Shown here: positions 1 through 64,000 of the stretch, piece by piece
Numbering within the stretch: position 1 is the stretch's first letter
How the letters are laid out: each line of letters starts with the position of its first letter
NCBI GenBank assembly: GCA_009908855.1
Contig: JAAAOM010000037.1
Location: forward strand, 1 to 64,000
Source: Bacteroidota bacterium
GTDB lineage: Bacteria; Bacteroidota; Bacteroidia; Bacteroidales; JAAAOM01
Length of the DNA: 64,000 nt
Direction: 5' to 3'
Program-made: the position numbers and the translations under genes
The notes under the pieces: generated by a model
Told to the model about the DNA's origin: nothing
The model's database searches: none
What the model saw: the letters and a program-made list of their open reading frames with translations, nothing else

Positions 1-119
1 AATTTATGAATCGCTCAATTTAGGTTAAATTGGATGAAACAGAAATAGTACAATTAAAAGCCTGTTCGGTCGATCCTGCTCATTATTGGAAGGAACGAAA
101 ACAATTGGCATGGAAATAG
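1..119 (+). pseudogene. 3'-terminal remnant of an aldo/keto reductase gene (duplicate of 3074-3167)
   Basis: Positions 26-119 match 3074-3167 with 3 mismatches by eye, including the stop codon; reads VKLDETEIVQLKACSVDPAHYWKERKQLAWK*. An in-frame TAG lies immediately upstream. Confidence 0.8.
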
Positions 120-490
120 TTTATTCCCACATATGTTTTTAGAGTTGAGCCTATAATTACCGGTGATGTTTGCGAATAAAATGCTTGGTTAACTGTATAG
201 GATAAGCTGAGGAATCGACATGAGAGTGCTGGAGTTAATATGATTATCAAAACCTACACTCCTGATCGGGCAAATCAACAATTCAGGAGCAAAAAAAGTA
301 TTTGGAATTGGGGCCGTTAGAAAGGTCCAAAATATTCACCAAAATTATTCGTGCCCCAAAATTGCAAAGGAACAAAAAAGGAATTCGAAGTTAATAGTAA
401 TGCGGCTTACTTTGTGCCGGTTTGGGAATGGAATGGTAGAAAATTGTAGTATTCGGTGAATTTGTGCCTGCCAAAACATGAAAAAGTATA

Positions 491-545
491 TTTTTGTACT
501 ATATTACATTCATTATTATTATATTTGCACGTAGTATAATACATT
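491..545 (+). promoter_or_regulatory. Candidate hipBA promoter/operator: TATATTTG (-7 type TAnnTTTG) with two GTANTATANTAC palindromes
   Basis: TATATTTG at 520-527 with TTTTTG at 491-496; GTACTATATTAC at 496-507 and GTAGTATAATAC at 531-542, each followed by ATT, the second abutting the hipB ATG. Confidence 0.55.
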
Positions 546-842
546 ATGAAAAGTAAAAAACAAATATTATTTCCCAAGCACCAAAAGATTCTTGAGCAGC
601 TTGGAGAAAATATTAAGCTGGCACGAAAAAGGCGCAAACTCACCGCTATTCAGGTAGCTGAAAGGGCTGGTATTGCCAGAAACACACTATACCTGCTTGA
701 AAAAGGCACACCCAGTGTTTCCCTTGGGGCCTTATTTAACGTCTTGCGTGTACTTGGGCTTCATGAAGATTTTCTGAAACTTGCAGCTGATGATGAACTG
801 GGCAGGAAATTGCAAGACTTAAATTTGCTTGGAGGTGAATAA
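546..842 (+). CDS. hipB: HipB-like XRE-family antitoxin / transcriptional regulator
   Basis: 98-aa HTH (IQVAERAGIARNTLYLLEKGTPSVSLGALFNVLRVLG), 2 bp upstream of hipA. Confidence 0.85.
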   Translation: MKSKKQILFPKHQKILEQLGENIKLARKRRKLTAIQVAERAGIARNTLYLLEKGTPSVSLGALFNVLRVLGLHEDFLKLAADDELGRKLQDLNLLGGE

Positions 843-844
843 TC

Positions 845-2095
845 ATGGGAGTTAATAAGACAGACATATATGTTTACGCTCATTGGAAAGGCATGCCCGA
901 ACCTAAATTAATTGGTGTTTTATCAGCACACCAAGGAAAGGGCAGGAAAGCCTTCAGCTTCGAATACGACACAGAATATCTCAAGTCAAAAGAACGTTTT
1001 TTGATCGATCCAGATATTAGTTGGTATTCAGGATCGCAGTTTCCAGCCGGAAAGGAGAACTTCGGCATCTTTTTAGATTCCATGCCTGACAGCTGGGGTC
1101 GTAGATTGATGAAAAGACGTGCTGTGCAAAAAGCCAGGGAACAAGAAAAATCAGTCCCTACTTTATATGATATTGATTTCTTAATAGGTGTTTATGATCC
1201 AAGCCGTATGGGGGCTTTGCGCTTCAAGCTGGACCAAAGTGGACCATTTCTGGACAACAATGATGAGTACCCTACCCCTCCCTGGTCATCCATCCGGGAG
1301 CTACAATATGGTGCAAGTCAGCTGGAGTCTGATGTCAGTGATGTGGAAGTTAACAAGTGGCTGGCCATCCTTATGGCCCCCGGATCATCTCTCGGAGGTG
1401 CCAGGCCTAAAGCCAACATACTGGACGGCAAAGGCCACCCTTGGATTGCCAAGTTTCCATCCAAAAATGACGATATAGATAAAGGCCTATGGGAATACCT
1501 CGCCCACCAACTGGCTTTAAAAGCAGGGGTCACCATGGCGGAATCAAAAATAGAAAAAGTGTCAGGAAATCATCATACCTTTTTCACTAAGAGGTTTGAC
1601 CGCCTGAAGGGTGAACGGGTTCATTTTGCCTCTGCCATGACCATGACAGGCAATAATGAAGATACGATCAGGGATAATCCAGCCAGCTACCTTGACCTGG
1701 CCGAGTTTATCCAGTTCTCAGGGGCTGAGAATACTGAAGACCTTCATCAGCTATGGCGAAGGATCGTTTTCTATATTGCCATCTCCAATACGGATGATCA
1801 CCTTAGAAATCATGGTTTTGTTTTATCAGATAATGGGTGGAAGCTTTCTCCTGCCTATGACATCAATCCGATGATAGACAAAAATGGTCTATCGCTGAAT
1901 ATTGGTGCAGACAGTAATTCACTGGACTTTGAGTTGACCAGGAGTGTGGGCTCATACTTCCAGCTTGACAATAATAAAATGGATACTATTTTGAATGAAG
2001 TAAAATGTGCTGTTAGTCAATGGAAAACCATAGCTGAGGATATCGGGATTTCGAAACAGGAGCAGCAGCTTATGGAAGGCGCGTTTAGGTATTGA
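845..2095 (+). CDS. hipA: HipA-like serine/threonine kinase toxin (type II TA)
   Basis: HipA N-domain (FGIFLDSMPDSWGRRLM), P-loop region SSLGGARPKA, catalytic loop NTDDHLRNHGFV and SPAYDINP. Confidence 0.9.
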   Translation: MGVNKTDIYVYAHWKGMPEPKLIGVLSAHQGKGRKAFSFEYDTEYLKSKERFLIDPDISWYSGSQFPAGKENFGIFLDSMPDSWGRRLMKRRAVQKAREQEKSVPTLYDIDFLIGVYDPSRMGALRFKLDQSGPFLDNNDEYPTPPWSSIRELQYGASQLESDVSDVEVNKWLAILMAPGSSLGGARPKANILDGKGHPWIAKFPSKNDDIDKGLWEYLAHQLALKAGVTMAESKIEKVSGNHHTFFTKRFDRLKGERVHFASAMTMTGNNEDTIRDNPASYLDLAEFIQFSGAENTEDLHQLWRRIVFYIAISNTDDHLRNHGFVLSDNGWKLSPAYDINPMIDKNGLSLNIGADSNSLDFELTRSVGSYFQLDNNKMDTILNEVKCAVSQWKTIAEDIGISKQEQQLMEGAFRY

Positions 2096-2205
2096 AATAA
2101 TGGGAGATGATGATACATCAATTTGCACCTCTTTCAGGCCATGAATGACCGAAAAATAACCATTTTCGGGAAGTAATCTTTAGTAAGAATTTGAATCGAA
2201 ATCTA

Positions 2206-3167
2206 ATGACAAAACCAACAGAACAGCAGATCGAACTTGGAACAGCGGCCCTGGGCCGGCCTCAATATATTAACCTCAAGGAGGAGCCTACTACAGACTT
2301 TTATAGGGAGTCCTTTAAGAAAAAAGGATTGGTTGTACTCAACGAAGCCTATAAAAGCGGAATTCGTTATTTTGATACTGCCCGGGTTATGGGTTGGCCG
2401 AAGAATTGATCATTGACTGGGTGCGACAAAACCAATTAACCGGTATTGAGGTGGCCAGCAAATGGGGTTACACGTATACCGCGAATTTTAATCCCCATGC
2501 AAAAGTCCACGAAGTAAAGGAACACAGCTTATCGAAGTTGCAGGAACAATGGGAAGTGACCAAGCAATTGCTGCCCCTGTTAACAATCTATCAGGTTCAT
2601 TCGGCCACGCTTGATTCGGGAATCCTTGACAATGCAGAAGTGCTGGACTTCCTGGCTCAACTGAAAGAAGCACATGGCATTCGTATGGGTATTACAACAT
2701 CCGGGGCCAACCAGGAAGCGATTATTCGAAAAGCATTAGAAATTAACAGGAATCAACAATTGTTGTTTGATGTATACCAGGTAACCTACAATATATTCGA
2801 CCAAAGCTTATTTGCGATCATTCAGGAACTTCAAAAGCAAAACATGAGGGTTGTGATTAAAGAAGCGTTGGCGAATGGGCGCATTTTTCCAAACCAAAAC
2901 TATTCTCATTATGCAACTGCTTATCAATACTTACATGAATTAGCCCAAAAATACAAGGTTGGGATGGATGCGGTCGCCCTGCCTTTTTGCCTGGATAGTA
3001 TGCATCCATATAAAGTATTAAGTGGAGCCTCTGAAAAAAATCATCTCAATGAAAACCTTCAAGCACGATTATTTAAATTGGATGAAACAGAAATAGTACA
3101 ATTAAAAGCCTGTGCTGTCGATCCTGCTCATTATTGGAAGGAACGAAAACAATTGGCATGGAATTAG
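2206..3167 (+). pseudogene. Aldo/keto reductase family protein, interrupted by a 1-nt frameshift near 2390
   Basis: ORF 2191-2409 ends ...RYFDTARVMGWPKN*; ORF 2394-3167 continues the fold. Reading 'gtttatggg' instead of 'gttatggg' restores ARVYGLAEELIIDWVRQ. Confidence 0.8.
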
Positions 3168-3213
3168 CTTATCCGCCAAAAAATATCGAAGAAGCTAATA
3201 ATTGCAGGAGTGA

Positions 3214-3431
3214 TTATTTTATTAACTCCTCTACCAATATATCTTCATCCTGTTCTTGCCAGTGAATGCTTTCTCCATCCCAAATGAAACGCCAGTTTTT
3301 TCTTCAATGATCGGTCGCATCCCTAAGACAGGGAAACCAATCGATGTCCTGAATCAATACATCGTAACCAAAATCCTGTTAAGTCGTATTTCAGGGTTCT
3401 GACTTTCCCTTTCCCTCAAAAAAGGCTCCAT
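3214..3431 (-). pseudogene. DUF2442-like protein relic
   Basis: Minus strand reads KGKVRTLKYDLTGF / GYDVLIQDIDWFPCLRDATDH*RKNWRFIWDGESIHWQEQDEDILVEELIK*, with a frameshift near 3370 and an in-frame TGA at 3304-3306. Confidence 0.65.
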
Positions 3432-3678
3432 TGAATATCCCCGGTTAATAAGTTAATTTTGTTTATCCAACATCATCCATTGCATTAATACGTTTTCTAC
3501 TTACATGTTTTACTGAATTATTTTACAGGCTTTCTCTCCTTATGCAATAGGTATTATTTTTATCCGTCTGTTATTAAATTTTCAGTGGTCGGATGGAGCA
3601 TGCCATGATTCTCTGATTTTAGATTATTATAACATCGTAGCTCCTTGATAAAAATAGAGATGTGCCGGATATATTGTC

Positions 3679-4542
3679 ATGGCTCAGTTAATCTCGTCTA
3701 AAATAAAAAATATGGGTAAGATTGTACATAAAGAAAATTTATCCGAAAATGTATTTAAACTTGAGATAGAAGCACCAATTATTGCCCGGAAAAGAAAGGC
3801 AGGGCATTTTGTGCTGATAAAAATTGGCGATCAGGGCGAACGCATACCGTTAACCATTTCCAGTGCCAATGAGCAGAAAGGAACCATTAGCCTGGTAGTA
3901 CAAAAAGTTGGTGTAACCAGTCATAAATTAGCAGCCCTGAAAGCAGGAGAGGAAGTAACTGACGTGGTGGGCCCATTAGGTCAACCTACTGAAATTGAAC
4001 ACAAAGGCACTGTATTGTGCGCCGGCGGAGGCGTAGGAATTGCCCCCCTGTTGCCTATTGTTGAAGCCATGAAAGCCAAAGGCAACAAGGTAATATCGGT
4101 TATTGCAGGACGGACCAAAGAGCTGGTTATACTGGAAAACGAAATCAGGGCACATTCCGATGAACTGGTGATTATGACCGATGATGGCAGCTACGGGCAA
4201 AAGGGATTAATTACCGCTGGCATGGAAGAAATAATCCGTAACCATACGATTGATATGGCTGTTACCATTGGCCCGGCAGTGATGATGAAGTTTACCAGCC
4301 TGTTAACAAAAAAATACAACATACCCACCATCGCCAGTCTGAATACTATCATGGTTGACGGAACGGGTATGTGTGGCGCATGTCGTGTAACTGTTGGTGG
4401 CATGACCAAGTTTGTATGTGTTGACGGACCGGAGTTTCATGCCCATGAAGTAGATTATGACGAACTCCTGACACGACTGAATGCCTACAATGATGCGGAA
4501 CAGTCAGCCCTTGAAAACTTTGTAAAAGAGACAGATGTATGA
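3679..4542 (+). CDS. nfnA: Sulfide/dihydroorotate dehydrogenase-like FAD/NAD-binding protein (NfnA-type ferredoxin-NADP reductase subunit alpha)
   Basis: RIPLTISSANEQKGTISLVVQ, GGGVGIAPLLPI, and C-terminal MCGACRVTVGGMTKFVCVDGPEF Cys cluster. Start may be the internal ATG at 3712. Confidence 0.85.
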   Translation: MAQLISSKIKNMGKIVHKENLSENVFKLEIEAPIIARKRKAGHFVLIKIGDQGERIPLTISSANEQKGTISLVVQKVGVTSHKLAALKAGEEVTDVVGPLGQPTEIEHKGTVLCAGGGVGIAPLLPIVEAMKAKGNKVISVIAGRTKELVILENEIRAHSDELVIMTDDGSYGQKGLITAGMEEIIRNHTIDMAVTIGPAVMMKFTSLLTKKYNIPTIASLNTIMVDGTGMCGACRVTVGGMTKFVCVDGPEFHAHEVDYDELLTRLNAYNDAEQSALENFVKETDV

Positions 4543-6014
4543 TGAACGATCCGAGAAATGAACCGTGGCGGGAAGCCTTGAGGAAATCGATGAAAGCCAG
4601 GGAACGAACCCTGTTGGAAAGAACGGCGATGAATGAAGTTCCTGCCCAAACACGCAGAACCAATTATGACGAGGTGAACACCGGATATACAGCGGAAATG
4701 GCAGTGCAGGAATCCCAAAGGTGTCTGGATTGTAAAAATCCTACCTGCATGGAAGGATGTCCGGTTAACATTGATATCCCAACCTTTGTTAAACAAATTG
4801 AAGCCAGGAATTTTGCCGAAGCGGCCAAAACCATCAAGCAAACCAATATTTTTCCGGCTATTTGCGGCAGGGTATGCCCGCAGGAAGCCCAATGCGAATC
4901 AACTTGTTTTTACACGGCCAAATTAAACAAACCATCAGTAGCCATCGGCAACCTGGAACGATTTACAGCCGATTATGAACAGCAAAGCGGGCACGTACAC
5001 ATCCCTGAAATCAAAACCGTCAATGATATAAAGGTGGCTGTTATCGGGTCTGGTCCTGCCGGTTTAGCCGCTGCAAGCGACCTTGCCATGAATGGATATA
5101 AAGTGACAATATTTGAGGCTTTGCACGAATTTGGCGGAGTATTAAAATACGGGATCCCGGAATTTCGACTGCCCAATTCTATCATCGAACAGGAAATTTC
5201 CGTGTTAAAAGAAATGGGAGTTACCTTTATAAAAAACTTTATCGTGGGTAAAACAGCTACCATCGACGATTTGAAAGAAGAAGGATTCGAGGCCTTTTTC
5301 GTGGGCAGTGGTGCCGGTTTACCGCGTTTTATGAATATTCCCGGTGAGAACTTAATTGGTGTATTATCGGCCAACGAATACCTTACACGTGTGAACCTGA
5401 TGGGTGCCCATAAACCAGGGCATGACACACCCGTGTTGTATGGCAAAAAAGTAGCCGTTATTGGTGGCGGCAATACAGCCATGGATTCGGTAAGAACAGC
5501 ATTACGCCTGGGCGCTGAAAAAGCCATGATCATCTACCGCCGCTCGTTCGACGAAATGCCGGCCCGAAAAGAAGAGATACAACACGCCAAAGATGAGGGT
5601 GTGGAATTTTTAAACCTCACCAACCCGGTAGAATACAAAAGCGATGATAAAGGACGGGTAAATAAAGTTATCCTCCAAAAAATGGAATTATCAGAGAAAG
5701 ACGCATCAGGCAGAAGAAGGCCGGTACCTATTGAAAATTCGGAATATGAAATGGATATTGACCTGGCTGTTGTATGCGTTGGGGTGTCTCCTAATCCAAT
5801 TATTCCGCAAAGCATTACAAACCTTGAATTAACCAAATGGGACACCATTCAGGTTGACCCTGAACAATTCAATTCCAACATACCCGGCCTTTTTGCCGGC
5901 GGAGATATCGTGAGAGGCGGTGCTACCGTGATATTAGCCATGGGTGATGGAAGAAAAGCTTCGGCTGCTATGCATCAATATCTCCAAAAACAACTTGTAA
6001 CAACCGACAATTAA
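4539..6014 (+). CDS. nfnB: NADPH-dependent glutamate synthase small-subunit-like / NfnB
   Basis: N-terminal Cys clusters (CLDCKNPTCMEGCPVNIDIPTF, CGRVCPQEAQCESTC), Rossmann motifs GSGPAGLAAASDLA and GGGNTAMDSVRTALRLGA; ATGA overlap with nfnA. Confidence 0.9.
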   Translation: MMNDPRNEPWREALRKSMKARERTLLERTAMNEVPAQTRRTNYDEVNTGYTAEMAVQESQRCLDCKNPTCMEGCPVNIDIPTFVKQIEARNFAEAAKTIKQTNIFPAICGRVCPQEAQCESTCFYTAKLNKPSVAIGNLERFTADYEQQSGHVHIPEIKTVNDIKVAVIGSGPAGLAAASDLAMNGYKVTIFEALHEFGGVLKYGIPEFRLPNSIIEQEISVLKEMGVTFIKNFIVGKTATIDDLKEEGFEAFFVGSGAGLPRFMNIPGENLIGVLSANEYLTRVNLMGAHKPGHDTPVLYGKKVAVIGGGNTAMDSVRTALRLGAEKAMIIYRRSFDEMPARKEEIQHAKDEGVEFLNLTNPVEYKSDDKGRVNKVILQKMELSEKDASGRRRPVPIENSEYEMDIDLAVVCVGVSPNPIIPQSITNLELTKWDTIQVDPEQFNSNIPGLFAGGDIVRGGATVILAMGDGRKASAAMHQYLQKQLVTTDN

Positions 6015-6024
6015 AAGAAACAGA

Positions 6025-7017
6025 ATGGCTGATTTATCGACTCAGTATCTAGGGATACCCTTAAAAAACCCCATTATCGTGGGCAGTTGCAGTTTAACAT
6101 CTTCCTTAAAAGACATTGTTGAACTGGAAGAAAACGGTGCAGGTGCCGTGGTACTAAAATCCATTTTTGAAGAGGAAATATTGCTTGAGGCCGATTATGA
6201 CGTGAAAAAGGCCAAAAACAATTCGATGATCTATTCGAATTTATCGGAAACCATGGATTATGTTGACGTCCATTTGAAAGAAAAAAGACTGGGTGAATAT
6301 TTAAAACTAATTCGGGATGCCAAGAAAGAAACTTCCATACCCATTATTGCCAGTGTGAACTGTGTAACAGGAGGTGAATGGGCCGATTTTGCAAAAAAAA
6401 TAGAGGAAGCCGGGGCTGATGCCCTTGAATTGAATATTTTTACCAATCCAGGTGATGTGAAAGAAAAAACCACACTGAACGAAACTCTGAAAATTCTGTC
6501 GAAGATCCTAAAAAAAGTTAGTTTGCCTGTTACCGTCAAACTGAGCTATTGTTATACCAATTTGCTGGAAGATATCATAAAAATATCCGGGTCTGGTATC
6601 GCCGGACTGGTACTTTTTAATAAAAACTATCTGCCCGATGTGGATATTCAAAACTGCAAAATTACTGAGGGCCAAATACTTAGCACGCAAGACGATTACC
6701 GGATTCCATTGCGCTGGATATCGATGTTATCCGGCCAGGTAGGATGCAGCTTAGCAGCCTCTACCGGCATACAGTATGGCAATGCCGCCATTAAACAAAT
6801 ACTGGCAGGAGCCGATGCCGTACAGGTGGTCTCAACACTGTACTTAAACGGCAAAAAACACATTCATCAAATGATTGGCGAAATCTCTGATTGGATGGAT
6901 AATAAAGGATTCTTCACCCTTGAACAATTTAAAGGGAAAGCTGCGTATACTGAAGCCACACCATCGGCCGTTTACGAACGCATACAGATCATGAAAAAGT
7001 ATGGTCGTATCGGGTAA
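6025..7017 (+). CDS. Dihydroorotate dehydrogenase-like protein
   Basis: MADLSTQYLGIPLKNPIIVGSCSLT..., TIM-barrel flavoprotein motifs; 10 bp after nfnB. Confidence 0.85.
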   Translation: MADLSTQYLGIPLKNPIIVGSCSLTSSLKDIVELEENGAGAVVLKSIFEEEILLEADYDVKKAKNNSMIYSNLSETMDYVDVHLKEKRLGEYLKLIRDAKKETSIPIIASVNCVTGGEWADFAKKIEEAGADALELNIFTNPGDVKEKTTLNETLKILSKILKKVSLPVTVKLSYCYTNLLEDIIKISGSGIAGLVLFNKNYLPDVDIQNCKITEGQILSTQDDYRIPLRWISMLSGQVGCSLAASTGIQYGNAAIKQILAGADAVQVVSTLYLNGKKHIHQMIGEISDWMDNKGFFTLEQFKGKAAYTEATPSAVYERIQIMKKYGRIG

Positions 7018-7090
7018 ACTACAGCAACCTGCGCAAACCGTCCGCTAACGTATAATAATACGAATAAAAATAACCAATAAGCGCCATCTG

Positions 7091-7387
7091 TTATATTCTA
7101 AAAGTTGTTTGGCGTGTTACCGGTTCATTTATATCCGGTTCCAGCCAGCGAGAAGTCACTTCCATCCCATTTTGATCCAATGAGGTATGATCCATGCCAT
7201 CTTGCTGTTCTTCTTGCATAACAAGATGAATGGCCTCATTTGCGCACATCTCCCGGCAACTTCCACAACCTGTGCAACAACTCTGATCAATACTATATAC
7301 ACCTGAACGAACGGATATTGCACCTTCCATGCAATAATCTATACAGGTTCCGCAATCGGTGCAAAGCGATTTAGTAATCCTGTACAT
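7091..7387 (-). CDS. 2x[4Fe-4S] ferredoxin with C-terminal extension
   Basis: CTDCGTCIDYCMEG and CTGCGSCREMCANEA clusters. Confidence 0.9.
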   Translation of the reverse strand: MYRITKSLCTDCGTCIDYCMEGAISVRSGVYSIDQSCCTGCGSCREMCANEAIHLVMQEEQQDGMDHTSLDQNGMEVTSRWLEPDINEPVTRQTTFRI

Positions 7388-7493
7388 ACTATTTTTTATT
7401 GTTTTTTGTGATAATATACGATATTTATTATATTTTCGTACTATTTTATTACGTGTCCGTTGTTTATGTTAAAAATATTGAATTAATTTCATT

Positions 7494-8177
7494 ATGCCAA
7501 ATAAATACGCTAATATCCAAAAACTTATAGCCTTGTGGGAGGATTATGAAAAGCAGGGAAATGCCCAAAACTTCCGTGATTTTGGCCAATGGTTAATTCA
7601 TCACGATACACCTGCTAAAACAACAAAAAATTCCGTTGAACACCATCAAAAAGCAAATAGAGATTTTTTATCGAACCCGGAAATCAAACAGGATGCATTG
7701 ATCCAGATATCACGACTGGCCCGTTTCGTGGAGTTTTACACCAAAAAATTCTTTGAAGGTTTAACATTGAATAACCTTACCGAATTCAACTTTCTGAATT
7801 CATTAAACAAAAACAATTCGTTGAATAAAACCGATATCATCAGCATGCATTTCGTAGAATATACCACCGGTATCGACATTCTTAAAAGGTTAACCCAACT
7901 GGAACTAATAGAAGTCACAGAAGATACACGTGATCGTCGCAGTAAAAAACTAAAGATCACTCCTGCAGGTAAACGCGCGCTGCTCGAAACCAAGATCAGA
8001 CTGAATAAAATTTATGACCTGATATTTCATCAAACCAATCCCGCACAATGGAATTCGTTTATCACTGTTTTGAATCAAACAAACAATGCCCAACAAAATA
8101 TATATAAAAAGTTCAGTGACCAATCATATCTTGATTTAATGGAGTTTCAGGAATTCGACCCGGGCATTCAGGAATAA
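7494..8177 (+). CDS. MarR-family winged-helix transcriptional regulator
   Basis: IDILKRLTQLELIEVTEDTRDRRSKKLKITPAGKRALLET wing motif. Confidence 0.8.
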   Translation: MPNKYANIQKLIALWEDYEKQGNAQNFRDFGQWLIHHDTPAKTTKNSVEHHQKANRDFLSNPEIKQDALIQISRLARFVEFYTKKFFEGLTLNNLTEFNFLNSLNKNNSLNKTDIISMHFVEYTTGIDILKRLTQLELIEVTEDTRDRRSKKLKITPAGKRALLETKIRLNKIYDLIFHQTNPAQWNSFITVLNQTNNAQQNIYKKFSDQSYLDLMEFQEFDPGIQE

Positions 8178-8224
8178 TCAACCCGTTTAGTGATTCATTT
8201 TTTAATGATCGTAAGTAAAGCAAT

Positions 8225-11200
8225 ATGGCAAAAAACAACATAACTGATCAAAACTATCACGAGCAGGCAGAGCGCCAAAAGCTGGTTACCCTGAATAAAA
8301 TAATAGGCCTCATAAGTGCCGGGGAATCATTGAAAGAAACCTTGCAAAAGATATGTCAGCTCATTCCCGGAGCTTATACGTATCCGAAATATGTAAAGGT
8401 GCGTCTCACCTTTCAAAACCTGCAATTCGTATCTGATGATTTCCAGGAAAGCGGATGGGTTGAAAAAGAACCTATTACCGCGACAGACGACAAAAGCAAC
8501 ATGCTTGAAATATATTTTACCCGTGAATACCTTGAATTGGCCAACCATGAATTTCTGAATAAAAGTCCTGAATTCATTCAGCACGCGGCTCAAATTATCT
8601 CGGGCTTCATATCCAAGAACCATCTTGAAAAACTATCCCGTGAAAACAAAGAACGGATAAAAGAACTTACTGGTATAAGCCGCACGGCAGAAATCCTGAA
8701 ACAAGGCAGAAAACTGGAAGAATCCTTACAGGAAATCTGCCATTTTTTGCCCGAGGCATGGCAATATCCGCAATATGCAGCTGCCAAAATTGTTTTAGAC
8801 GATAAAACCTTCAAAAGCAGGCGTTTTAAAGAAACACCATGGGTGCAAAAACAATCGTTTGAGACATTCAACAACAAAAAAGGCTGCATTGAGATCTATT
8901 ATTTAAAGGAATTGCCGGAAGAAGATGAAGGGCCTTTCTTAAAAGAGGAACGCAAATTGCTGGACAACTTAACAGCCCTGATATCAGGTACCGTTTCAAC
9001 CAAGGGCCTGCAACAATTGTTACACGATAATTCCGAACGCTTAAAAGAACTCAGGGGAATTAATCAAACCTCGGCGGTGTTGAAAAAGGGCAAATCCATG
9101 GATGAATCACTCCGTGATATTTGTTACATCATACCCGAAGCCTGGCAATATCCCGAACACACTGTCGCCCGAATAAGTTATGAAAAAAAGGTGTTTACCA
9201 GCCCTCATTTTAAAGAAACCAAATGGTGTCAAAAACAAGATTTTAGAACGCCAGGCAATAAAAAAGGAACCATCGAGGTTTTCTACCTGAAAAAATTCCC
9301 CGAAGCGTATGAGGGGCCATTTTTAAAGGAAGAGCGCAACCTGCTCATCAACCTGGCCAACCTCATTGCCGGAACAGCTACCAAAAACATTTTCAACAAC
9401 CTCTTGAACAGCAACCGGGAACGACTGAAAGAGTTAAAGGCCATCAACCAAACATCGTCCATTATTGCCGAAGGAAGACCCGTTGATGAAACGCTGCAAA
9501 AAATTGTTAATATACTACCCGGCTCCTGGCAATACCCAAAAAAAACGGTTGCCCGCATCTATTTTGAGGAAAAGTATTATACCAGCCCTGATTTCCGGGA
9601 AACCAAATGGAGCCAGAAAGAAAACTTTGTCACCATTGATTCAAAAAAAGGAACCGTTGAAATTTACTATCTCAAGGCATTTCCGAAAGCCTACGAAGGT
9701 CCTTTTTTGAAAGAAGAAAGGCATTTGCTCATTAACATAGCCAAGCTAATAAGCGGCTATTTGAACCATTATAAAGGACGGGATATCATCCAGTTCAAAA
9801 ACCTGCTCAACAGGAATGAAAAGTATGAATCAAAGGAATTTCGTAAGTCTTTTATTCAAAACAAGCGCCCGCTGCAGCTTTTCTTTAATCAACAGGTTAT
9901 TGACAAATATATTTACCTGGATATGATGAAATACAAAGTAAAAGAAATACTGTTCGTAGCTACTTTGTATGATGCCTATATCCTTGAAAACGAAAATAAC
10001 TTCTTCGAACAATTCATGGGAGAAATATACCAGTATAGTCTGTTCTCCCTCCCACGCATAACCGGTGTTACCTCCGAAGAAGAAGCCATGGAAATACTGG
10101 ATACCAAACCTTTCGACCTGGTTATATTAATGGTAAGCATTGATACCACGGCCCCGCTTCAAATAAGTAAAAAAATCAAAGAAAAAGAACCCAACCTTCC
10201 CATATACCTTTTGCTGAATAACCAGTCGCATGTAAAGAATTTTGAAGAACTGGTACCCGCTACTTTTTCCATTGATAAATTATTTGTCTGGCAAGGGCAT
10301 TCGCAAATATTTTTCTCTATCGTGAAATCCATCGAGGACGCGGCCAATGTTGAAAACGACACGCAGATAGGCCTGGTAAGGATCATTTTGCTTATTGAAG
10401 ACTCGGCCGAGTATTATTCGAGATACTTACAGATATTGTATTCCATTGTTTTCGAACAAATACAAAAACTATTGCCGGAGGTGGAAAAAAACGAACTGGA
10501 TAAAATATGCAAAATGAGATCCCGCCCTAAAATTCTGCATGCCAGGAATTATGAAGAGGCCATTCATATTTACAACAAGTATAAAGATTTTATGCTTTGT
10601 GTAATTTCCGATATCGAATTTGAACGGGAGGGGAAATTTGATCGATCCGCAGGCCTGCGATTTATCAAAAATGCCAAATCGCAAACCAAGCATATTCCTT
10701 TTATTTTGCAATCAAGCGACAATAATTATGCCGCTGTGGCTGGAGAAGCAGGTGCTCATTTTATCAATAAAAACGCCAACAGCCTTCATAATGATCTGAA
10801 AAATTTTCTGACCAACTATATCTATTTCGGTGATTTCGTTTTCAAAGACACGCGGGGCGAACCCATTGCCTCAGCCAAATCCTTACGTGAATTTGAAACC
10901 TTGCTGCATAAAATTCCCGATGAATCGATTTATACCCACGCCATGGAAAACCAGTTTTCATTATGGCTCATGGCACGCGGAGAAATTGAACTGGCACGAC
11001 ATACCAATCCCGTAAAAGTAAGTGACTTCAATACGGTAGAAGATTTCAGAAACTATTTCATCCAGGCCATTAAAAAGTACAAGGAAGAAAAGAAACGGGG
11101 CAAAGTATTGAGCTTTGATGAAACCTCGATCCTGGATGAAAAGAATATCATTTCCTTTTCAGGCGGATCATTTGGCGGTAAAGGAAGAGGGGTTGCCTTT

Positions 11201-12829
11201 ATCAATGCCCTGATCAACAATCTCGACCTTTCCGATATCTCTTCGGGAATAAACATTCGGATGCCTTTAACGGCAATTATCGGGACTGATGAGTTCAAAG
11301 CTTTCATGAATAAAAACAACCTGTGGGAGCTTATTTTTGAACCCGGGCTTACCTATGAAGAAATAAAGCAACAATTCACTAGGGCTAAACTATCATCCCA
11401 ACTGGTCCATAAACTCGGGGTTTTCCTCGACCAGGTTGATAAACCAGTGGCTGTGCGTTCTTCATCTCTTTCAGAAGATTCGCTTACCCAGCCATTTGCC
11501 GGGGTCTTCGACACCTATATCATTCCCAATAACCAAAAAAGTAAAAAGGCAAGGCTCGAGGAATTGTCCAAAGCCATTAAACTGGTTTATGCCTCGGTAT
11601 ATTCGGTAAGTGCCAAAACCTATTTCAGAGCCATCGGACAAAAAATTGAAGAAGAACGTATGGCAGTGATCCTTCAGGAGCTTGTCGGAAATCAGCACGA
11701 TCAATATTATTATCCGCACATCAGCGGCACAGCCCAATCGTATAACTACTATGCTATGGAACCGATGAAGCCTAAGGATGGGGTTGCCAATATAGCCATA
11801 GGACTGGGAGACTACGTGGTAAGCGGAAACAAATCGTACCGTTTTTCTCCGAAACATCCCGGTATTGATGTGTATACAACCAAGGACCTGCTGCATTCAA
11901 CGCAAGTTGAATTTTACGCCGTTGATCTCTCCAATAAGAGTATTGACCTGTTAAAAAACGGCGAACATGCCTCCATGACACCTCTTGATATTAACACAGC
12001 CATTGCTCATGGAATCATAAAGCACTGTATTTCAACATACAATCCTGATAACGATCGTATTGAAGCGGGAACGGCAAAACCAGGACCAAGGATCGTGAAT
12101 TTTGCCAACATACTCAGGTTCAATTATACTCCCCTGGCCCAAACAATACACGTGATCCTAAATATGGTGCAGGAAGCATTTGGCTCACCCGTTGAAATTG
12201 AATTTGCCGTTGACCTGAACAAAACCGTGAATCAATTGCCTTCCTTTTACCTGCTACAAATAAAACCGTTACTAAACGACAAAATAAATGAGCATGTAAA
12301 CCTGGAAAAAATCAATCCCCGAGATTGTATTCTCTATTCAAAATCAAGTCTTGGAAATGGAATTATTTCGGATGTAAAGGATATTATACACGTGGATATA
12401 AACCGGTTTGATAAACTTAAAACCACTGAAATGGCCAAAGAAATACAGGAACTGAATGAATACATGGTGCAACAGAATAAAAGATATATCCTTATCGGTC
12501 CCGGAAGATGGGGAACAAGGGAAAGATTTTTGGGCATACCGGTAAACTGGTCGCAAATTTCAAATGCCCGGGTTATTGTGGAGATCAGCCTGGCCAATTA
12601 TCCGCTTGATGCCTCCCTGGGGTCACACTTTTTCCATAACATCACGTCCATGGATATCGGGTATTTATCGGTTCTTGACTCTTCATCGGAAGAATTTATT
12701 CAATGGGACATGATCAACCAACAACCCTTAGTACAAGAAACAAAGTATTTTAAGCATGTTCGCTTTGACCAGCCTTTGCACATATACATGAATGGTAAAC
12801 AAAGGACATCAGCCATAGCAATTAAATAA
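8225..12829 (+). CDS. Multidomain signalling protein: 4 tandem GAF-like sensor repeats, receiver-like regions, PEP/pyruvate-binding (PPDK_N-type ATP-grasp) domain
   Basis: Four repeats of the type ...LPxxWQYPxxTVARIxFE...SPxFxETKWxQKxxF...KKGTxEIYYLKxFPExxEGPFLKEERxLL; REC-like RIILLIEDS...VISDIEFEREG; PPDK_N motifs SGGSFGGKGRGVAFI, VAVRSSSLSEDSLTQPFAGVFDTY, VEIEFAVD, LLQIKPL. No phosphohistidine swivel or C-terminal PEP TIM barrel. Confidence 0.85.
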   Translation: MAKNNITDQNYHEQAERQKLVTLNKIIGLISAGESLKETLQKICQLIPGAYTYPKYVKVRLTFQNLQFVSDDFQESGWVEKEPITATDDKSNMLEIYFTREYLELANHEFLNKSPEFIQHAAQIISGFISKNHLEKLSRENKERIKELTGISRTAEILKQGRKLEESLQEICHFLPEAWQYPQYAAAKIVLDDKTFKSRRFKETPWVQKQSFETFNNKKGCIEIYYLKELPEEDEGPFLKEERKLLDNLTALISGTVSTKGLQQLLHDNSERLKELRGINQTSAVLKKGKSMDESLRDICYIIPEAWQYPEHTVARISYEKKVFTSPHFKETKWCQKQDFRTPGNKKGTIEVFYLKKFPEAYEGPFLKEERNLLINLANLIAGTATKNIFNNLLNSNRERLKELKAINQTSSIIAEGRPVDETLQKIVNILPGSWQYPKKTVARIYFEEKYYTSPDFRETKWSQKENFVTIDSKKGTVEIYYLKAFPKAYEGPFLKEERHLLINIAKLISGYLNHYKGRDIIQFKNLLNRNEKYESKEFRKSFIQNKRPLQLFFNQQVIDKYIYLDMMKYKVKEILFVATLYDAYILENENNFFEQFMGEIYQYSLFSLPRITGVTSEEEAMEILDTKPFDLVILMVSIDTTAPLQISKKIKEKEPNLPIYLLLNNQSHVKNFEELVPATFSIDKLFVWQGHSQIFFSIVKSIEDAANVENDTQIGLVRIILLIEDSAEYYSRYLQILYSIVFEQIQKLLPEVEKNELDKICKMRSRPKILHARNYEEAIHIYNKYKDFMLCVISDIEFEREGKFDRSAGLRFIKNAKSQTKHIPFILQSSDNNYAAVAGEAGAHFINKNANSLHNDLKNFLTNYIYFGDFVFKDTRGEPIASAKSLREFETLLHKIPDESIYTHAMENQFSLWLMARGEIELARHTNPVKVSDFNTVEDFRNYFIQAIKKYKEEKKRGKVLSFDETSILDEKNIISFSGGSFGGKGRGVAFINALINNLDLSDISSGINIRMPLTAIIGTDEFKAFMNKNNLWELIFEPGLTYEEIKQQFTRAKLSSQLVHKLGVFLDQVDKPVAVRSSSLSEDSLTQPFAGVFDTYIIPNNQKSKKARLEELSKAIKLVYASVYSVSAKTYFRAIGQKIEEERMAVILQELVGNQHDQYYYPHISGTAQSYNYYAMEPMKPKDGVANIAIGLGDYVVSGNKSYRFSPKHPGIDVYTTKDLLHSTQVEFYAVDLSNKSIDLLKNGEHASMTPLDINTAIAHGIIKHCISTYNPDNDRIEAGTAKPGPRIVNFANILRFNYTPLAQTIHVILNMVQEAFGSPVEIEFAVDLNKTVNQLPSFYLLQIKPLLNDKINEHVNLEKINPRDCILYSKSSLGNGIISDVKDIIHVDINRFDKLKTTEMAKEIQELNEYMVQQNKRYILIGPGRWGTRERFLGIPVNWSQISNARVIVEISLANYPLDASLGSHFFHNITSMDIGYLSVLDSSSEEFIQWDMINQQPLVQETKYFKHVRFDQPLHIYMNGKQRTSAIAIK

Positions 12830-12837
12830 TCATAACC

Positions 12838-13500
12838 TTGCAGATGATAATAAACCTGGGAATATACGGTGAGCACAGGCTTGTATGTGAAGGTATCGAG
12901 ACCCTGTTCCGGGATAAAGATAACATACACACCCTCTTTGTCTGTTATGAGCAGGATCTTTTAAACGAAATGCTTAAAACACACAAGGTCAATATTCTTA
13001 TCATGAATATCAATGAATTCACCACCCCGGTATTGAACCAAATTTTTCAAATTGATATTCATTTTCCGAAAATTAAAATGCTTGTACTATCCAAAAATTC
13101 ATCTGAAGAGGTGATATACAAGATCATCCGATCGGGTGCAAAGGGATTTCTTTCGCAGGAATCGGCTAAAGAAGAGTTGTATGAGGCAGTGCATACATTG
13201 CGTCATGGACACGACTATTACAGCAAGTCCATCACCCATCTGCTATTAAACAAGTACATTAAAAAAATAAAATCGAATGACGACAATGAAAAATCCGATA
13301 TCAGCACTTTAAGTCAACGTCAAATAGAAATACTAAAACTATGGGGAGCAAGCCATACCAACCAGGAAATTGCGGACCGTTTATTTATCAGTATCCGTAC
13401 GGTTGAAACGCACAAAAACCACATCATGCAAAAACTAAACCTGCGTACAACCGTTGATATGGTAAAGTTTGCTATAAAAAACAACCTAATTGAAATATGA
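12838..13500 (+). CDS. LuxR/NarL-type regulator with degenerate receiver domain
   Basis: C-terminal HTH LSQRQIEILKLWGASHTNQEIADRLFISIRTVETHKNHIMQKLNLRT; N-terminal REC fold with ILIMNINEF at the phosphoacceptor site. Confidence 0.88.
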   Translation: MQMIINLGIYGEHRLVCEGIETLFRDKDNIHTLFVCYEQDLLNEMLKTHKVNILIMNINEFTTPVLNQIFQIDIHFPKIKMLVLSKNSSEEVIYKIIRSGAKGFLSQESAKEELYEAVHTLRHGHDYYSKSITHLLLNKYIKKIKSNDDNEKSDISTLSQRQIEILKLWGASHTNQEIADRLFISIRTVETHKNHIMQKLNLRTTVDMVKFAIKNNLIEI

Positions 13501-13703
13501 TTATACGTAAAACACCGAAATTGATAAGCAATACACTTAATTCAAACCATCCCGGTAATCAGGGGCAAAAAAGTTATATATATTCGATGCAAAAAATGGA
13601 GGGAAGCTTTTGATTAGAATTACATCCACTGTTGCTAACTGTAACTTTAAACATTTGCTTACCCTTCCATTTATTACATAAACTTAATAAAACCAGTACA
13701 CAT

Positions 13704-15056
13704 ATGTCAGATCTGTTTGAAGCCAAAGTAAACGACTTTATGGCAAAAATCATTGCTAAAAATCCGGGCGAAGCCGAATATCATCAGGCTGTACAGGAAG
13801 TAACAGAGTCGTTAATGCCTTTTATAGAAGAAAATCCAGTGTATAGCCATGCCAAAATACTGGAAAGAATCGCTGAACCCGAGCGTGTGATTATGTTCAG
13901 GGTTCCCTGGCTCGACGATCAGGGGAACATACAAATAAACCGGGGATACCGCGTTGAGATGAACAGCGCCATTGGGCCTTATAAGGGAGGATTACGTTTT
14001 CACCCCACTGTAAACCTGGGTATCTTAAAATTCCTCGCATTTGAACAGGTATTCAAAAACAGTCTGACTACACTGCCCATGGGTGGTGGCAAAGGTGGTT
14101 CGGATTTTGATCCAAAGGGAAAATCAGACAATGAAGTGATGCGTTTTTGCCAAAGCTTCATGACCGAATTATCGCGCCACATAGGTCCTGACACCGATGT
14201 CCCGGCTGGTGATATAGGTGTTGGCGGCCGTGAAATAGGGTATCTGTTTGGGCAGTATAAAAGAATACGAAATGAATTTACGGGTGTATTAACGGGTAAA
14301 GCCATAGAATGGGGAGGTAGTCTGATCAGACCCGAAGCCACCGGCTATGGTGCCGTGTATTTTGCGCAGGAAATGCTCAAAACCCAGGGTGACAATCTGA
14401 AAGGTAAAGTATGTGCCATCTCCGGTTCAGGCAACGTAGCCCAATATGCTACCGAAAAAATACTGCAATTAGGAGGTAAAGTAGTTACCCTTTCCGATTC
14501 AGCCGGATTTATCTACGATGAAGGCGGAATTACCGAAGATAAGCTGAAGTTCGTGATGGAACTGAAAAACATTAAAAGGGGAAGAATAAAAGAATATGCT
14601 GACAAGTATGGTGTTGATTACGTAGCAGGAAAAACACCCTGGTCTGTGAAATGTGATTTGGCTTTCCCTTGCGCCACTCAGAACGAGATTAATGAAGATG
14701 ATGCCAAAACACTGGTAAACAATGGTTGTATTGCTGTTTCAGAAGGCGCCAATATGCCATCGACCCCGGAAGCTGCCGAAGCTTTTGTCAAGGCTCAAAT
14801 CCTTTACGGTCCGGGTAAAGCAGCAAATGCCGGTGGTGTAGCCGTTTCAGGACTGGAAATGACACAAAATTCGATGCGCCTGCCGTGGACCCGCGATGAA
14901 GTGGATGACCGCCTGCAACAGATCATGACCAGCATACACGATACATGCGTAAAATTCGGTAAAGACAATTCAGGATTTATAAACTATATCAATGGCGCTA
15001 ATATCGGCGGATACATTAAAGTAGCCGATTCGATGATTGCCCAGGGAGTGGTTTAA
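13704..15056 (+). CDS. gdhA: NADP-specific glutamate dehydrogenase
   Basis: MSDLFEAKVNDFMAKI start; GPYKGGLRFHPTVN, LPMGGGKGGSDFDPKGKSD, PAGDIGVGGREIGYLFGQYKR motifs. Confidence 0.97.
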   Translation: MSDLFEAKVNDFMAKIIAKNPGEAEYHQAVQEVTESLMPFIEENPVYSHAKILERIAEPERVIMFRVPWLDDQGNIQINRGYRVEMNSAIGPYKGGLRFHPTVNLGILKFLAFEQVFKNSLTTLPMGGGKGGSDFDPKGKSDNEVMRFCQSFMTELSRHIGPDTDVPAGDIGVGGREIGYLFGQYKRIRNEFTGVLTGKAIEWGGSLIRPEATGYGAVYFAQEMLKTQGDNLKGKVCAISGSGNVAQYATEKILQLGGKVVTLSDSAGFIYDEGGITEDKLKFVMELKNIKRGRIKEYADKYGVDYVAGKTPWSVKCDLAFPCATQNEINEDDAKTLVNNGCIAVSEGANMPSTPEAAEAFVKAQILYGPGKAANAGGVAVSGLEMTQNSMRLPWTRDEVDDRLQQIMTSIHDTCVKFGKDNSGFINYINGANIGGYIKVADSMIAQGVV

Positions 15057-15296
15057 TGTTGTCATCTAAAAAATCTCTTACGGTCAATATTGCATATCGG
15101 TGTAATATTTTCCGTAAGTGATATGATGAACATATATGAGGCTGGTAAAAAATACCATGTACAGCCGGATTAAAAACCTTTACATGGTCATTTCTTTTGT
15201 TGGTTAAATGCTGCAAAAGCTAGAATATAAATATCTCTTTCATCAGTATCAGGAAAAGACTTTACCAGGCATTACAGTTTTATAAGCGATCAGTAC

Positions 15297-17579
15297 TTAG
15301 GATTTCCTCCTAAAAAACCTTCCCAACAAATTCTTTATCCCAAATGAGATTTTTGACAGCATACCCCTCTCTTTCAGCTGTTTTCGGGTTGGCTTTGTTT
15401 CTTTGGTTTCGGTATATTGATCCGGCTGCGATTCACCGTTCAGTACTTTGGTGTTTACTTCATTAGCCAGATCGTCGTTATAACCGGATTTTCCATACTT
15501 GTATGACTGAAAATAATCTCCATTCGATCCATCCATATCAACATCAGTAAGGGCTTTCACAGAATTCATAAAGCTATCCATTGTTACCTGGTCATCACCA
15601 TCTTCTTCAATTACTCCCTGGAATACGGATTTCTTAAAGTCGAGCAAGTACAAAATCCTGTGCTCAATTGAATACTTGGTTATAAAGTTGTACACCGCTA
15701 TTTTTTTCTTTTGCCCCAACCGGTATATCCGGGCTATTCTCTGTTCCAACACGGCGGGGTTCCAGGGGAGATCGACATTAATAAGGATATTGGCACTTTG
15801 CAGGTTCACCCCCACCCCTCCGGCATCTGTAGAAAGAAACAACCGGATTTCTTTATCTTCCCTGAATTTCTCAATGATATCGTTCCGTTGTTGTGCCGAG
15901 ATATCGCCGTTGAGGTAAACGAATTTAAAATTAAGTTTATCCAGCTCTTCAGCAATAAGCTCGAACATCCTTTTCCACTGACTGAATATTACGATCTTGT
16001 TATCACCATTTTCCATCAGTTCCGTGATCAGCGCCGCAATATCCCTGACCTTATGGCCATCCCGGTTATTCTGGTTAAGAATGTATGTATTATCAGAGAC
16101 CATGCGCATGCAGTTCAGTGCCATAAGCAATCGGTCCCTTTCCTCTTCGGAAAGGAAGCCTTTTGATAACCACCTGTTTACCATTTGACTCACGATATCG
16201 TAATAGTCCTGGTGGTCTTTTTTCTGCGCCTCGGTCATCTCCACGAAAAAATTCTTGTCCATCCGGCCGGGCAACTGGTCGGCGATCTCTTTCTTCGTAC
16301 GCCTGATCAGCAGTGGTTCTATGGTAAGGTTTATGGTTCTTAAATTTTTATACCCGGCAAGTTTTCCTGATTCATCAAGACTCTGGTGATTGTCAAGGAA
16401 TTTATACAAAGGGCCTAACCTGTACCGGTCCACATACTCCACGATGGAGTGCAATTCATCAATCCGGTTTTCCAAAGGGGTGCCGGTAAGAACAACGGCA
16501 TATTCGCTTTCTATTCTTTTAACAGCCTGCGCTGTTTTGGTTTTCCAGTTCTTAATCCGTTGGGCTTCATCAATGATAACCAACTCTGGGCCCCAGTCAT
16601 TAATCAGGTCAAGATCATTTTTGGCTACTCCATAGCTCATAATCTTGTAGAAAGATTGCTTTTTATACATATCTTTCCTGTTGTGAACCAATCCTTCTAC
16701 AATTTGCGGCTCACGTCCGGAGAATTTGGTTATTTCTCGCTTCCACTGAAATTTAAGGGATGTGGGACAAATAATCAGTACCTTATTTACTTGAAGGTGA
16801 TGAGCGAAAAGCTCCACGGCCGCAATAGCCTGGATGGTTTTTCCCAGTCCCATTTCATCGGCCAGCAAAACCCGTCCGGACCGAAATATTTTTATAACCC
16901 CTTGTTTTTGGTAATTGTATAGATCGGCTTTTATCAAGTCATTAAAACAATCACTATCAATCCCTTTATCAAAAATACGAGCAGCAATTTCAAGCCGCTT
17001 TCGTTCATTTTTTTGTTGATCGATATGTTCAATTACATCGGGGTATATCTTCAATTCATGGTCTGCTTCATGGTTATTTTTAATAAAAACATCCAGCTGC
17101 TCCAGTTTTTCGGGAAACAGATAACCATGCTCATCGAAAAAATCCTGTTCTTTCTTAAAATTCGCGGTATCGTTTGGCTTCTTTAACCATATACGACGCT
17201 GATTGTTGTAATCGATGCTTAGCGATGCATATGTAACTTCGGGCGGGTTGTTATAGATCTTCTGGTATTTTTTATACCGCAGCAACGAATGCAACACATA
17301 TTCGATGTGCTTGCAGGTGCCAAGGTTATTGATGGTGAAATCAGGGCAGGAACAAAAATTTTTGCTTGTTACACCGTCCCGAATGGATACTTTATAGGTA
17401 TTTTTGCTTTTCGGGTTAAACACCTCGAAATCAGAAAAAACAGCATGTTCGCCCAGGTTGATTACATCAAACTTTTGTTCAACGGCAAATTGTTTTCGCA
17501 GTCGGGACTGCCATTCTTCCGTACTTAAATCATCGGGCTTATTATGATAGGATACTTTCCGGTTGATTGGATCGCTCAT
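15297..17579 (-). CDS. SNF2-family DEAD/DEAH helicase with N-terminal SWIM zinc finger
   Basis: SWIM CSCPDFTINNLGTCKHIEYVL; LLADEMGLGKTIQAIA, IIDEAQRIKNW, VLTGTPLENR, QRIARIYRLGQKK. Confidence 0.92.
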   Translation of the reverse strand: MSDPINRKVSYHNKPDDLSTEEWQSRLRKQFAVEQKFDVINLGEHAVFSDFEVFNPKSKNTYKVSIRDGVTSKNFCSCPDFTINNLGTCKHIEYVLHSLLRYKKYQKIYNNPPEVTYASLSIDYNNQRRIWLKKPNDTANFKKEQDFFDEHGYLFPEKLEQLDVFIKNNHEADHELKIYPDVIEHIDQQKNERKRLEIAARIFDKGIDSDCFNDLIKADLYNYQKQGVIKIFRSGRVLLADEMGLGKTIQAIAAVELFAHHLQVNKVLIICPTSLKFQWKREITKFSGREPQIVEGLVHNRKDMYKKQSFYKIMSYGVAKNDLDLINDWGPELVIIDEAQRIKNWKTKTAQAVKRIESEYAVVLTGTPLENRIDELHSIVEYVDRYRLGPLYKFLDNHQSLDESGKLAGYKNLRTINLTIEPLLIRRTKKEIADQLPGRMDKNFFVEMTEAQKKDHQDYYDIVSQMVNRWLSKGFLSEEERDRLLMALNCMRMVSDNTYILNQNNRDGHKVRDIAALITELMENGDNKIVIFSQWKRMFELIAEELDKLNFKFVYLNGDISAQQRNDIIEKFREDKEIRLFLSTDAGGVGVNLQSANILINVDLPWNPAVLEQRIARIYRLGQKKKIAVYNFITKYSIEHRILYLLDFKKSVFQGVIEEDGDDQVTMDSFMNSVKALTDVDMDGSNGDYFQSYKYGKSGYNDDLANEVNTKVLNGESQPDQYTETKETKPTRKQLKERGMLSKISFGIKNLLGRFFRRKS

Positions 17580-17845
17580 GGGTAATTTCTTTTTGGATAA
17601 AAATAATAGAAGCCCCTTTTAAAGGGAATTTTTTAACCACAAAGTTTTTAAATAAGTATTAACAATGCCATCGCATAATCCATTATTTTGCATTATGGCA
17701 GCCTAATTGAAAATTACGTTTATCTCAGAATTAAACAATTCTCTCCGGTATATATTTACCTAAACGGTATAGAAATTGATTTTTTGATGTATATCTTCAA
17801 AGCCGATGAAGCGAATGTGGGTTCAACAGTGTAAAGTTTGATAAA

Positions 17846-17986
17846 TCAGCTTATCTTTTTTCTGCCTGGGCGGTAGTCCGGGTTATAAGCTCGAACCGCA
17901 CTGCTTTTCAGCCGGTCAACGGGAAATTCTTTAAAATCAAAACCACGCGCTTTACAAGAGTGGATTGATACTTGTTGCTGAAGCAT
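17846..17986 (-). CDS. Candidate 46-aa small ORF or C-terminal remnant
   Basis: MLQQQVSIHSCKARGFDFKEFPVDRLKSSAVRAYNPDYRPGRKKIS*, out of frame with and overlapping the 3' end of the nitronate monooxygenase; below the ORF-track length cutoff. Confidence 0.35.
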   Translation of the reverse strand: MLQQQVSIHSCKARGFDFKEFPVDRLKSSAVRAYNPDYRPGRKKIS

Positions 17987-19043
17987 GATTATGTTCAGCC
18001 GTTAATCGCTGAATCACTTCTTCGACGCTGGTTATCGCGTTGATGGTATGGGCATTCATCCCTGAAAATGCAAACCCTGATTCAAAATCACCATGATAGG
18101 CCGAGGATAATGCATCGGCAATACAATAAGCTGTAGTTTTCGGATCACACGATTTAATGCAGTTGAACTTACAGTTTCGAGGTCGTTTTTCACCCCTTTC
18201 GGCAGCCAGCAGAAATTCATTTATAATGGCCCTGCCAGGAAGACCTACCGGGCTCTTGATCCATCGGATATCGTTAGGGGTGGCATCAATAATAGCACGT
18301 TTAAAATCAATCGATGCATCGCATTCATTTGTGGCTATGAAGCTGCTGCCAATCTGCACTGCCGAAACTCCCAGCTCCATAATATTCCGGATTTGCGCCC
18401 CCGAAGTGATCCCCCCTCCGGCAATGACCGGTATTATTCTATGATGATCGGCGGATAATTTTTCAGCAAGGGGTACAACTTCTGCTACCAGTTCTTCCAA
18501 CGTATATTTATTGCTTTCCAGGTCCTCGTAACTAAACCCCAAATGGCCACCTGCCTGCGGACCTTCAACAACAAAAGCATCGGGAACGTAATTGTAGTTC
18601 TGCAACCACTTCCGGGCAATGATCTGTGCCGCCCTTCCCGATGATACGATCGGTACAAGTTTTGTCCGGCTGTCTTTGGGCTTATATTTTGGCAAATCAA
18701 GCGGCAAACCAGCGCCCGAAAAAATGATATCGATCTTTTCTTGTATAGCAGTTTCAACCAATTCGCTGAAATTGGTAAGCACCGACATAATATTTACCGC
18801 CAAAATTCCATTTGACAATCGGCGTGCCTTGCGAATTTCATTAATAACCCCTTCTTTGTTGTTCTGTCTGAAACTTTTATCAGGAGTTCCCTGTATTAAA
18901 CCAATACCCACTGTGGCAATGGTTCCGATACCCCCGGCTGATGCAACAGCAGAAGCAAGTCCTGATAATGATATACCTACCCCCATTCCTCCCTGAACGA
19001 TAGGAACAGGAATCGTTAAATCTCCAATCTGAAATGGTTTCAA
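17952..19043 (-). CDS. Nitronate monooxygenase (2-nitropropane dioxygenase-like)
   Basis: VPIVQGGMGVGISLSGLASAVASAGGIGTIA, EGPQAGGHLGF, PVIAGGGITSGAQI. Confidence 0.9.
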   Translation of the reverse strand: MKPFQIGDLTIPVPIVQGGMGVGISLSGLASAVASAGGIGTIATVGIGLIQGTPDKSFRQNNKEGVINEIRKARRLSNGILAVNIMSVLTNFSELVETAIQEKIDIIFSGAGLPLDLPKYKPKDSRTKLVPIVSSGRAAQIIARKWLQNYNYVPDAFVVEGPQAGGHLGFSYEDLESNKYTLEELVAEVVPLAEKLSADHHRIIPVIAGGGITSGAQIRNIMELGVSAVQIGSSFIATNECDASIDFKRAIIDATPNDIRWIKSPVGLPGRAIINEFLLAAERGEKRPRNCKFNCIKSCDPKTTAYCIADALSSAYHGDFESGFAFSGMNAHTINAITSVEEVIQRLTAEHNHASATSINPLL

Positions 19044-19441
19044 ATCTCCCCCTTTTATTAAGCGTTAAAAGCTACAAGTTCTATATTGACTCGTTTGTCC
19101 TCAATTTCAACAACCAAACCGGATGAAAACCCACTGAAAGGAACTATACACACCCACCGATGGGCAACACATTTTTACCTTCTTCTCATTTAAGAAAACC
19201 GAGATTCTGATTGATCCTAAATTGTACAAGAAATTGAATGAAAATAACGTAGAAATAATTTCAGAAAAGTATAATTACGCGTATTTCCAGATACAAAATC
19301 TGCTATAAATATACACTCATTTAATCAAAAACCTATTTCTAATGATGACAATTCATTGAAAATTTATTATTTATTGCTCTTGAAGGTTCCAACCGCGTAC
19401 AAATAAGCATAGAAAATAATCAACAACAGTATGGCAACCAT

Positions 19442-19726
19442 CATTTAATTATTAAAACTGTGCTCATGGCGCTGGTGTATCTTACACCTTTCGGATTAAT
19501 AGTTACAGGAACCGTTTCAACCGCCATATCAATAATGATTTGCTATTTTATAATGGCCCTCGGTATGGCCGGGCTGGGCATGGCTACCATGCACGATGCC
19601 AATCACGGCGCTTTTTCAAAAAACAAGCGTGTTAATCAGTTTTTTGGCAAGTCGCTGTATCTTTTAGACGGATTTCCGCCCAACTTGATCGCTCATACAT
19701 ATAGTGTTTCGATAAACATAACGTAA
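19442..19726 (+). pseudogene. Fatty acid desaturase remnant, truncated at both ends
   Basis: HLIIKTVLMALVYLTPF...MATMHDANHGAFSKNKRVNQFFGKSLYLLDGFPPN; first His box HDANH retained, later His boxes absent. Confidence 0.8.
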
Positions 19727-19852
19727 GGTTTTTAAATATATATTAACAAAGAACATCTGTCCATACTATCACTATTATTCAATGAAATGATTTACCGGGG
19801 AGATAAATCAATAAGCTACCCTTGTAATTGCTTTTGCAGCACCAATAAATAA

Positions 19853-20005
19853 TTATTGTATTTTATTGCTACGTCTTAACAGGTAACGGGTCTTAGCTTC
19901 TTTTGGATCAGCTCCAGGCTGAATGTATATTTTAGTCCTGAAATCTATGACAACTTCCTGTAGTTTACCAATATCAGGAGAAACAATATTGTGATGATTT
20001 TTCAT
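19853..20005 (-). CDS. Candidate 50-aa small protein, unnamed
   Basis: MKNHHNIVSPDIGKLQEVVIDFRTKIYIQPGADPKEAKTRYLLRRSNKIQ*; complete ORF with ordinary composition, below the ORF-track cutoff. Confidence 0.5.
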   Translation of the reverse strand: MKNHHNIVSPDIGKLQEVVIDFRTKIYIQPGADPKEAKTRYLLRRSNKIQ

Positions 20006-20229
20006 TCGGGATCATTTAAAGTACGTTGTTTAATAGATCAAAGGTACGACAATAACTTCAATAAAATGCTATACATTTGATGGATTAATTTATGGCGTTC
20101 ACAAATAAACGAATAGACATTTCATAGTGCACGGTTTAAAGAAAGGGGCTTCAACATAAAAAAGCTAAGCAAAAATATTTACCTTCACATTTTAAAGCTA
20201 ACATATGGCTTCAAGTTTTAATAATACTA

Positions 20230-21354
20230 ATGTACATCTCCTGTGCTATGAACTTGTCTTTTAAGAATATTTTTTACGTGCTTGCCAGTGCATTCGGACT
20301 ATTTGCATTTCTGGTACTGGCAAAACCTATGCTCATCCCTCTCGCTTTTGCGTTGCTGATCTCATTTATTTTATTGCCGTTGACGAAAAAATTTGAGTAT
20401 TGGGGCGTGAACAGTATATTTTCCGCTTTATTTTCCATTCTGGGTGTGGTGCTTTTATTAAGCGGAGGTATCTTTTTCTTATCAACCCAGATCATACAAC
20501 TATCCACAAAATTTGCGGAATTTCAGGACAAAATTCTTCAGATTTTTACGCAAGCAACCCTTTATATGAATAATAATTTTGGCTTTTTGCCTACCCTGGA
20601 GGAAAGCGAGTTGATCGACCGGCTAAAGGACTGGCTTGCCGAATCATCGGGATTATTGGTGAGTAAAACATTTAATAATACAGCATCCTTTGTCGGCGGA
20701 CTTGTGTCGGTTATCATTTTTACTTTTTTGTTTCTTATTTACAGAAATAGTTTCACACACGCCTTTACATGTTTTTTCCCAACGAATAAGCGAACGAAAG
20801 CCTTTCAGATGTTTAAAAAGGTTCAACTGGTTGGTAAAAAGTACCTGTTTGGAATGACCGTTCTGATTATCATCCTCGGAACGGCCAGCAGCATCGGCTT
20901 ATTGATTATAGGTATTGATAACCCGTTCCTTTTTGGGTTTTTAGCTGGTATACTGGCCATTGTACCATATATTGGCACCTTAATTGGAGCAGCCATACCT
21001 GTGCTGTATGCATTTTTATTCTATGACACTATATGGAAGCCTATTGCGGTTATTATACTGTTTTGGTTCATCCAATCAATAGAGAGCAACTTTCTTAGCC
21101 CAAAAATAGTGGGAAGGAGTTTAAACGTCAATGCCCTTACAGTCATTCTCAGTATTATTGTCGGTGCTTCGGTGTGGGGTGTAGCGGGTATGATTTTGTT
21201 CTTACCATTTACAGCCATGTTTAAAACCGTTTGCGAAGAATACGAAGAGCTGAAACCCATGGCATTATTAATTGGTGAACAAAATGTGAAGCCCGGTAGA
21301 AAAAGCAAATTTTATATTTATCTCAGTAAATTGGTCAATAGATTTAATAGCTGA
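20230..21354 (+). CDS. AI-2E family transporter (PerM-like permease)
   Basis: Multiple TM segments; FLAGILAIVPYIGTLIGAAIPVL and IESNFLSPKIVGRSLNVNALTVILSIIVGASVWGVAGMILFLP motifs. Start may be the internal ATG around 20257. Confidence 0.88.
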   Translation: MYISCAMNLSFKNIFYVLASAFGLFAFLVLAKPMLIPLAFALLISFILLPLTKKFEYWGVNSIFSALFSILGVVLLLSGGIFFLSTQIIQLSTKFAEFQDKILQIFTQATLYMNNNFGFLPTLEESELIDRLKDWLAESSGLLVSKTFNNTASFVGGLVSVIIFTFLFLIYRNSFTHAFTCFFPTNKRTKAFQMFKKVQLVGKKYLFGMTVLIIILGTASSIGLLIIGIDNPFLFGFLAGILAIVPYIGTLIGAAIPVLYAFLFYDTIWKPIAVIILFWFIQSIESNFLSPKIVGRSLNVNALTVILSIIVGASVWGVAGMILFLPFTAMFKTVCEEYEELKPMALLIGEQNVKPGRKSKFYIYLSKLVNRFNS

Positions 21355-21465
21355 TTCATTCATATATGCGTCTTTAATAGCGGGAAAGAAATAGAAATAA
21401 CACGTCCTGATACATTTCAATCATGAACCAGTTAAGGAATTACTAACGTAAAACCCAAATATAAA

Positions 21466-22896
21466 ATGGATATCCGGGTAATCATTCCATTTATCGGTTA
21501 TTTTTTAATTATTATTGGTATAGGTGTATACGCATCCCGATTCTCTTCGCGGGGTATATCAGAATATTTTCTGGGTGGCCGCAGCATGAGCCGATTTGTG
21601 GTGGCTTTGTCCGCCGTCGTTTCCGGTCGCAGTGCATGGCTATTACTGGGTGTATCGGGGTTGGCTTATGTACAGGGATTATCGGTTATTTGGGCTGTGC
21701 TTGGATATACCATCGTGGAATTCTTTCTGTTTATGTATTATGCTCCAAAGTTAAGAAGATATACGGAAGAAAATGATTGTATTACTATTCCGGATTTTTA
21801 TGCGGCTCGATTCAAAGATATTAACGGGTTGTTACGTGGTATAATCGTTATCATTTTTCTCATTTTTATGGTTTCTTATGTTTCAGCCCAGTTTGCTTCG
21901 GGAGGAAAAGCCTTTTTTGCCCATTTTGATATTCCGGTGAATTACGGACTGATTTTAACCGCTGGTATTGTATTGCTTTATACGCTTTTAGGCGGATTTA
22001 TGGCTGTGAGCTATACTGATGTGGTACAAGGCATCATGATGATCCTTGCGCTGGTTGTTTTACCACTGATGGGGATTATTGATCAGGGTGGATGGGAATT
22101 TTTCAGGCAGGATCTTCGGCAGTTGGACATGAATTTACTGGATCCGGTTTCCATCACAACCATGTCCATTGTAGGTTACCTGGGAATTGGTCTGGGATCG
22201 CCCGGGAATCCGCACATCCTGGTTCGGTATATGTCCATCAAAGACCCATTACAATTTAAATGGACAGCTGTTGTGGGTTCTCTATGGAACCTTATGATGG
22301 GTGCAGGCGCTGTATTTATTGGTGTAACGGGAAGGGGATATTTTCATGAAGCATCAATGTTACCCGGTGGTGATCCTGAGAATATTTTTGTTATGCTGTC
22401 AAACCAGTTGGTACCTCCATTTTTGGTTGGGTTGATTTTGGCATCGGTATTTGCAGCAATTATGTCAACGGCCGACTCACAGTTATTGGTAGCTGCTTCC
22501 GCTATTGTGCGGGATATTTATGATAAAATACTACGGAAGGATAAATCCTTCTCCGATAAAAAGCTGGCTTTATACAGTCGTATTGTCGTTTCAGCGCTTG
22601 TTGTGCTGGCTGTATTGCTGGGACTGTTCTCAAACGAGATTATATTTTGGTTTGTACTTTTTGCCTGGGCAGGCCTGGGGGCTGCTATTGGCCCGACTTC
22701 ATTATTGGCCCTGTTTTGGAAAAAGACCACCAGGTCCGGTGTAATTGCAGGCCTGCTTACAGGAACTATTACTGTTTTCATCTGGAAATCAAATACATAC
22801 CTTGACGCACTGATGTATGAGTTAATTCCCGGATTTGTGCTATCGTTCATAGCAACGGTTGTTGTAAGTTTAACGGGAAAAAAATACCGCAATTAA
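21466..22896 (+). CDS. putP: Sodium/proline symporter-like SSS-family transporter
   Basis: YFLGGRSMSRFVVALSAVVSGRSAWLLLGVSGLAY, MSTADSQLLVAASAIVRDIY. Confidence 0.85.
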   Translation: MDIRVIIPFIGYFLIIIGIGVYASRFSSRGISEYFLGGRSMSRFVVALSAVVSGRSAWLLLGVSGLAYVQGLSVIWAVLGYTIVEFFLFMYYAPKLRRYTEENDCITIPDFYAARFKDINGLLRGIIVIIFLIFMVSYVSAQFASGGKAFFAHFDIPVNYGLILTAGIVLLYTLLGGFMAVSYTDVVQGIMMILALVVLPLMGIIDQGGWEFFRQDLRQLDMNLLDPVSITTMSIVGYLGIGLGSPGNPHILVRYMSIKDPLQFKWTAVVGSLWNLMMGAGAVFIGVTGRGYFHEASMLPGGDPENIFVMLSNQLVPPFLVGLILASVFAAIMSTADSQLLVAASAIVRDIYDKILRKDKSFSDKKLALYSRIVVSALVVLAVLLGLFSNEIIFWFVLFAWAGLGAAIGPTSLLALFWKKTTRSGVIAGLLTGTITVFIWKSNTYLDALMYELIPGFVLSFIATVVVSLTGKKYRN

Positions 22897-22942
22897 GTTT
22901 TGGTTAGAAACCTATTGTGACGCAAATTTCAGCCATTGACAA

Positions 22943-23206
22943 AATATGTGGATCCTATTCTATTAGGGGTGATGGATACCCTGGGCAAGTTTATTGCCCG
23001 TGTGTACGAAAGGACGTACGGTAAGTGAATTTATCCTGGGTGAGATAATTTTACCAACACTATTTTCGTTCTTGTGGATGTCAATCCCGTTAGGTGCAGC
23101 CTTAAATTTACAAAATCCGGAAATCGCAGATATTTCCACCTCCGTTGAAGAGAATGTATCTACAGCATTGTTTGCAATTTTTAAAAGGATGACTATTATT
23201 CAATGA
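22943..23206 (+). pseudogene. BCCT-family (betaine/carnitine/choline) transporter remnant
   Basis: One frame reads WILFY*G*WIPWA (expected FYWGWWI.W), then another reads GKFIARV, then KGRTVSEFILGEIILPTLFSFLWMSIPLGAALNLQ...ENVSTALFAIF. Two Trp-to-stop changes plus frameshifts. Confidence 0.85.
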
Positions 23207-23227
23207 TCTAATTTGGTATTATTGACA

Positions 23228-23257
23228 AAAGGCTGCTCAATGGACAGAGCAGCCTTT
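23228..23257 (-). terminator. Hairpin terminator downstream of susD
   Basis: Perfect 11-bp stem AAAGGCTGCTC / GAGCAGCCTTT, loop AATGGACA; minus-strand T-run follows. Confidence 0.75.
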
Positions 23258-23282
23258 ATAGGTAATCATTATGTGTAAACAA

Positions 23283-24800
23283 TTATTCCTTTAATAACCA
23301 CATTAGCGCCATTTGCGAATTACCTTCTTCACCAAACCTGTCAACGGCATCATCATAGTTATCGGCATTTAAACTTTGTTCGTTTCCGGGATACAGAAAG
23401 CGAAGCGGCAATTGATCATCATTTTCATTCTGGCACGGTGGTGCTACAAATGGCAGGGCAGCCCATTCGTAGTCACTCTCATACATCCATCTTCTGAGTT
23501 CAAAATAAGGCTCAAGTCCATGGAAAAACAACACTTTCCATTTTTCTTTACGGATAGATAATAACGTATTGTCGTAGGCAACCCCTGAATTAGTATAGAA
23601 GTCTTCAAAGTCATCCCACCCATTGGACTCATACTCAACGGTATAATAGTCCATAGAAGCCTGAATACCTGATTTATAATGAGATTCAACATCATTAGCG
23701 ATCCATCCTTTTTCCGCTGCTTCTGCTAATAAGAATTCAACTTCCGCATAAGTCATTATAATACCTTCTGCTTTATCAGTTACAGATGGATGCCCGGGAT
23801 AATCATAATAAGCCAACCCTAAACGGGAACCGGACTTATCACAATCACCTGTTTCTAAACCGTTTACACCACCATCGAAAAGGGGAGCTAAATCTTGATC
23901 TTCAACCATTTCAATAATATTATCCGGACGTGCATAAACAGCCAGGCGTGGATCTCTTGTACCGGCGACGGTATCCTGCATTTCACGAACCAAACTTGTA
24001 CTCATCACAACTGCATCGAAGTCTCCTTGCTTTAATGGGACCAATGGATACTCGTTTGGAAAACTACCAAGATAATCAAGTGTAACATTATCAGCATTGG
24101 AGGCGATAATATTTCCCTCATTTACAATCTCGGCAAATCTTGTTGACACATCAATTTTATTGGACAGATGCATGAGCAGACGTAATTGTAAGGAATTGGC
24201 AAATTTCACCCATTGTTCGGGATCACCTTCCAAAATTATATCACCATTAATACTACCGGTAGCGTTGTTTAACAGGTCAACAGCTTTTTCAAGTTGAGCC
24301 AGCAAACCTTCTTCGGTATCGGTAAAAATAAATTCCTGCTCATCGTAGGCTGGAAACCATAGACCTTCATCAACACCCATAAGGGCACTTGTATAAGGAA
24401 TGTCTCCATACGCCATAGTGAGTGTAGAAAAAATCCAGGCTTCCATAATGGATGCTATCCCTTCCGTGATCTCATCACCATCTTCAACCGCAACTTTTTC
24501 AGCTTCACGTAATGTAATGAGCGACTGGTAAAGCGATTCCCATACAGTGGGAAAGGCATTCCATGCATAGCGGTCTACCTCTGTACGGAGGGTTTTAGCA
24601 GTTAGCTGTGCTGCGTTATTTCCCAACAGGAATGATTCGGTTACCATGGAATTCATTGAAGAACGCATGGCCGACGTAAGCAATACATCCTGTGATACTT
24701 CATCGGGTTGATTGGGATTCTCGTTTAAATCCTCAAGTTTCGTACAACTTCCGATTATCAATATGGTTAATAGTGCTATATAAAATTTTAAGTATTTCAT
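23283..24800 (-). CDS. SusD/RagB-family outer-membrane nutrient-binding lipoprotein
   Basis: MKYLKFYIALLTILIIGSCTKLEDLNENPNQPDEVS lipobox; SusD-like fold motifs; immediately downstream of SusC. Confidence 0.92.
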   Translation of the reverse strand: MKYLKFYIALLTILIIGSCTKLEDLNENPNQPDEVSQDVLLTSAMRSSMNSMVTESFLLGNNAAQLTAKTLRTEVDRYAWNAFPTVWESLYQSLITLREAEKVAVEDGDEITEGIASIMEAWIFSTLTMAYGDIPYTSALMGVDEGLWFPAYDEQEFIFTDTEEGLLAQLEKAVDLLNNATGSINGDIILEGDPEQWVKFANSLQLRLLMHLSNKIDVSTRFAEIVNEGNIIASNADNVTLDYLGSFPNEYPLVPLKQGDFDAVVMSTSLVREMQDTVAGTRDPRLAVYARPDNIIEMVEDQDLAPLFDGGVNGLETGDCDKSGSRLGLAYYDYPGHPSVTDKAEGIIMTYAEVEFLLAEAAEKGWIANDVESHYKSGIQASMDYYTVEYESNGWDDFEDFYTNSGVAYDNTLLSIRKEKWKVLFFHGLEPYFELRRWMYESDYEWAALPFVAPPCQNENDDQLPLRFLYPGNEQSLNADNYDDAVDRFGEEGNSQMALMWLLKE

Positions 24801-24842
24801 ATCTATTTGTTGTTTTAAAGTCTTTCTCATATATATCATTAT

Positions 24843-27800
24843 TTATAATGTCAGGTTTAAAGATATTCCATAGCTTCTGACAGACGGAAGCTGTGTGCTT
24901 TCATAACCATGTACAAATATACCATTACGCACTGAATAGGTTTCGGGATCGATAGTTGGTACTTCAGAAAACAATAATAGGTTTCTTCCTATTATGGATA
25001 TGCTGGCACCTTCGATCCGAAGATTTTGAATGGCTGTATTTGGCAATCGATAGGTTAATTTCAGTTCCCGTAATTTTACATAAGTGGCATCAAATGTTGC
25101 AGCCTCCACATTATCGCGATTAAACCCGTTACCATAATAGCGATAAAAATAATCCCTTACAGGAACTTCAACCGTATTGGGTACAAGCTCACCCGATTCA
25201 TTGTACATAACACCGGGTCCGACTACACCACCTTCATCAACAGATGTATAAACAGGCTCACCATTTGAATCGTAGCTGATATCATAAATCACTCTGCCGT
25301 CCAATGTGCTCATATCAAGGTTTGGATCGTCGTTATTGGTAATTGTACCCCCTGTGTTATTCATAGCGTGCGAACGTGAATAAATTTTACCACCGATCTG
25401 GCCATCAAAAAGAATATTAAAGGTCCAGTTATTGTAACTGAATGTATTTTGCCACCCAATTCGCATGTCTGGTTGATAGGAACCGGCTGTTACTTTATCC
25501 TCAGTTAATACAGGCAAGCCATCTTCATGGATGATATTACCGGCATTATCACGTAAGAAACCCAATCCGCGTATTAATCCCAGTGGTTCGCCTTCTACAG
25601 CAACCAGTTCCATATCCGCTGACCCTTCATCTCCCGGATAAACATCAGCAACAATCGGATAATTTTTTTCTACTCCTGCAGGCAATGTTTCAACAATGGC
25701 TTTGTTATGACCAACATTTAATGAACTAACCCATTCAAAATTTGATGTTTCAACAGGTTTACCATAGAGTTGAACTTCAACACCTGTATTGCTTATTTCA
25801 CCTGCATTGGCTAAACGTGTGGCTTTACCTGTTGATATGGCAACGGGTAAATAAATGATCTGATTACTGGAAAGCATATCATAAAAGGTAATATCTGTAC
25901 CCAGTCGGCCATTAAAAAATCGTGCATCCAGTCCGACTTCAAAAGAACTGGTACGTTCAGGTTTCAAATCACGAAATGCGGCAAATGAGCTTACATTGAA
26001 TGCCGGGGTGCTACCCCAAAGTGGTTCGGGTTCATAATAGTTATCCAATAAATAAGGATCGGTATCATTACCAACTTCAGCGTATGCTGTGCGTACTTTT
26101 AAAAAGGACAGTGCAGATATCGTTGAAAGATCCATTTTTTCGGAAAGTATGGCACTCAATGATACGGATGGATAGAAATAGGAATTAAAACCATCCTCCG
26201 TTTTCAATGTACTTGACCAGTCATTGCGTGCGGTAAAATCTAAATAAATAAAATTCTGAATTCCCAACGAGGCCATTCCGAATAAACTTCTTATTCCTTT
26301 TTCGGCATGCGGATTATCAACCAATATATCGGAACGGTTATTGGTAAGTGTAAATAAATCGGGCTGTAATAACTGCGGATTATTGGCAATTAGCTGGTTG
26401 CTCCGTTGCATCATAAGATTACCACCACCTTTCAAATCCAGCGCTAAATTATCTGTTTCAGAAAACAATGTGTAGGATAGTAATGCCTCGGCATTGGTTT
26501 CGGTAAATGATATTTCATCCTCGCGATAGCTGCCAAATGGGACACCTTTGGTTGACGTTGCTCTTCGGTATTGACGTTGCTCATCTTTATTGTCAATACC
26601 AAAACGTATACGAATATTGAAATCTGTATTGAAATGATAAAGCGCATCAGCATTACCAATTAATCTACTTTCCTGAAAGGAATTGGTATTTTCATTCACA
26701 ATAAACCAGGGATTGTTTCCCCATAATTCTTCCACATAGCTTTGTTGTTCGCCTTCCCGACCTTCTTTCCAATAATCTTTCAGTTCATTCATCTCAACCT
26801 GCCGCGGGAACCACAACCATGTGTACATAATTGAACTGCTTTCATCATATCCGGCATTGGGTACGTTATCGGATCCACTGTTCACATACATGGCATTACC
26901 GCGTAATTCCAACCGACCGTCAAATAATGTCTTACCCATTGTTGAGTACACTGTATTTCGCTCGAGATTTGTGTTTGGTACAATACCCCGTCGGTATAGA
27001 TTTGTATAGGACAAACGGAAATCTGAATTACTCGTGGAATTACTGATAGCCACATTATTGGTTGTAACTACCCCGGTTTGAAAAAAGTCCCTTACATTGC
27101 CTTCTGCTGGTGTAAACGGAACCGGTTCGCCATTTGAATTCCATTGCTTGATAAGATCACCATTCATTCGGGGCCCCCAATTTTCTCCAAATGCATCATA
27201 ATAATCACCGGTATAAGTGGTTCCGTCATTATAACTAAATTTTCCATATCCGCCAAAACCATACTCATTTTGATAATCAGGCAATTTAAGGGGTGTTTCT
27301 ATTGATGTAGAGCTATTTAATTCCACACCCCAACCTTTGGTTGCTTTTCCTTTTTTGGTGGTAATAAGCACAACACCCTTGGCAGCACGAGAACCATATA
27401 ATGCTGCAGCTGCCGGGCCTTTTAATATGGATACATTATCAATATCATGCGCATTTACAATTTGTGCCGCATTACCAAAATCGATGGTAGTAGATCCGTT
27501 TATCCCATCTCCCGGACTGTAGAGCCCATTGCTAATTGGTACACCATTTACAACAAACAATGCCTGATTTTGGCCTGTAAGAGAAGTTTCTCCTCGTATA
27601 ATAATGTTTGATGATGAGGTAGGACCAGAAGAATTGTTGGTGATATGAACACCTGCAATTTTACCCGATAGGTTGTTGATCACATTGGTTGATTGTACAG
27701 CTGCAACTTCACGAGCATCAAGTTTTTGAACTGCATAGCCAAGTGCTTTTTCATCCCGCTCAATACCCAGTGCTGTAACCACCACTTCGGCAATTTCAGC

Positions 27801-28112
27801 TCCTTCACTAAGAGTAATATCAAGGTGTTTGGCATTTACAATGTTTAGCTCGGTCGATTCGTATCCGATATAGGAGACAACAATGGTCTCATCGTCAGAT
27901 TCAACCTCCAGGCTAAATTCGCCATTAACATCCGTCACAGTACCTTTTAAGGTGTTTTTAACTTTAATATTAGCACCGATGAGAGGCGTTTTGTTTTCAT
28001 CTACAACTTTGCCTGTTATGGTTCGACTTTCCTGTGTATAGGCAGTTTGCCAAACAAACAATAGTAGAAAGAGAATTGTTAACGGTTTACATTTCAGGTT
28101 TAATTTTCTCAT
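24843..28112 (-). CDS. SusC/RagA-family TonB-linked outer-membrane protein
   Basis: ITGKVVDENKTPLIGANIKVKNTLKGTVTDVNGEFSL carboxypeptidase-like domain; plug VLKGPAAAALYGSRAAKGVVLITTKKGK. Confidence 0.95.
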   Translation of the reverse strand: MRKLNLKCKPLTILFLLLFVWQTAYTQESRTITGKVVDENKTPLIGANIKVKNTLKGTVTDVNGEFSLEVESDDETIVVSYIGYESTELNIVNAKHLDITLSEGAEIAEVVVTALGIERDEKALGYAVQKLDAREVAAVQSTNVINNLSGKIAGVHITNNSSGPTSSSNIIIRGETSLTGQNQALFVVNGVPISNGLYSPGDGINGSTTIDFGNAAQIVNAHDIDNVSILKGPAAAALYGSRAAKGVVLITTKKGKATKGWGVELNSSTSIETPLKLPDYQNEYGFGGYGKFSYNDGTTYTGDYYDAFGENWGPRMNGDLIKQWNSNGEPVPFTPAEGNVRDFFQTGVVTTNNVAISNSTSNSDFRLSYTNLYRRGIVPNTNLERNTVYSTMGKTLFDGRLELRGNAMYVNSGSDNVPNAGYDESSSIMYTWLWFPRQVEMNELKDYWKEGREGEQQSYVEELWGNNPWFIVNENTNSFQESRLIGNADALYHFNTDFNIRIRFGIDNKDEQRQYRRATSTKGVPFGSYREDEISFTETNAEALLSYTLFSETDNLALDLKGGGNLMMQRSNQLIANNPQLLQPDLFTLTNNRSDILVDNPHAEKGIRSLFGMASLGIQNFIYLDFTARNDWSSTLKTEDGFNSYFYPSVSLSAILSEKMDLSTISALSFLKVRTAYAEVGNDTDPYLLDNYYEPEPLWGSTPAFNVSSFAAFRDLKPERTSSFEVGLDARFFNGRLGTDITFYDMLSSNQIIYLPVAISTGKATRLANAGEISNTGVEVQLYGKPVETSNFEWVSSLNVGHNKAIVETLPAGVEKNYPIVADVYPGDEGSADMELVAVEGEPLGLIRGLGFLRDNAGNIIHEDGLPVLTEDKVTAGSYQPDMRIGWQNTFSYNNWTFNILFDGQIGGKIYSRSHAMNNTGGTITNNDDPNLDMSTLDGRVIYDISYDSNGEPVYTSVDEGGVVGPGVMYNESGELVPNTVEVPVRDYFYRYYGNGFNRDNVEAATFDATYVKLRELKLTYRLPNTAIQNLRIEGASISIIGRNLLLFSEVPTIDPETYSVRNGIFVHGYESTQLPSVRSYGISLNLTL

Positions 28113-28511
28113 AAATGTTATGTTTAATTAAAGAATTATTAAAACAATAAAATGTACAGACATTATATCTGTAATGGTGGTGTGTAATGACTTAATCCGG
28201 TAAGATACTGAATCGTATATCTATTTCGGAGGAATTAATTTGGAAGGAATGTTGATAAAAATCAATTTCCCTGCGTAAACACGAATGTTTATTGCTTGAT
28301 ATAATTTAGATACTTTGAACATCATTTGCGCACAAAGGTAGGATGTAGTCAGCCCAGACCCAAATAATATAAAAAATGTTTAATGTAATTATTTATTTAT
28401 GAGCTAAATAGGATTCTTATTTATAATGAATTTACATACAAGGTTTTGCAACAGACCCAAAAATCGCAAGAAATGATTTAATAATCCCGATTCCTGTCAG
28501 GAAACGTTAAG

Positions 28512-28745
28512 TTATTTCCTTTTAAGCGGTTTCAGCAGATAATCCAGCCCGTTTAGCTTGATTTCGTATAGCGTAGCTAACTGCATACCTAGTTTTCCTT
28601 TCGGAAATCCTTTGCGTGCAAACCATTCCAAATAATAAACCGGTATATCGCATAGCAACACATCCTTGTATTTGCCATAAGGCATTTTAACGGAAACAAG
28701 TTCCTTTAATATTTCGGGGTCAATACCCTGATTCTCGAAATTCAT
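28512..28745 (-). CDS. DUF3820 family protein
   Basis: MPYGKYKDVLLCDIPVYYLEWFARKGFPKGKLG. Confidence 0.85.
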   Translation of the reverse strand: MNFENQGIDPEILKELVSVKMPYGKYKDVLLCDIPVYYLEWFARKGFPKGKLGMQLATLYEIKLNGLDYLLKPLKRK

Positions 28746-28748
28746 ACA

Positions 28749-29159
28749 TTAAAAATCGGGTTTTTTCCGATATTGTTTCTTTTCAGATTGATGTTTTTTC
28801 TTTTCTATGCGCTTCTCCTTTGCGGCCTTGGTCGGTTTGGTTTTAATACGGGGCTTTTTAGGAGCCAGGGCAGTTTCTAAATGTCGGTAAAATTTTTCAA
28901 TCACATTGTCCCGATTCCTGAATTGTGAACGTGTTTGTTCAGAAGTAATAATCAGCTCACCTTCATGGGTGATTTTATTCCCCAAATTTTCGATAAGTCT
29001 ATTCTTTTCCGCTTGTGATAAACATTCTGATTCAAAAATATTAAACCGTAATTCCACTTTGGAATTTACTTTATTCACATGTTGTCCTCCGGCACCGCTG
29101 CTTCGTGCGGTATGAAAAGTCCATTCCTTTGAAAAATCACGGTTTCTTATTGGCTCCAT
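28749..29159 (-). CDS. arfB: Alternative ribosome-rescue factor / peptidyl-tRNA hydrolase ArfB (YaeJ)
   Basis: TARSSGAGGQHVNKVNSKVELRF GGQ motif, basic C-terminal tail. Confidence 0.93.
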   Translation of the reverse strand: MEPIRNRDFSKEWTFHTARSSGAGGQHVNKVNSKVELRFNIFESECLSQAEKNRLIENLGNKITHEGELIITSEQTRSQFRNRDNVIEKFYRHLETALAPKKPRIKTKPTKAAKEKRIEKKKHQSEKKQYRKKPDF

Positions 29160-29189
29160 AACTTTGCTATATGAGATGCTAAAATAAAA

Positions 29190-29213
29190 AAGCCCTCCGA
29201 TAACGGAAGGCTT
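29190..29213 (-). terminator. Hairpin terminator between the MBG-repeat protein and arfB
   Basis: AAGCCCTCCG-ATAA-CGGAAGGCTT with A-rich tract at 29181-29190 (T-run on minus strand). Confidence 0.7.
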
Positions 29214-29236
29214 TTATCTATAAATTTGTATAATAT

Positions 29237-32200
29237 CTATTTCTTGATGAACTTATGAATCTTTAATGTTTCTTCATCCTGTCCGATTAAATGTAACAGA
29301 TACAACCCTTCTTTTAATTCGGTAACATCAATTTTCAATTGATTTGTTTCCAATACTTTATTACCGGCTACTGAAAATATTTCGATGGATGCAATTTTAA
29401 GGTTTGATTCAAGGAAAAGGATATTTTCAACCGGATTGGGATATATAAGAATATAATCGGTAAGGCTGTTATTAACGTCTGTACCTCCCATTATCTGAAG
29501 TTCCTGAGTTACATCCTCAGCTGCCTGATAATTCTCATTACCTGCCTGACTGGCTGTTATAGTTGTACTTCCTTTTCCAACAATAATAACGGTATTGCTA
29601 TCAATGGTTGCAACCTCGGTATCTGAGCTTGAATAGCTTACTTCCAGTCCTGATGAAGCAGTTGCTGTCAGGGTGAAATCATCATCACCTACATTAACAG
29701 GGTCTAATGCCGCGAATGTAATGGTTTGTGTGGCTTTTGTTATAGCCAGCGTGCCATTGATATAGATGAAGCTATAATTGTCATCATAACCTCCTGCAAC
29801 CACAATGTCAACATCGCCAACGGCTGTAGTTTGTGTAGCTGAAGTTGATAAATCAGGTAATGTATCCAGATCAGCCTCGGAATCGGCATTCACAAATCCT
29901 GCGTAAGACATTGATAGTTCAGGATTTTCATCTCCAAAGGATTTTGACTTATCCCCGGCTGTTACGGTAAGAACTGCTTTGCTTACGGTAAAGGACTGCT
30001 CAACATCAGGTGCGGCTATGTAATTATCACTTCCGGATTGAGAAGCTGTTATGGTAACATTACCCGCTCCTGTAATGGTTACTTCGTTTCCGTTAATAGT
30101 AGCCACATTGGTGTTGGAGCTACTAAAGGTAACATTCAGTCCTGAAGAAGCGGTAGCTGACAGAATGAATGCCGGATCACCATACGTTTTGTCAGAAAGT
30201 GCATTAAATGTAATGGTTTGTTCTTCTTTTCCAACGGTGAGTGTACCTTCAACATAAGTAAATTCATAGTTATCATCGGCAGCACCCATAATGGTAATAG
30301 TATACTCACCATTTCCTGATTCGATTGTTGCAGTTGTTGAAGCAGATGGTAATGCATCCAACACACTTTCATCATCATCATTAACAAAACCGCTATATGT
30401 AAAGGTTAACTCAGGATTAGGATTACCGTATTTACGGGCCTTATCATCCGCTGTTACGGTTAACATGGCTTTGGTAATGGTTAGTGTACCATTGTTATTG
30501 ACAAAATCATAATTCTCATCTACACCACCAGCCAGATTGATTGGCTCAGTGCCCACCTGGCTATTTTCATCCGCGGGAGAAGTAGCTGTTGGTTCTGTAT
30601 CAATAACTCCGGCATCATCGTCATTGACAAAGCCTGCATAAGAAACTGTAAATATCGGATTCATGTCACCATATGTCTTGATTTTGTCATCAGCCGTGGC
30701 TGTTAGCAAAGCTTTGTTAATAGTGAGCGAAGCATTGTTATAAACAAAATCATAGTTATTGTCTGAGCCTCCTGAAACTGATATAACAGAGGTTCCGGCC
30801 GGTGTAGAAGGAGTTGCTGTTGATTCAGCAACCGGTTCGGTATCAAGAACACTTGCATCATCGCTGTTTACAAATCCACTATAAACAAAGGTAAATGCAG
30901 GGTTTGCTTCACCATATGTTTTGGATTTGTCATCAGCTGTTACTGTTAGCGTTGCTTTATTGATTGTAATTGTACCGTTGACTGTTGTTATATCGTAATT
31001 ATCATCACTACCACTTGTCAGGGTAATGTCGTAGTTACCGGCATCACTTGATGCAACTGCACTTGTTGATGCCATAGGTGGTGTATCAAGATCACCTTCT
31101 GTATCAGCATTTACAAAGCCACTGTAAGAAATGGATAATGCAGGATTGGCCTCTCCGTACGTTTTGCTTTGGTCATCAGCAGTAGCTGTAAGAGATGCTT
31201 TTGTAATGGTTAATTCACCTGGCACCGGATTAAATTCATAATTATTATCAGCACCGCCGCTTATAGTGATGGGGATGGTTCCAACCGGTGTTGTTTCATT
31301 TGCTGTTGATTCAGCTGTTGGTTCGGTGTCGATTACGCCGGCATCATCGCTGTTTACAAAACCACTGTAAACAAAAGTGAATACGGGGTTCGCATTGCCA
31401 TAGGTTTTGGTTTGGTCATCAGCGGTTACCGTAAGCGTTGCCTTCTCAACGGTTAATGTTCCGTTGGCTGGCGTAATATCGTAATTATCGTCAGTTCCAC
31501 CTGAGACAGTGATGTCATAAGTGCCTGCATCACTGGTAACCACTGCCTCAGATGAAGCCGTTGGTTCGGTATCGATAACACCTGCATCCTCACCATTAAC
31601 AAAACCGTCGTAGGCGATTGTAAATATCGGATTTGCATCGCCATAAGTTTTGGTTTTATCCTCGGCGGTTGCTGTTAAAGTAGCTTTATTAATAGTTAAT
31701 TCACCTTCTTCAAGAATAAAATTGTAATTATTGTCACTTCCTCCTGCTAACGTAATAACTGCAGTTCCGACAGGAGTTGTTTCGTTTGCCGTTGATCCTG
31801 CCGTTGGTTCTGTATCAATATCATCGGAGACATCATCGCCTATAAATCCTGTGTATGAAATAGTAAATACGGGATTTGCATCACCGTAGGTTTTGGACAT
31901 GTCATCGGCAGTAGCGGTCAAATCTGCTTTATTAACGGTAAATGCACCATCTTCATAACTAAAACTATAATTGTTATCGCTGGCTCCTGACACAGTGATA
32001 TCATAATTACCTGCTCCGGTTGTGGGACCAACACTTGTATTTGGTGTAGGCTGCGTATCAAGATCATTTACATCATCATCATTTTTAAATCCTGAATAAG
32101 CAATAGTTAAAGCCGGATTAGCCTCTCCGTATGTTTTCGATTTGTTTTCTGCTGTCACGGTAAGCATTGCTTTTGTAATACTCAATGTGCCGTCGAAATA

Positions 32201-34240
32201 GGAAAAATCATAGTTGTTGTCATTCCCCCCGGCCACGGTTATATCTTCATCGCCAACCGGTGTTGTTGCTATGGCCGTTGATGTCGCATCAGGAGGGTTG
32301 TCCAGATCCGATGCATCATCATCATTTTTGAAACCGCTGTATGAAACAGTAAATGCCGGATTGGGCTCGCCATATTCACGGCTTTTATCATCCGCAGTCG
32401 CTGAAAGAGTAGCTTTTGTAATGGTTAATGTACCGGTTCCAATACTGAAATCATAATTATCATCACTCCCCCCTGAACCCGTTATATCTTCTGTACCAAC
32501 ATCCGTAGTTTCATCAGCAACCGATGCACCTTCAGGCTCATCATCGATGTCGCCGGCATCATCGCTGCCTACAAATCCTGTGTAAGTAAATGTGAATACA
32601 GGATTCGCATCACCATACGTCTTTGTCTTATCTTCAGGTGTTGCCGTCAATGTTTTCTTTTCAACAATTAAATCCCGATCTACTTCCGGAGCGGCATAAT
32701 AGTCATCATCTCCGGCCTGTGAAGCAGTAATAGTGGTTGTTCCTGCGCCAACTACGGTTATTGTATTACCTGAAACAGTGGCAACAGAAGGGTCTGAACT
32801 ACTAAAAGACACAGATAATCCGGATGATGCTGATGCAGATATTGTATAATCAGCATCTCCATAAGTTTTATTGCTTAAAGCGCCAAAAGTGATTGTCTGA
32901 TTTTGTTTCGGTGTACCACCAAATTCATAAGCACCAATATCTATTGTTCCGTTATGATACATACCACGCTGATCCCGGTCGGGAATAGAAACTGTGCCGT
33001 TGTCAGAACTATTTCCCGCATCAATGGCAACACTACCGATTGATAATGCAAGGGTTTGTGGGCCATATTTGGTTGAATTGTCGGCCAATGAACCGGCAAT
33101 ATTTAGATTTGATTGATCACCATCAATGTCACCGGTACCACCCAGGGTAGCTGAATTAAAGCTGGAACTTGCTGTATCGCCGGCAGTTACTGTTTCATAA
33201 TATTCAACAAGGTTATAGCCATTGGTAGTTAATGTTCCATTATAATTACTTATATCCAGGTCATTGTAATTAGATCTGGTATTATTGGCGATAAGGTTGT
33301 TTTTTAATATAAGTTCCTTGTATGCAACCATTACTGCACCTGATGCACGATACCGGTCCCAGCCGGTTGTGGGATAGGCATCTACACCCTGTGTATTATT
33401 ATTACCCACAATTGTATTATTTGTAAATACGGCATTGGCATAAAGACTATACCATGCTGCACCCCATTCATTTGTGGAGTTTTCCGTAAATGTACAATTG
33501 GTAACTTCATGGTAAACAGCATCATTCGTATGATTTATATGAATACCACCCACTCCTGATGCAGAATTATCATGAATGGTTGAATTGGTAAGCGTTAGTT
33601 TACCCATTGATTTGGGTGGTGTAGCATTACCCTGATATGCAATGGCACCTCCAAATTTATGGCAATCGTTATGCGAAATGGTGGATTTGTCAATGGTCAG
33701 ATCACCGTATCCGTTCACAAAAATACCACCACCAGCTCCATTTATAGTTGAATGTATACGGTTTTCGGTAATTACACCACGGGTGATCGTTAAGTCACCA
33801 TAAGCTTTTATACCTCCACCTCCATCACTGCCGGATGTTAATGAAAGGTTTCCATATCTTACAGTTAAGTCTTCCAATGTTAGCGAGGCAGTGCTATCTA
33901 CTGTGAATACACGTTGATTAACAGTACCGTCAGCATAACTACTACCGGCCTGGATGAAAGTATTATAAACCCCCTCACCAATTATGGTGATAGCCTTGTC
34001 GATTTCAATACCAAATGTGTCAATACCTTCGCCCTGAAAAGTTCCGGAAATGTAGAGAACATCACCGCTTGAAACTTGCGATAACGCATGTGTTATAGTT
34101 TTCCATTCGTTGCCAGGTGAACCGTCACCGGAACCATCATCCCCTGATGAACTATCCACATAGTAATCTGCTGCTAAACTAAATGCACTTATACTTATGG
34201 TTAAAGCAACCAATAAAATAAATCGTAGTTTTGTTTTCAT
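29237..34240 (-). CDS. T9SS-secreted protein: N-terminal beta-helix/choice-of-anchor-Q-like region, about 11 MBG-type repeats, Ig-like repeats, T9SS C-terminal domain
   Basis: MKTKLRFILLVALTISISAFSLA signal; AIDAGNSSDNGTVSIPDRDQRGMYHNGTIDIGAYEFGG; repeated LTxTAxDKxKTYGxANPxFTxxYxGFVNxDDAGVIDTEP; C-terminal ILIYPNPVENILFLES...GLYLLHL. Confidence 0.9.
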   Translation of the reverse strand: MKTKLRFILLVALTISISAFSLAADYYVDSSSGDDGSGDGSPGNEWKTITHALSQVSSGDVLYISGTFQGEGIDTFGIEIDKAITIIGEGVYNTFIQAGSSYADGTVNQRVFTVDSTASLTLEDLTVRYGNLSLTSGSDGGGGIKAYGDLTITRGVITENRIHSTINGAGGGIFVNGYGDLTIDKSTISHNDCHKFGGAIAYQGNATPPKSMGKLTLTNSTIHDNSASGVGGIHINHTNDAVYHEVTNCTFTENSTNEWGAAWYSLYANAVFTNNTIVGNNNTQGVDAYPTTGWDRYRASGAVMVAYKELILKNNLIANNTRSNYNDLDISNYNGTLTTNGYNLVEYYETVTAGDTASSSFNSATLGGTGDIDGDQSNLNIAGSLADNSTKYGPQTLALSIGSVAIDAGNSSDNGTVSIPDRDQRGMYHNGTIDIGAYEFGGTPKQNQTITFGALSNKTYGDADYTISASASSGLSVSFSSSDPSVATVSGNTITVVGAGTTTITASQAGDDDYYAAPEVDRDLIVEKKTLTATPEDKTKTYGDANPVFTFTYTGFVGSDDAGDIDDEPEGASVADETTDVGTEDITGSGGSDDNYDFSIGTGTLTITKATLSATADDKSREYGEPNPAFTVSYSGFKNDDDASDLDNPPDATSTAIATTPVGDEDITVAGGNDNNYDFSYFDGTLSITKAMLTVTAENKSKTYGEANPALTIAYSGFKNDDDVNDLDTQPTPNTSVGPTTGAGNYDITVSGASDNNYSFSYEDGAFTVNKADLTATADDMSKTYGDANPVFTISYTGFIGDDVSDDIDTEPTAGSTANETTPVGTAVITLAGGSDNNYNFILEEGELTINKATLTATAEDKTKTYGDANPIFTIAYDGFVNGEDAGVIDTEPTASSEAVVTSDAGTYDITVSGGTDDNYDITPANGTLTVEKATLTVTADDQTKTYGNANPVFTFVYSGFVNSDDAGVIDTEPTAESTANETTPVGTIPITISGGADNNYEFNPVPGELTITKASLTATADDQSKTYGEANPALSISYSGFVNADTEGDLDTPPMASTSAVASSDAGNYDITLTSGSDDNYDITTVNGTITINKATLTVTADDKSKTYGEANPAFTFVYSGFVNSDDASVLDTEPVAESTATPSTPAGTSVISVSGGSDNNYDFVYNNASLTINKALLTATADDKIKTYGDMNPIFTVSYAGFVNDDDAGVIDTEPTATSPADENSQVGTEPINLAGGVDENYDFVNNNGTLTITKAMLTVTADDKARKYGNPNPELTFTYSGFVNDDDESVLDALPSASTTATIESGNGEYTITIMGAADDNYEFTYVEGTLTVGKEEQTITFNALSDKTYGDPAFILSATASSGLNVTFSSSNTNVATINGNEVTITGAGNVTITASQSGSDNYIAAPDVEQSFTVSKAVLTVTAGDKSKSFGDENPELSMSYAGFVNADSEADLDTLPDLSTSATQTTAVGDVDIVVAGGYDDNYSFIYINGTLAITKATQTITFAALDPVNVGDDDFTLTATASSGLEVSYSSSDTEVATIDSNTVIIVGKGSTTITASQAGNENYQAAEDVTQELQIMGGTDVNNSLTDYILIYPNPVENILFLESNLKIASIEIFSVAGNKVLETNQLKIDVTELKEGLYLLHLIGQDEETLKIHKFIKK

Positions 34241-34648
34241 AATGGTTTTAATTTGGAGTAAGAATGAATGATTATTTATTCTCATAAGTTTGATAAAAGT
34301 ATATTGTTATAGTTTTTCCCGGTCCTTTTACATTATCTAACTAACAAAGGTTATAAATCTTTTTTTAATTATCGAAAGCTTTTGACGAATCTATAAAGAC
34401 TTTTGACTGAGACAAAAAAAATAAAATATATGAAAGCACATACACTTGTACAAGAATAATAATTTTAAGCTAATTTAAAAATGTTGTGAAGTATTTGGAC
34501 CTTTTACAATAAACCGCAACCTGTTAAATTATTGTAACATACAGTTTAATAATATTTTACAATAGAATATACTGAATAGAATTTACTGGTAATTAAGCGG
34601 TGAATTTAAAACACTGAATAGTTATTATTTAGAAATGAAAATAAAATT

Positions 34649-37036
34649 TTATTCTTTACCAAATAATGTCGTGAATGAAGTATTAGAATATTTTATTCTT
34701 ACCACATACACACCTATTGCCAGATTATGCACATATATAATGATTGATTCATTTTTGATGGTGTAATTATATTGAATGTTGTGTTTTTTACCATCAATAC
34801 CAATTAATTCGATGATTATATCATCTTTAGAACTAATATTTAACCCGTTGAAAATTAGATATTTATTTGTTGGATTTGGATAGACACTGACGTTGAATGA
34901 CCGGTTATGAAGGTGCGTTACAGTAGAATTCTCAATAATACCCTCTGCATTGACTGTACAATTATTGTCATCAGTTATTCTTACAATGTAACTACCATCA
35001 GACAGATTATTAATAACGGATGTTGTATCCCGATTTGACCATAAAAATGAATATGGTGGAACACCTCCTGACAGCGTCAGTTCAATACGCCCATCTGCAG
35101 CGTTTGATGATGTTACATGGGTAATGTTCATAGATACATCTATCTTCTCCGGTTCTTGAATATGAATGGTATCGATTAATCGACAGGCATGCTGATCAAC
35201 AACTGTTACAAAATATTCACCGGATGATAAATTTGAAACAGTATTTGAAGTATCGCCATTTGACCAGTTATATGAATATGGAATTTGGCCACCCGATACC
35301 TGTACTTGTGCTTTACCGTCTTGATTTCCAAAACAAGAGATATCCGATTTCTGTGAAGAGATATTGTATCCGTTGCAATCCCATTTTCCCTGATTAACTT
35401 TTATCGATGCATTGCCTTCGCACCCATTGTCATCAGTAACTGTAACTGCATATATTCCGGGTGAAAGACTGTCAATAGACCGTTTGTTTTCTCCATTCGA
35501 CCATTGAAATGTGTATGGGCCGGATCCGTTATATATTGTCAATGTAATATTTCCATCATTAAGTCCACGTAATGACTCATGATTTACAGAAACCGATATA
35601 TCAAGTTCCGCCGGTTGATCAATTGTAATAGTGGCCTGTGCGGTGCAGTTGTTTGCATCAATTGCGGTTACCGTATAATTGCCGGCCTGTAAAGAACTGA
35701 TTTGATTGCCAGTTCCGCCATTGGACCAATTATAGGTGGGCGTGCCCTGTCCGCCGGCCACCATGGCATGGGCTGTACCGTCATTCTCACCATAACAGGT
35801 AATATGTGTTGGATCGATGCTTACTGAAAAACCTGAGCAATCCGGTGAACCCACCGTAGATGATGCCGTAGCCTGACAACCCCTGTCATCGGTTACCGTT
35901 ACCGAATAATTGCCGGGAGCCAGTCCGCCAATATCTTCGGAGGTAGCCCCGTTTGACCAGTTAAATGTATAGGGCATGGTTCCCCCGGAAACGGTCAGAT
36001 CAACACTGCCATCATTCGCACCGACGGCCGATTCATCACTTGCCATTGCCGTGGCTGTGAGTGCTTCCGGTTCTGTTATGGTGGTGGTGGCCTGTGCGGT
36101 GCAGTTGTTTGCATCAATTGCGGTTACCGTATAATTGCCGGCCTGTAAAGAACTGATTTGATTGCCAGTTCCGCCATTGGACCAGTTCAAAGTATAGGGA
36201 GAACTACCACCGGATACGGAGGCGGAAATTAACCCATCTGAGTCTCCATTGCAGCTTACGTTTGTTTGCGTTAAATTTATTGAAGGTGAATTACAAGGTG
36301 TCAGGTAATCGTCCAACGCATCAAACCAGGTTTGAGCCATACGTGCTTCTCCGGCCGTATTGGGGTGTATATAATCATAGCAGTGAATATCTATATCCCA
36401 ACCCGTATGGTGATCAACTAAAATAACCGGGGAAGTTACAGTACTTTTTGTTCCTGCAAAACCAACAAGCGCCTGATTGAGGGAAGTAATCTGCGTACCC
36501 CCATCATCAATCCATCCAATGGAAGGAATAATTTGGGCAAGAAATATGGTGATGTTTGCATTTTCATTTCTCAGTATATCAATGATCCCGCTAATGTCAT
36601 CAACAGTGCCGGACGTAGACTGATCATCCCGTATATCATTGGTTCCTATGTGGATTAAGGCAATATCAGGTGTATCATAAAAGGTCAACCAATTAGCAAT
36701 ATTATCTTTAATTTCATCAGCACGCCAACCATAATGCCCTTCGTGATGATGATCAAAATTAGGGTCCGGATGAGAACCATTGATGGGTGAATCCTTCGAT
36801 CCAACAAAATCAACATTGTAGCCGGCATTGTTCAAAAGGTTCCAAAGATCTCTGCGATAGCTGTTGGCACCGGGAGAACCGGCATCGCCCTGTGTAATGG
36901 AATTTCCGATGGGTACAATTTTAATTTGAGCAAGATTGTTTTCGTTTATTGCAAAAACAAAGAAAAGTACCCAACACAGGTAAGGGGCACTTTTAACAAA
37001 AAAGGCATACAGGGCAAATGGTGTGTTTTTAAGCAT
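34649..37036 (-). CDS. T9SS-secreted SGNH/GDSL hydrolase with 6 SprB-type repeats
   Basis: IKIVPIGNSITQGDAGSPGANSYRRDLW, IHIGTNDIRDDQS, DYIHPNTAGEARMAQ; SprB repeats; C-terminal VSVYPNPTNKYLIF. Confidence 0.9.
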   Translation of the reverse strand: MLKNTPFALYAFFVKSAPYLCWVLFFVFAINENNLAQIKIVPIGNSITQGDAGSPGANSYRRDLWNLLNNAGYNVDFVGSKDSPINGSHPDPNFDHHHEGHYGWRADEIKDNIANWLTFYDTPDIALIHIGTNDIRDDQSTSGTVDDISGIIDILRNENANITIFLAQIIPSIGWIDDGGTQITSLNQALVGFAGTKSTVTSPVILVDHHTGWDIDIHCYDYIHPNTAGEARMAQTWFDALDDYLTPCNSPSINLTQTNVSCNGDSDGLISASVSGGSSPYTLNWSNGGTGNQISSLQAGNYTVTAIDANNCTAQATTTITEPEALTATAMASDESAVGANDGSVDLTVSGGTMPYTFNWSNGATSEDIGGLAPGNYSVTVTDDRGCQATASSTVGSPDCSGFSVSIDPTHITCYGENDGTAHAMVAGGQGTPTYNWSNGGTGNQISSLQAGNYTVTAIDANNCTAQATITIDQPAELDISVSVNHESLRGLNDGNITLTIYNGSGPYTFQWSNGENKRSIDSLSPGIYAVTVTDDNGCEGNASIKVNQGKWDCNGYNISSQKSDISCFGNQDGKAQVQVSGGQIPYSYNWSNGDTSNTVSNLSSGEYFVTVVDQHACRLIDTIHIQEPEKIDVSMNITHVTSSNAADGRIELTLSGGVPPYSFLWSNRDTTSVINNLSDGSYIVRITDDNNCTVNAEGIIENSTVTHLHNRSFNVSVYPNPTNKYLIFNGLNISSKDDIIIELIGIDGKKHNIQYNYTIKNESIIIYVHNLAIGVYVVRIKYSNTSFTTLFGKE

Positions 37037-37227
37037 TTTTGTTTTGGATAACAGGATATTTTTATGCAAATATCCAAAAGCAATGACTGCGATTATCTAT
37101 TTTTTGACAAACCCGGCATATTTGTTTATGAATGCATATTATCTGTTTGTTTTTAAAACATTCATTTTTTGTAATGCTTCATTATTCATGCAGTGCACAT
37201 ATATCTTAAAAATCGTTTATTGAAACA

Positions 37228-40200
37228 CTAATGCTTTATAAACATTACGCTATATAGCTTTTCTTCGGTACTAATGCCTATCCAGTATACACCGGATGGT
37301 ATATTGGCAACATCCAGAACGTACAACTGGTCTTCGACAGATTGGGATTTAATATTGACTGGGTAGTGCTTACCAAGCATATCAATAATATCCAATTCAA
37401 ATTCATTTATTGGCGAATCGGCCAGTTGAATAAACAATTTATTTTTCACAGGATTGGGGTATACATCAATCTGTAATTTTTTAAATGCATAATCAACAGT
37501 TGTAGGAATATTAATTGTAGCTGAAACGGACTTCTGACAATTATGCTGATCGGATACGGTTACCTCATAAGTCCCCGGTTGAAGATTACTCAGGTCTTCA
37601 CTGTCTTTACCTACAGACCAGGCGTATTGATAAGGAGCGCGACCTCCTTTTATCATCAAATCAATACTGCCATCATTGGCGTTTACAGCAGAAACGTTAG
37701 AGATATCCATCGTTATATCAAGTTCTTCCGGTTCGATAATTGATATAGATTCAGTTAATACACATCCAAATTTACCCGTAACAGTTACTGAATAGGTACC
37801 GGGACCAAGGCTATTCGCAGTATTTGTTAAATTCCCGTTTGACCATTGATATGCGTACGGAGGTTCTCCTCCAAAGGCTGTCGCCGTAGCACTTCCATCT
37901 GCTTTTCCGAAACAGGAAATATTGGTCCGATTAATTGAAATCGAATAATCGGAACAATCCGGATCACCCGGATTAATGGTAACAGAATCGATAAATGTGC
38001 AACCATTGATATCGGTTATGGTAAGGTCATAATTTCCAGGTTCCAGATTGGAAACAGATTGTAATGTCTCACCGTTCGTCCAGTTATATGAATAGGGTGC
38101 ACCATCGCCATTTACAATTACCTCAACACTGCCATCATTTTCTCCACGAACAGATTCATGAGATGTGGAAAAGTTAATTTCAGGTGCTGTCGGCTGATCA
38201 ACCTCAATTGATTGGTTTAGTACACATCCAAACAGGTCGCTTACAGTCACCGAATAGATTCCCGCCCCGATATTATTAATATCCGGAGAAGAATCACCCG
38301 TAGACCAATTATATTGATAAGGTGTTGCTCCGCCGCTAACATTCGCTGACACACTTCCATCCAATGCACCAGCGCAGGTTACATTTGATTTGGACAGGCT
38401 TAATAAAAAATCAGAACAATCGATATCTCCCGGGTTTATAGTTACTAATGCATTGGATGTACAGGCATTCAAATCAGAAACTGTAACTGAATATTGTCCG
38501 GGTTCCAGATTATTGATATCCTGAGATATTTCACCATTCGACCAGGTATATGTATAGGAGGGTGTTCCGCCGATTAGTGATATGTCAATCGCACCATCAT
38601 TTTCACCCCGTATGGATTCATGTGTTATTGAAGTGGCTATATTAATATTATCAGGTTCTGTTATGGATATGCTTTTCGTCTGTGTACATCCCAGATTTCC
38701 TGTAACTGTCAAGCTGTAAGTCCCTTCATCCAGGTTATTAATCTGTTGTGTGTATGCACCTGTAGACCATGCATAGGAATAGGGTTCAACTGCTCCACTC
38801 ACCACTGAGGTGATGTATCCATCTGCATGTCCGAAACAGGAAATATCAGTTTTATTTAATGTCATTGTAAAATCATCGCAGTCCAAATCTCCCTGGTTGA
38901 CAGTAGCTGATTGTGTTTCAACGCAGCCATTATCATCAGTAACCGTAACCGCATAGGTTGCAGGAGATAAATTATTTATATTTTCTGTTGAAGCTCCGTT
39001 GGACCAGCTATATGAATAATTCGGTGTTCCACCAGAAACGGTCAGGTCAATACTACCATCACTTTCGCCCAGTGCCGATTCATTGGTAACAATTAATGAA
39101 AGATTCAATGGATCCGGTTCATTGATTGAAACAGATTGAATGTCTTCACAACCAAAGGTTCCGGTTACAGTAACCGTGTAATCACCACCTTCAAGACCGG
39201 TTATATCAGCCGTTGTTTCACCATTTGACCAATTATAGGTATAAGGTAATTCGCCACCCGATACAATGGCCGATGCACTTCCATTATTGTTGCCGAAACA
39301 AGTAATATCTGTTTTTGTTAAAGCAAGGCTAAAATCAGAGCAATCAGGTGCACCGGGATCAACGGTATAATTGTCCATATATGTACAACCATTATCATCA
39401 GTAATGGTAAGAGAGTAGGTAGCAGGTTCCAGATTCGTTAAATCCTGCGTTGTTTCTTCATTTGACCATTTGTAAGAATAGTGTGAAGTACCGCCGGATA
39501 CGGAAAGATCAATCTCTCCATCATTCAAACCGCGCACCGATTCGTGACTGATCGTTGAACTTGCAGCTATCAGTGATGGTTCATTAACGGTAACCGTTTG
39601 AATGTCTTCGCAACCAAAAGTACCGGTTACAGTAACCGTATAGCTTCCTCCATCCAAATCAGTGATTGATTGGGTATTGGCTCCATTTGACCAATTGTAT
39701 GCATAAGGTGATTCTCCACCCGTTACAATGGCAGAAGCTGTACCGTTGTCGTCTCCATTACATAAAACGTCGGTTTTATTCATTGAAATATTGAAATCCG
39801 CACAATCCGGATCACCAGGATCAACCGTATAACTGTCCATAAATGTACAGCCATTATCATCCGTAACTGTAACCGAATAGGTATTTGGGGCAAGGTTGTT
39901 TAAATCTTGTGTGCTTGAGCCATTTGACCAGTTGTAGGAATATGGGCTGGTTCCTCCTGAGACGTTTAGGTCAATGCTACCGTTATTAAGTCCACGTACT
40001 GATTCATTGGTAATTGATGGGGTTACTATAATTTGAGAGGGTTCCATTATTGAAAAATTAACTATTTCAGTGCAACCAACATTGTCTGTTACGGTAACAG
40101 CGTAATTATCAGCATTCAAACCTGTTATTTCATCTGTGTTTCCTCCATCTGACCATGCATAGTTAAAAGGCGATTGTCCACCAGATACATTGGCTCTAGC

Positions 40201-41943
40201 AGAACCATTGGTCAATCCATAACATTGCAAGTCATTTTTACTCACATTTACATTAAATCCTGAACAATCAGGAGAACTCACTGTGGCTGATCCATTTTCT
40301 ACACAACCGCGACTATCAGTTACTTCCACGGAATACACAGCTGGTGATAAACCGGCAATATCTTCAGTGATCTCATCATTAGACCAATCATAAGTGTATA
40401 CTGGTGACCCACCTGAAACAGTTAAATCTATACTTCCATCTCCCTGACCAACATATGATTCATCAGTAGGAGTGAGGCTTATACTTAATTCTGAAGGTTC
40501 GATTATAGTTGTTGAGGCTTGATCAATGCAACCTCTGTCATCAGTTACTGTCAAATTATAACTACCGGCGGACAAACCAGTTATTTGAGAAGATGAAGCT
40601 GTAGTTGACCAGCTATAATCATAAGGGCCAACCCCATTCGAAATATCCGATGAAGCTGTTCCGTCCGTTTCACCATAACATGAAATATCTGTTTTATTTA
40701 TACCAACTGTAAAACTTGAACAGTCGGGTGAACCTACTACCGCAGATTCAGAGTCAATACAGCCATTTGCATCGGTAAGTGTGACGGTATAAGTATTAGG
40801 TTCTAAATTGTCAATATCTTCTGTTGTTTCAGTGTTGGACCAGTTGTAAGAATATGGGTTTGTACCTCCGGTGACTGTTAAATCTACCCTGCCATTTCCA
40901 GCACCAACGGGGTATTCATCATCAGCATCCAAAGATGCATTCAATAAACCCGGTTCATTTATTGTAACAGAAGCATTATCGGTACAATTATTATCATCTG
41001 AAACTGTTACAGAATAAGTTCCTTGCGATAGATTGGTGATCTGCGACGTTGAGCTACTGGTTGACCAGCTATATGAATATGGTGCTTGTCCATTCGAAAT
41101 AACAGCTGTTGCTTCACCATCGTTGTTTCCATTACAAGTAATATCGTCTTTATTTATTGTAACATCAAAACCGATACATTCAGGCGTTCCATCAAAGTAA
41201 TTGTCAATCGCATCAAACCATTTTTGGGCCATTTTTTCTTCCCCTGAATCATCGGGATGGTATTGGTCATGTAAATCTTCAGATGTACTAAAACCTGTGT
41301 TTTGGTCAACCAGAATCACTGGTGATTGAGCTGTATTTTTAACATCCACAACACCGGTTTGTAACATAGAATTCAGCGTGCTAATTGACGAATTCACACC
41401 ACTATTTACAGAGGGAATAAGTTGGGCCAGAAAAACAACAATATCGGGATTGTCTTCTCTCAGTGTATCTATAACTTGTTTTAATTCATTGATTGTGCTC
41501 GAGTGAGACTGTCCCTGTAGTATATCATTGGTGCCCAGATGAACCAGAGCCACATCAGGATCATAGCTTTCCAGCCAGTATGTTAAATTGCTATCACCCC
41601 GACAATTATATTCGGTATCAGGCCCATTCAAAATTTCATCTGTTCGCCATCCCCAATGACCTTCATGATTAGGATCGAAGCTGAATCCACCACAATCCTT
41701 ATTGGTTGACATGGAACCTACAAAATCAAAATTATACCCCGCATCGGTCAGCTTAGTAGCGAGGTTCTCTCGGTATGAGTCATGTCCGCCTGAACCTTGT
41801 GTTATAGAATTACCTATCGGAACTATTTTAATTTGTGCATTTGCCGGTATTAATACATACAGGCACAACACAGCAATTACAACAATTCTTATATTTAGCA
41901 TACTTAAATGATAGCTTTGGGTTATCTTTCTGGTTTTCTTCAT
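37228..41943 (-). CDS. T9SS-secreted SGNH/GDSL hydrolase with about 16 SprB-type repeats
   Basis: IKIVPIGNSITQGSGGHDSYRENLA, LVHLGTNDILQGQ, DQYHPDDSGEEKMAQ; repeats in alternating pairs; C-terminal IDVYPNPVKNKLFIQ. Confidence 0.92.
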   Translation of the reverse strand: MKKTRKITQSYHLSMLNIRIVVIAVLCLYVLIPANAQIKIVPIGNSITQGSGGHDSYRENLATKLTDAGYNFDFVGSMSTNKDCGGFSFDPNHEGHWGWRTDEILNGPDTEYNCRGDSNLTYWLESYDPDVALVHLGTNDILQGQSHSSTINELKQVIDTLREDNPDIVVFLAQLIPSVNSGVNSSISTLNSMLQTGVVDVKNTAQSPVILVDQNTGFSTSEDLHDQYHPDDSGEEKMAQKWFDAIDNYFDGTPECIGFDVTINKDDITCNGNNDGEATAVISNGQAPYSYSWSTSSSTSQITNLSQGTYSVTVSDDNNCTDNASVTINEPGLLNASLDADDEYPVGAGNGRVDLTVTGGTNPYSYNWSNTETTEDIDNLEPNTYTVTLTDANGCIDSESAVVGSPDCSSFTVGINKTDISCYGETDGTASSDISNGVGPYDYSWSTTASSSQITGLSAGSYNLTVTDDRGCIDQASTTIIEPSELSISLTPTDESYVGQGDGSIDLTVSGGSPVYTYDWSNDEITEDIAGLSPAVYSVEVTDSRGCVENGSATVSSPDCSGFNVNVSKNDLQCYGLTNGSARANVSGGQSPFNYAWSDGGNTDEITGLNADNYAVTVTDNVGCTEIVNFSIMEPSQIIVTPSITNESVRGLNNGSIDLNVSGGTSPYSYNWSNGSSTQDLNNLAPNTYSVTVTDDNGCTFMDSYTVDPGDPDCADFNISMNKTDVLCNGDDNGTASAIVTGGESPYAYNWSNGANTQSITDLDGGSYTVTVTGTFGCEDIQTVTVNEPSLIAASSTISHESVRGLNDGEIDLSVSGGTSHYSYKWSNEETTQDLTNLEPATYSLTITDDNGCTYMDNYTVDPGAPDCSDFSLALTKTDITCFGNNNGSASAIVSGGELPYTYNWSNGETTADITGLEGGDYTVTVTGTFGCEDIQSVSINEPDPLNLSLIVTNESALGESDGSIDLTVSGGTPNYSYSWSNGASTENINNLSPATYAVTVTDDNGCVETQSATVNQGDLDCDDFTMTLNKTDISCFGHADGYITSVVSGAVEPYSYAWSTGAYTQQINNLDEGTYSLTVTGNLGCTQTKSISITEPDNINIATSITHESIRGENDGAIDISLIGGTPSYTYTWSNGEISQDINNLEPGQYSVTVSDLNACTSNALVTINPGDIDCSDFLLSLSKSNVTCAGALDGSVSANVSGGATPYQYNWSTGDSSPDINNIGAGIYSVTVSDLFGCVLNQSIEVDQPTAPEINFSTSHESVRGENDGSVEVIVNGDGAPYSYNWTNGETLQSVSNLEPGNYDLTITDINGCTFIDSVTINPGDPDCSDYSISINRTNISCFGKADGSATATAFGGEPPYAYQWSNGNLTNTANSLGPGTYSVTVTGKFGCVLTESISIIEPEELDITMDISNVSAVNANDGSIDLMIKGGRAPYQYAWSVGKDSEDLSNLQPGTYEVTVSDQHNCQKSVSATINIPTTVDYAFKKLQIDVYPNPVKNKLFIQLADSPINEFELDIIDMLGKHYPVNIKSQSVEDQLYVLDVANIPSGVYWIGISTEEKLYSVMFIKH

Positions 41944-42342
41944 AACCGGGTTACGGGCTATAATTAATTTGTACAAAAATGCGAAAGCTTAAGGCAAGTT
42001 AATAGCTTTTTTGATCAATACACCTATTTTTTTTATGAATATATGGTTAATTTAATCTGCTGTAGAAAAGCGAATTGGAAAAAGCATGGGAATTGATTAT
42101 TATTTCCCAATATTCATGAATTCTTACTGAACACTAATTGAATATTTTATTATATGCCGATCAGAATTTGCAACCAAATAATTAAATAGCCATTTATTGT
42201 TAAATCACACAGACCTATACTATTTAATGCCGGCATTTTCAACCATATGTATTCGGATTATGATTTGCGGTACTCATTTTTCAATACTTGAAAAATTACC
42301 GGTAATCCGATACCGATCTTATTCGAATTACAACAAATACGA

Positions 42343-43644
42343 CTAGTTCATCATCTGATAAGCCTGTTCTCGTTGTTGTATGCGTTCGGCTTTTCCTGGC
42401 CTTTTCTTTTTGGGTTTGATGGCTGCTGATGTTGGTTGTTGTTTAGCATCCGTTTTTTTGGGTGCGTCGATCAGGGTTATGGCTTTGCCTGTTTTACCGG
42501 CTCTTCCGGTACGACCTATTCGGTGTACATAATCGTTGTAGTTTTTTGGTGCTTCGTAATTCACCACCAGGGCCACATCAGTCACATCTATCCCTCGTGC
42601 TAATACATCCGTAGCTACCAACACATTAACATGTCCTTTTTTGAACTTCCTCAATGCATGATCTCTGGCACTTTGTGATTTATCGCCATGAATTTCATCG
42701 GTGCGGATATTTTTATTGTTTAGTTTTTTATACACCTCACTCACCTTACGCTTGGTTTCGCAAAAAAGTATTACTTTCTGATAATCATTCTCGGTAATCA
42801 GGTTATAAAGCACATTGAATTTATTGCCTTGTGCAGGAACATGCAATACATCCTGTTCAATGTCATGCGTAACATAACTATGACTGTTCGCCGTTACTTT
42901 AACGGGTGCTTTGGTCATTTTATCGATGATCGATTGCTGGGTATTATCCATGGTAGCTGAAAAAAGCAATGTTTGCTGCTTGTTAATCAGTCGATCATTG
43001 ATGTATTGAATATCCTTGACAAATCCCATATCAAGCATGCGGTCAAATTCATCTAAAACAAGTGTTTTGAACTTTTTCAACGGCAACAGGCCGCGGTTTA
43101 CCATATCGATTAACCGACCCGGTGTACCAATCACAACATGATTGGTTTTATTCAGCATTTTAATGGATTTTTTCATATCCACACCACCTATCACCGAGGT
43201 AGTATACAAATTCAATCCTTTAGTCATTTTTCTAAACTCATCAAATATTTGTGTGGCCAATTCACGGGTAGGTGTAATGATTAATGCTTTCTGATTTTCC
43301 GGCTTTTGAATCAATTCCTGAATAATCGGAATAAGAAAGGCAGCCGTTTTTCCCGTTCCTGTTCCGGCAATTCCAATAAGGTCTTTACCTTCTAATATAG
43401 TTGGAATTGATTTATCCTGAATTTCAGTGGGATTGGTATATCCTCTTTGTGTTATTTGCTGAAGAAATGAATGATCCAATTTAAAATCGGCAAATGTATG
43501 TGTATTAACATATTTTTCTGGTGGTACTACCGAAAGGTTCTTATTTATATATTGGTTTACATCTATACTTGCTTTCTTTGAAAACTTTTTGGAACCATTT
43601 CTTTTTTGCGAATGGTTACGCGAATTAAAATTACGTTTTTGCAT
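42343..43644 (-). CDS. DEAD/DEAH-box RNA helicase (RhlE-like)
   Basis: GTGTGKTAAFLIPI, PTRELATQI, VLDEFDRMLDMGF, SATMD, HRIGRTGRAGKTG. Confidence 0.93.
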   Translation of the reverse strand: MQKRNFNSRNHSQKRNGSKKFSKKASIDVNQYINKNLSVVPPEKYVNTHTFADFKLDHSFLQQITQRGYTNPTEIQDKSIPTILEGKDLIGIAGTGTGKTAAFLIPIIQELIQKPENQKALIITPTRELATQIFDEFRKMTKGLNLYTTSVIGGVDMKKSIKMLNKTNHVVIGTPGRLIDMVNRGLLPLKKFKTLVLDEFDRMLDMGFVKDIQYINDRLINKQQTLLFSATMDNTQQSIIDKMTKAPVKVTANSHSYVTHDIEQDVLHVPAQGNKFNVLYNLITENDYQKVILFCETKRKVSEVYKKLNNKNIRTDEIHGDKSQSARDHALRKFKKGHVNVLVATDVLARGIDVTDVALVVNYEAPKNYNDYVHRIGRTGRAGKTGKAITLIDAPKKTDAKQQPTSAAIKPKKKRPGKAERIQQREQAYQMMN

Positions 43645-43823
43645 TTAATTATTTGTTATTCATTAATTTTTTGGAAATTGCCGAAAGCAAATTGCTGTCA
43701 AATGTGGAGGGATGTATTTCGATAATTAATTGAATTCTCTGGTTATTAATTGCCAATATCTGCTTTAAGCGCTGCGAAGGTATGATTAATTTATTTAGAA
43801 ACCTACAAATCGGCTTTATATTA

Positions 43824-45164
43824 TTAATTATTTAACACATCTTCTATCAGTTTACCGCTCAGCCGCAAAATTCCCACTTCCATTGATTTGATTTCATAGG
43901 TAAGATTTATCAACCGGTTTTGAACCTGTAGCAGCGCCAATTGTGTTTGGCGAAAGTCGTACCCGTTTATTGCGCCGGATTCCAATTGTTGTTGTGCAAT
44001 TTGAATAGATTGTTCCGCCGCTTCCAGGCTTTCACGTGTTAATTCTAACTGATGGAATAGCGATTGATGCCGGTTGATCTGTTCCAACAGACGGGCTTTG
44101 ATTTCCAATTCAATATCCTGCCTGTCTAAAGCGGTATTTTCCTCTTCAATTCGAGCATTTTGTACCTGAATATTATCACGGTTCCCGTTGTAAAGGTTGA
44201 ATCGCACACGAACTCCAAATTGAGGGCCGAAATTACGACCTGATTCCACAAATCCCACTTCACTGGTTTGGCGTGAAAAGCTATAATTACCAAATAAACT
44301 AATCTCGGGATAGCGATCACCTGATTCAAGGCGAGTGTTTGCTTCTGCCAATAACTCGTGCAACCGGGCAGTTTGTAAATCTTTATTATGTGCCAGGGCC
44401 TGGTTAATCAAACTGTCTTTTGATGAAAGTTTTCGAAACAACAATACCGGTTGCTGTAAAGACAAATTAGCTTCCAATTCCCGGTTTACAATACGGTTTA
44501 TACCAATTTCCAGGTTTTGCACCAGTGTTTTCTGATGTATCAACAGCGAAGAATCGTTATGATAATCAACCAATGCCTGATTATACAACAATGCATTACC
44601 AGATCCAAGCTGTCTTTTTTGTTTTTCAAGCTGTAACCGATAACCGGATACATCCATCGATTGGCGATAATTCTCAAGTATTTGTCTTTCTTTTAAGAAC
44701 TGATAGTAGGCCCTGGTGACATCAGCGATGGTTTGTTCAATAAAGTATTTTGTTTCCTGAATGCTGAGTTGTTGCAAATACCCCAGTCGGTCTCGACGGG
44801 CAAACATCCTGAAACCATCAAAAACAAGCCAGTTTATTTCAATCATGGCATTCAGGGCGGTATTGCGCGCATTGGAACCACTGCGGGAATCACCTGTATA
44901 AAAATCCGATTGTGAGTTTTCAATCGACGTGCGATGCTCTCCGGTTAAATCAACCGATGGCAGAAAGCCTGCGTTGCCCAAGGTGTTGTTGTTAGCTGCT
45001 ATTGTTTCCTGGTTTCTGTATAGCTGAATTTGATAATGCTCATTCAATGTGCGTTGCACCAGGTCTTCCAGACTAAATGTCTGCTGGCTCAATCCCATTC
45101 CCGGAATGAAACAAAAAATAATAACCAGGTTTTTAAGCGGATATATTTTCTTCTTTAATGACAT
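43824..45164 (-). CDS. TolC-family outer-membrane efflux protein
   Basis: Outer-membrane efflux fold; last gene of RND operon. Start overlaps the RND gene 3' end by 32 nt. Confidence 0.88.
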   Translation of the reverse strand: MSLKKKIYPLKNLVIIFCFIPGMGLSQQTFSLEDLVQRTLNEHYQIQLYRNQETIAANNNTLGNAGFLPSVDLTGEHRTSIENSQSDFYTGDSRSGSNARNTALNAMIEINWLVFDGFRMFARRDRLGYLQQLSIQETKYFIEQTIADVTRAYYQFLKERQILENYRQSMDVSGYRLQLEKQKRQLGSGNALLYNQALVDYHNDSSLLIHQKTLVQNLEIGINRIVNRELEANLSLQQPVLLFRKLSSKDSLINQALAHNKDLQTARLHELLAEANTRLESGDRYPEISLFGNYSFSRQTSEVGFVESGRNFGPQFGVRVRFNLYNGNRDNIQVQNARIEEENTALDRQDIELEIKARLLEQINRHQSLFHQLELTRESLEAAEQSIQIAQQQLESGAINGYDFRQTQLALLQVQNRLINLTYEIKSMEVGILRLSGKLIEDVLNN

Positions 45165-48100
45165 TTCGTTTTGATTTACTTCCGATGTAACTGTATAATG
45201 ACGGGATAACGAAGAGCGTTAACACCAATGAAAACAACAGTCCGCCAATAATGGCAATACCCATAGGGATACGGCTGTTAGATGCCTGACCCATAGTAAC
45301 AGCCAGTGGCAGCGCGCCCAATACAGTTGCCATACTGGTCATTAGCACAGGGCGAAATCGTTCACTTGCGGCATTTACAATGGCCTCATTCATCGTTTGC
45401 CCTTCGTCTCTTTTCTGATTAATAAATTCAACAATCAATATCCCGTTCTTGGTTACGATTCCAACCAATACAATCATTCCAATCTGGCTAAAGATATTAA
45501 GCGTTTGTCCAAAAATAAACAATGCCATCATTGCACCAGCCAAAGCCAGCGGTACAGTAAACATAATGGTTAACGGGTCGCGAAAACTTTCAAACTGTCC
45601 GGATAATGTTAAATATATCAGAATTAATGCAAACAGGAATACCAGCAATATATTTCCGGAACTTTCACGGTAATCTTCTGATGTACCTGTAAGTGAAGTA
45701 CTGAATGAATCATCCAGTACTTCATCGGCAATTTGTTCCATTATCTCAATGCCCTGCCCCAGTTTATAACCTTCGTTCAGCGAAGCAGAAACGGTGGCCG
45801 ATGTGTATCGGTTATAACGTAATAATTGAGGTGGACGACTATCATCGGTTAAGGTAACGATATTGTCCAATGCTACCATTTGACCGGCAGCATTACGTAC
45901 CTTCATATTTGTTAAATCGTGTGGTTCATCCCTGTTCTTGCGATCAGCACGGGCCACTACAAAATATTGTTTACCATCTTTTATAAAATATCCCATGCGT
46001 TGTTCGCTGAAGTAGGTCTGCAGTGTTTCGGCCACATCTCGAACGCTAATACCCATATCCTGCGCCTTATTACGATCGATATTTACGATGAGCTCCGGCT
46101 TGGTAAATTTCAGGTCGATATCAACAATGCCAAAAGCCGGATGGCTGCGGGCTTTTTCCAAAAAAGCAGGAATTACCTCTTTCAACCTTTCAAGGTTGGG
46201 TGCCTGCAGTACAAATTGCACGGGCAATGAGCTAAAACCGCCTGAACTAATGGTTGGTTCCTGCACCACATAAGTTTGCGCAAAATTATAGCTCCGTGCT
46301 TTCCGGCTTAATTCCTGTGCAATTTCCATTTGCGATTTTTCTCTTTCATCGGGCGGATAAAGAGCCAGCCACATAAAACCACGATTAATTGATACAGAAG
46401 AGCCAAATCCGGGTGAAGTAACCGATAATAAATATTCTTTTTCAGGAATGGTATCGGTTAACTGAATCAGTTTTTTCTGGTAATCATCCATCATTTCATA
46501 AGAGGTGCCTTCCAACGCTGTGGATACCAACCTTATTCGGCTTTTATCTTCCAACGGGGCCAATTCCGATTGCAATCCGGTATTAAATAACCATATCAAT
46601 CCAAGAGTAACAGCGATAATAGGAAATACCAACCATCTACGGTGCATGAAGGATGTGAGCCAGCCTCTGTAATGGTTCATAAGATAATCGATGGGTTGTT
46701 TAAGGATTCGCAGAAAACTATATTCCCGCGTGGATTTGCTCAATACCCTGGAACACAGCATGGGTGTTAAGGATAATGATACAAAGGTTGAAATAATGAC
46801 CGCACCGGCAACCACCATGGCAAATTCACGAAATAACCTGCCCGTTAACCCCTGCAGGAAAAATATTGGTAAAAACACGCACACCAGCGTAATGGTGGTG
46901 GCAATGATAGCAAAGAAAACCTGTCGGGAACCTTTAAAAGCTGCCTGAATGGGGGAGTAACCCTCTTCAATCCGTGAATATATATTTTCCATCATTACAA
47001 TGGCATCGTCTACCACCAGCCCGGTTGCCAACAACATGCCTAACAACGACAATACATTGATTGAATAACCGGCAAAATACAGAAAGGCAAAAGTACCCGT
47101 TAGCGCAATAGGTATGGTTATTACAGGTATAATGGTAGTGCGGATACTCCGCAGGAAAATAAAAATCACAAAAAGCACTAAAATGAAAGCCACAACAATG
47201 GTTGATTGAACTTCTTGTATCGACTTACGAATGCTACGCGTTGTATCAAGACCAACGCCCAGTTTAATGTCAGGTGGCAGGTCTGGTTTTAATTGCTCAA
47301 CCCTGCTGAAAGCATCATCCACAATTTCGATGTAATTGGCTCCCGGTTGTGGTTGAATGGCTACACCCACCATAGGTATACCCTGATTTCCGCGCAAAAT
47401 GGATTTTTCATTGAGTGCGGCCAGCTCTGCCTGACCAATATCTTTTATGCGCACCAAAGTTTGACCGCGTTGGGCAACAATTAAATTATTAAATTCTTCG
47501 GCTGTATTAAGCCGGCCATAAGTTCGAATGGTCAGGTAACGACTGTTTCCCTCAACCTGTCCTGTTGGTAGTTCCAGGTTCTGATTATTCAGGGCCTGCC
47601 TTAGATCGGTGGGTGTGATCCGGTAAGCTTCCATTTTATCAGGGTTCAGCACAAGCCGCATGGCATATTCCTTTTCACCCCATAGATATACCTGGCTCAC
47701 TCCTGAAATGGTTTGCATACGCTCGGCAAATACATTATCGGCAATTTCAGTGAGTTCAAGTAAGCTTCTTTTGTTGCTCTGCATTGTGATGGCCAGGATG
47801 GTTTGAGCATCGGCATCGGCTTTGGAAACGATGGGTGGATCGGCATCCGGAGGCAGGTTGCGCATACCTTGCGATACTTTATCACGTACATCATTGGCAG
47901 CATCATCAAGGTCCATGCCCAATTCAAACTCCACACGAATGCTGCTCCGGCCATTCGAGCTGGTTGAGCTAATGGTTTTAATTCCTGCTACCCGGTTTAT
48001 TTGTTCCTCAAGAGGCTCGGTGATCTGAGCTTCCATAATTTCGGCATTAGCACCGGTATAATCCGTACGAACTGTAATAATAGGCGGGTCTACGCTTGGA

Positions 48101-48210
48101 AATTCGCGTACACCTAAGGATATGAAACCTACAATCCCAAAAATTACGATTACAATGGAAAAGACAGTTGCCAGTACCGGACGTTTGATACTCAGTTCGG
48201 ATAATGTCAT
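45133..48210 (-). CDS. Efflux RND transporter permease (AcrB/MexB-like)
   Basis: SIKRPVLATVFSIVIVIFGIVGF..., LLATGLVVDDAIVMMENIY, GIVTKNGILIVEF. Confidence 0.95.
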   Translation of the reverse strand: MTLSELSIKRPVLATVFSIVIVIFGIVGFISLGVREFPSVDPPIITVRTDYTGANAEIMEAQITEPLEEQINRVAGIKTISSTSSNGRSSIRVEFELGMDLDDAANDVRDKVSQGMRNLPPDADPPIVSKADADAQTILAITMQSNKRSLLELTEIADNVFAERMQTISGVSQVYLWGEKEYAMRLVLNPDKMEAYRITPTDLRQALNNQNLELPTGQVEGNSRYLTIRTYGRLNTAEEFNNLIVAQRGQTLVRIKDIGQAELAALNEKSILRGNQGIPMVGVAIQPQPGANYIEIVDDAFSRVEQLKPDLPPDIKLGVGLDTTRSIRKSIQEVQSTIVVAFILVLFVIFIFLRSIRTTIIPVITIPIALTGTFAFLYFAGYSINVLSLLGMLLATGLVVDDAIVMMENIYSRIEEGYSPIQAAFKGSRQVFFAIIATTITLVCVFLPIFFLQGLTGRLFREFAMVVAGAVIISTFVSLSLTPMLCSRVLSKSTREYSFLRILKQPIDYLMNHYRGWLTSFMHRRWLVFPIIAVTLGLIWLFNTGLQSELAPLEDKSRIRLVSTALEGTSYEMMDDYQKKLIQLTDTIPEKEYLLSVTSPGFGSSVSINRGFMWLALYPPDEREKSQMEIAQELSRKARSYNFAQTYVVQEPTISSGGFSSLPVQFVLQAPNLERLKEVIPAFLEKARSHPAFGIVDIDLKFTKPELIVNIDRNKAQDMGISVRDVAETLQTYFSEQRMGYFIKDGKQYFVVARADRKNRDEPHDLTNMKVRNAAGQMVALDNIVTLTDDSRPPQLLRYNRYTSATVSASLNEGYKLGQGIEIMEQIADEVLDDSFSTSLTGTSEDYRESSGNILLVFLFALILIYLTLSGQFESFRDPLTIMFTVPLALAGAMMALFIFGQTLNIFSQIGMIVLVGIVTKNGILIVEFINQKRDEGQTMNEAIVNAASERFRPVLMTSMATVLGALPLAVTMGQASNSRIPMGIAIIGGLLFSLVLTLFVIPSLYSYIGSKSKRNVIKEENISA

Positions 48211-49256
48211 ATTGAACCTTCTTCCTCTATTTTTTGAATGTTAACCTGAACCCCGTCTTCAACCTCCATCAAGCCGGTAACCAATACGGTATCTCCTGCT
48301 GATAATCCATTTAGTATTTCAACCTTGTCAGGAGTGCGGTTGCCGATTTTCACATCCTGCCGTTTGGCTTTGCCATTTTTAATTTTATAAACTACGTGTG
48401 CATTGAGTTCCGGTATCAATGATTCAGAAGGTATAAAAAGCGTACTATCACTTTCAATTAATGATACTATTACTTCAGCAAAATTACCGGCGATGAATGT
48501 GTGATTCGGATTATTCAGTAATGCACGTGCCTGGATGCTCCGGGAAGCCGTATTCAGCATCGGATCAATGGCATATATCCTGGCTCGGGCTGTATCCTGC
48601 CCTGTATTAGTCAATACCTGCACAATTTGCCCTTTTTGAAGATAAGAAGCATATTTGGCAGGAACATCAAAATCAACTTTTATCTTATCAGATTGTACCA
48701 ATCGTGTAATGGTTTCGCCCTTATCAAGATAAGCCCCCAGGCTAAAATTGCGCATTCCCAGCTGTCCGCCAAAAGGTGCTTTTACTTCGGCCAGGTCAAT
48801 GCTAACCTCCAATTCATCAATGCGGGCTTGCAGGTCTTGCTCAGTAGCCTGCAATTGGTCTACTTCTTCACGACTGGCTCCTTCTATTTCCAATAGTTTC
48901 TCCTTGCGGTTTAATTCCTTCCGCGCAGCTATTAATTGTGCATTCAGGCCTTTTAATTGTGCTTGCCAGGTCCGGTCATCAATTTGAATAATAACATCTC
49001 CTTTATTCACATATTCGCCTTCTTTAAAATAGATGGCCAACACATTTCCTTCAACTGGTGTTTTAACCGACACGCTTTCGAATGGAAGAAGATTCGCCGT
49101 GGATGTAATGGTTGACGTAAACCTGTCGGATTGAAGCACATAGCCATCTGCATTTAGTTTTTGGGTGCCATTAAAGGTTGAGGTGCTATTTTGCTGTTGA
49201 CAGGCGGATATACCGAATACAAAAAAAAGTGCCAATGCACCGTATTTACAATTCAT
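48207..49256 (-). CDS. Efflux RND transporter periplasmic adaptor subunit (lipoprotein)
   Basis: MNCKYGALALFFVFGISACQQQ lipobox; VEGNVLAIYFKEGEYVNKGDVIIQIDDR lipoyl motif. Confidence 0.92.
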   Translation of the reverse strand: MNCKYGALALFFVFGISACQQQNSTSTFNGTQKLNADGYVLQSDRFTSTITSTANLLPFESVSVKTPVEGNVLAIYFKEGEYVNKGDVIIQIDDRTWQAQLKGLNAQLIAARKELNRKEKLLEIEGASREEVDQLQATEQDLQARIDELEVSIDLAEVKAPFGGQLGMRNFSLGAYLDKGETITRLVQSDKIKVDFDVPAKYASYLQKGQIVQVLTNTGQDTARARIYAIDPMLNTASRSIQARALLNNPNHTFIAGNFAEVIVSLIESDSTLFIPSESLIPELNAHVVYKIKNGKAKRQDVKIGNRTPDKVEILNGLSAGDTVLVTGLMEVEDGVQVNIQKIEEEGSI

Positions 49257-49532
49257 GTTACAAACTTTCAAATTACAATTAGCAAAAGTATTTATTCTTT
49301 GGAAACGCAAGTATAGGATTTTGTGAACAGATAAAAGTTTAACAGGGTGTTAAATTCCAATATATAGGAAAATCAACCAGTATAGAATTTACGGGGAAAA
49401 AGTACAAGGAAAATATTATGGAGCACTTAGCAGCGTACAATTGGCAAAGCGCCGCAACGATATGCAATTATCACCGATTAATAAAAGAAATGTGCTTTCA
49501 ATACACCTTTTAATCTACTTTGTTATTATTTA

Positions 49533-50162
49533 TCAACCTTCATCCCACAGCTCCTTTAATTCTAACAATTCCGCGACCACGTCCGTATAATCATTTTCAT
49601 TCAATTTACTCAGGGGAATCAGGCTTCCGCCAATGGCAAAAGCATCGGCTCCATTATTCTTGTATTCAGTCACATTCTTTTTGTTAACTCCTCCGCAGGC
49701 CAATAATTTAACCTGGTCCAGTGGCCCTTTTAATTCTTTTATATAACCCGGGCCGAAATATTTTGCCGGAAATACTTTTACCATAGTTGCTCCCGTTCTC
49801 CAGGCTCTTAATACTTCGTTAGGGGTAAACGCCCCCGGAAAAAAGGGAATATCATTAGCCGCACAATATTCACAAATTTCTGTTTCAACCGTAGGCATTA
49901 CAATAAACTCAGCCCCGGCTTTCAGGGCATCTTCCATCGATGTTAACGAAAGTACCGTACCAGCTCCTACTGATATGTGATCCGGCAGCTGTTGACGAAG
50001 ACCAGAAATCAGGCTGGATGCACCTTCCGTGTTCATAGTTATCTCAACGGCCGGTATGTGGCTTTGCTTAATAACATTGGCTAAAAAAGGAATATGAACC
50101 TGTTGAATGCCTCTTATAATAGCAACAACAGGGTATTTATTAAAAGTTTCAATTGAAAACAT
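49533..50162 (-). CDS. eda: KDPG/KHG aldolase (2-dehydro-3-deoxyphosphogluconate aldolase)
   Basis: PAVEITMNTEGAS, ISVGAGTVLS, PFFPGAFTPNEVLRAWRTGATMVKVFPA. Confidence 0.9.
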   Translation of the reverse strand: MFSIETFNKYPVVAIIRGIQQVHIPFLANVIKQSHIPAVEITMNTEGASSLISGLRQQLPDHISVGAGTVLSLTSMEDALKAGAEFIVMPTVETEICEYCAANDIPFFPGAFTPNEVLRAWRTGATMVKVFPAKYFGPGYIKELKGPLDQVKLLACGGVNKKNVTEYKNNGADAFAIGGSLIPLSKLNENDYTDVVAELLELKELWDEG

Positions 50163-50282
50163 AATAATCTCTTTTCATTTAGATTTAAAACAAATATAAA
50201 TTAAGTTTCAATTGACCATTATTTATACCAAAAGAAATATGATTCATACCATTTTTCCTACTTTTAAAAAAAATAGGATAAT

Positions 50283-51155
50283 ATGACAACCGCAGAATTG
50301 ACCCGTCATTTGATCAAATCGCAAAATGCGGAGTTGACCGAGTACCATATCTACAACAGATTGGCCGAAAGGGTTAAAAACAAACACAATAAATCGGTTT
50401 TGCAACAAATTGCTGAAGATGAAAAAAGGCATAGCGAATTTTGGGAGCAGTACACTTCGGTAAAAGGCAGTCCGAATAAAATACGTATATGGTGGTATTG
50501 CCTGCTTACACGCATATTCGGACTCACCTTTGGTATTCGTTTGCTTGAACAGGGTGAAAACAATGCCCAAAAAAATTATGATGTCATCCTGCAGGATTTG
50601 CCGGAAGCCCAAAAAATTATGAATGAGGAGGATGTTCACGAACAGCAACTTGTTGAATTGCTCAAAGAAAAACAATTAAATTACATCGGTTCCATTGTAC
50701 TTGGGTTAAACGATGCACTGGTGGAATTAACCGGTGCACTGGCTGGTCTTACATTTGCGTTACAAAACACCCATTTAATTGCCATAGCAGGATTAATAAC
50801 CGGAATTGCCGCTTCCTTATCAATGGCTGCATCCGAGTACCTGTCAAACAGAGCTGACGGTAATAATGACAAAGCAATTGCCAGCGCTATTTACACCGGT
50901 ATAGCCTATATCAGTACCGTTGCTTTATTGGTTATCCCCTATTTTATTTTTAGTCATTTTCTGATGTGCTTTTTCATGACCTTGTCCATTGCCATTTTTA
51001 TCATTTTTGTATTTAATTATTATATATCGGTTGCCAAAGGATTTTCATTTAAAAAGCGTTTTTTCGAAATGGCCGTCATTAGTTTAGGTGTAGCGGCCTT
51101 ATCATTTGGTATAGGTGTATTGGTGCGTCAGACAATTGGTGTTGATATTGGTTAA
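50283..51155 (+). CDS. Ferritin-like (rubrerythrin-type) domain fused to VIT1/CCC1-family transporter
   Basis: N-terminal LTEYHIYNRLAE...AEDEKRHSEFW; C-terminal VLGLNDALVELTGALAGLTFAL...GIAASLSMAASEYLSNRAD. Confidence 0.88.
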   Translation: MTTAELTRHLIKSQNAELTEYHIYNRLAERVKNKHNKSVLQQIAEDEKRHSEFWEQYTSVKGSPNKIRIWWYCLLTRIFGLTFGIRLLEQGENNAQKNYDVILQDLPEAQKIMNEEDVHEQQLVELLKEKQLNYIGSIVLGLNDALVELTGALAGLTFALQNTHLIAIAGLITGIAASLSMAASEYLSNRADGNNDKAIASAIYTGIAYISTVALLVIPYFIFSHFLMCFFMTLSIAIFIIFVFNYYISVAKGFSFKKRFFEMAVISLGVAALSFGIGVLVRQTIGVDIG

Positions 51156-51242
51156 CACCCGGAGTAATTTTAACTTTGATATTTATTTAAAAGTTGAAAT
51201 GTTCAAAAATGATATGCATATTGCAACAGAAAAAATTATTTG

Positions 51243-52106
51243 ATGATGCAAAAAACAATTATTTCCGGCTTACTAATATTCGTATTGCTGCCCGCTTTTG
51301 TCATTGCCCAATCGGGTACGGTCCAGGAACAGTCTATGAACAGTTCCGTTCTTCACAGACCGGTTTCATATTCAGTTTACCAGCCGGATGCAACTGTATT
51401 TCATGCACCTTATCGATTGTTAATACTGCTGCATGGTCTAAACGGTGACCATGAAACATTTTTCGAGAACGGTCTGAAGGATCAACTCGATTCACTGCAC
51501 AGCAAGCGTTTGATAGCCCCGCTGATTGTTGTTACACCACGCGGGTTCAACTCTTATTTTATCAACGCCTATAACGAACAAATGAACTGGGAACAAATGT
51601 TACTGGAGGAATTACTGCCCCATTTAAAACAACATTACCCGGTTGATGTCAACAATATCTTTACAGGAGGATTTTCCATGGGAGGCTACGGGGCTATAAA
51701 CCTGCTCATGAAGTATCCTGACCAATTTCAGGGTTGTTTGGCAGTAAGCGCAGCCTTGAGAACTGATGTAAATGTTCGCGACATGGACATCAAAGAATAC
51801 ATGACTAAATATGGCAATGTTTTCGGACAACATCATAAACCCGAAAGCAGAATTACCGATCATTGGAAAGCCAATAATTTCTTTTACCAAATTGAACAGG
51901 CGGATATTCGTACCCTTCAGGATAAATCATGGTACATTTCCTGTGGTGATGATGATTACCTGAGTTCTGGTAATGCCCTGTTACACACCAAACTGAAGTC
52001 AAAACATATCGGGCATGAATTCAGAATGTTCAATGGCAGTCATAGCCTGGATTATTTTTTCAAAACATTCCAGGATGGATGCCTCATGCTTTTTAAGCGC
52101 CGTTAG
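51243..52106 (+). CDS. Secreted alpha/beta-hydrolase esterase (esterase D-like)
   Basis: Signal MMQKTIISGLLIFVLLPAFVIAQ; LLILLHGLNGDHETF, TGGFSMGGYGAINLLMKYP. Confidence 0.85.
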   Translation: MMQKTIISGLLIFVLLPAFVIAQSGTVQEQSMNSSVLHRPVSYSVYQPDATVFHAPYRLLILLHGLNGDHETFFENGLKDQLDSLHSKRLIAPLIVVTPRGFNSYFINAYNEQMNWEQMLLEELLPHLKQHYPVDVNNIFTGGFSMGGYGAINLLMKYPDQFQGCLAVSAALRTDVNVRDMDIKEYMTKYGNVFGQHHKPESRITDHWKANNFFYQIEQADIRTLQDKSWYISCGDDDYLSSGNALLHTKLKSKHIGHEFRMFNGSHSLDYFFKTFQDGCLMLFKRR

Positions 52107-53034
52107 CCATAAATGCTTTAATATTGTTGTATATTTTTTTGAGCAGCAGTTCCCTGGCTTCTCTACTGGCCCATGCAATATGTGGCGTGATCAGCAAATT
52201 TTCCTTGTTTTGTATTTGTAGCAACGGATTATCAGCATTTATCGGCTCATTTTCCAAAACATCCAGCGCAGCCCCGGCAATTATTTGCTCATCAATCGCC
52301 TTAGCCAGCGCTTTTTCATTAACTATCCCACCGCGTCCCAGATTTAATAGGTAAGCCGTAGATTTCATCATTTGAAGCTCGTTTTCTCCAATTAAATTCA
52401 AGGTTCTGTCATTTAACGGGCAGTGAATTGAAATAACATCGGAACTAACTAATAATTCCTGTAAATCAACCTGTTGAAAATCAGTATTGTTGTTTTTCCC
52501 GGAGGTGGAATAATAATTGACATTACTTCCAAACGTCCTGGCAACACCAGCCACGCTTTTACCTATGTCTCCCAAACCAATAATCCCGAAATTTTTACCA
52601 TTCAATTCCCAATATTGCCTGAAATGATTCGTGAAAATAGGGCTTTGCGCATATTCGCCACTTTTTACATATTCATCGTAATAGGTTAATTGATGCAATA
52701 AATAAAATAACATCGCAAAGGTGGCCTGTGTTACACTTTGTGTTGAATAATCCTTAGTATTTCTCACCTCCACCCCTTTCTCCCGGGCATACTCAAGGTC
52801 TACATTGTTGGTGCCGGTAGCCGCTATGCATATCAATTTTAAGGACGGGCAGGCATCCAATACATTTTTGTCAATCAGCACTTTATTTGTAATTACAATA
52901 TCAGCATTCTGCAATCTTTCTACGGTTTTGCCGGAAGGTGTATAATTATACATTTCAAGATCACCTAACTCTTTTAATAACATCATATTGTCTACTTCGC
53001 CCACTGTATCGGTATCCAAAAAAACTATCTTCAT
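52093..53034 (-). CDS. D-2-hydroxyacid dehydrogenase
   Basis: GKNFGIIGLGDIGKSVAGVARTFG, LLNLGRGGIVNEKALAKAI, ITPHIAWAS. Confidence 0.93.
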   Translation of the reverse strand: MKIVFLDTDTVGEVDNMMLLKELGDLEMYNYTPSGKTVERLQNADIVITNKVLIDKNVLDACPSLKLICIAATGTNNVDLEYAREKGVEVRNTKDYSTQSVTQATFAMLFYLLHQLTYYDEYVKSGEYAQSPIFTNHFRQYWELNGKNFGIIGLGDIGKSVAGVARTFGSNVNYYSTSGKNNNTDFQQVDLQELLVSSDVISIHCPLNDRTLNLIGENELQMMKSTAYLLNLGRGGIVNEKALAKAIDEQIIAGAALDVLENEPINADNPLLQIQNKENLLITPHIAWASREARELLLKKIYNNIKAFMANGA

Positions 53035-53172
53035 TTTGTATGTTTTTTAATATTCGTAAAATTAGTTGATTTATATCATTTATTTAATTAATTAATCTCA
53101 CCCCATCAGGAATGTTTCAGGAGAATGAACGCTGTAAATTTGCCTCATGCCCCGGAATAATGATCAAATACT

Positions 53173-54810
53173 ATGGCGATGAACAATGCCCCTAAAATAT
53201 TACTGGTCACTGATGATACCGACTGGATTGACAACATTTACAATCATCTCACCCATTTGAATATTCAGATCAGTATTGCCGAGAATGTTGCTGAAGCAAC
53301 GATTTATGTGAAAGATAAGGAATTTGCATTAGCATTGATCTATTCAAAGATAAAAATTCAGGACATTACCAATTTAAAGAACACCCTCTCATCAACAGAA
53401 AAAAATGCGTTGTTGCCTGTTTTAATAATTAAATCCTCCAACAGTCCTAAAAATCATGTATCGGAATATATTCAGGCGGGTGCGGTAGATGTGATTGATT
53501 ATAAAATGATTGCCCATTTACTGGAAGCCAAAGTCAAATTATTTCTTGAATTATTCAACCAGCGTAAAGCCCTGGAAACAGAAATTGAACAACGAAAATT
53601 AACCGAAAGCAAGCTGCGAACCATCCAGTCAAGTTTAAGGGAAGCAAAAAACAAGGCAGAAGAATCCGATAATTTGAAATCGGCTTTTTTGGCAAACATG
53701 AGTCATGAAATCCGTACACCCATGAACGCCATTATTGGATTCAGTAATCTGCTGGCCAATGAAAACCTTACTGCCAAACAACGAAAACAATATGGTAATT
53801 ATATAAACAACAGTTCAAATACTTTATTACGGCTTATAGACGATATTTTGGATATTGCCAAAATTGAAGCCGGGCAATTACACATTTCGTCTACTAATAT
53901 TCATTTAAATAGTGTGTTTTGTGAGTTGTACAAGGTGTTCTTTGATGAATTGAAGAACCTCGAAAAGGACAATATTAATTTATCATTGAATATTCCTGGT
54001 GATAATTATTACGTACAAACAGATGAATTAAGATTGCGGCAGGTATTGACGAATTTATTAAGCAATGCCATAAAATTTACCCGAAACGGCGAAGTAACAT
54101 TTGGCTTTTATACAGAGGGGGAACGCATAATTTTCTTTGTGCAGGACACGGGTGTTGGCATACCTAAGGATAAGCAGGATGTTATTTTCAAGCGGTTTGA
54201 GCGCATTGAAAATCATGATTTGCCTAATTCAACCGGTACCGGATTGGGGCTTTCAATATCGAAAAAAATTGTTGAAATGCTGGGTGGAGGAATGTGGTTA
54301 GAATCTGAGAATGGCAAAGGCAGTACATTTTATTTTGCAGTACCCCACAAGGAGATTAGCCAATCACAGGTAAACAAACCTTTACAATCGACTTACGATA
54401 ATAACCAAAGTATTGACTGGAAAGATAAGCTGGTGCTTATAGCCGAAGATGAAATACTAAATTTCCAGTTTCTCAGAGAAACACTTCGTAAAACCGGCAT
54501 ACGGGTTATGTGGGCACGCGACGGTAAGGAAGCTATTGCCCTGGCGCGAAATAACGTACACCTGGATATTATTTTAATGGATATAAAAATGCCCAATGTA
54601 ACCGGCTACGAAGCCATGGCAGCCATCAAAAAGATTTTACCAAATGTACCTATCATTGCTCAAACTGCATACGCCATGAGCGATGAAGAGGAAAACTGTC
54701 TGACAGCCGGATTTGATGGATATCTTGCAAAACCCATTAAATCACACAAATTATACGAAAAAATGGGGCAGTTGATTCTGAACAAGAAACATCATGAAGC
54801 AACAATGTGA
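53173..54810 (+). CDS. Hybrid histidine kinase: N-terminal degenerate receiver, HisKA-HATPase, C-terminal receiver
   Basis: NMSHEIRTPMNAIIGFSNLL, TNLLSNAIKFTRNGEV, GTGLGLSISKKIVEMLGG; C-terminal DIILMDIKMPNVTGYEAM. Confidence 0.92.
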   Translation: MAMNNAPKILLVTDDTDWIDNIYNHLTHLNIQISIAENVAEATIYVKDKEFALALIYSKIKIQDITNLKNTLSSTEKNALLPVLIIKSSNSPKNHVSEYIQAGAVDVIDYKMIAHLLEAKVKLFLELFNQRKALETEIEQRKLTESKLRTIQSSLREAKNKAEESDNLKSAFLANMSHEIRTPMNAIIGFSNLLANENLTAKQRKQYGNYINNSSNTLLRLIDDILDIAKIEAGQLHISSTNIHLNSVFCELYKVFFDELKNLEKDNINLSLNIPGDNYYVQTDELRLRQVLTNLLSNAIKFTRNGEVTFGFYTEGERIIFFVQDTGVGIPKDKQDVIFKRFERIENHDLPNSTGTGLGLSISKKIVEMLGGGMWLESENGKGSTFYFAVPHKEISQSQVNKPLQSTYDNNQSIDWKDKLVLIAEDEILNFQFLRETLRKTGIRVMWARDGKEAIALARNNVHLDIILMDIKMPNVTGYEAMAAIKKILPNVPIIAQTAYAMSDEEENCLTAGFDGYLAKPIKSHKLYEKMGQLILNKKHHEATM

Positions 54811-54975
54811 GATATATACCAAAACATGTTTTCCAAAAAATCAACTAAGACCCAAATCACAAAAAACATATTCCAAACTTCCCTGAAAAATATGCACCAT
54901 TTATACCATTGAATATTGGTAATTGATCATTATTTGTAATTTGTCAAAGGATCTTTGAAATTTATCCTGCTACAC

Positions 54976-56208
54976 CTAAAAATCCACCTCAACCTGATTC
55001 CTCAATAAATCCTCCATATTCTCACGTTCGCGAATGAGATAATCACTGCCTTTATGAATCAGTACTTCTGCCGGCCGATAGCGGGAGTTATAATTCGAAG
55101 ACATTTGAAAACAATAGGCACCGGTGTTTAAAAAGCACAAAACATCTCCTTCTGCTATTTCATTAATACGGCGGTTCCACCCAAAGGTATCGGTTTCACA
55201 AATGTAACCAACTACACTGTACACCCTGGAACGATTTTGCGGCCTGGATACATTTAGTATCTGGTGATACGAATCGTAAAACATAGGGCGTATCAGGTGA
55301 TTCTGTCCTGTGTCTAATCCTGCAAAAACTGTTGCCGGTGTTTGTTTAATAACATTCACCCGGGCAAAAAAGTATCCTGCTTCACTCACCAAAAACTTAC
55401 CCGGTTCAAAAATCAATGTGAGCTCATCACCATATTCACGGCAAAATGTTTTGAAGCGTTTGCTCACTTCTTTACCTAACTCTTCGATATTGGTAAATAC
55501 ATCATCAGGTTTATATTTCACTTTAAAACCACTGCCCAGGTCAATGTATTTGAGTCCTTTAAAATCCATCGCAGTGTTAAGCATGATCTCAATGCCCGAT
55601 AGAAACACCTCGGTATCAAGAATATCAGAACCTGTATGCATGTGTAACCCTTCCAATTTAAGGTCATAGCTTTCAATAATTTGATGCACATGTGCCAATT
55701 GATAAATAGAAATACCAAATTTGGAATCGATATTTCCGGTTGATATTTTGCTGTTACCGCCACCTAAAATATGCGGATTGATTCGAATACCCAACGGAAC
55801 GGTATTGCCATATTTGTCCCCAAATTGCTCAAGTATGCTTATGTTATCGATGTTAATGCGCACGCCATAACCAATGGCCTGGTCAATTTCGGCCAACGAA
55901 ACACAATTGGGCGTATACAATATATTCTCCGGTTTAAACCCTGCTTTTAAACCCAGTTGTACTTCCTGTATTGAAACCGTATCAAGCCCTGTACCCAGTT
56001 GGTTAAAAAATTTAAGTACATTAATGTTGGTGAGTGCTTTGCAGGCATAATTAATCTGAAGATCAAGGCCTTTAAAAGATTTTTTTAAGGTATTATACTG
56101 CTCCTCCATTTTGGCTGTTTCGTAAACGTAAAGAGGAGTATCATACTTATTGCAAAGGTCCGAAACCTGAACACCATCAATTTGATAATTGCCGTTAACT
56201 AATTTCAT
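54976..56208 (-). CDS. lysA: Diaminopimelate decarboxylase
   Basis: PLYVYETAKMEEQYNTLKKSF, NYACKALTNINVLKFF, GLHMHTGSDI, EPGKFLVSEAG, NTGAYCFQMSSNYNSRYRPAEVL. Confidence 0.93.
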   Translation of the reverse strand: MKLVNGNYQIDGVQVSDLCNKYDTPLYVYETAKMEEQYNTLKKSFKGLDLQINYACKALTNINVLKFFNQLGTGLDTVSIQEVQLGLKAGFKPENILYTPNCVSLAEIDQAIGYGVRINIDNISILEQFGDKYGNTVPLGIRINPHILGGGNSKISTGNIDSKFGISIYQLAHVHQIIESYDLKLEGLHMHTGSDILDTEVFLSGIEIMLNTAMDFKGLKYIDLGSGFKVKYKPDDVFTNIEELGKEVSKRFKTFCREYGDELTLIFEPGKFLVSEAGYFFARVNVIKQTPATVFAGLDTGQNHLIRPMFYDSYHQILNVSRPQNRSRVYSVVGYICETDTFGWNRRINEIAEGDVLCFLNTGAYCFQMSSNYNSRYRPAEVLIHKGSDYLIRERENMEDLLRNQVEVDF

Positions 56209-56232
56209 TGCTTTATTATTAATTGCGTTTCT

Positions 56233-56275
56233 AAAAAAAATCCCCAATGAACGTTTGCGGACTTCATTGAGGATT
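56233..56275 (-). terminator. Terminator between yidC and lysA
   Basis: AATCCCCAATGAA...TTCATTGAGGATT stem preceded by A8 (T8 on minus strand). Confidence 0.65.
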
Positions 56276-56299
56276 GATAATTTTTTTGTTTACCTCTTA

Positions 56300-58183
56300 C
56301 TATTTCCGCTTTGTTGGCGTTTGGTAACCTTTCTGTTTAGCCATTTCTTCCATGCGTTGTTGGAATTTCGACTTTTTCTTTGGCTTTGCTTTGCGGGCTT
56401 CCAGCTTTTTCTTGATGGCATCCTCATCAATAACCTGTTTAAAGATTGCATTTTGTCCAAAAGTAATCACATTAGCCAGGAAATAATAATACGTAAGCCC
56501 TGCCGAGAAATTATTAAGCACAAACAGCAGCATAAACGGCATAATATACATCATTGTTTTCATGCCCGGCATTTGTGACGATGAGGTCATTTGGCTATTT
56601 GTTTTAATGGAAATAAGCGTTGTTACGGTCATTAAAATGGTAAACAAACTAACATGATCGCCATAAAAAGGAATCTCAAACGGTAAATTTACAATGGAAT
56701 CGTAGGTTGATAAATCATCCGCCCATAGAAAACTTTCCTGACGAAGTTCAATGGATGTCGGAAAAAATCTGAACATCGCAAAAAGTATTGGCATTTGCAA
56801 CAACATTGGTAAACACCCTCCCATAGGACTAATACCTACTTTCCGATACAGCTCCATGGTTGCTTTCTGTCGTTCCATCGCTTTTTCCGCCGGGTATTTT
56901 TTATTAATCTCATCAACCTGTGGTTTTAAAACACGCATACGTGCCTGTGATAAATAGGAACGGAAAGTTAACGGAAATAAGGCTACTTTGATGATAATGG
57001 TCAGCAACAGTATGATGATACCATAATTACTGATGGAATTATTAAGCACATCGAAAATAGGAATAATAACAAATTTATTGATCCAACGGATGATCCCCCC
57101 TCCCATCTCAACCAGTTCGCTGAGTTGTAGTTTGTCATACTCCTTCAGAATTTTGTATTTATTAGGGCCAAAATAGAATTGAAATTCCTTTGCTTTGGTT
57201 TCAAAATGGTCATATTCAATGCCCAGTTCTGCCGTAAATCGCTTTAAATATTTACCTGACTCAAAATTACGGGCGGTGAGCAGTCCGTTTGTGAAACTTT
57301 CATTGGCAATAAACACGGAAGAGAAAAATTGATCTTTGAAACCAATCCATTTCAAACGGGTAGGTATATCTTCGGATAATTCTTCTTTTTTTGATCGTAA
57401 ACCTATATCTTCAACGTCCTCTTCCTGATGATGCTTATAATAAATACTGGTCCACTGGCTTTCGTTATCTCTGCCTTTTTCAGATTTTGGCATGTACATA
57501 TCCCATACCAAATCCAATGCAGTTAGATTTTGCGGTATCAACTCCCCCATATTCATGAATTGCATATCAAAATCAATCATATAGGAACCCGGAAATATGG
57601 TATAACTGTATTCGATATACCTGTTTTCACCAGCATATAACCTGAACCTTGCTGTTTGCTCGCGTTTGGATGCATTGTATGTGGACCGCAACGTATCCAC
57701 CGGTGTAAAGAACAGATCGTTGGTGGCAATGGTACGGTTTTGTGAAAAAAACTGAAGTCCAAATACCGTAGAATCACCATCGAATAACACCAGCGGTTGT
57801 TGGTCATAGGTTTTGTAATTTTTTAACTCAACCGAAAAGGGTCGACCGCCTTTGTTCGATATTTCCAGCCTGAGAAGATCATTCTCGAGGGTAATAATCT
57901 GTTTTTCTCCGGCTCCGGACTGTGCAAATGCACCGTATTTCGATTGTAAATTTTTAATATTAGCAGACTCCCGGTCTTCACTTGCACCCTGAACCTTTTG
58001 CTCCTGCTGTTGTTGTTGTTCATCCTGTATAGCTTGTTGCTGTTCTAATTGTCTTACAATTTCCAGGGAATCTTGCTTTCGTTGGGCCTCCTTTAATTCC
58101 TCCTGGCTGGGTTTGGTAACAATACCCCAAACCACCAAAATGGCAGCAATTAAAACAAGACCCATGACTGAATTTCTGTCCAT
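56300..58183 (-). CDS. yidC: Membrane protein insertase YidC
   Basis: MDRNSVMGLVLIAAILVVWGI; GISPMGGCLPMLLQMPILFAMFRFFP; LTYYYFLANVITFGQ. Confidence 0.97.
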   Translation of the reverse strand: MDRNSVMGLVLIAAILVVWGIVTKPSQEELKEAQRKQDSLEIVRQLEQQQAIQDEQQQQQEQKVQGASEDRESANIKNLQSKYGAFAQSGAGEKQIITLENDLLRLEISNKGGRPFSVELKNYKTYDQQPLVLFDGDSTVFGLQFFSQNRTIATNDLFFTPVDTLRSTYNASKREQTARFRLYAGENRYIEYSYTIFPGSYMIDFDMQFMNMGELIPQNLTALDLVWDMYMPKSEKGRDNESQWTSIYYKHHQEEDVEDIGLRSKKEELSEDIPTRLKWIGFKDQFFSSVFIANESFTNGLLTARNFESGKYLKRFTAELGIEYDHFETKAKEFQFYFGPNKYKILKEYDKLQLSELVEMGGGIIRWINKFVIIPIFDVLNNSISNYGIIILLLTIIIKVALFPLTFRSYLSQARMRVLKPQVDEINKKYPAEKAMERQKATMELYRKVGISPMGGCLPMLLQMPILFAMFRFFPTSIELRQESFLWADDLSTYDSIVNLPFEIPFYGDHVSLFTILMTVTTLISIKTNSQMTSSSQMPGMKTMMYIMPFMLLFVLNNFSAGLTYYYFLANVITFGQNAIFKQVIDEDAIKKKLEARKAKPKKKSKFQQRMEEMAKQKGYQTPTKRK

Positions 58184-58202
58184 ATTAAATTATTGGTATT
58201 TT

Positions 58203-59804
<1,602 letters not shown>

Positions 59805-60014
59805 TTATTAATTTTTTTTAAAGTCGCAAAGTAAGCAATTAATTTCCACACTTCTATTATTAATAATGCAAAACTTTGCATCGTCTGTTAACAGCGAATG
59901 GTGAATATTTCTGTATGAATAATCATGATTTGAGTCAGGTACTGAGTTGAAAGGTGTTATTATAAAAACTAAATGGCAGGAAATGAAAATTGCGCATCTA
60001 TTATATGATTCGCC

Positions 60015-62042
60015 CTAATCTTCGGCCTTATCGATCATATCATCAATTTGACGAATCTTTTCTTCCAACACCTGAATTTTTTCTTTTCCCCGTTTGATTT
60101 TGTTTTCAAAATCTTTTCGCATCTCATTGGCACTGTCAGAAGAAGAAAAGAAGCCAATATTGTTTTCCCAGAGGGTGATATCATTCTCCAACTGTTTTAA
60201 TTTATTGAAGAATTTCTCTCGCTCCTGCCTGAATTTTAATACCGGTCGGGGTTTGGCGGCTATATTATCGAGCTTGGCCTTGTATTTAATCAGGTTTTTG
60301 CGATCCTCGTTTACTTTCAGGTTATCGAAATGTTTATTCAGGGCAAGTCTGTATCGTTCCTGAATTTTATCTTTCTCTTTATAAGGTACAAAACCTATTT
60401 CAGACCATTGGCGCTGGAAGGTTTTTAAAGTGTTAATATTTTCCTGTACATCAGTGCCTGGCTCAAAATTTTCGATTTTATCAATGATCTCGTTTTTCTT
60501 TTTAAGATTTTCTTCGTATTCAGAATCGATATTACTGAAATGATCGGATTTACGATTAAAAAATTGATCACAGGCCGCCCTGAACCGTTTCCATATTTCT
60601 TCTGAATTTTTTCGCGGAACCGGACCAATTTCTTTCCATTTCTTCTGTAACCGGATCAATTCGTCGGTTGTGCGTTTCCAATCAGTACTGTCTTTGAGCG
60701 TTTCGGCCTGAACACATAAATCGGTTTTACGCTGCAGATTATCCAATTGTTCCTCCTTATTCTGCGCATAATATTCCCGTTTATTATCAAAAAACTTATC
60801 ACAGGCCTCCCTGAATCGTTGGTAGATTTTGGTATTGTGTTTTTTAGGGGCAAAGCCAATGGTTTTCCATATCCGCTGTAGTTCGATGATCTCTTTCGAT
60901 TTTACTTCCCAGTCCTTTTGCGATTCATATACCACATCAGCCATGGCTTCGGCCTTTTCACACAATTCGGTTTTCTTTTCGAGGTTGGCTTTCTGCTCTT
61001 TTTTCAGGTTCTCGAAATATTCGTGATGCTTTTTATTAATGGTTGAGGTGGCTTCCCTGAATCGTTCCCAAAGCTCTTTGCGGTTTTCTTTGGGAACCGG
61101 GCCAATCTCACGCCATTGATTATGATATTCCTGCAACTGCCTGAAGGCGGTAACAATATTAGGTTCTAACAATAGTTCTTCAGCCTGTTCGCATAGTTTT
61201 ATCTTGGCTTCGAGATTTTTTTTGAAATCAAGATCCCTGAGTTCTTTATTAATCTTTATATAATCGTAAAACTTCTCAACATTATAATTGTAGCTCTCCC
61301 AAAGGTTTTTTAATTCCTGCTGTGGTACAATACCTGTTTCACGCCATTTACGCTGCAATTCACGAAATTCCTGAAACGTGTCATTGATTGATTCCTGGCT
61401 GTTTATCAGGTTTTTGATCCCTTCAATGATCTTATATTTTTCCTCCAGGTTGCGTTTTTTTATCTCATCCAGTTTATTGTTGTAATCAGCTTTTAATTGC
61501 TGGTATTTATTCAATTCTTGCCTGAATTCATTTTCTACAGCATCATCGGCCGGTTTAAAATCAGCCTCCTGATTACCGGCTCTGACAAATTCATCCTTTG
61601 CCTGCTCAATTTCCTCGTTATGCTTTTTGTAAAACAGGTTTCGAATGGAATTGATCTGATGATTCAAATGGATGATATCCCCCCGGGCATTCAATTTTTT
61701 GAATTCATTTAGTAATTCCTGCTTATTGTATTGGGAATAATCCGGCTCCTTCGGAGTATCAGGTTGCTGTTCCTGTACAGATTCATTACCTGGTTGATCA
61801 ACCGATTCGGCAGCCGCATGCTCATCAGAAGTACTTTCATCGGAGGTGAATGGTTCCTCTGATTTTTCCTCTTTTTCCGAATGTTGTGATTCGTTATCAT
61901 CCGAATCATCCGATTCCGCATTCAGGTCCTTTGGTTGAGATTTATCAGGACTTATTTCAGCGTTGTTGTTTTGCTCCGTATTTTCGGTGTCTTTTTCATT
62001 ACCGAATTGTTCTTTACGAACAGAGTCATTGGTGTCATTCAT
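60015..62042 (-). CDS. DUF349 repeat protein with acidic N-terminus
   Basis: Repeated RxLQxxWRExGPVPxKNxxELWERFRxAxxxFxxxxxxYF units. Confidence 0.92.
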   Translation of the reverse strand: MNDTNDSVRKEQFGNEKDTENTEQNNNAEISPDKSQPKDLNAESDDSDDNESQHSEKEEKSEEPFTSDESTSDEHAAAESVDQPGNESVQEQQPDTPKEPDYSQYNKQELLNEFKKLNARGDIIHLNHQINSIRNLFYKKHNEEIEQAKDEFVRAGNQEADFKPADDAVENEFRQELNKYQQLKADYNNKLDEIKKRNLEEKYKIIEGIKNLINSQESINDTFQEFRELQRKWRETGIVPQQELKNLWESYNYNVEKFYDYIKINKELRDLDFKKNLEAKIKLCEQAEELLLEPNIVTAFRQLQEYHNQWREIGPVPKENRKELWERFREATSTINKKHHEYFENLKKEQKANLEKKTELCEKAEAMADVVYESQKDWEVKSKEIIELQRIWKTIGFAPKKHNTKIYQRFREACDKFFDNKREYYAQNKEEQLDNLQRKTDLCVQAETLKDSTDWKRTTDELIRLQKKWKEIGPVPRKNSEEIWKRFRAACDQFFNRKSDHFSNIDSEYEENLKKKNEIIDKIENFEPGTDVQENINTLKTFQRQWSEIGFVPYKEKDKIQERYRLALNKHFDNLKVNEDRKNLIKYKAKLDNIAAKPRPVLKFRQEREKFFNKLKQLENDITLWENNIGFFSSSDSANEMRKDFENKIKRGKEKIQVLEEKIRQIDDMIDKAED

Positions 62043-62224
62043 AACGATGGTCTTAAAACCTTTTGTCCAAGGTACGAAAATAAGATTAAAGTGTCATGTA
62101 TCAAAGTTTACATTTTGGAATTGATTTGCAATATTCATTCCTACTATATCCATGTCTCTGTTTTTTAAACAATAAGAATAGCGGTTGAGTTTAGTTTAAT
62201 ATTATTTTTACAAAAACTTTATAT

Positions 62225-62899
62225 ATGCGGTTAGATATTATTACGGTTTTACCTCAATTATTAGACAGCGCGATCAACTATTCAATTGTTAAACGAGCCA
62301 GGGAAAAAAATCTTGTTGAGATACATGTGCATAATTTACGCGACTACTCCACCAATAAGCATAAAAATGTAGATGATTACGCCTTTGGTGGTGAAGCCGG
62401 CATGGTAATGAGTATTGAACCAATAGATCGTGTTATACATAAACTGAAAAAGGAAAGAATGTACGATGAAGTTATCTTTACAACACCTGATGGCGAATTG
62501 TATAAACAGCAAACGGCAAACCGGTTTTCAACATTTAAAAATATTATTATTCTATGTGGCCATTACAAGGGAGTGGATCAACGTGTACGGGATCATTTGA
62601 TTACACGTGAAATTTCAGTTGGTGATTATGTATTAACCGGTGGCGAGCTGGCTGCTTCGGTGATTATAGATAGTACGGTAAGGCTTATACCGGGTGTGAT
62701 TTCCGATGAAACATCGGCGTTGTTTGATTCATTTCAGGATAATTTACTGTCTCCGCCGGTTTATACAAGACCTGCTGACTATAACGGCTGGAAAGTTCCT
62801 GACATACTTCTAAGCGGCCACAAAGCCAATATCGACCAATGGAAACATAACCAGGCCGTTGAGCTGACTCGTAAACGCAGGCCGGATTTAATGGAGTAA
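62225..62899 (+). CDS. trmD: tRNA (guanosine(37)-N1)-methyltransferase
   Basis: [73 protein letters not shown]. Confidence 0.97.
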
Positions 62900-62977
62900 A
62901 CAATTATTGAATTAATTTTAATGTAATCCTTTTAAATAATCTTATTACCACAAAGTTTGGCAGGCAATACCACTTTT

Positions 62978-64000
62978 TCATCTCCAACAAAAACGTGAAA
63001 ACTCGCAGCGCTCACAATGTTTCTCTTCGGTGGTTTGTTTGAAGGGAATATCGGGATTGTAAATGTGTTGTAACAACTTATGTACATTTTCTTCAAACTC
63101 CCCGGCTACATCCTTATAATTTTGAACAGGTATACGCTGGTTATTCTGCGATTGAAAAACCTGACCGGAATACGCTGAACTATAGATATCACGAATAAAT
63201 ATTAAATGGGGTTCTACATTTTCTTTGCGCTTACCGGTATATAAATAACTGTACAAGAATACCTGAAAAACAGCAGCAGGCCTATTTTCATCCGAACGCC
63301 AAAATGTTTCTTCAATATCCTTAAATGTATTTTTCTTTTTTCCTGTTTTGTAATCAACAATTCGCAACCGCCCATTATTGGCATCAATCCGATCAATCTT
63401 GCCGCCTATTCTTACCTGAATAGCTTGGTCGGTAAATTCAACAGGCACCCATTTTTCATGATACCCTTCCAAGGATTCAATCGTAAACGGTGCATAATTT
63501 TTATCAATTTCCAGTATTTGCAGCACATATTTACGTATCACCGATTGTACAATGGTATTGTTTCCCTTTAGTTGTTGGTGTAGGTCTTCCTTGATGAAGG
63601 TTTCAGCCAGTGCTTTTTGGAGATAATCATCAATGCGCGCCGGACTTTTCAGTAATTGATCAATCGTGTCTGAAGTTATTTCATGTTGTTTCATATCACT
63701 ATAAATCAATTCCATTGTATGGTGGAGAATATTCCCGAAAATCAACGCATCAATTTCTTCTGTAATTTCTTCTGCTTCTTTTAAACCCAACATATACCGG
63801 TAATAAAACTTGATGCTGCAATCCAAATAGGTATTCAATGCTGAAGGAGATAAGTATTTATTACCGGATTGTGTATACTGCATTAATTTTTCCTGTATCT
63901 CGGGTGTTTTTTTAATTGCTTTGAAATCACGGGTATTGATACCTATATAATTAGGAACATTTTTATCGACAGTATTATATTTCGGATTAAACTGTAACTG
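62978..64000 (-). CDS. PD-(D/E)XK nuclease-family protein (AddB-like C-terminal region), partial; open to window end
   Basis: GGKIDRIDANNGRLRIVDYKTGKKK nuclease core; CEFSRFCWR-type Cys cluster (HCERCEFSRFC) with upstream C in YLDCSIKFYYRYM. Frame stays open upstream of 63883: QLQFNPKYNTVDKNVPNYIGINTRDFKAIKKTPEIQEKL. Confidence 0.88.
   Translation of the reverse strand, partial: QLQFNPKYNTVDKNVPNYIGINTRDFKAIKKTPEIQEKLMQYTQSGNKYLSPSALNTYLDCSIKFYYRYMLGLKEAEEITEEIDALIFGNILHHTMELIYSDMKQHEITSDTIDQLLKSPARIDDYLQKALAETFIKEDLHQQLKGNNTIVQSVIRKYVLQILEIDKNYAPFTIESLEGYHEKWVPVEFTDQAIQVRIGGKIDRIDANNGRLRIVDYKTGKKKNTFKDIEETFWRSDENRPAAVFQVFLYSYLYTGKRKENVEPHLIFIRDIYSSAYSGQVFQSQNNQRIPVQNYKDVAGEFEENVHKLLQHIYNPDIPFKQTTEEKHCERCEFSRFCWR

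Follow-up and report, generated by a model that had tools for sequence, protein, structure and literature searches.

A conserved PPDK_N-containing multidomain protein and a pseudo-receiver LuxR protein linked to glutamate dehydrogenase in Bacteroidota

What is an ATP-grasp domain of the phosphoenolpyruvate (PEP) synthase type doing inside a protein built from sensor-like and receiver domains, and what does that protein act upon? The question was raised by a locus in a 64,000-nucleotide stretch of a Bacteroidales contig (the window), where three plus-strand open reading frames (ORFs) encode a MarR-like winged-helix protein (7494 to 8177), a 1,534-amino-acid (aa) multidomain signalling protein (8225 to 12829), which is the core of this report, and a LuxR/NarL-type regulator with a pseudo-receiver and an intact GerE helix-turn-helix (HTH) domain (12838 to 13500). 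The first-pass annotation had read them as a candidate undescribed three-gene signalling module. Its coordinates, including the shared orientation and the gaps of 47 and 8 bp, agreed with the ORF listing; the luxR ORF starts with TTG, and an in-frame ATG at position 12844 would make the second gap 14 bp rather than 8. The next plus-strand gene is gdhA, encoding an NADP-type glutamate dehydrogenase (GDH; 13704 to 15056, likely start ATG at 13704). Upstream on the same strand lie, by similarity, an nfnB-like (3679 to 4542) and an nfnA-like gene (4539 to 6014); since NCBIfam names the latter NADPH-dependent glutamate synthase GltA, above the cut-off, the label nfnAB is to be taken as an assignment by similarity. 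Elsewhere in the window we observed a HipBA-type toxin-antitoxin-like pair (546 to 2095; the HipB-like HTH gene comes first and the HipA-like kinase gene, with HipA_C at 2.3e-50, second), a possibly truncated aldo-keto reductase ORF matching only the C-terminal two thirds of its family (2394 to 3167), and a rubrerythrin-like domain fused to a VIT1 iron-transporter-like domain (50283 to 51155).

The large protein proved to be more complex than initially read: four repeats, a receiver and PPDK_N had been recognized, while a second receiver, a DUF5752 domain and a C-terminal domain had been missed. Mutual alignment delimited four tandem sensor-like repeats of ~128 aa and the "WQYP" type (8294 to 9796; copies 1 to 4 at 8294-8677, 8675-9064, 9059-9448 and 9443-9796). 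The repeats, earlier called GAF-like, are thus real, but their kinship to GAF domains is only plausible: no GAF model or structure matched significantly, no Pfam model matched the repeat at all, and comparison with the PDB gave a weak match to 4g3k (NLH1; E value of 0.64), which we take to be a GAF structure. Relatives of the large protein carry between zero and five copies, and within the window's genome the repeat is confined to this protein. Because it was also found in a haloarchaeal histidine kinase, where it sits between a receiver and a PAS domain with 34% identity, and at the N terminus of a distant GDH-linked paralogue, we consider it a mobile signalling module.

Two receiver domains follow. 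The first (REC1; aa ~570 to 690, 9932 to 10294), where Pfam Response_reg matched aa 611 to 665 (4.3e-7), is degenerate, with Met636 at the phospho-Asp position, and none of 98 relatives has an Asp there. The second (REC2; aa ~718 to 870, 10376 to 10834) is intact, with E725, D726, D796 (codon 10610-10612), S830 and K849, of which D796, E725 and K849 are kept in all 98 relatives. The acidic pair, phospho-Asp, Ser/Thr and Lys that characterize a receiver are therefore found together in REC2 only. DUF5752 comes next (aa 883 to 958, 10871 to 11098; Pfam E value of 2.9e-5, just over the gathering score), followed by PPDK_N (aa 984 to 1355, 11174 to 12289; Pfam 4e-37). The PPDK_N catalytic residues K986, R1078, E1084, E1326 and Q1345 are invariant in 107 relatives, and position 1347 is Lys in the long forms versus Arg in PEP synthase. 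An AlphaFold model of aa 955 to 1534 matched the fold of rifampin phosphotransferase, PEP synthase and pyruvate phosphate dikinase (PPDK), with a best E value of 8.7e-14. These properties suggest that PPDK_N may turn over ATP.

The remaining 169 residues form a C-terminal domain (aa 1366 to 1534, 12320 to 12826) that is conserved among relatives. It carries GPGRWG and G-S/T-HFF motifs, with R1428 and W1429 (in GRWG) and H1468 (codon 12626-12628, in G-S/T-H-F-F) being invariant. Modelled alone, it folded confidently (pLDDT of 87), yet Foldseek found no matching fold in the PDB (best E value of 0.03), no Pfam model matched, and PDB sequence searches with this domain and with the repeats returned matches at chance level. 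PPDK_N had been said to feed a phosphohistidine domain normally; none was detectable here by Pfam, hhalign or Foldseek, and the conserved domain with its invariant His occupies the corresponding place after PPDK_N. The "GSHFF" motif and the strand order had prompted us to consider it a divergent PEP-utilizers phosphohistidine swivelling domain, a candidate that we rejected, as PF00391 did not match, hhalign gave 0.1%, and Foldseek found no match; the hhalign alignment of PPDK_N extended only ~15 residues into the domain. Pfam likewise gave no hit to the PEP/pyruvate-binding barrel (PF02896) in the large protein, which ends 180 aa past PPDK_N.

Near-full-length relatives of the large protein were found at 45 loci (~50 to 62% identity, far beyond chance), and among 198 genomes from the order to which the window belongs, 175 encode a relative. 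Three shorter forms occur: one of ~1000 aa without repeats, one of ~580 aa consisting of PPDK_N and the C-terminal domain only, and one of ~1060 aa combining a repeat, PPDK_N and the C-terminal domain with NTP_transf_2. The last is the GDH-linked paralogue, seen at L139 (4808 to 7987) and L105 (469 to 3666); at L139 its gene belongs to a tandem array that also includes two GDH genes and the genes for a 1000-aa form and a 580-aa PPDK_N-only form. Another tandem array, at L141 (3867 to 16485), runs gdhA, 1000-aa form, HisKA_3 kinase, canonical LuxR, gdhA, 1000-aa form, GDH, so that an ordinary two-component pair replaces the pseudo-receiver LuxR. At L045 (8755 to 13359) the large gene is divided between two frames (462 and 970 aa), by a frameshift or a real split. 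A plasmid search returned matches from Bacteroidota alone, plus ordinary ppsA. The open-licence literature yielded no paper on this family, and the description of the module as undescribed accordingly stands provisionally.

The LuxR protein has a GerE HTH at aa 157 to 212 (Pfam E value of 3.8e-17) and a weak Response_reg match. Its phospho-site in the window is Asn57 (codon 13006-13008), and among 40 family members this site is Asn in 31 and Asp in a single one, while the HTH is conserved. The phospho-Asp is thus lost in 39 of 40, which makes it very probable, as first proposed, that these proteins cannot use standard Asp phosphorylation. Of 71 sampled loci, 38 have luxR directly 3′ of the large gene, with a median gap of 3 bp, a fraction that is a biased estimate for the whole family, most loci having been picked by similarity to the query. 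Mapped on the tree of the core, the presence of LuxR requires 3 to 4 changes versus a shuffled mean of 26 to 31 and is therefore clustered. About 30 relatives without LuxR fall outside the LuxR-bearing clades and often have gdhA adjoining instead. Homologues lacking the neighbour hence count against LuxR as a module member outside these clades but not inside them, and they count against MarR. The contigs of L016 and L017, titled Spirochaetales, sit with a LuxR inside the Bacteroidales tree and are probably mis-binned metagenome contigs, or reflect transfer. At the LuxR-less loci L050, L053, L054, L069 and L143, NuoE-like and NuoF-like genes, as in electron-bifurcating hydrogenases, lie directly 3′ of the large gene. 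Collectively, these data support a conserved two-gene core, the large protein and the pseudo-receiver LuxR, inside a wider GDH-linked family, and the conserved adjacency indicates that the two are probably a translationally coupled pair.

The nitrogen or redox context suspected from the neighbouring genes (gdhA, nfnB-like) turned out to be real and conserved, and the strongest link of the large-protein family is to glutamate dehydrogenase. A gdhA gene lies within three genes of the large gene in 37 of the 71 loci. In the same order, both genes were listed for 80 genomes, and in at least 37 of these the long form is encoded within 6 kb of gdhA, mostly divergently, a lower bound because only the best gdhA matches were listed and many assemblies are fragmented. 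Beyond this order, the other Bacteroidota examined have a GDH gene no more than 6 kb away from 48 of 59 family members, in every case in the same orientation. This arrangement is present in 27 of 33 genomes, and the members span all three shorter forms, including forms without LuxR. By our own estimate, given two to three GDH genes per 3 to 4 Mb, chance alone would bring the genes together in about 1% of cases, and authentic PPDK genes showed no GDH linkage where both genes were listed; as the loci are related, the counts are of non-independent events. Of 81 genomes with the GDH subtype nearest to that of the window, 76 also encode the long form, compared with 23 of 117 genomes that lack this subtype, a comparison confounded by shared ancestry. 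Since the linkage persists without LuxR, LuxR cannot be the general output of the family. The large protein may instead act on GDH itself, by ATP-dependent covalent modification or allosteric control, with LuxR as a later transcriptional layer in part of the family. Consistent with this are the phylum-wide linkage of LuxR-less forms to either GDH type, and the distant GDH-linked paralogue, which joins the same type of repeat, PPDK_N and the same C-terminal domain to NTP_transf_2 and is, in our view, reminiscent of GlnE/GlnD. The protein of the window, however, has no nucleotidyltransferase domain, and gene linkage is no proof of physical interaction. We regard direct action on GDH as a serious but minority possibility, one compatible with the control through LuxR that we favour.

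A palindromic element with the consensus TTACGTG-N3-CACGTAA was found between LuxR and gdhA. In the window, the operator-like copy (TACGTAAAACACCGAAAT; 13503 to 13520, plus strand), which has 3 mismatches to the consensus, lies ~185 to 200 bp 5′ of gdhA, and a second, weaker copy starts at 13524, also 5′ of gdhA. Over-represented 9-mers were present in 9 of 22 LuxR-gdhA gaps versus a shuffled maximum of 6, and in ~1 Mb of locus sequence, allowing up to 3 mismatches gave 29 matches, of which 16 fell within 900 bp 3′ of LuxR. When no more than 1 mismatch was allowed (the strict form), seven genomes together contained 8 occurrences, and the LuxR-gdhA gap accounted for 7. These counts show placement more than rarity, because a reversed control pattern turns up roughly once in each genome. 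At L151 (G397:C14:53486), a second strict copy lies away from gdhA, flanked by a small gene and by what reads as a hisG-like gene in antisense orientation. We then scored upstream regions with a matrix built from 14 gdhA sites, leaving out each locus and its close kin. Sites with p ≤ 0.05 preceded gdhA in 23 of 27 LuxR-bearing entries versus 4 of 12 LuxR-less entries, a difference confounded by relatedness, and the motif was first discovered in the same loci as those later scored. The same threshold was reached before nfnB in 9 of 11 cases, with no nfnB site in the training set. The top match in the whole 64-kb window was located 5′ of the nfnB-like gene (3496 to 3517, minus strand), ahead of the two copies before gdhA at 13503 and, third, 13524. 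Because a real site may fall within a random window, the permutation p values have a lower limit of about 0.02. Compensatory change between the half-sites was not significant (p value of 0.22), and scans for the Bacteroidetes-type promoter pattern, sigma-70 promoters and terminators found no more than chance.

The placement of the element suggests that LuxR may bind it. As the element is also present at the LuxR-less loci L072 and L053, another regulator may do so, and the palindrome before gdhA and nfnB could then serve an unlinked factor, of the Crp/Fnr type or another dimeric kind, with LuxR acting elsewhere. At L024, a Crp/Fnr-like gene, read from sequence only, lies 5′ of the large gene. 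LuxR is nevertheless the only consistently adjacent regulator, and the element is the commoner in LuxR-bearing gdhA regions. Such an arrangement is conceivable, but we consider it the less probable course.

Computation establishes the domain make-up, the invariance of the active-site residues, the coupling to LuxR, the phylum-wide GDH linkage and the shared DNA element. Together they point to a nitrogen/NADPH regulatory locus for GDH, in which the large protein would act through a phosphorylation-independent LuxR; we give this specific reading about even odds, whereas the more general one, that the large protein helps to control nitrogen assimilation in Bacteroidota, is probably correct. According to this model, the 1,534-aa protein would integrate ligand binding on the repeats, D796 phosphorylation on REC2, and ATP in the PPDK_N site. 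In this clade, it would be co-produced with a LuxR whose own receiver is non-phosphorylatable, and it would control LuxR, whose activity it would set through contact or through a reaction that depends on ATP. A LuxR dimer would then bind the palindrome 5′ of gdhA and of the nfnAB-like genes and control their transcription, and the large protein perhaps acts on GDH directly as well.

More speculatively, PPDK_N might pass the ATP phosphate via the C-terminal domain, which has the invariant His1468, and the acceptor would be either REC2 of the same protein or glutamate dehydrogenase, a route gated by the sensor repeats for nitrogen control across Bacteroidota. If true, this would be an ATP-grasp route to protein phosphorylation, but we think it unlikely. 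It is also unlikely that the large protein serves metabolism as an ATP-grasp enzyme encoded near GDH, its sensor and receiver domains acting solely in allosteric regulation: the invariant ATP-grasp residues and the 580-aa form of PPDK_N plus C-terminal domain beside GDH would fit, but no known substrate domain is present, and a regulatory role is indicated by the fusions to receivers, to sensor repeats and to a nucleotidyltransferase. As for the three-gene module first proposed, its large protein/LuxR half stands but its MarR member does not: the MarR-like protein (Pfam HTH_27, E value of 3.6e-7; 22.4 bits to MarR PF01047, cut-off 24.6) adjoins the large gene in the window and, among relatives, only in L003, with LuxR, and L009, and is missing beside all other sampled homologues, which places it outside the conserved core and makes the triplet highly improbable as a functional unit.

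How does this family compare with known systems? PEP synthase, PPDK and rifampin phosphotransferase have in common with it the ATP-grasp domain and the invariant Lys, Arg, Glu and Gln. In contrast to these enzymes, the large protein has neither a PEP/pyruvate barrel nor a PEP-utilizers phosphohistidine domain that could be detected; an unclassified domain forms its C terminus, and it is fused to sensor repeats and receivers. Like response regulators with enzymatic outputs, it joins an intact REC2 to a non-DNA-binding, enzyme-like part, but it differs from them in its ATP-grasp output, its degenerate leading receiver, its up to five repeats, and the lack of an adjoining cognate kinase in this clade, L141 having its HisKA_3 kinase and canonical LuxR. 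The LuxR protein shares the receiver and GerE HTH of NarL/FixJ (LuxR-type) response regulators, except that the phospho-Asp is lost almost family-wide. In Bacteroidales, the protein named by PGAP "PEP/pyruvate-binding domain-containing protein" (WP_041525632.1, Parabacteroides distasonis), a name without a function, has the same core from REC1 to the C terminus; this short form lacks both the sensor repeats and a LuxR partner, and its gene adjoins gdhA divergently.

To our knowledge, the control of nitrogen assimilation in Bacteroidota is poorly known. If our reading is right, it provides a conserved candidate regulator, with a named partner and operator, for glutamate dehydrogenase, a central ammonia-assimilating enzyme, and would be relevant across a phylum that dominates the gut and many anaerobic habitats. 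An ATP-grasp output would then join the receiver-linked enzymes, and the family also contributes a conserved domain matching no solved fold.
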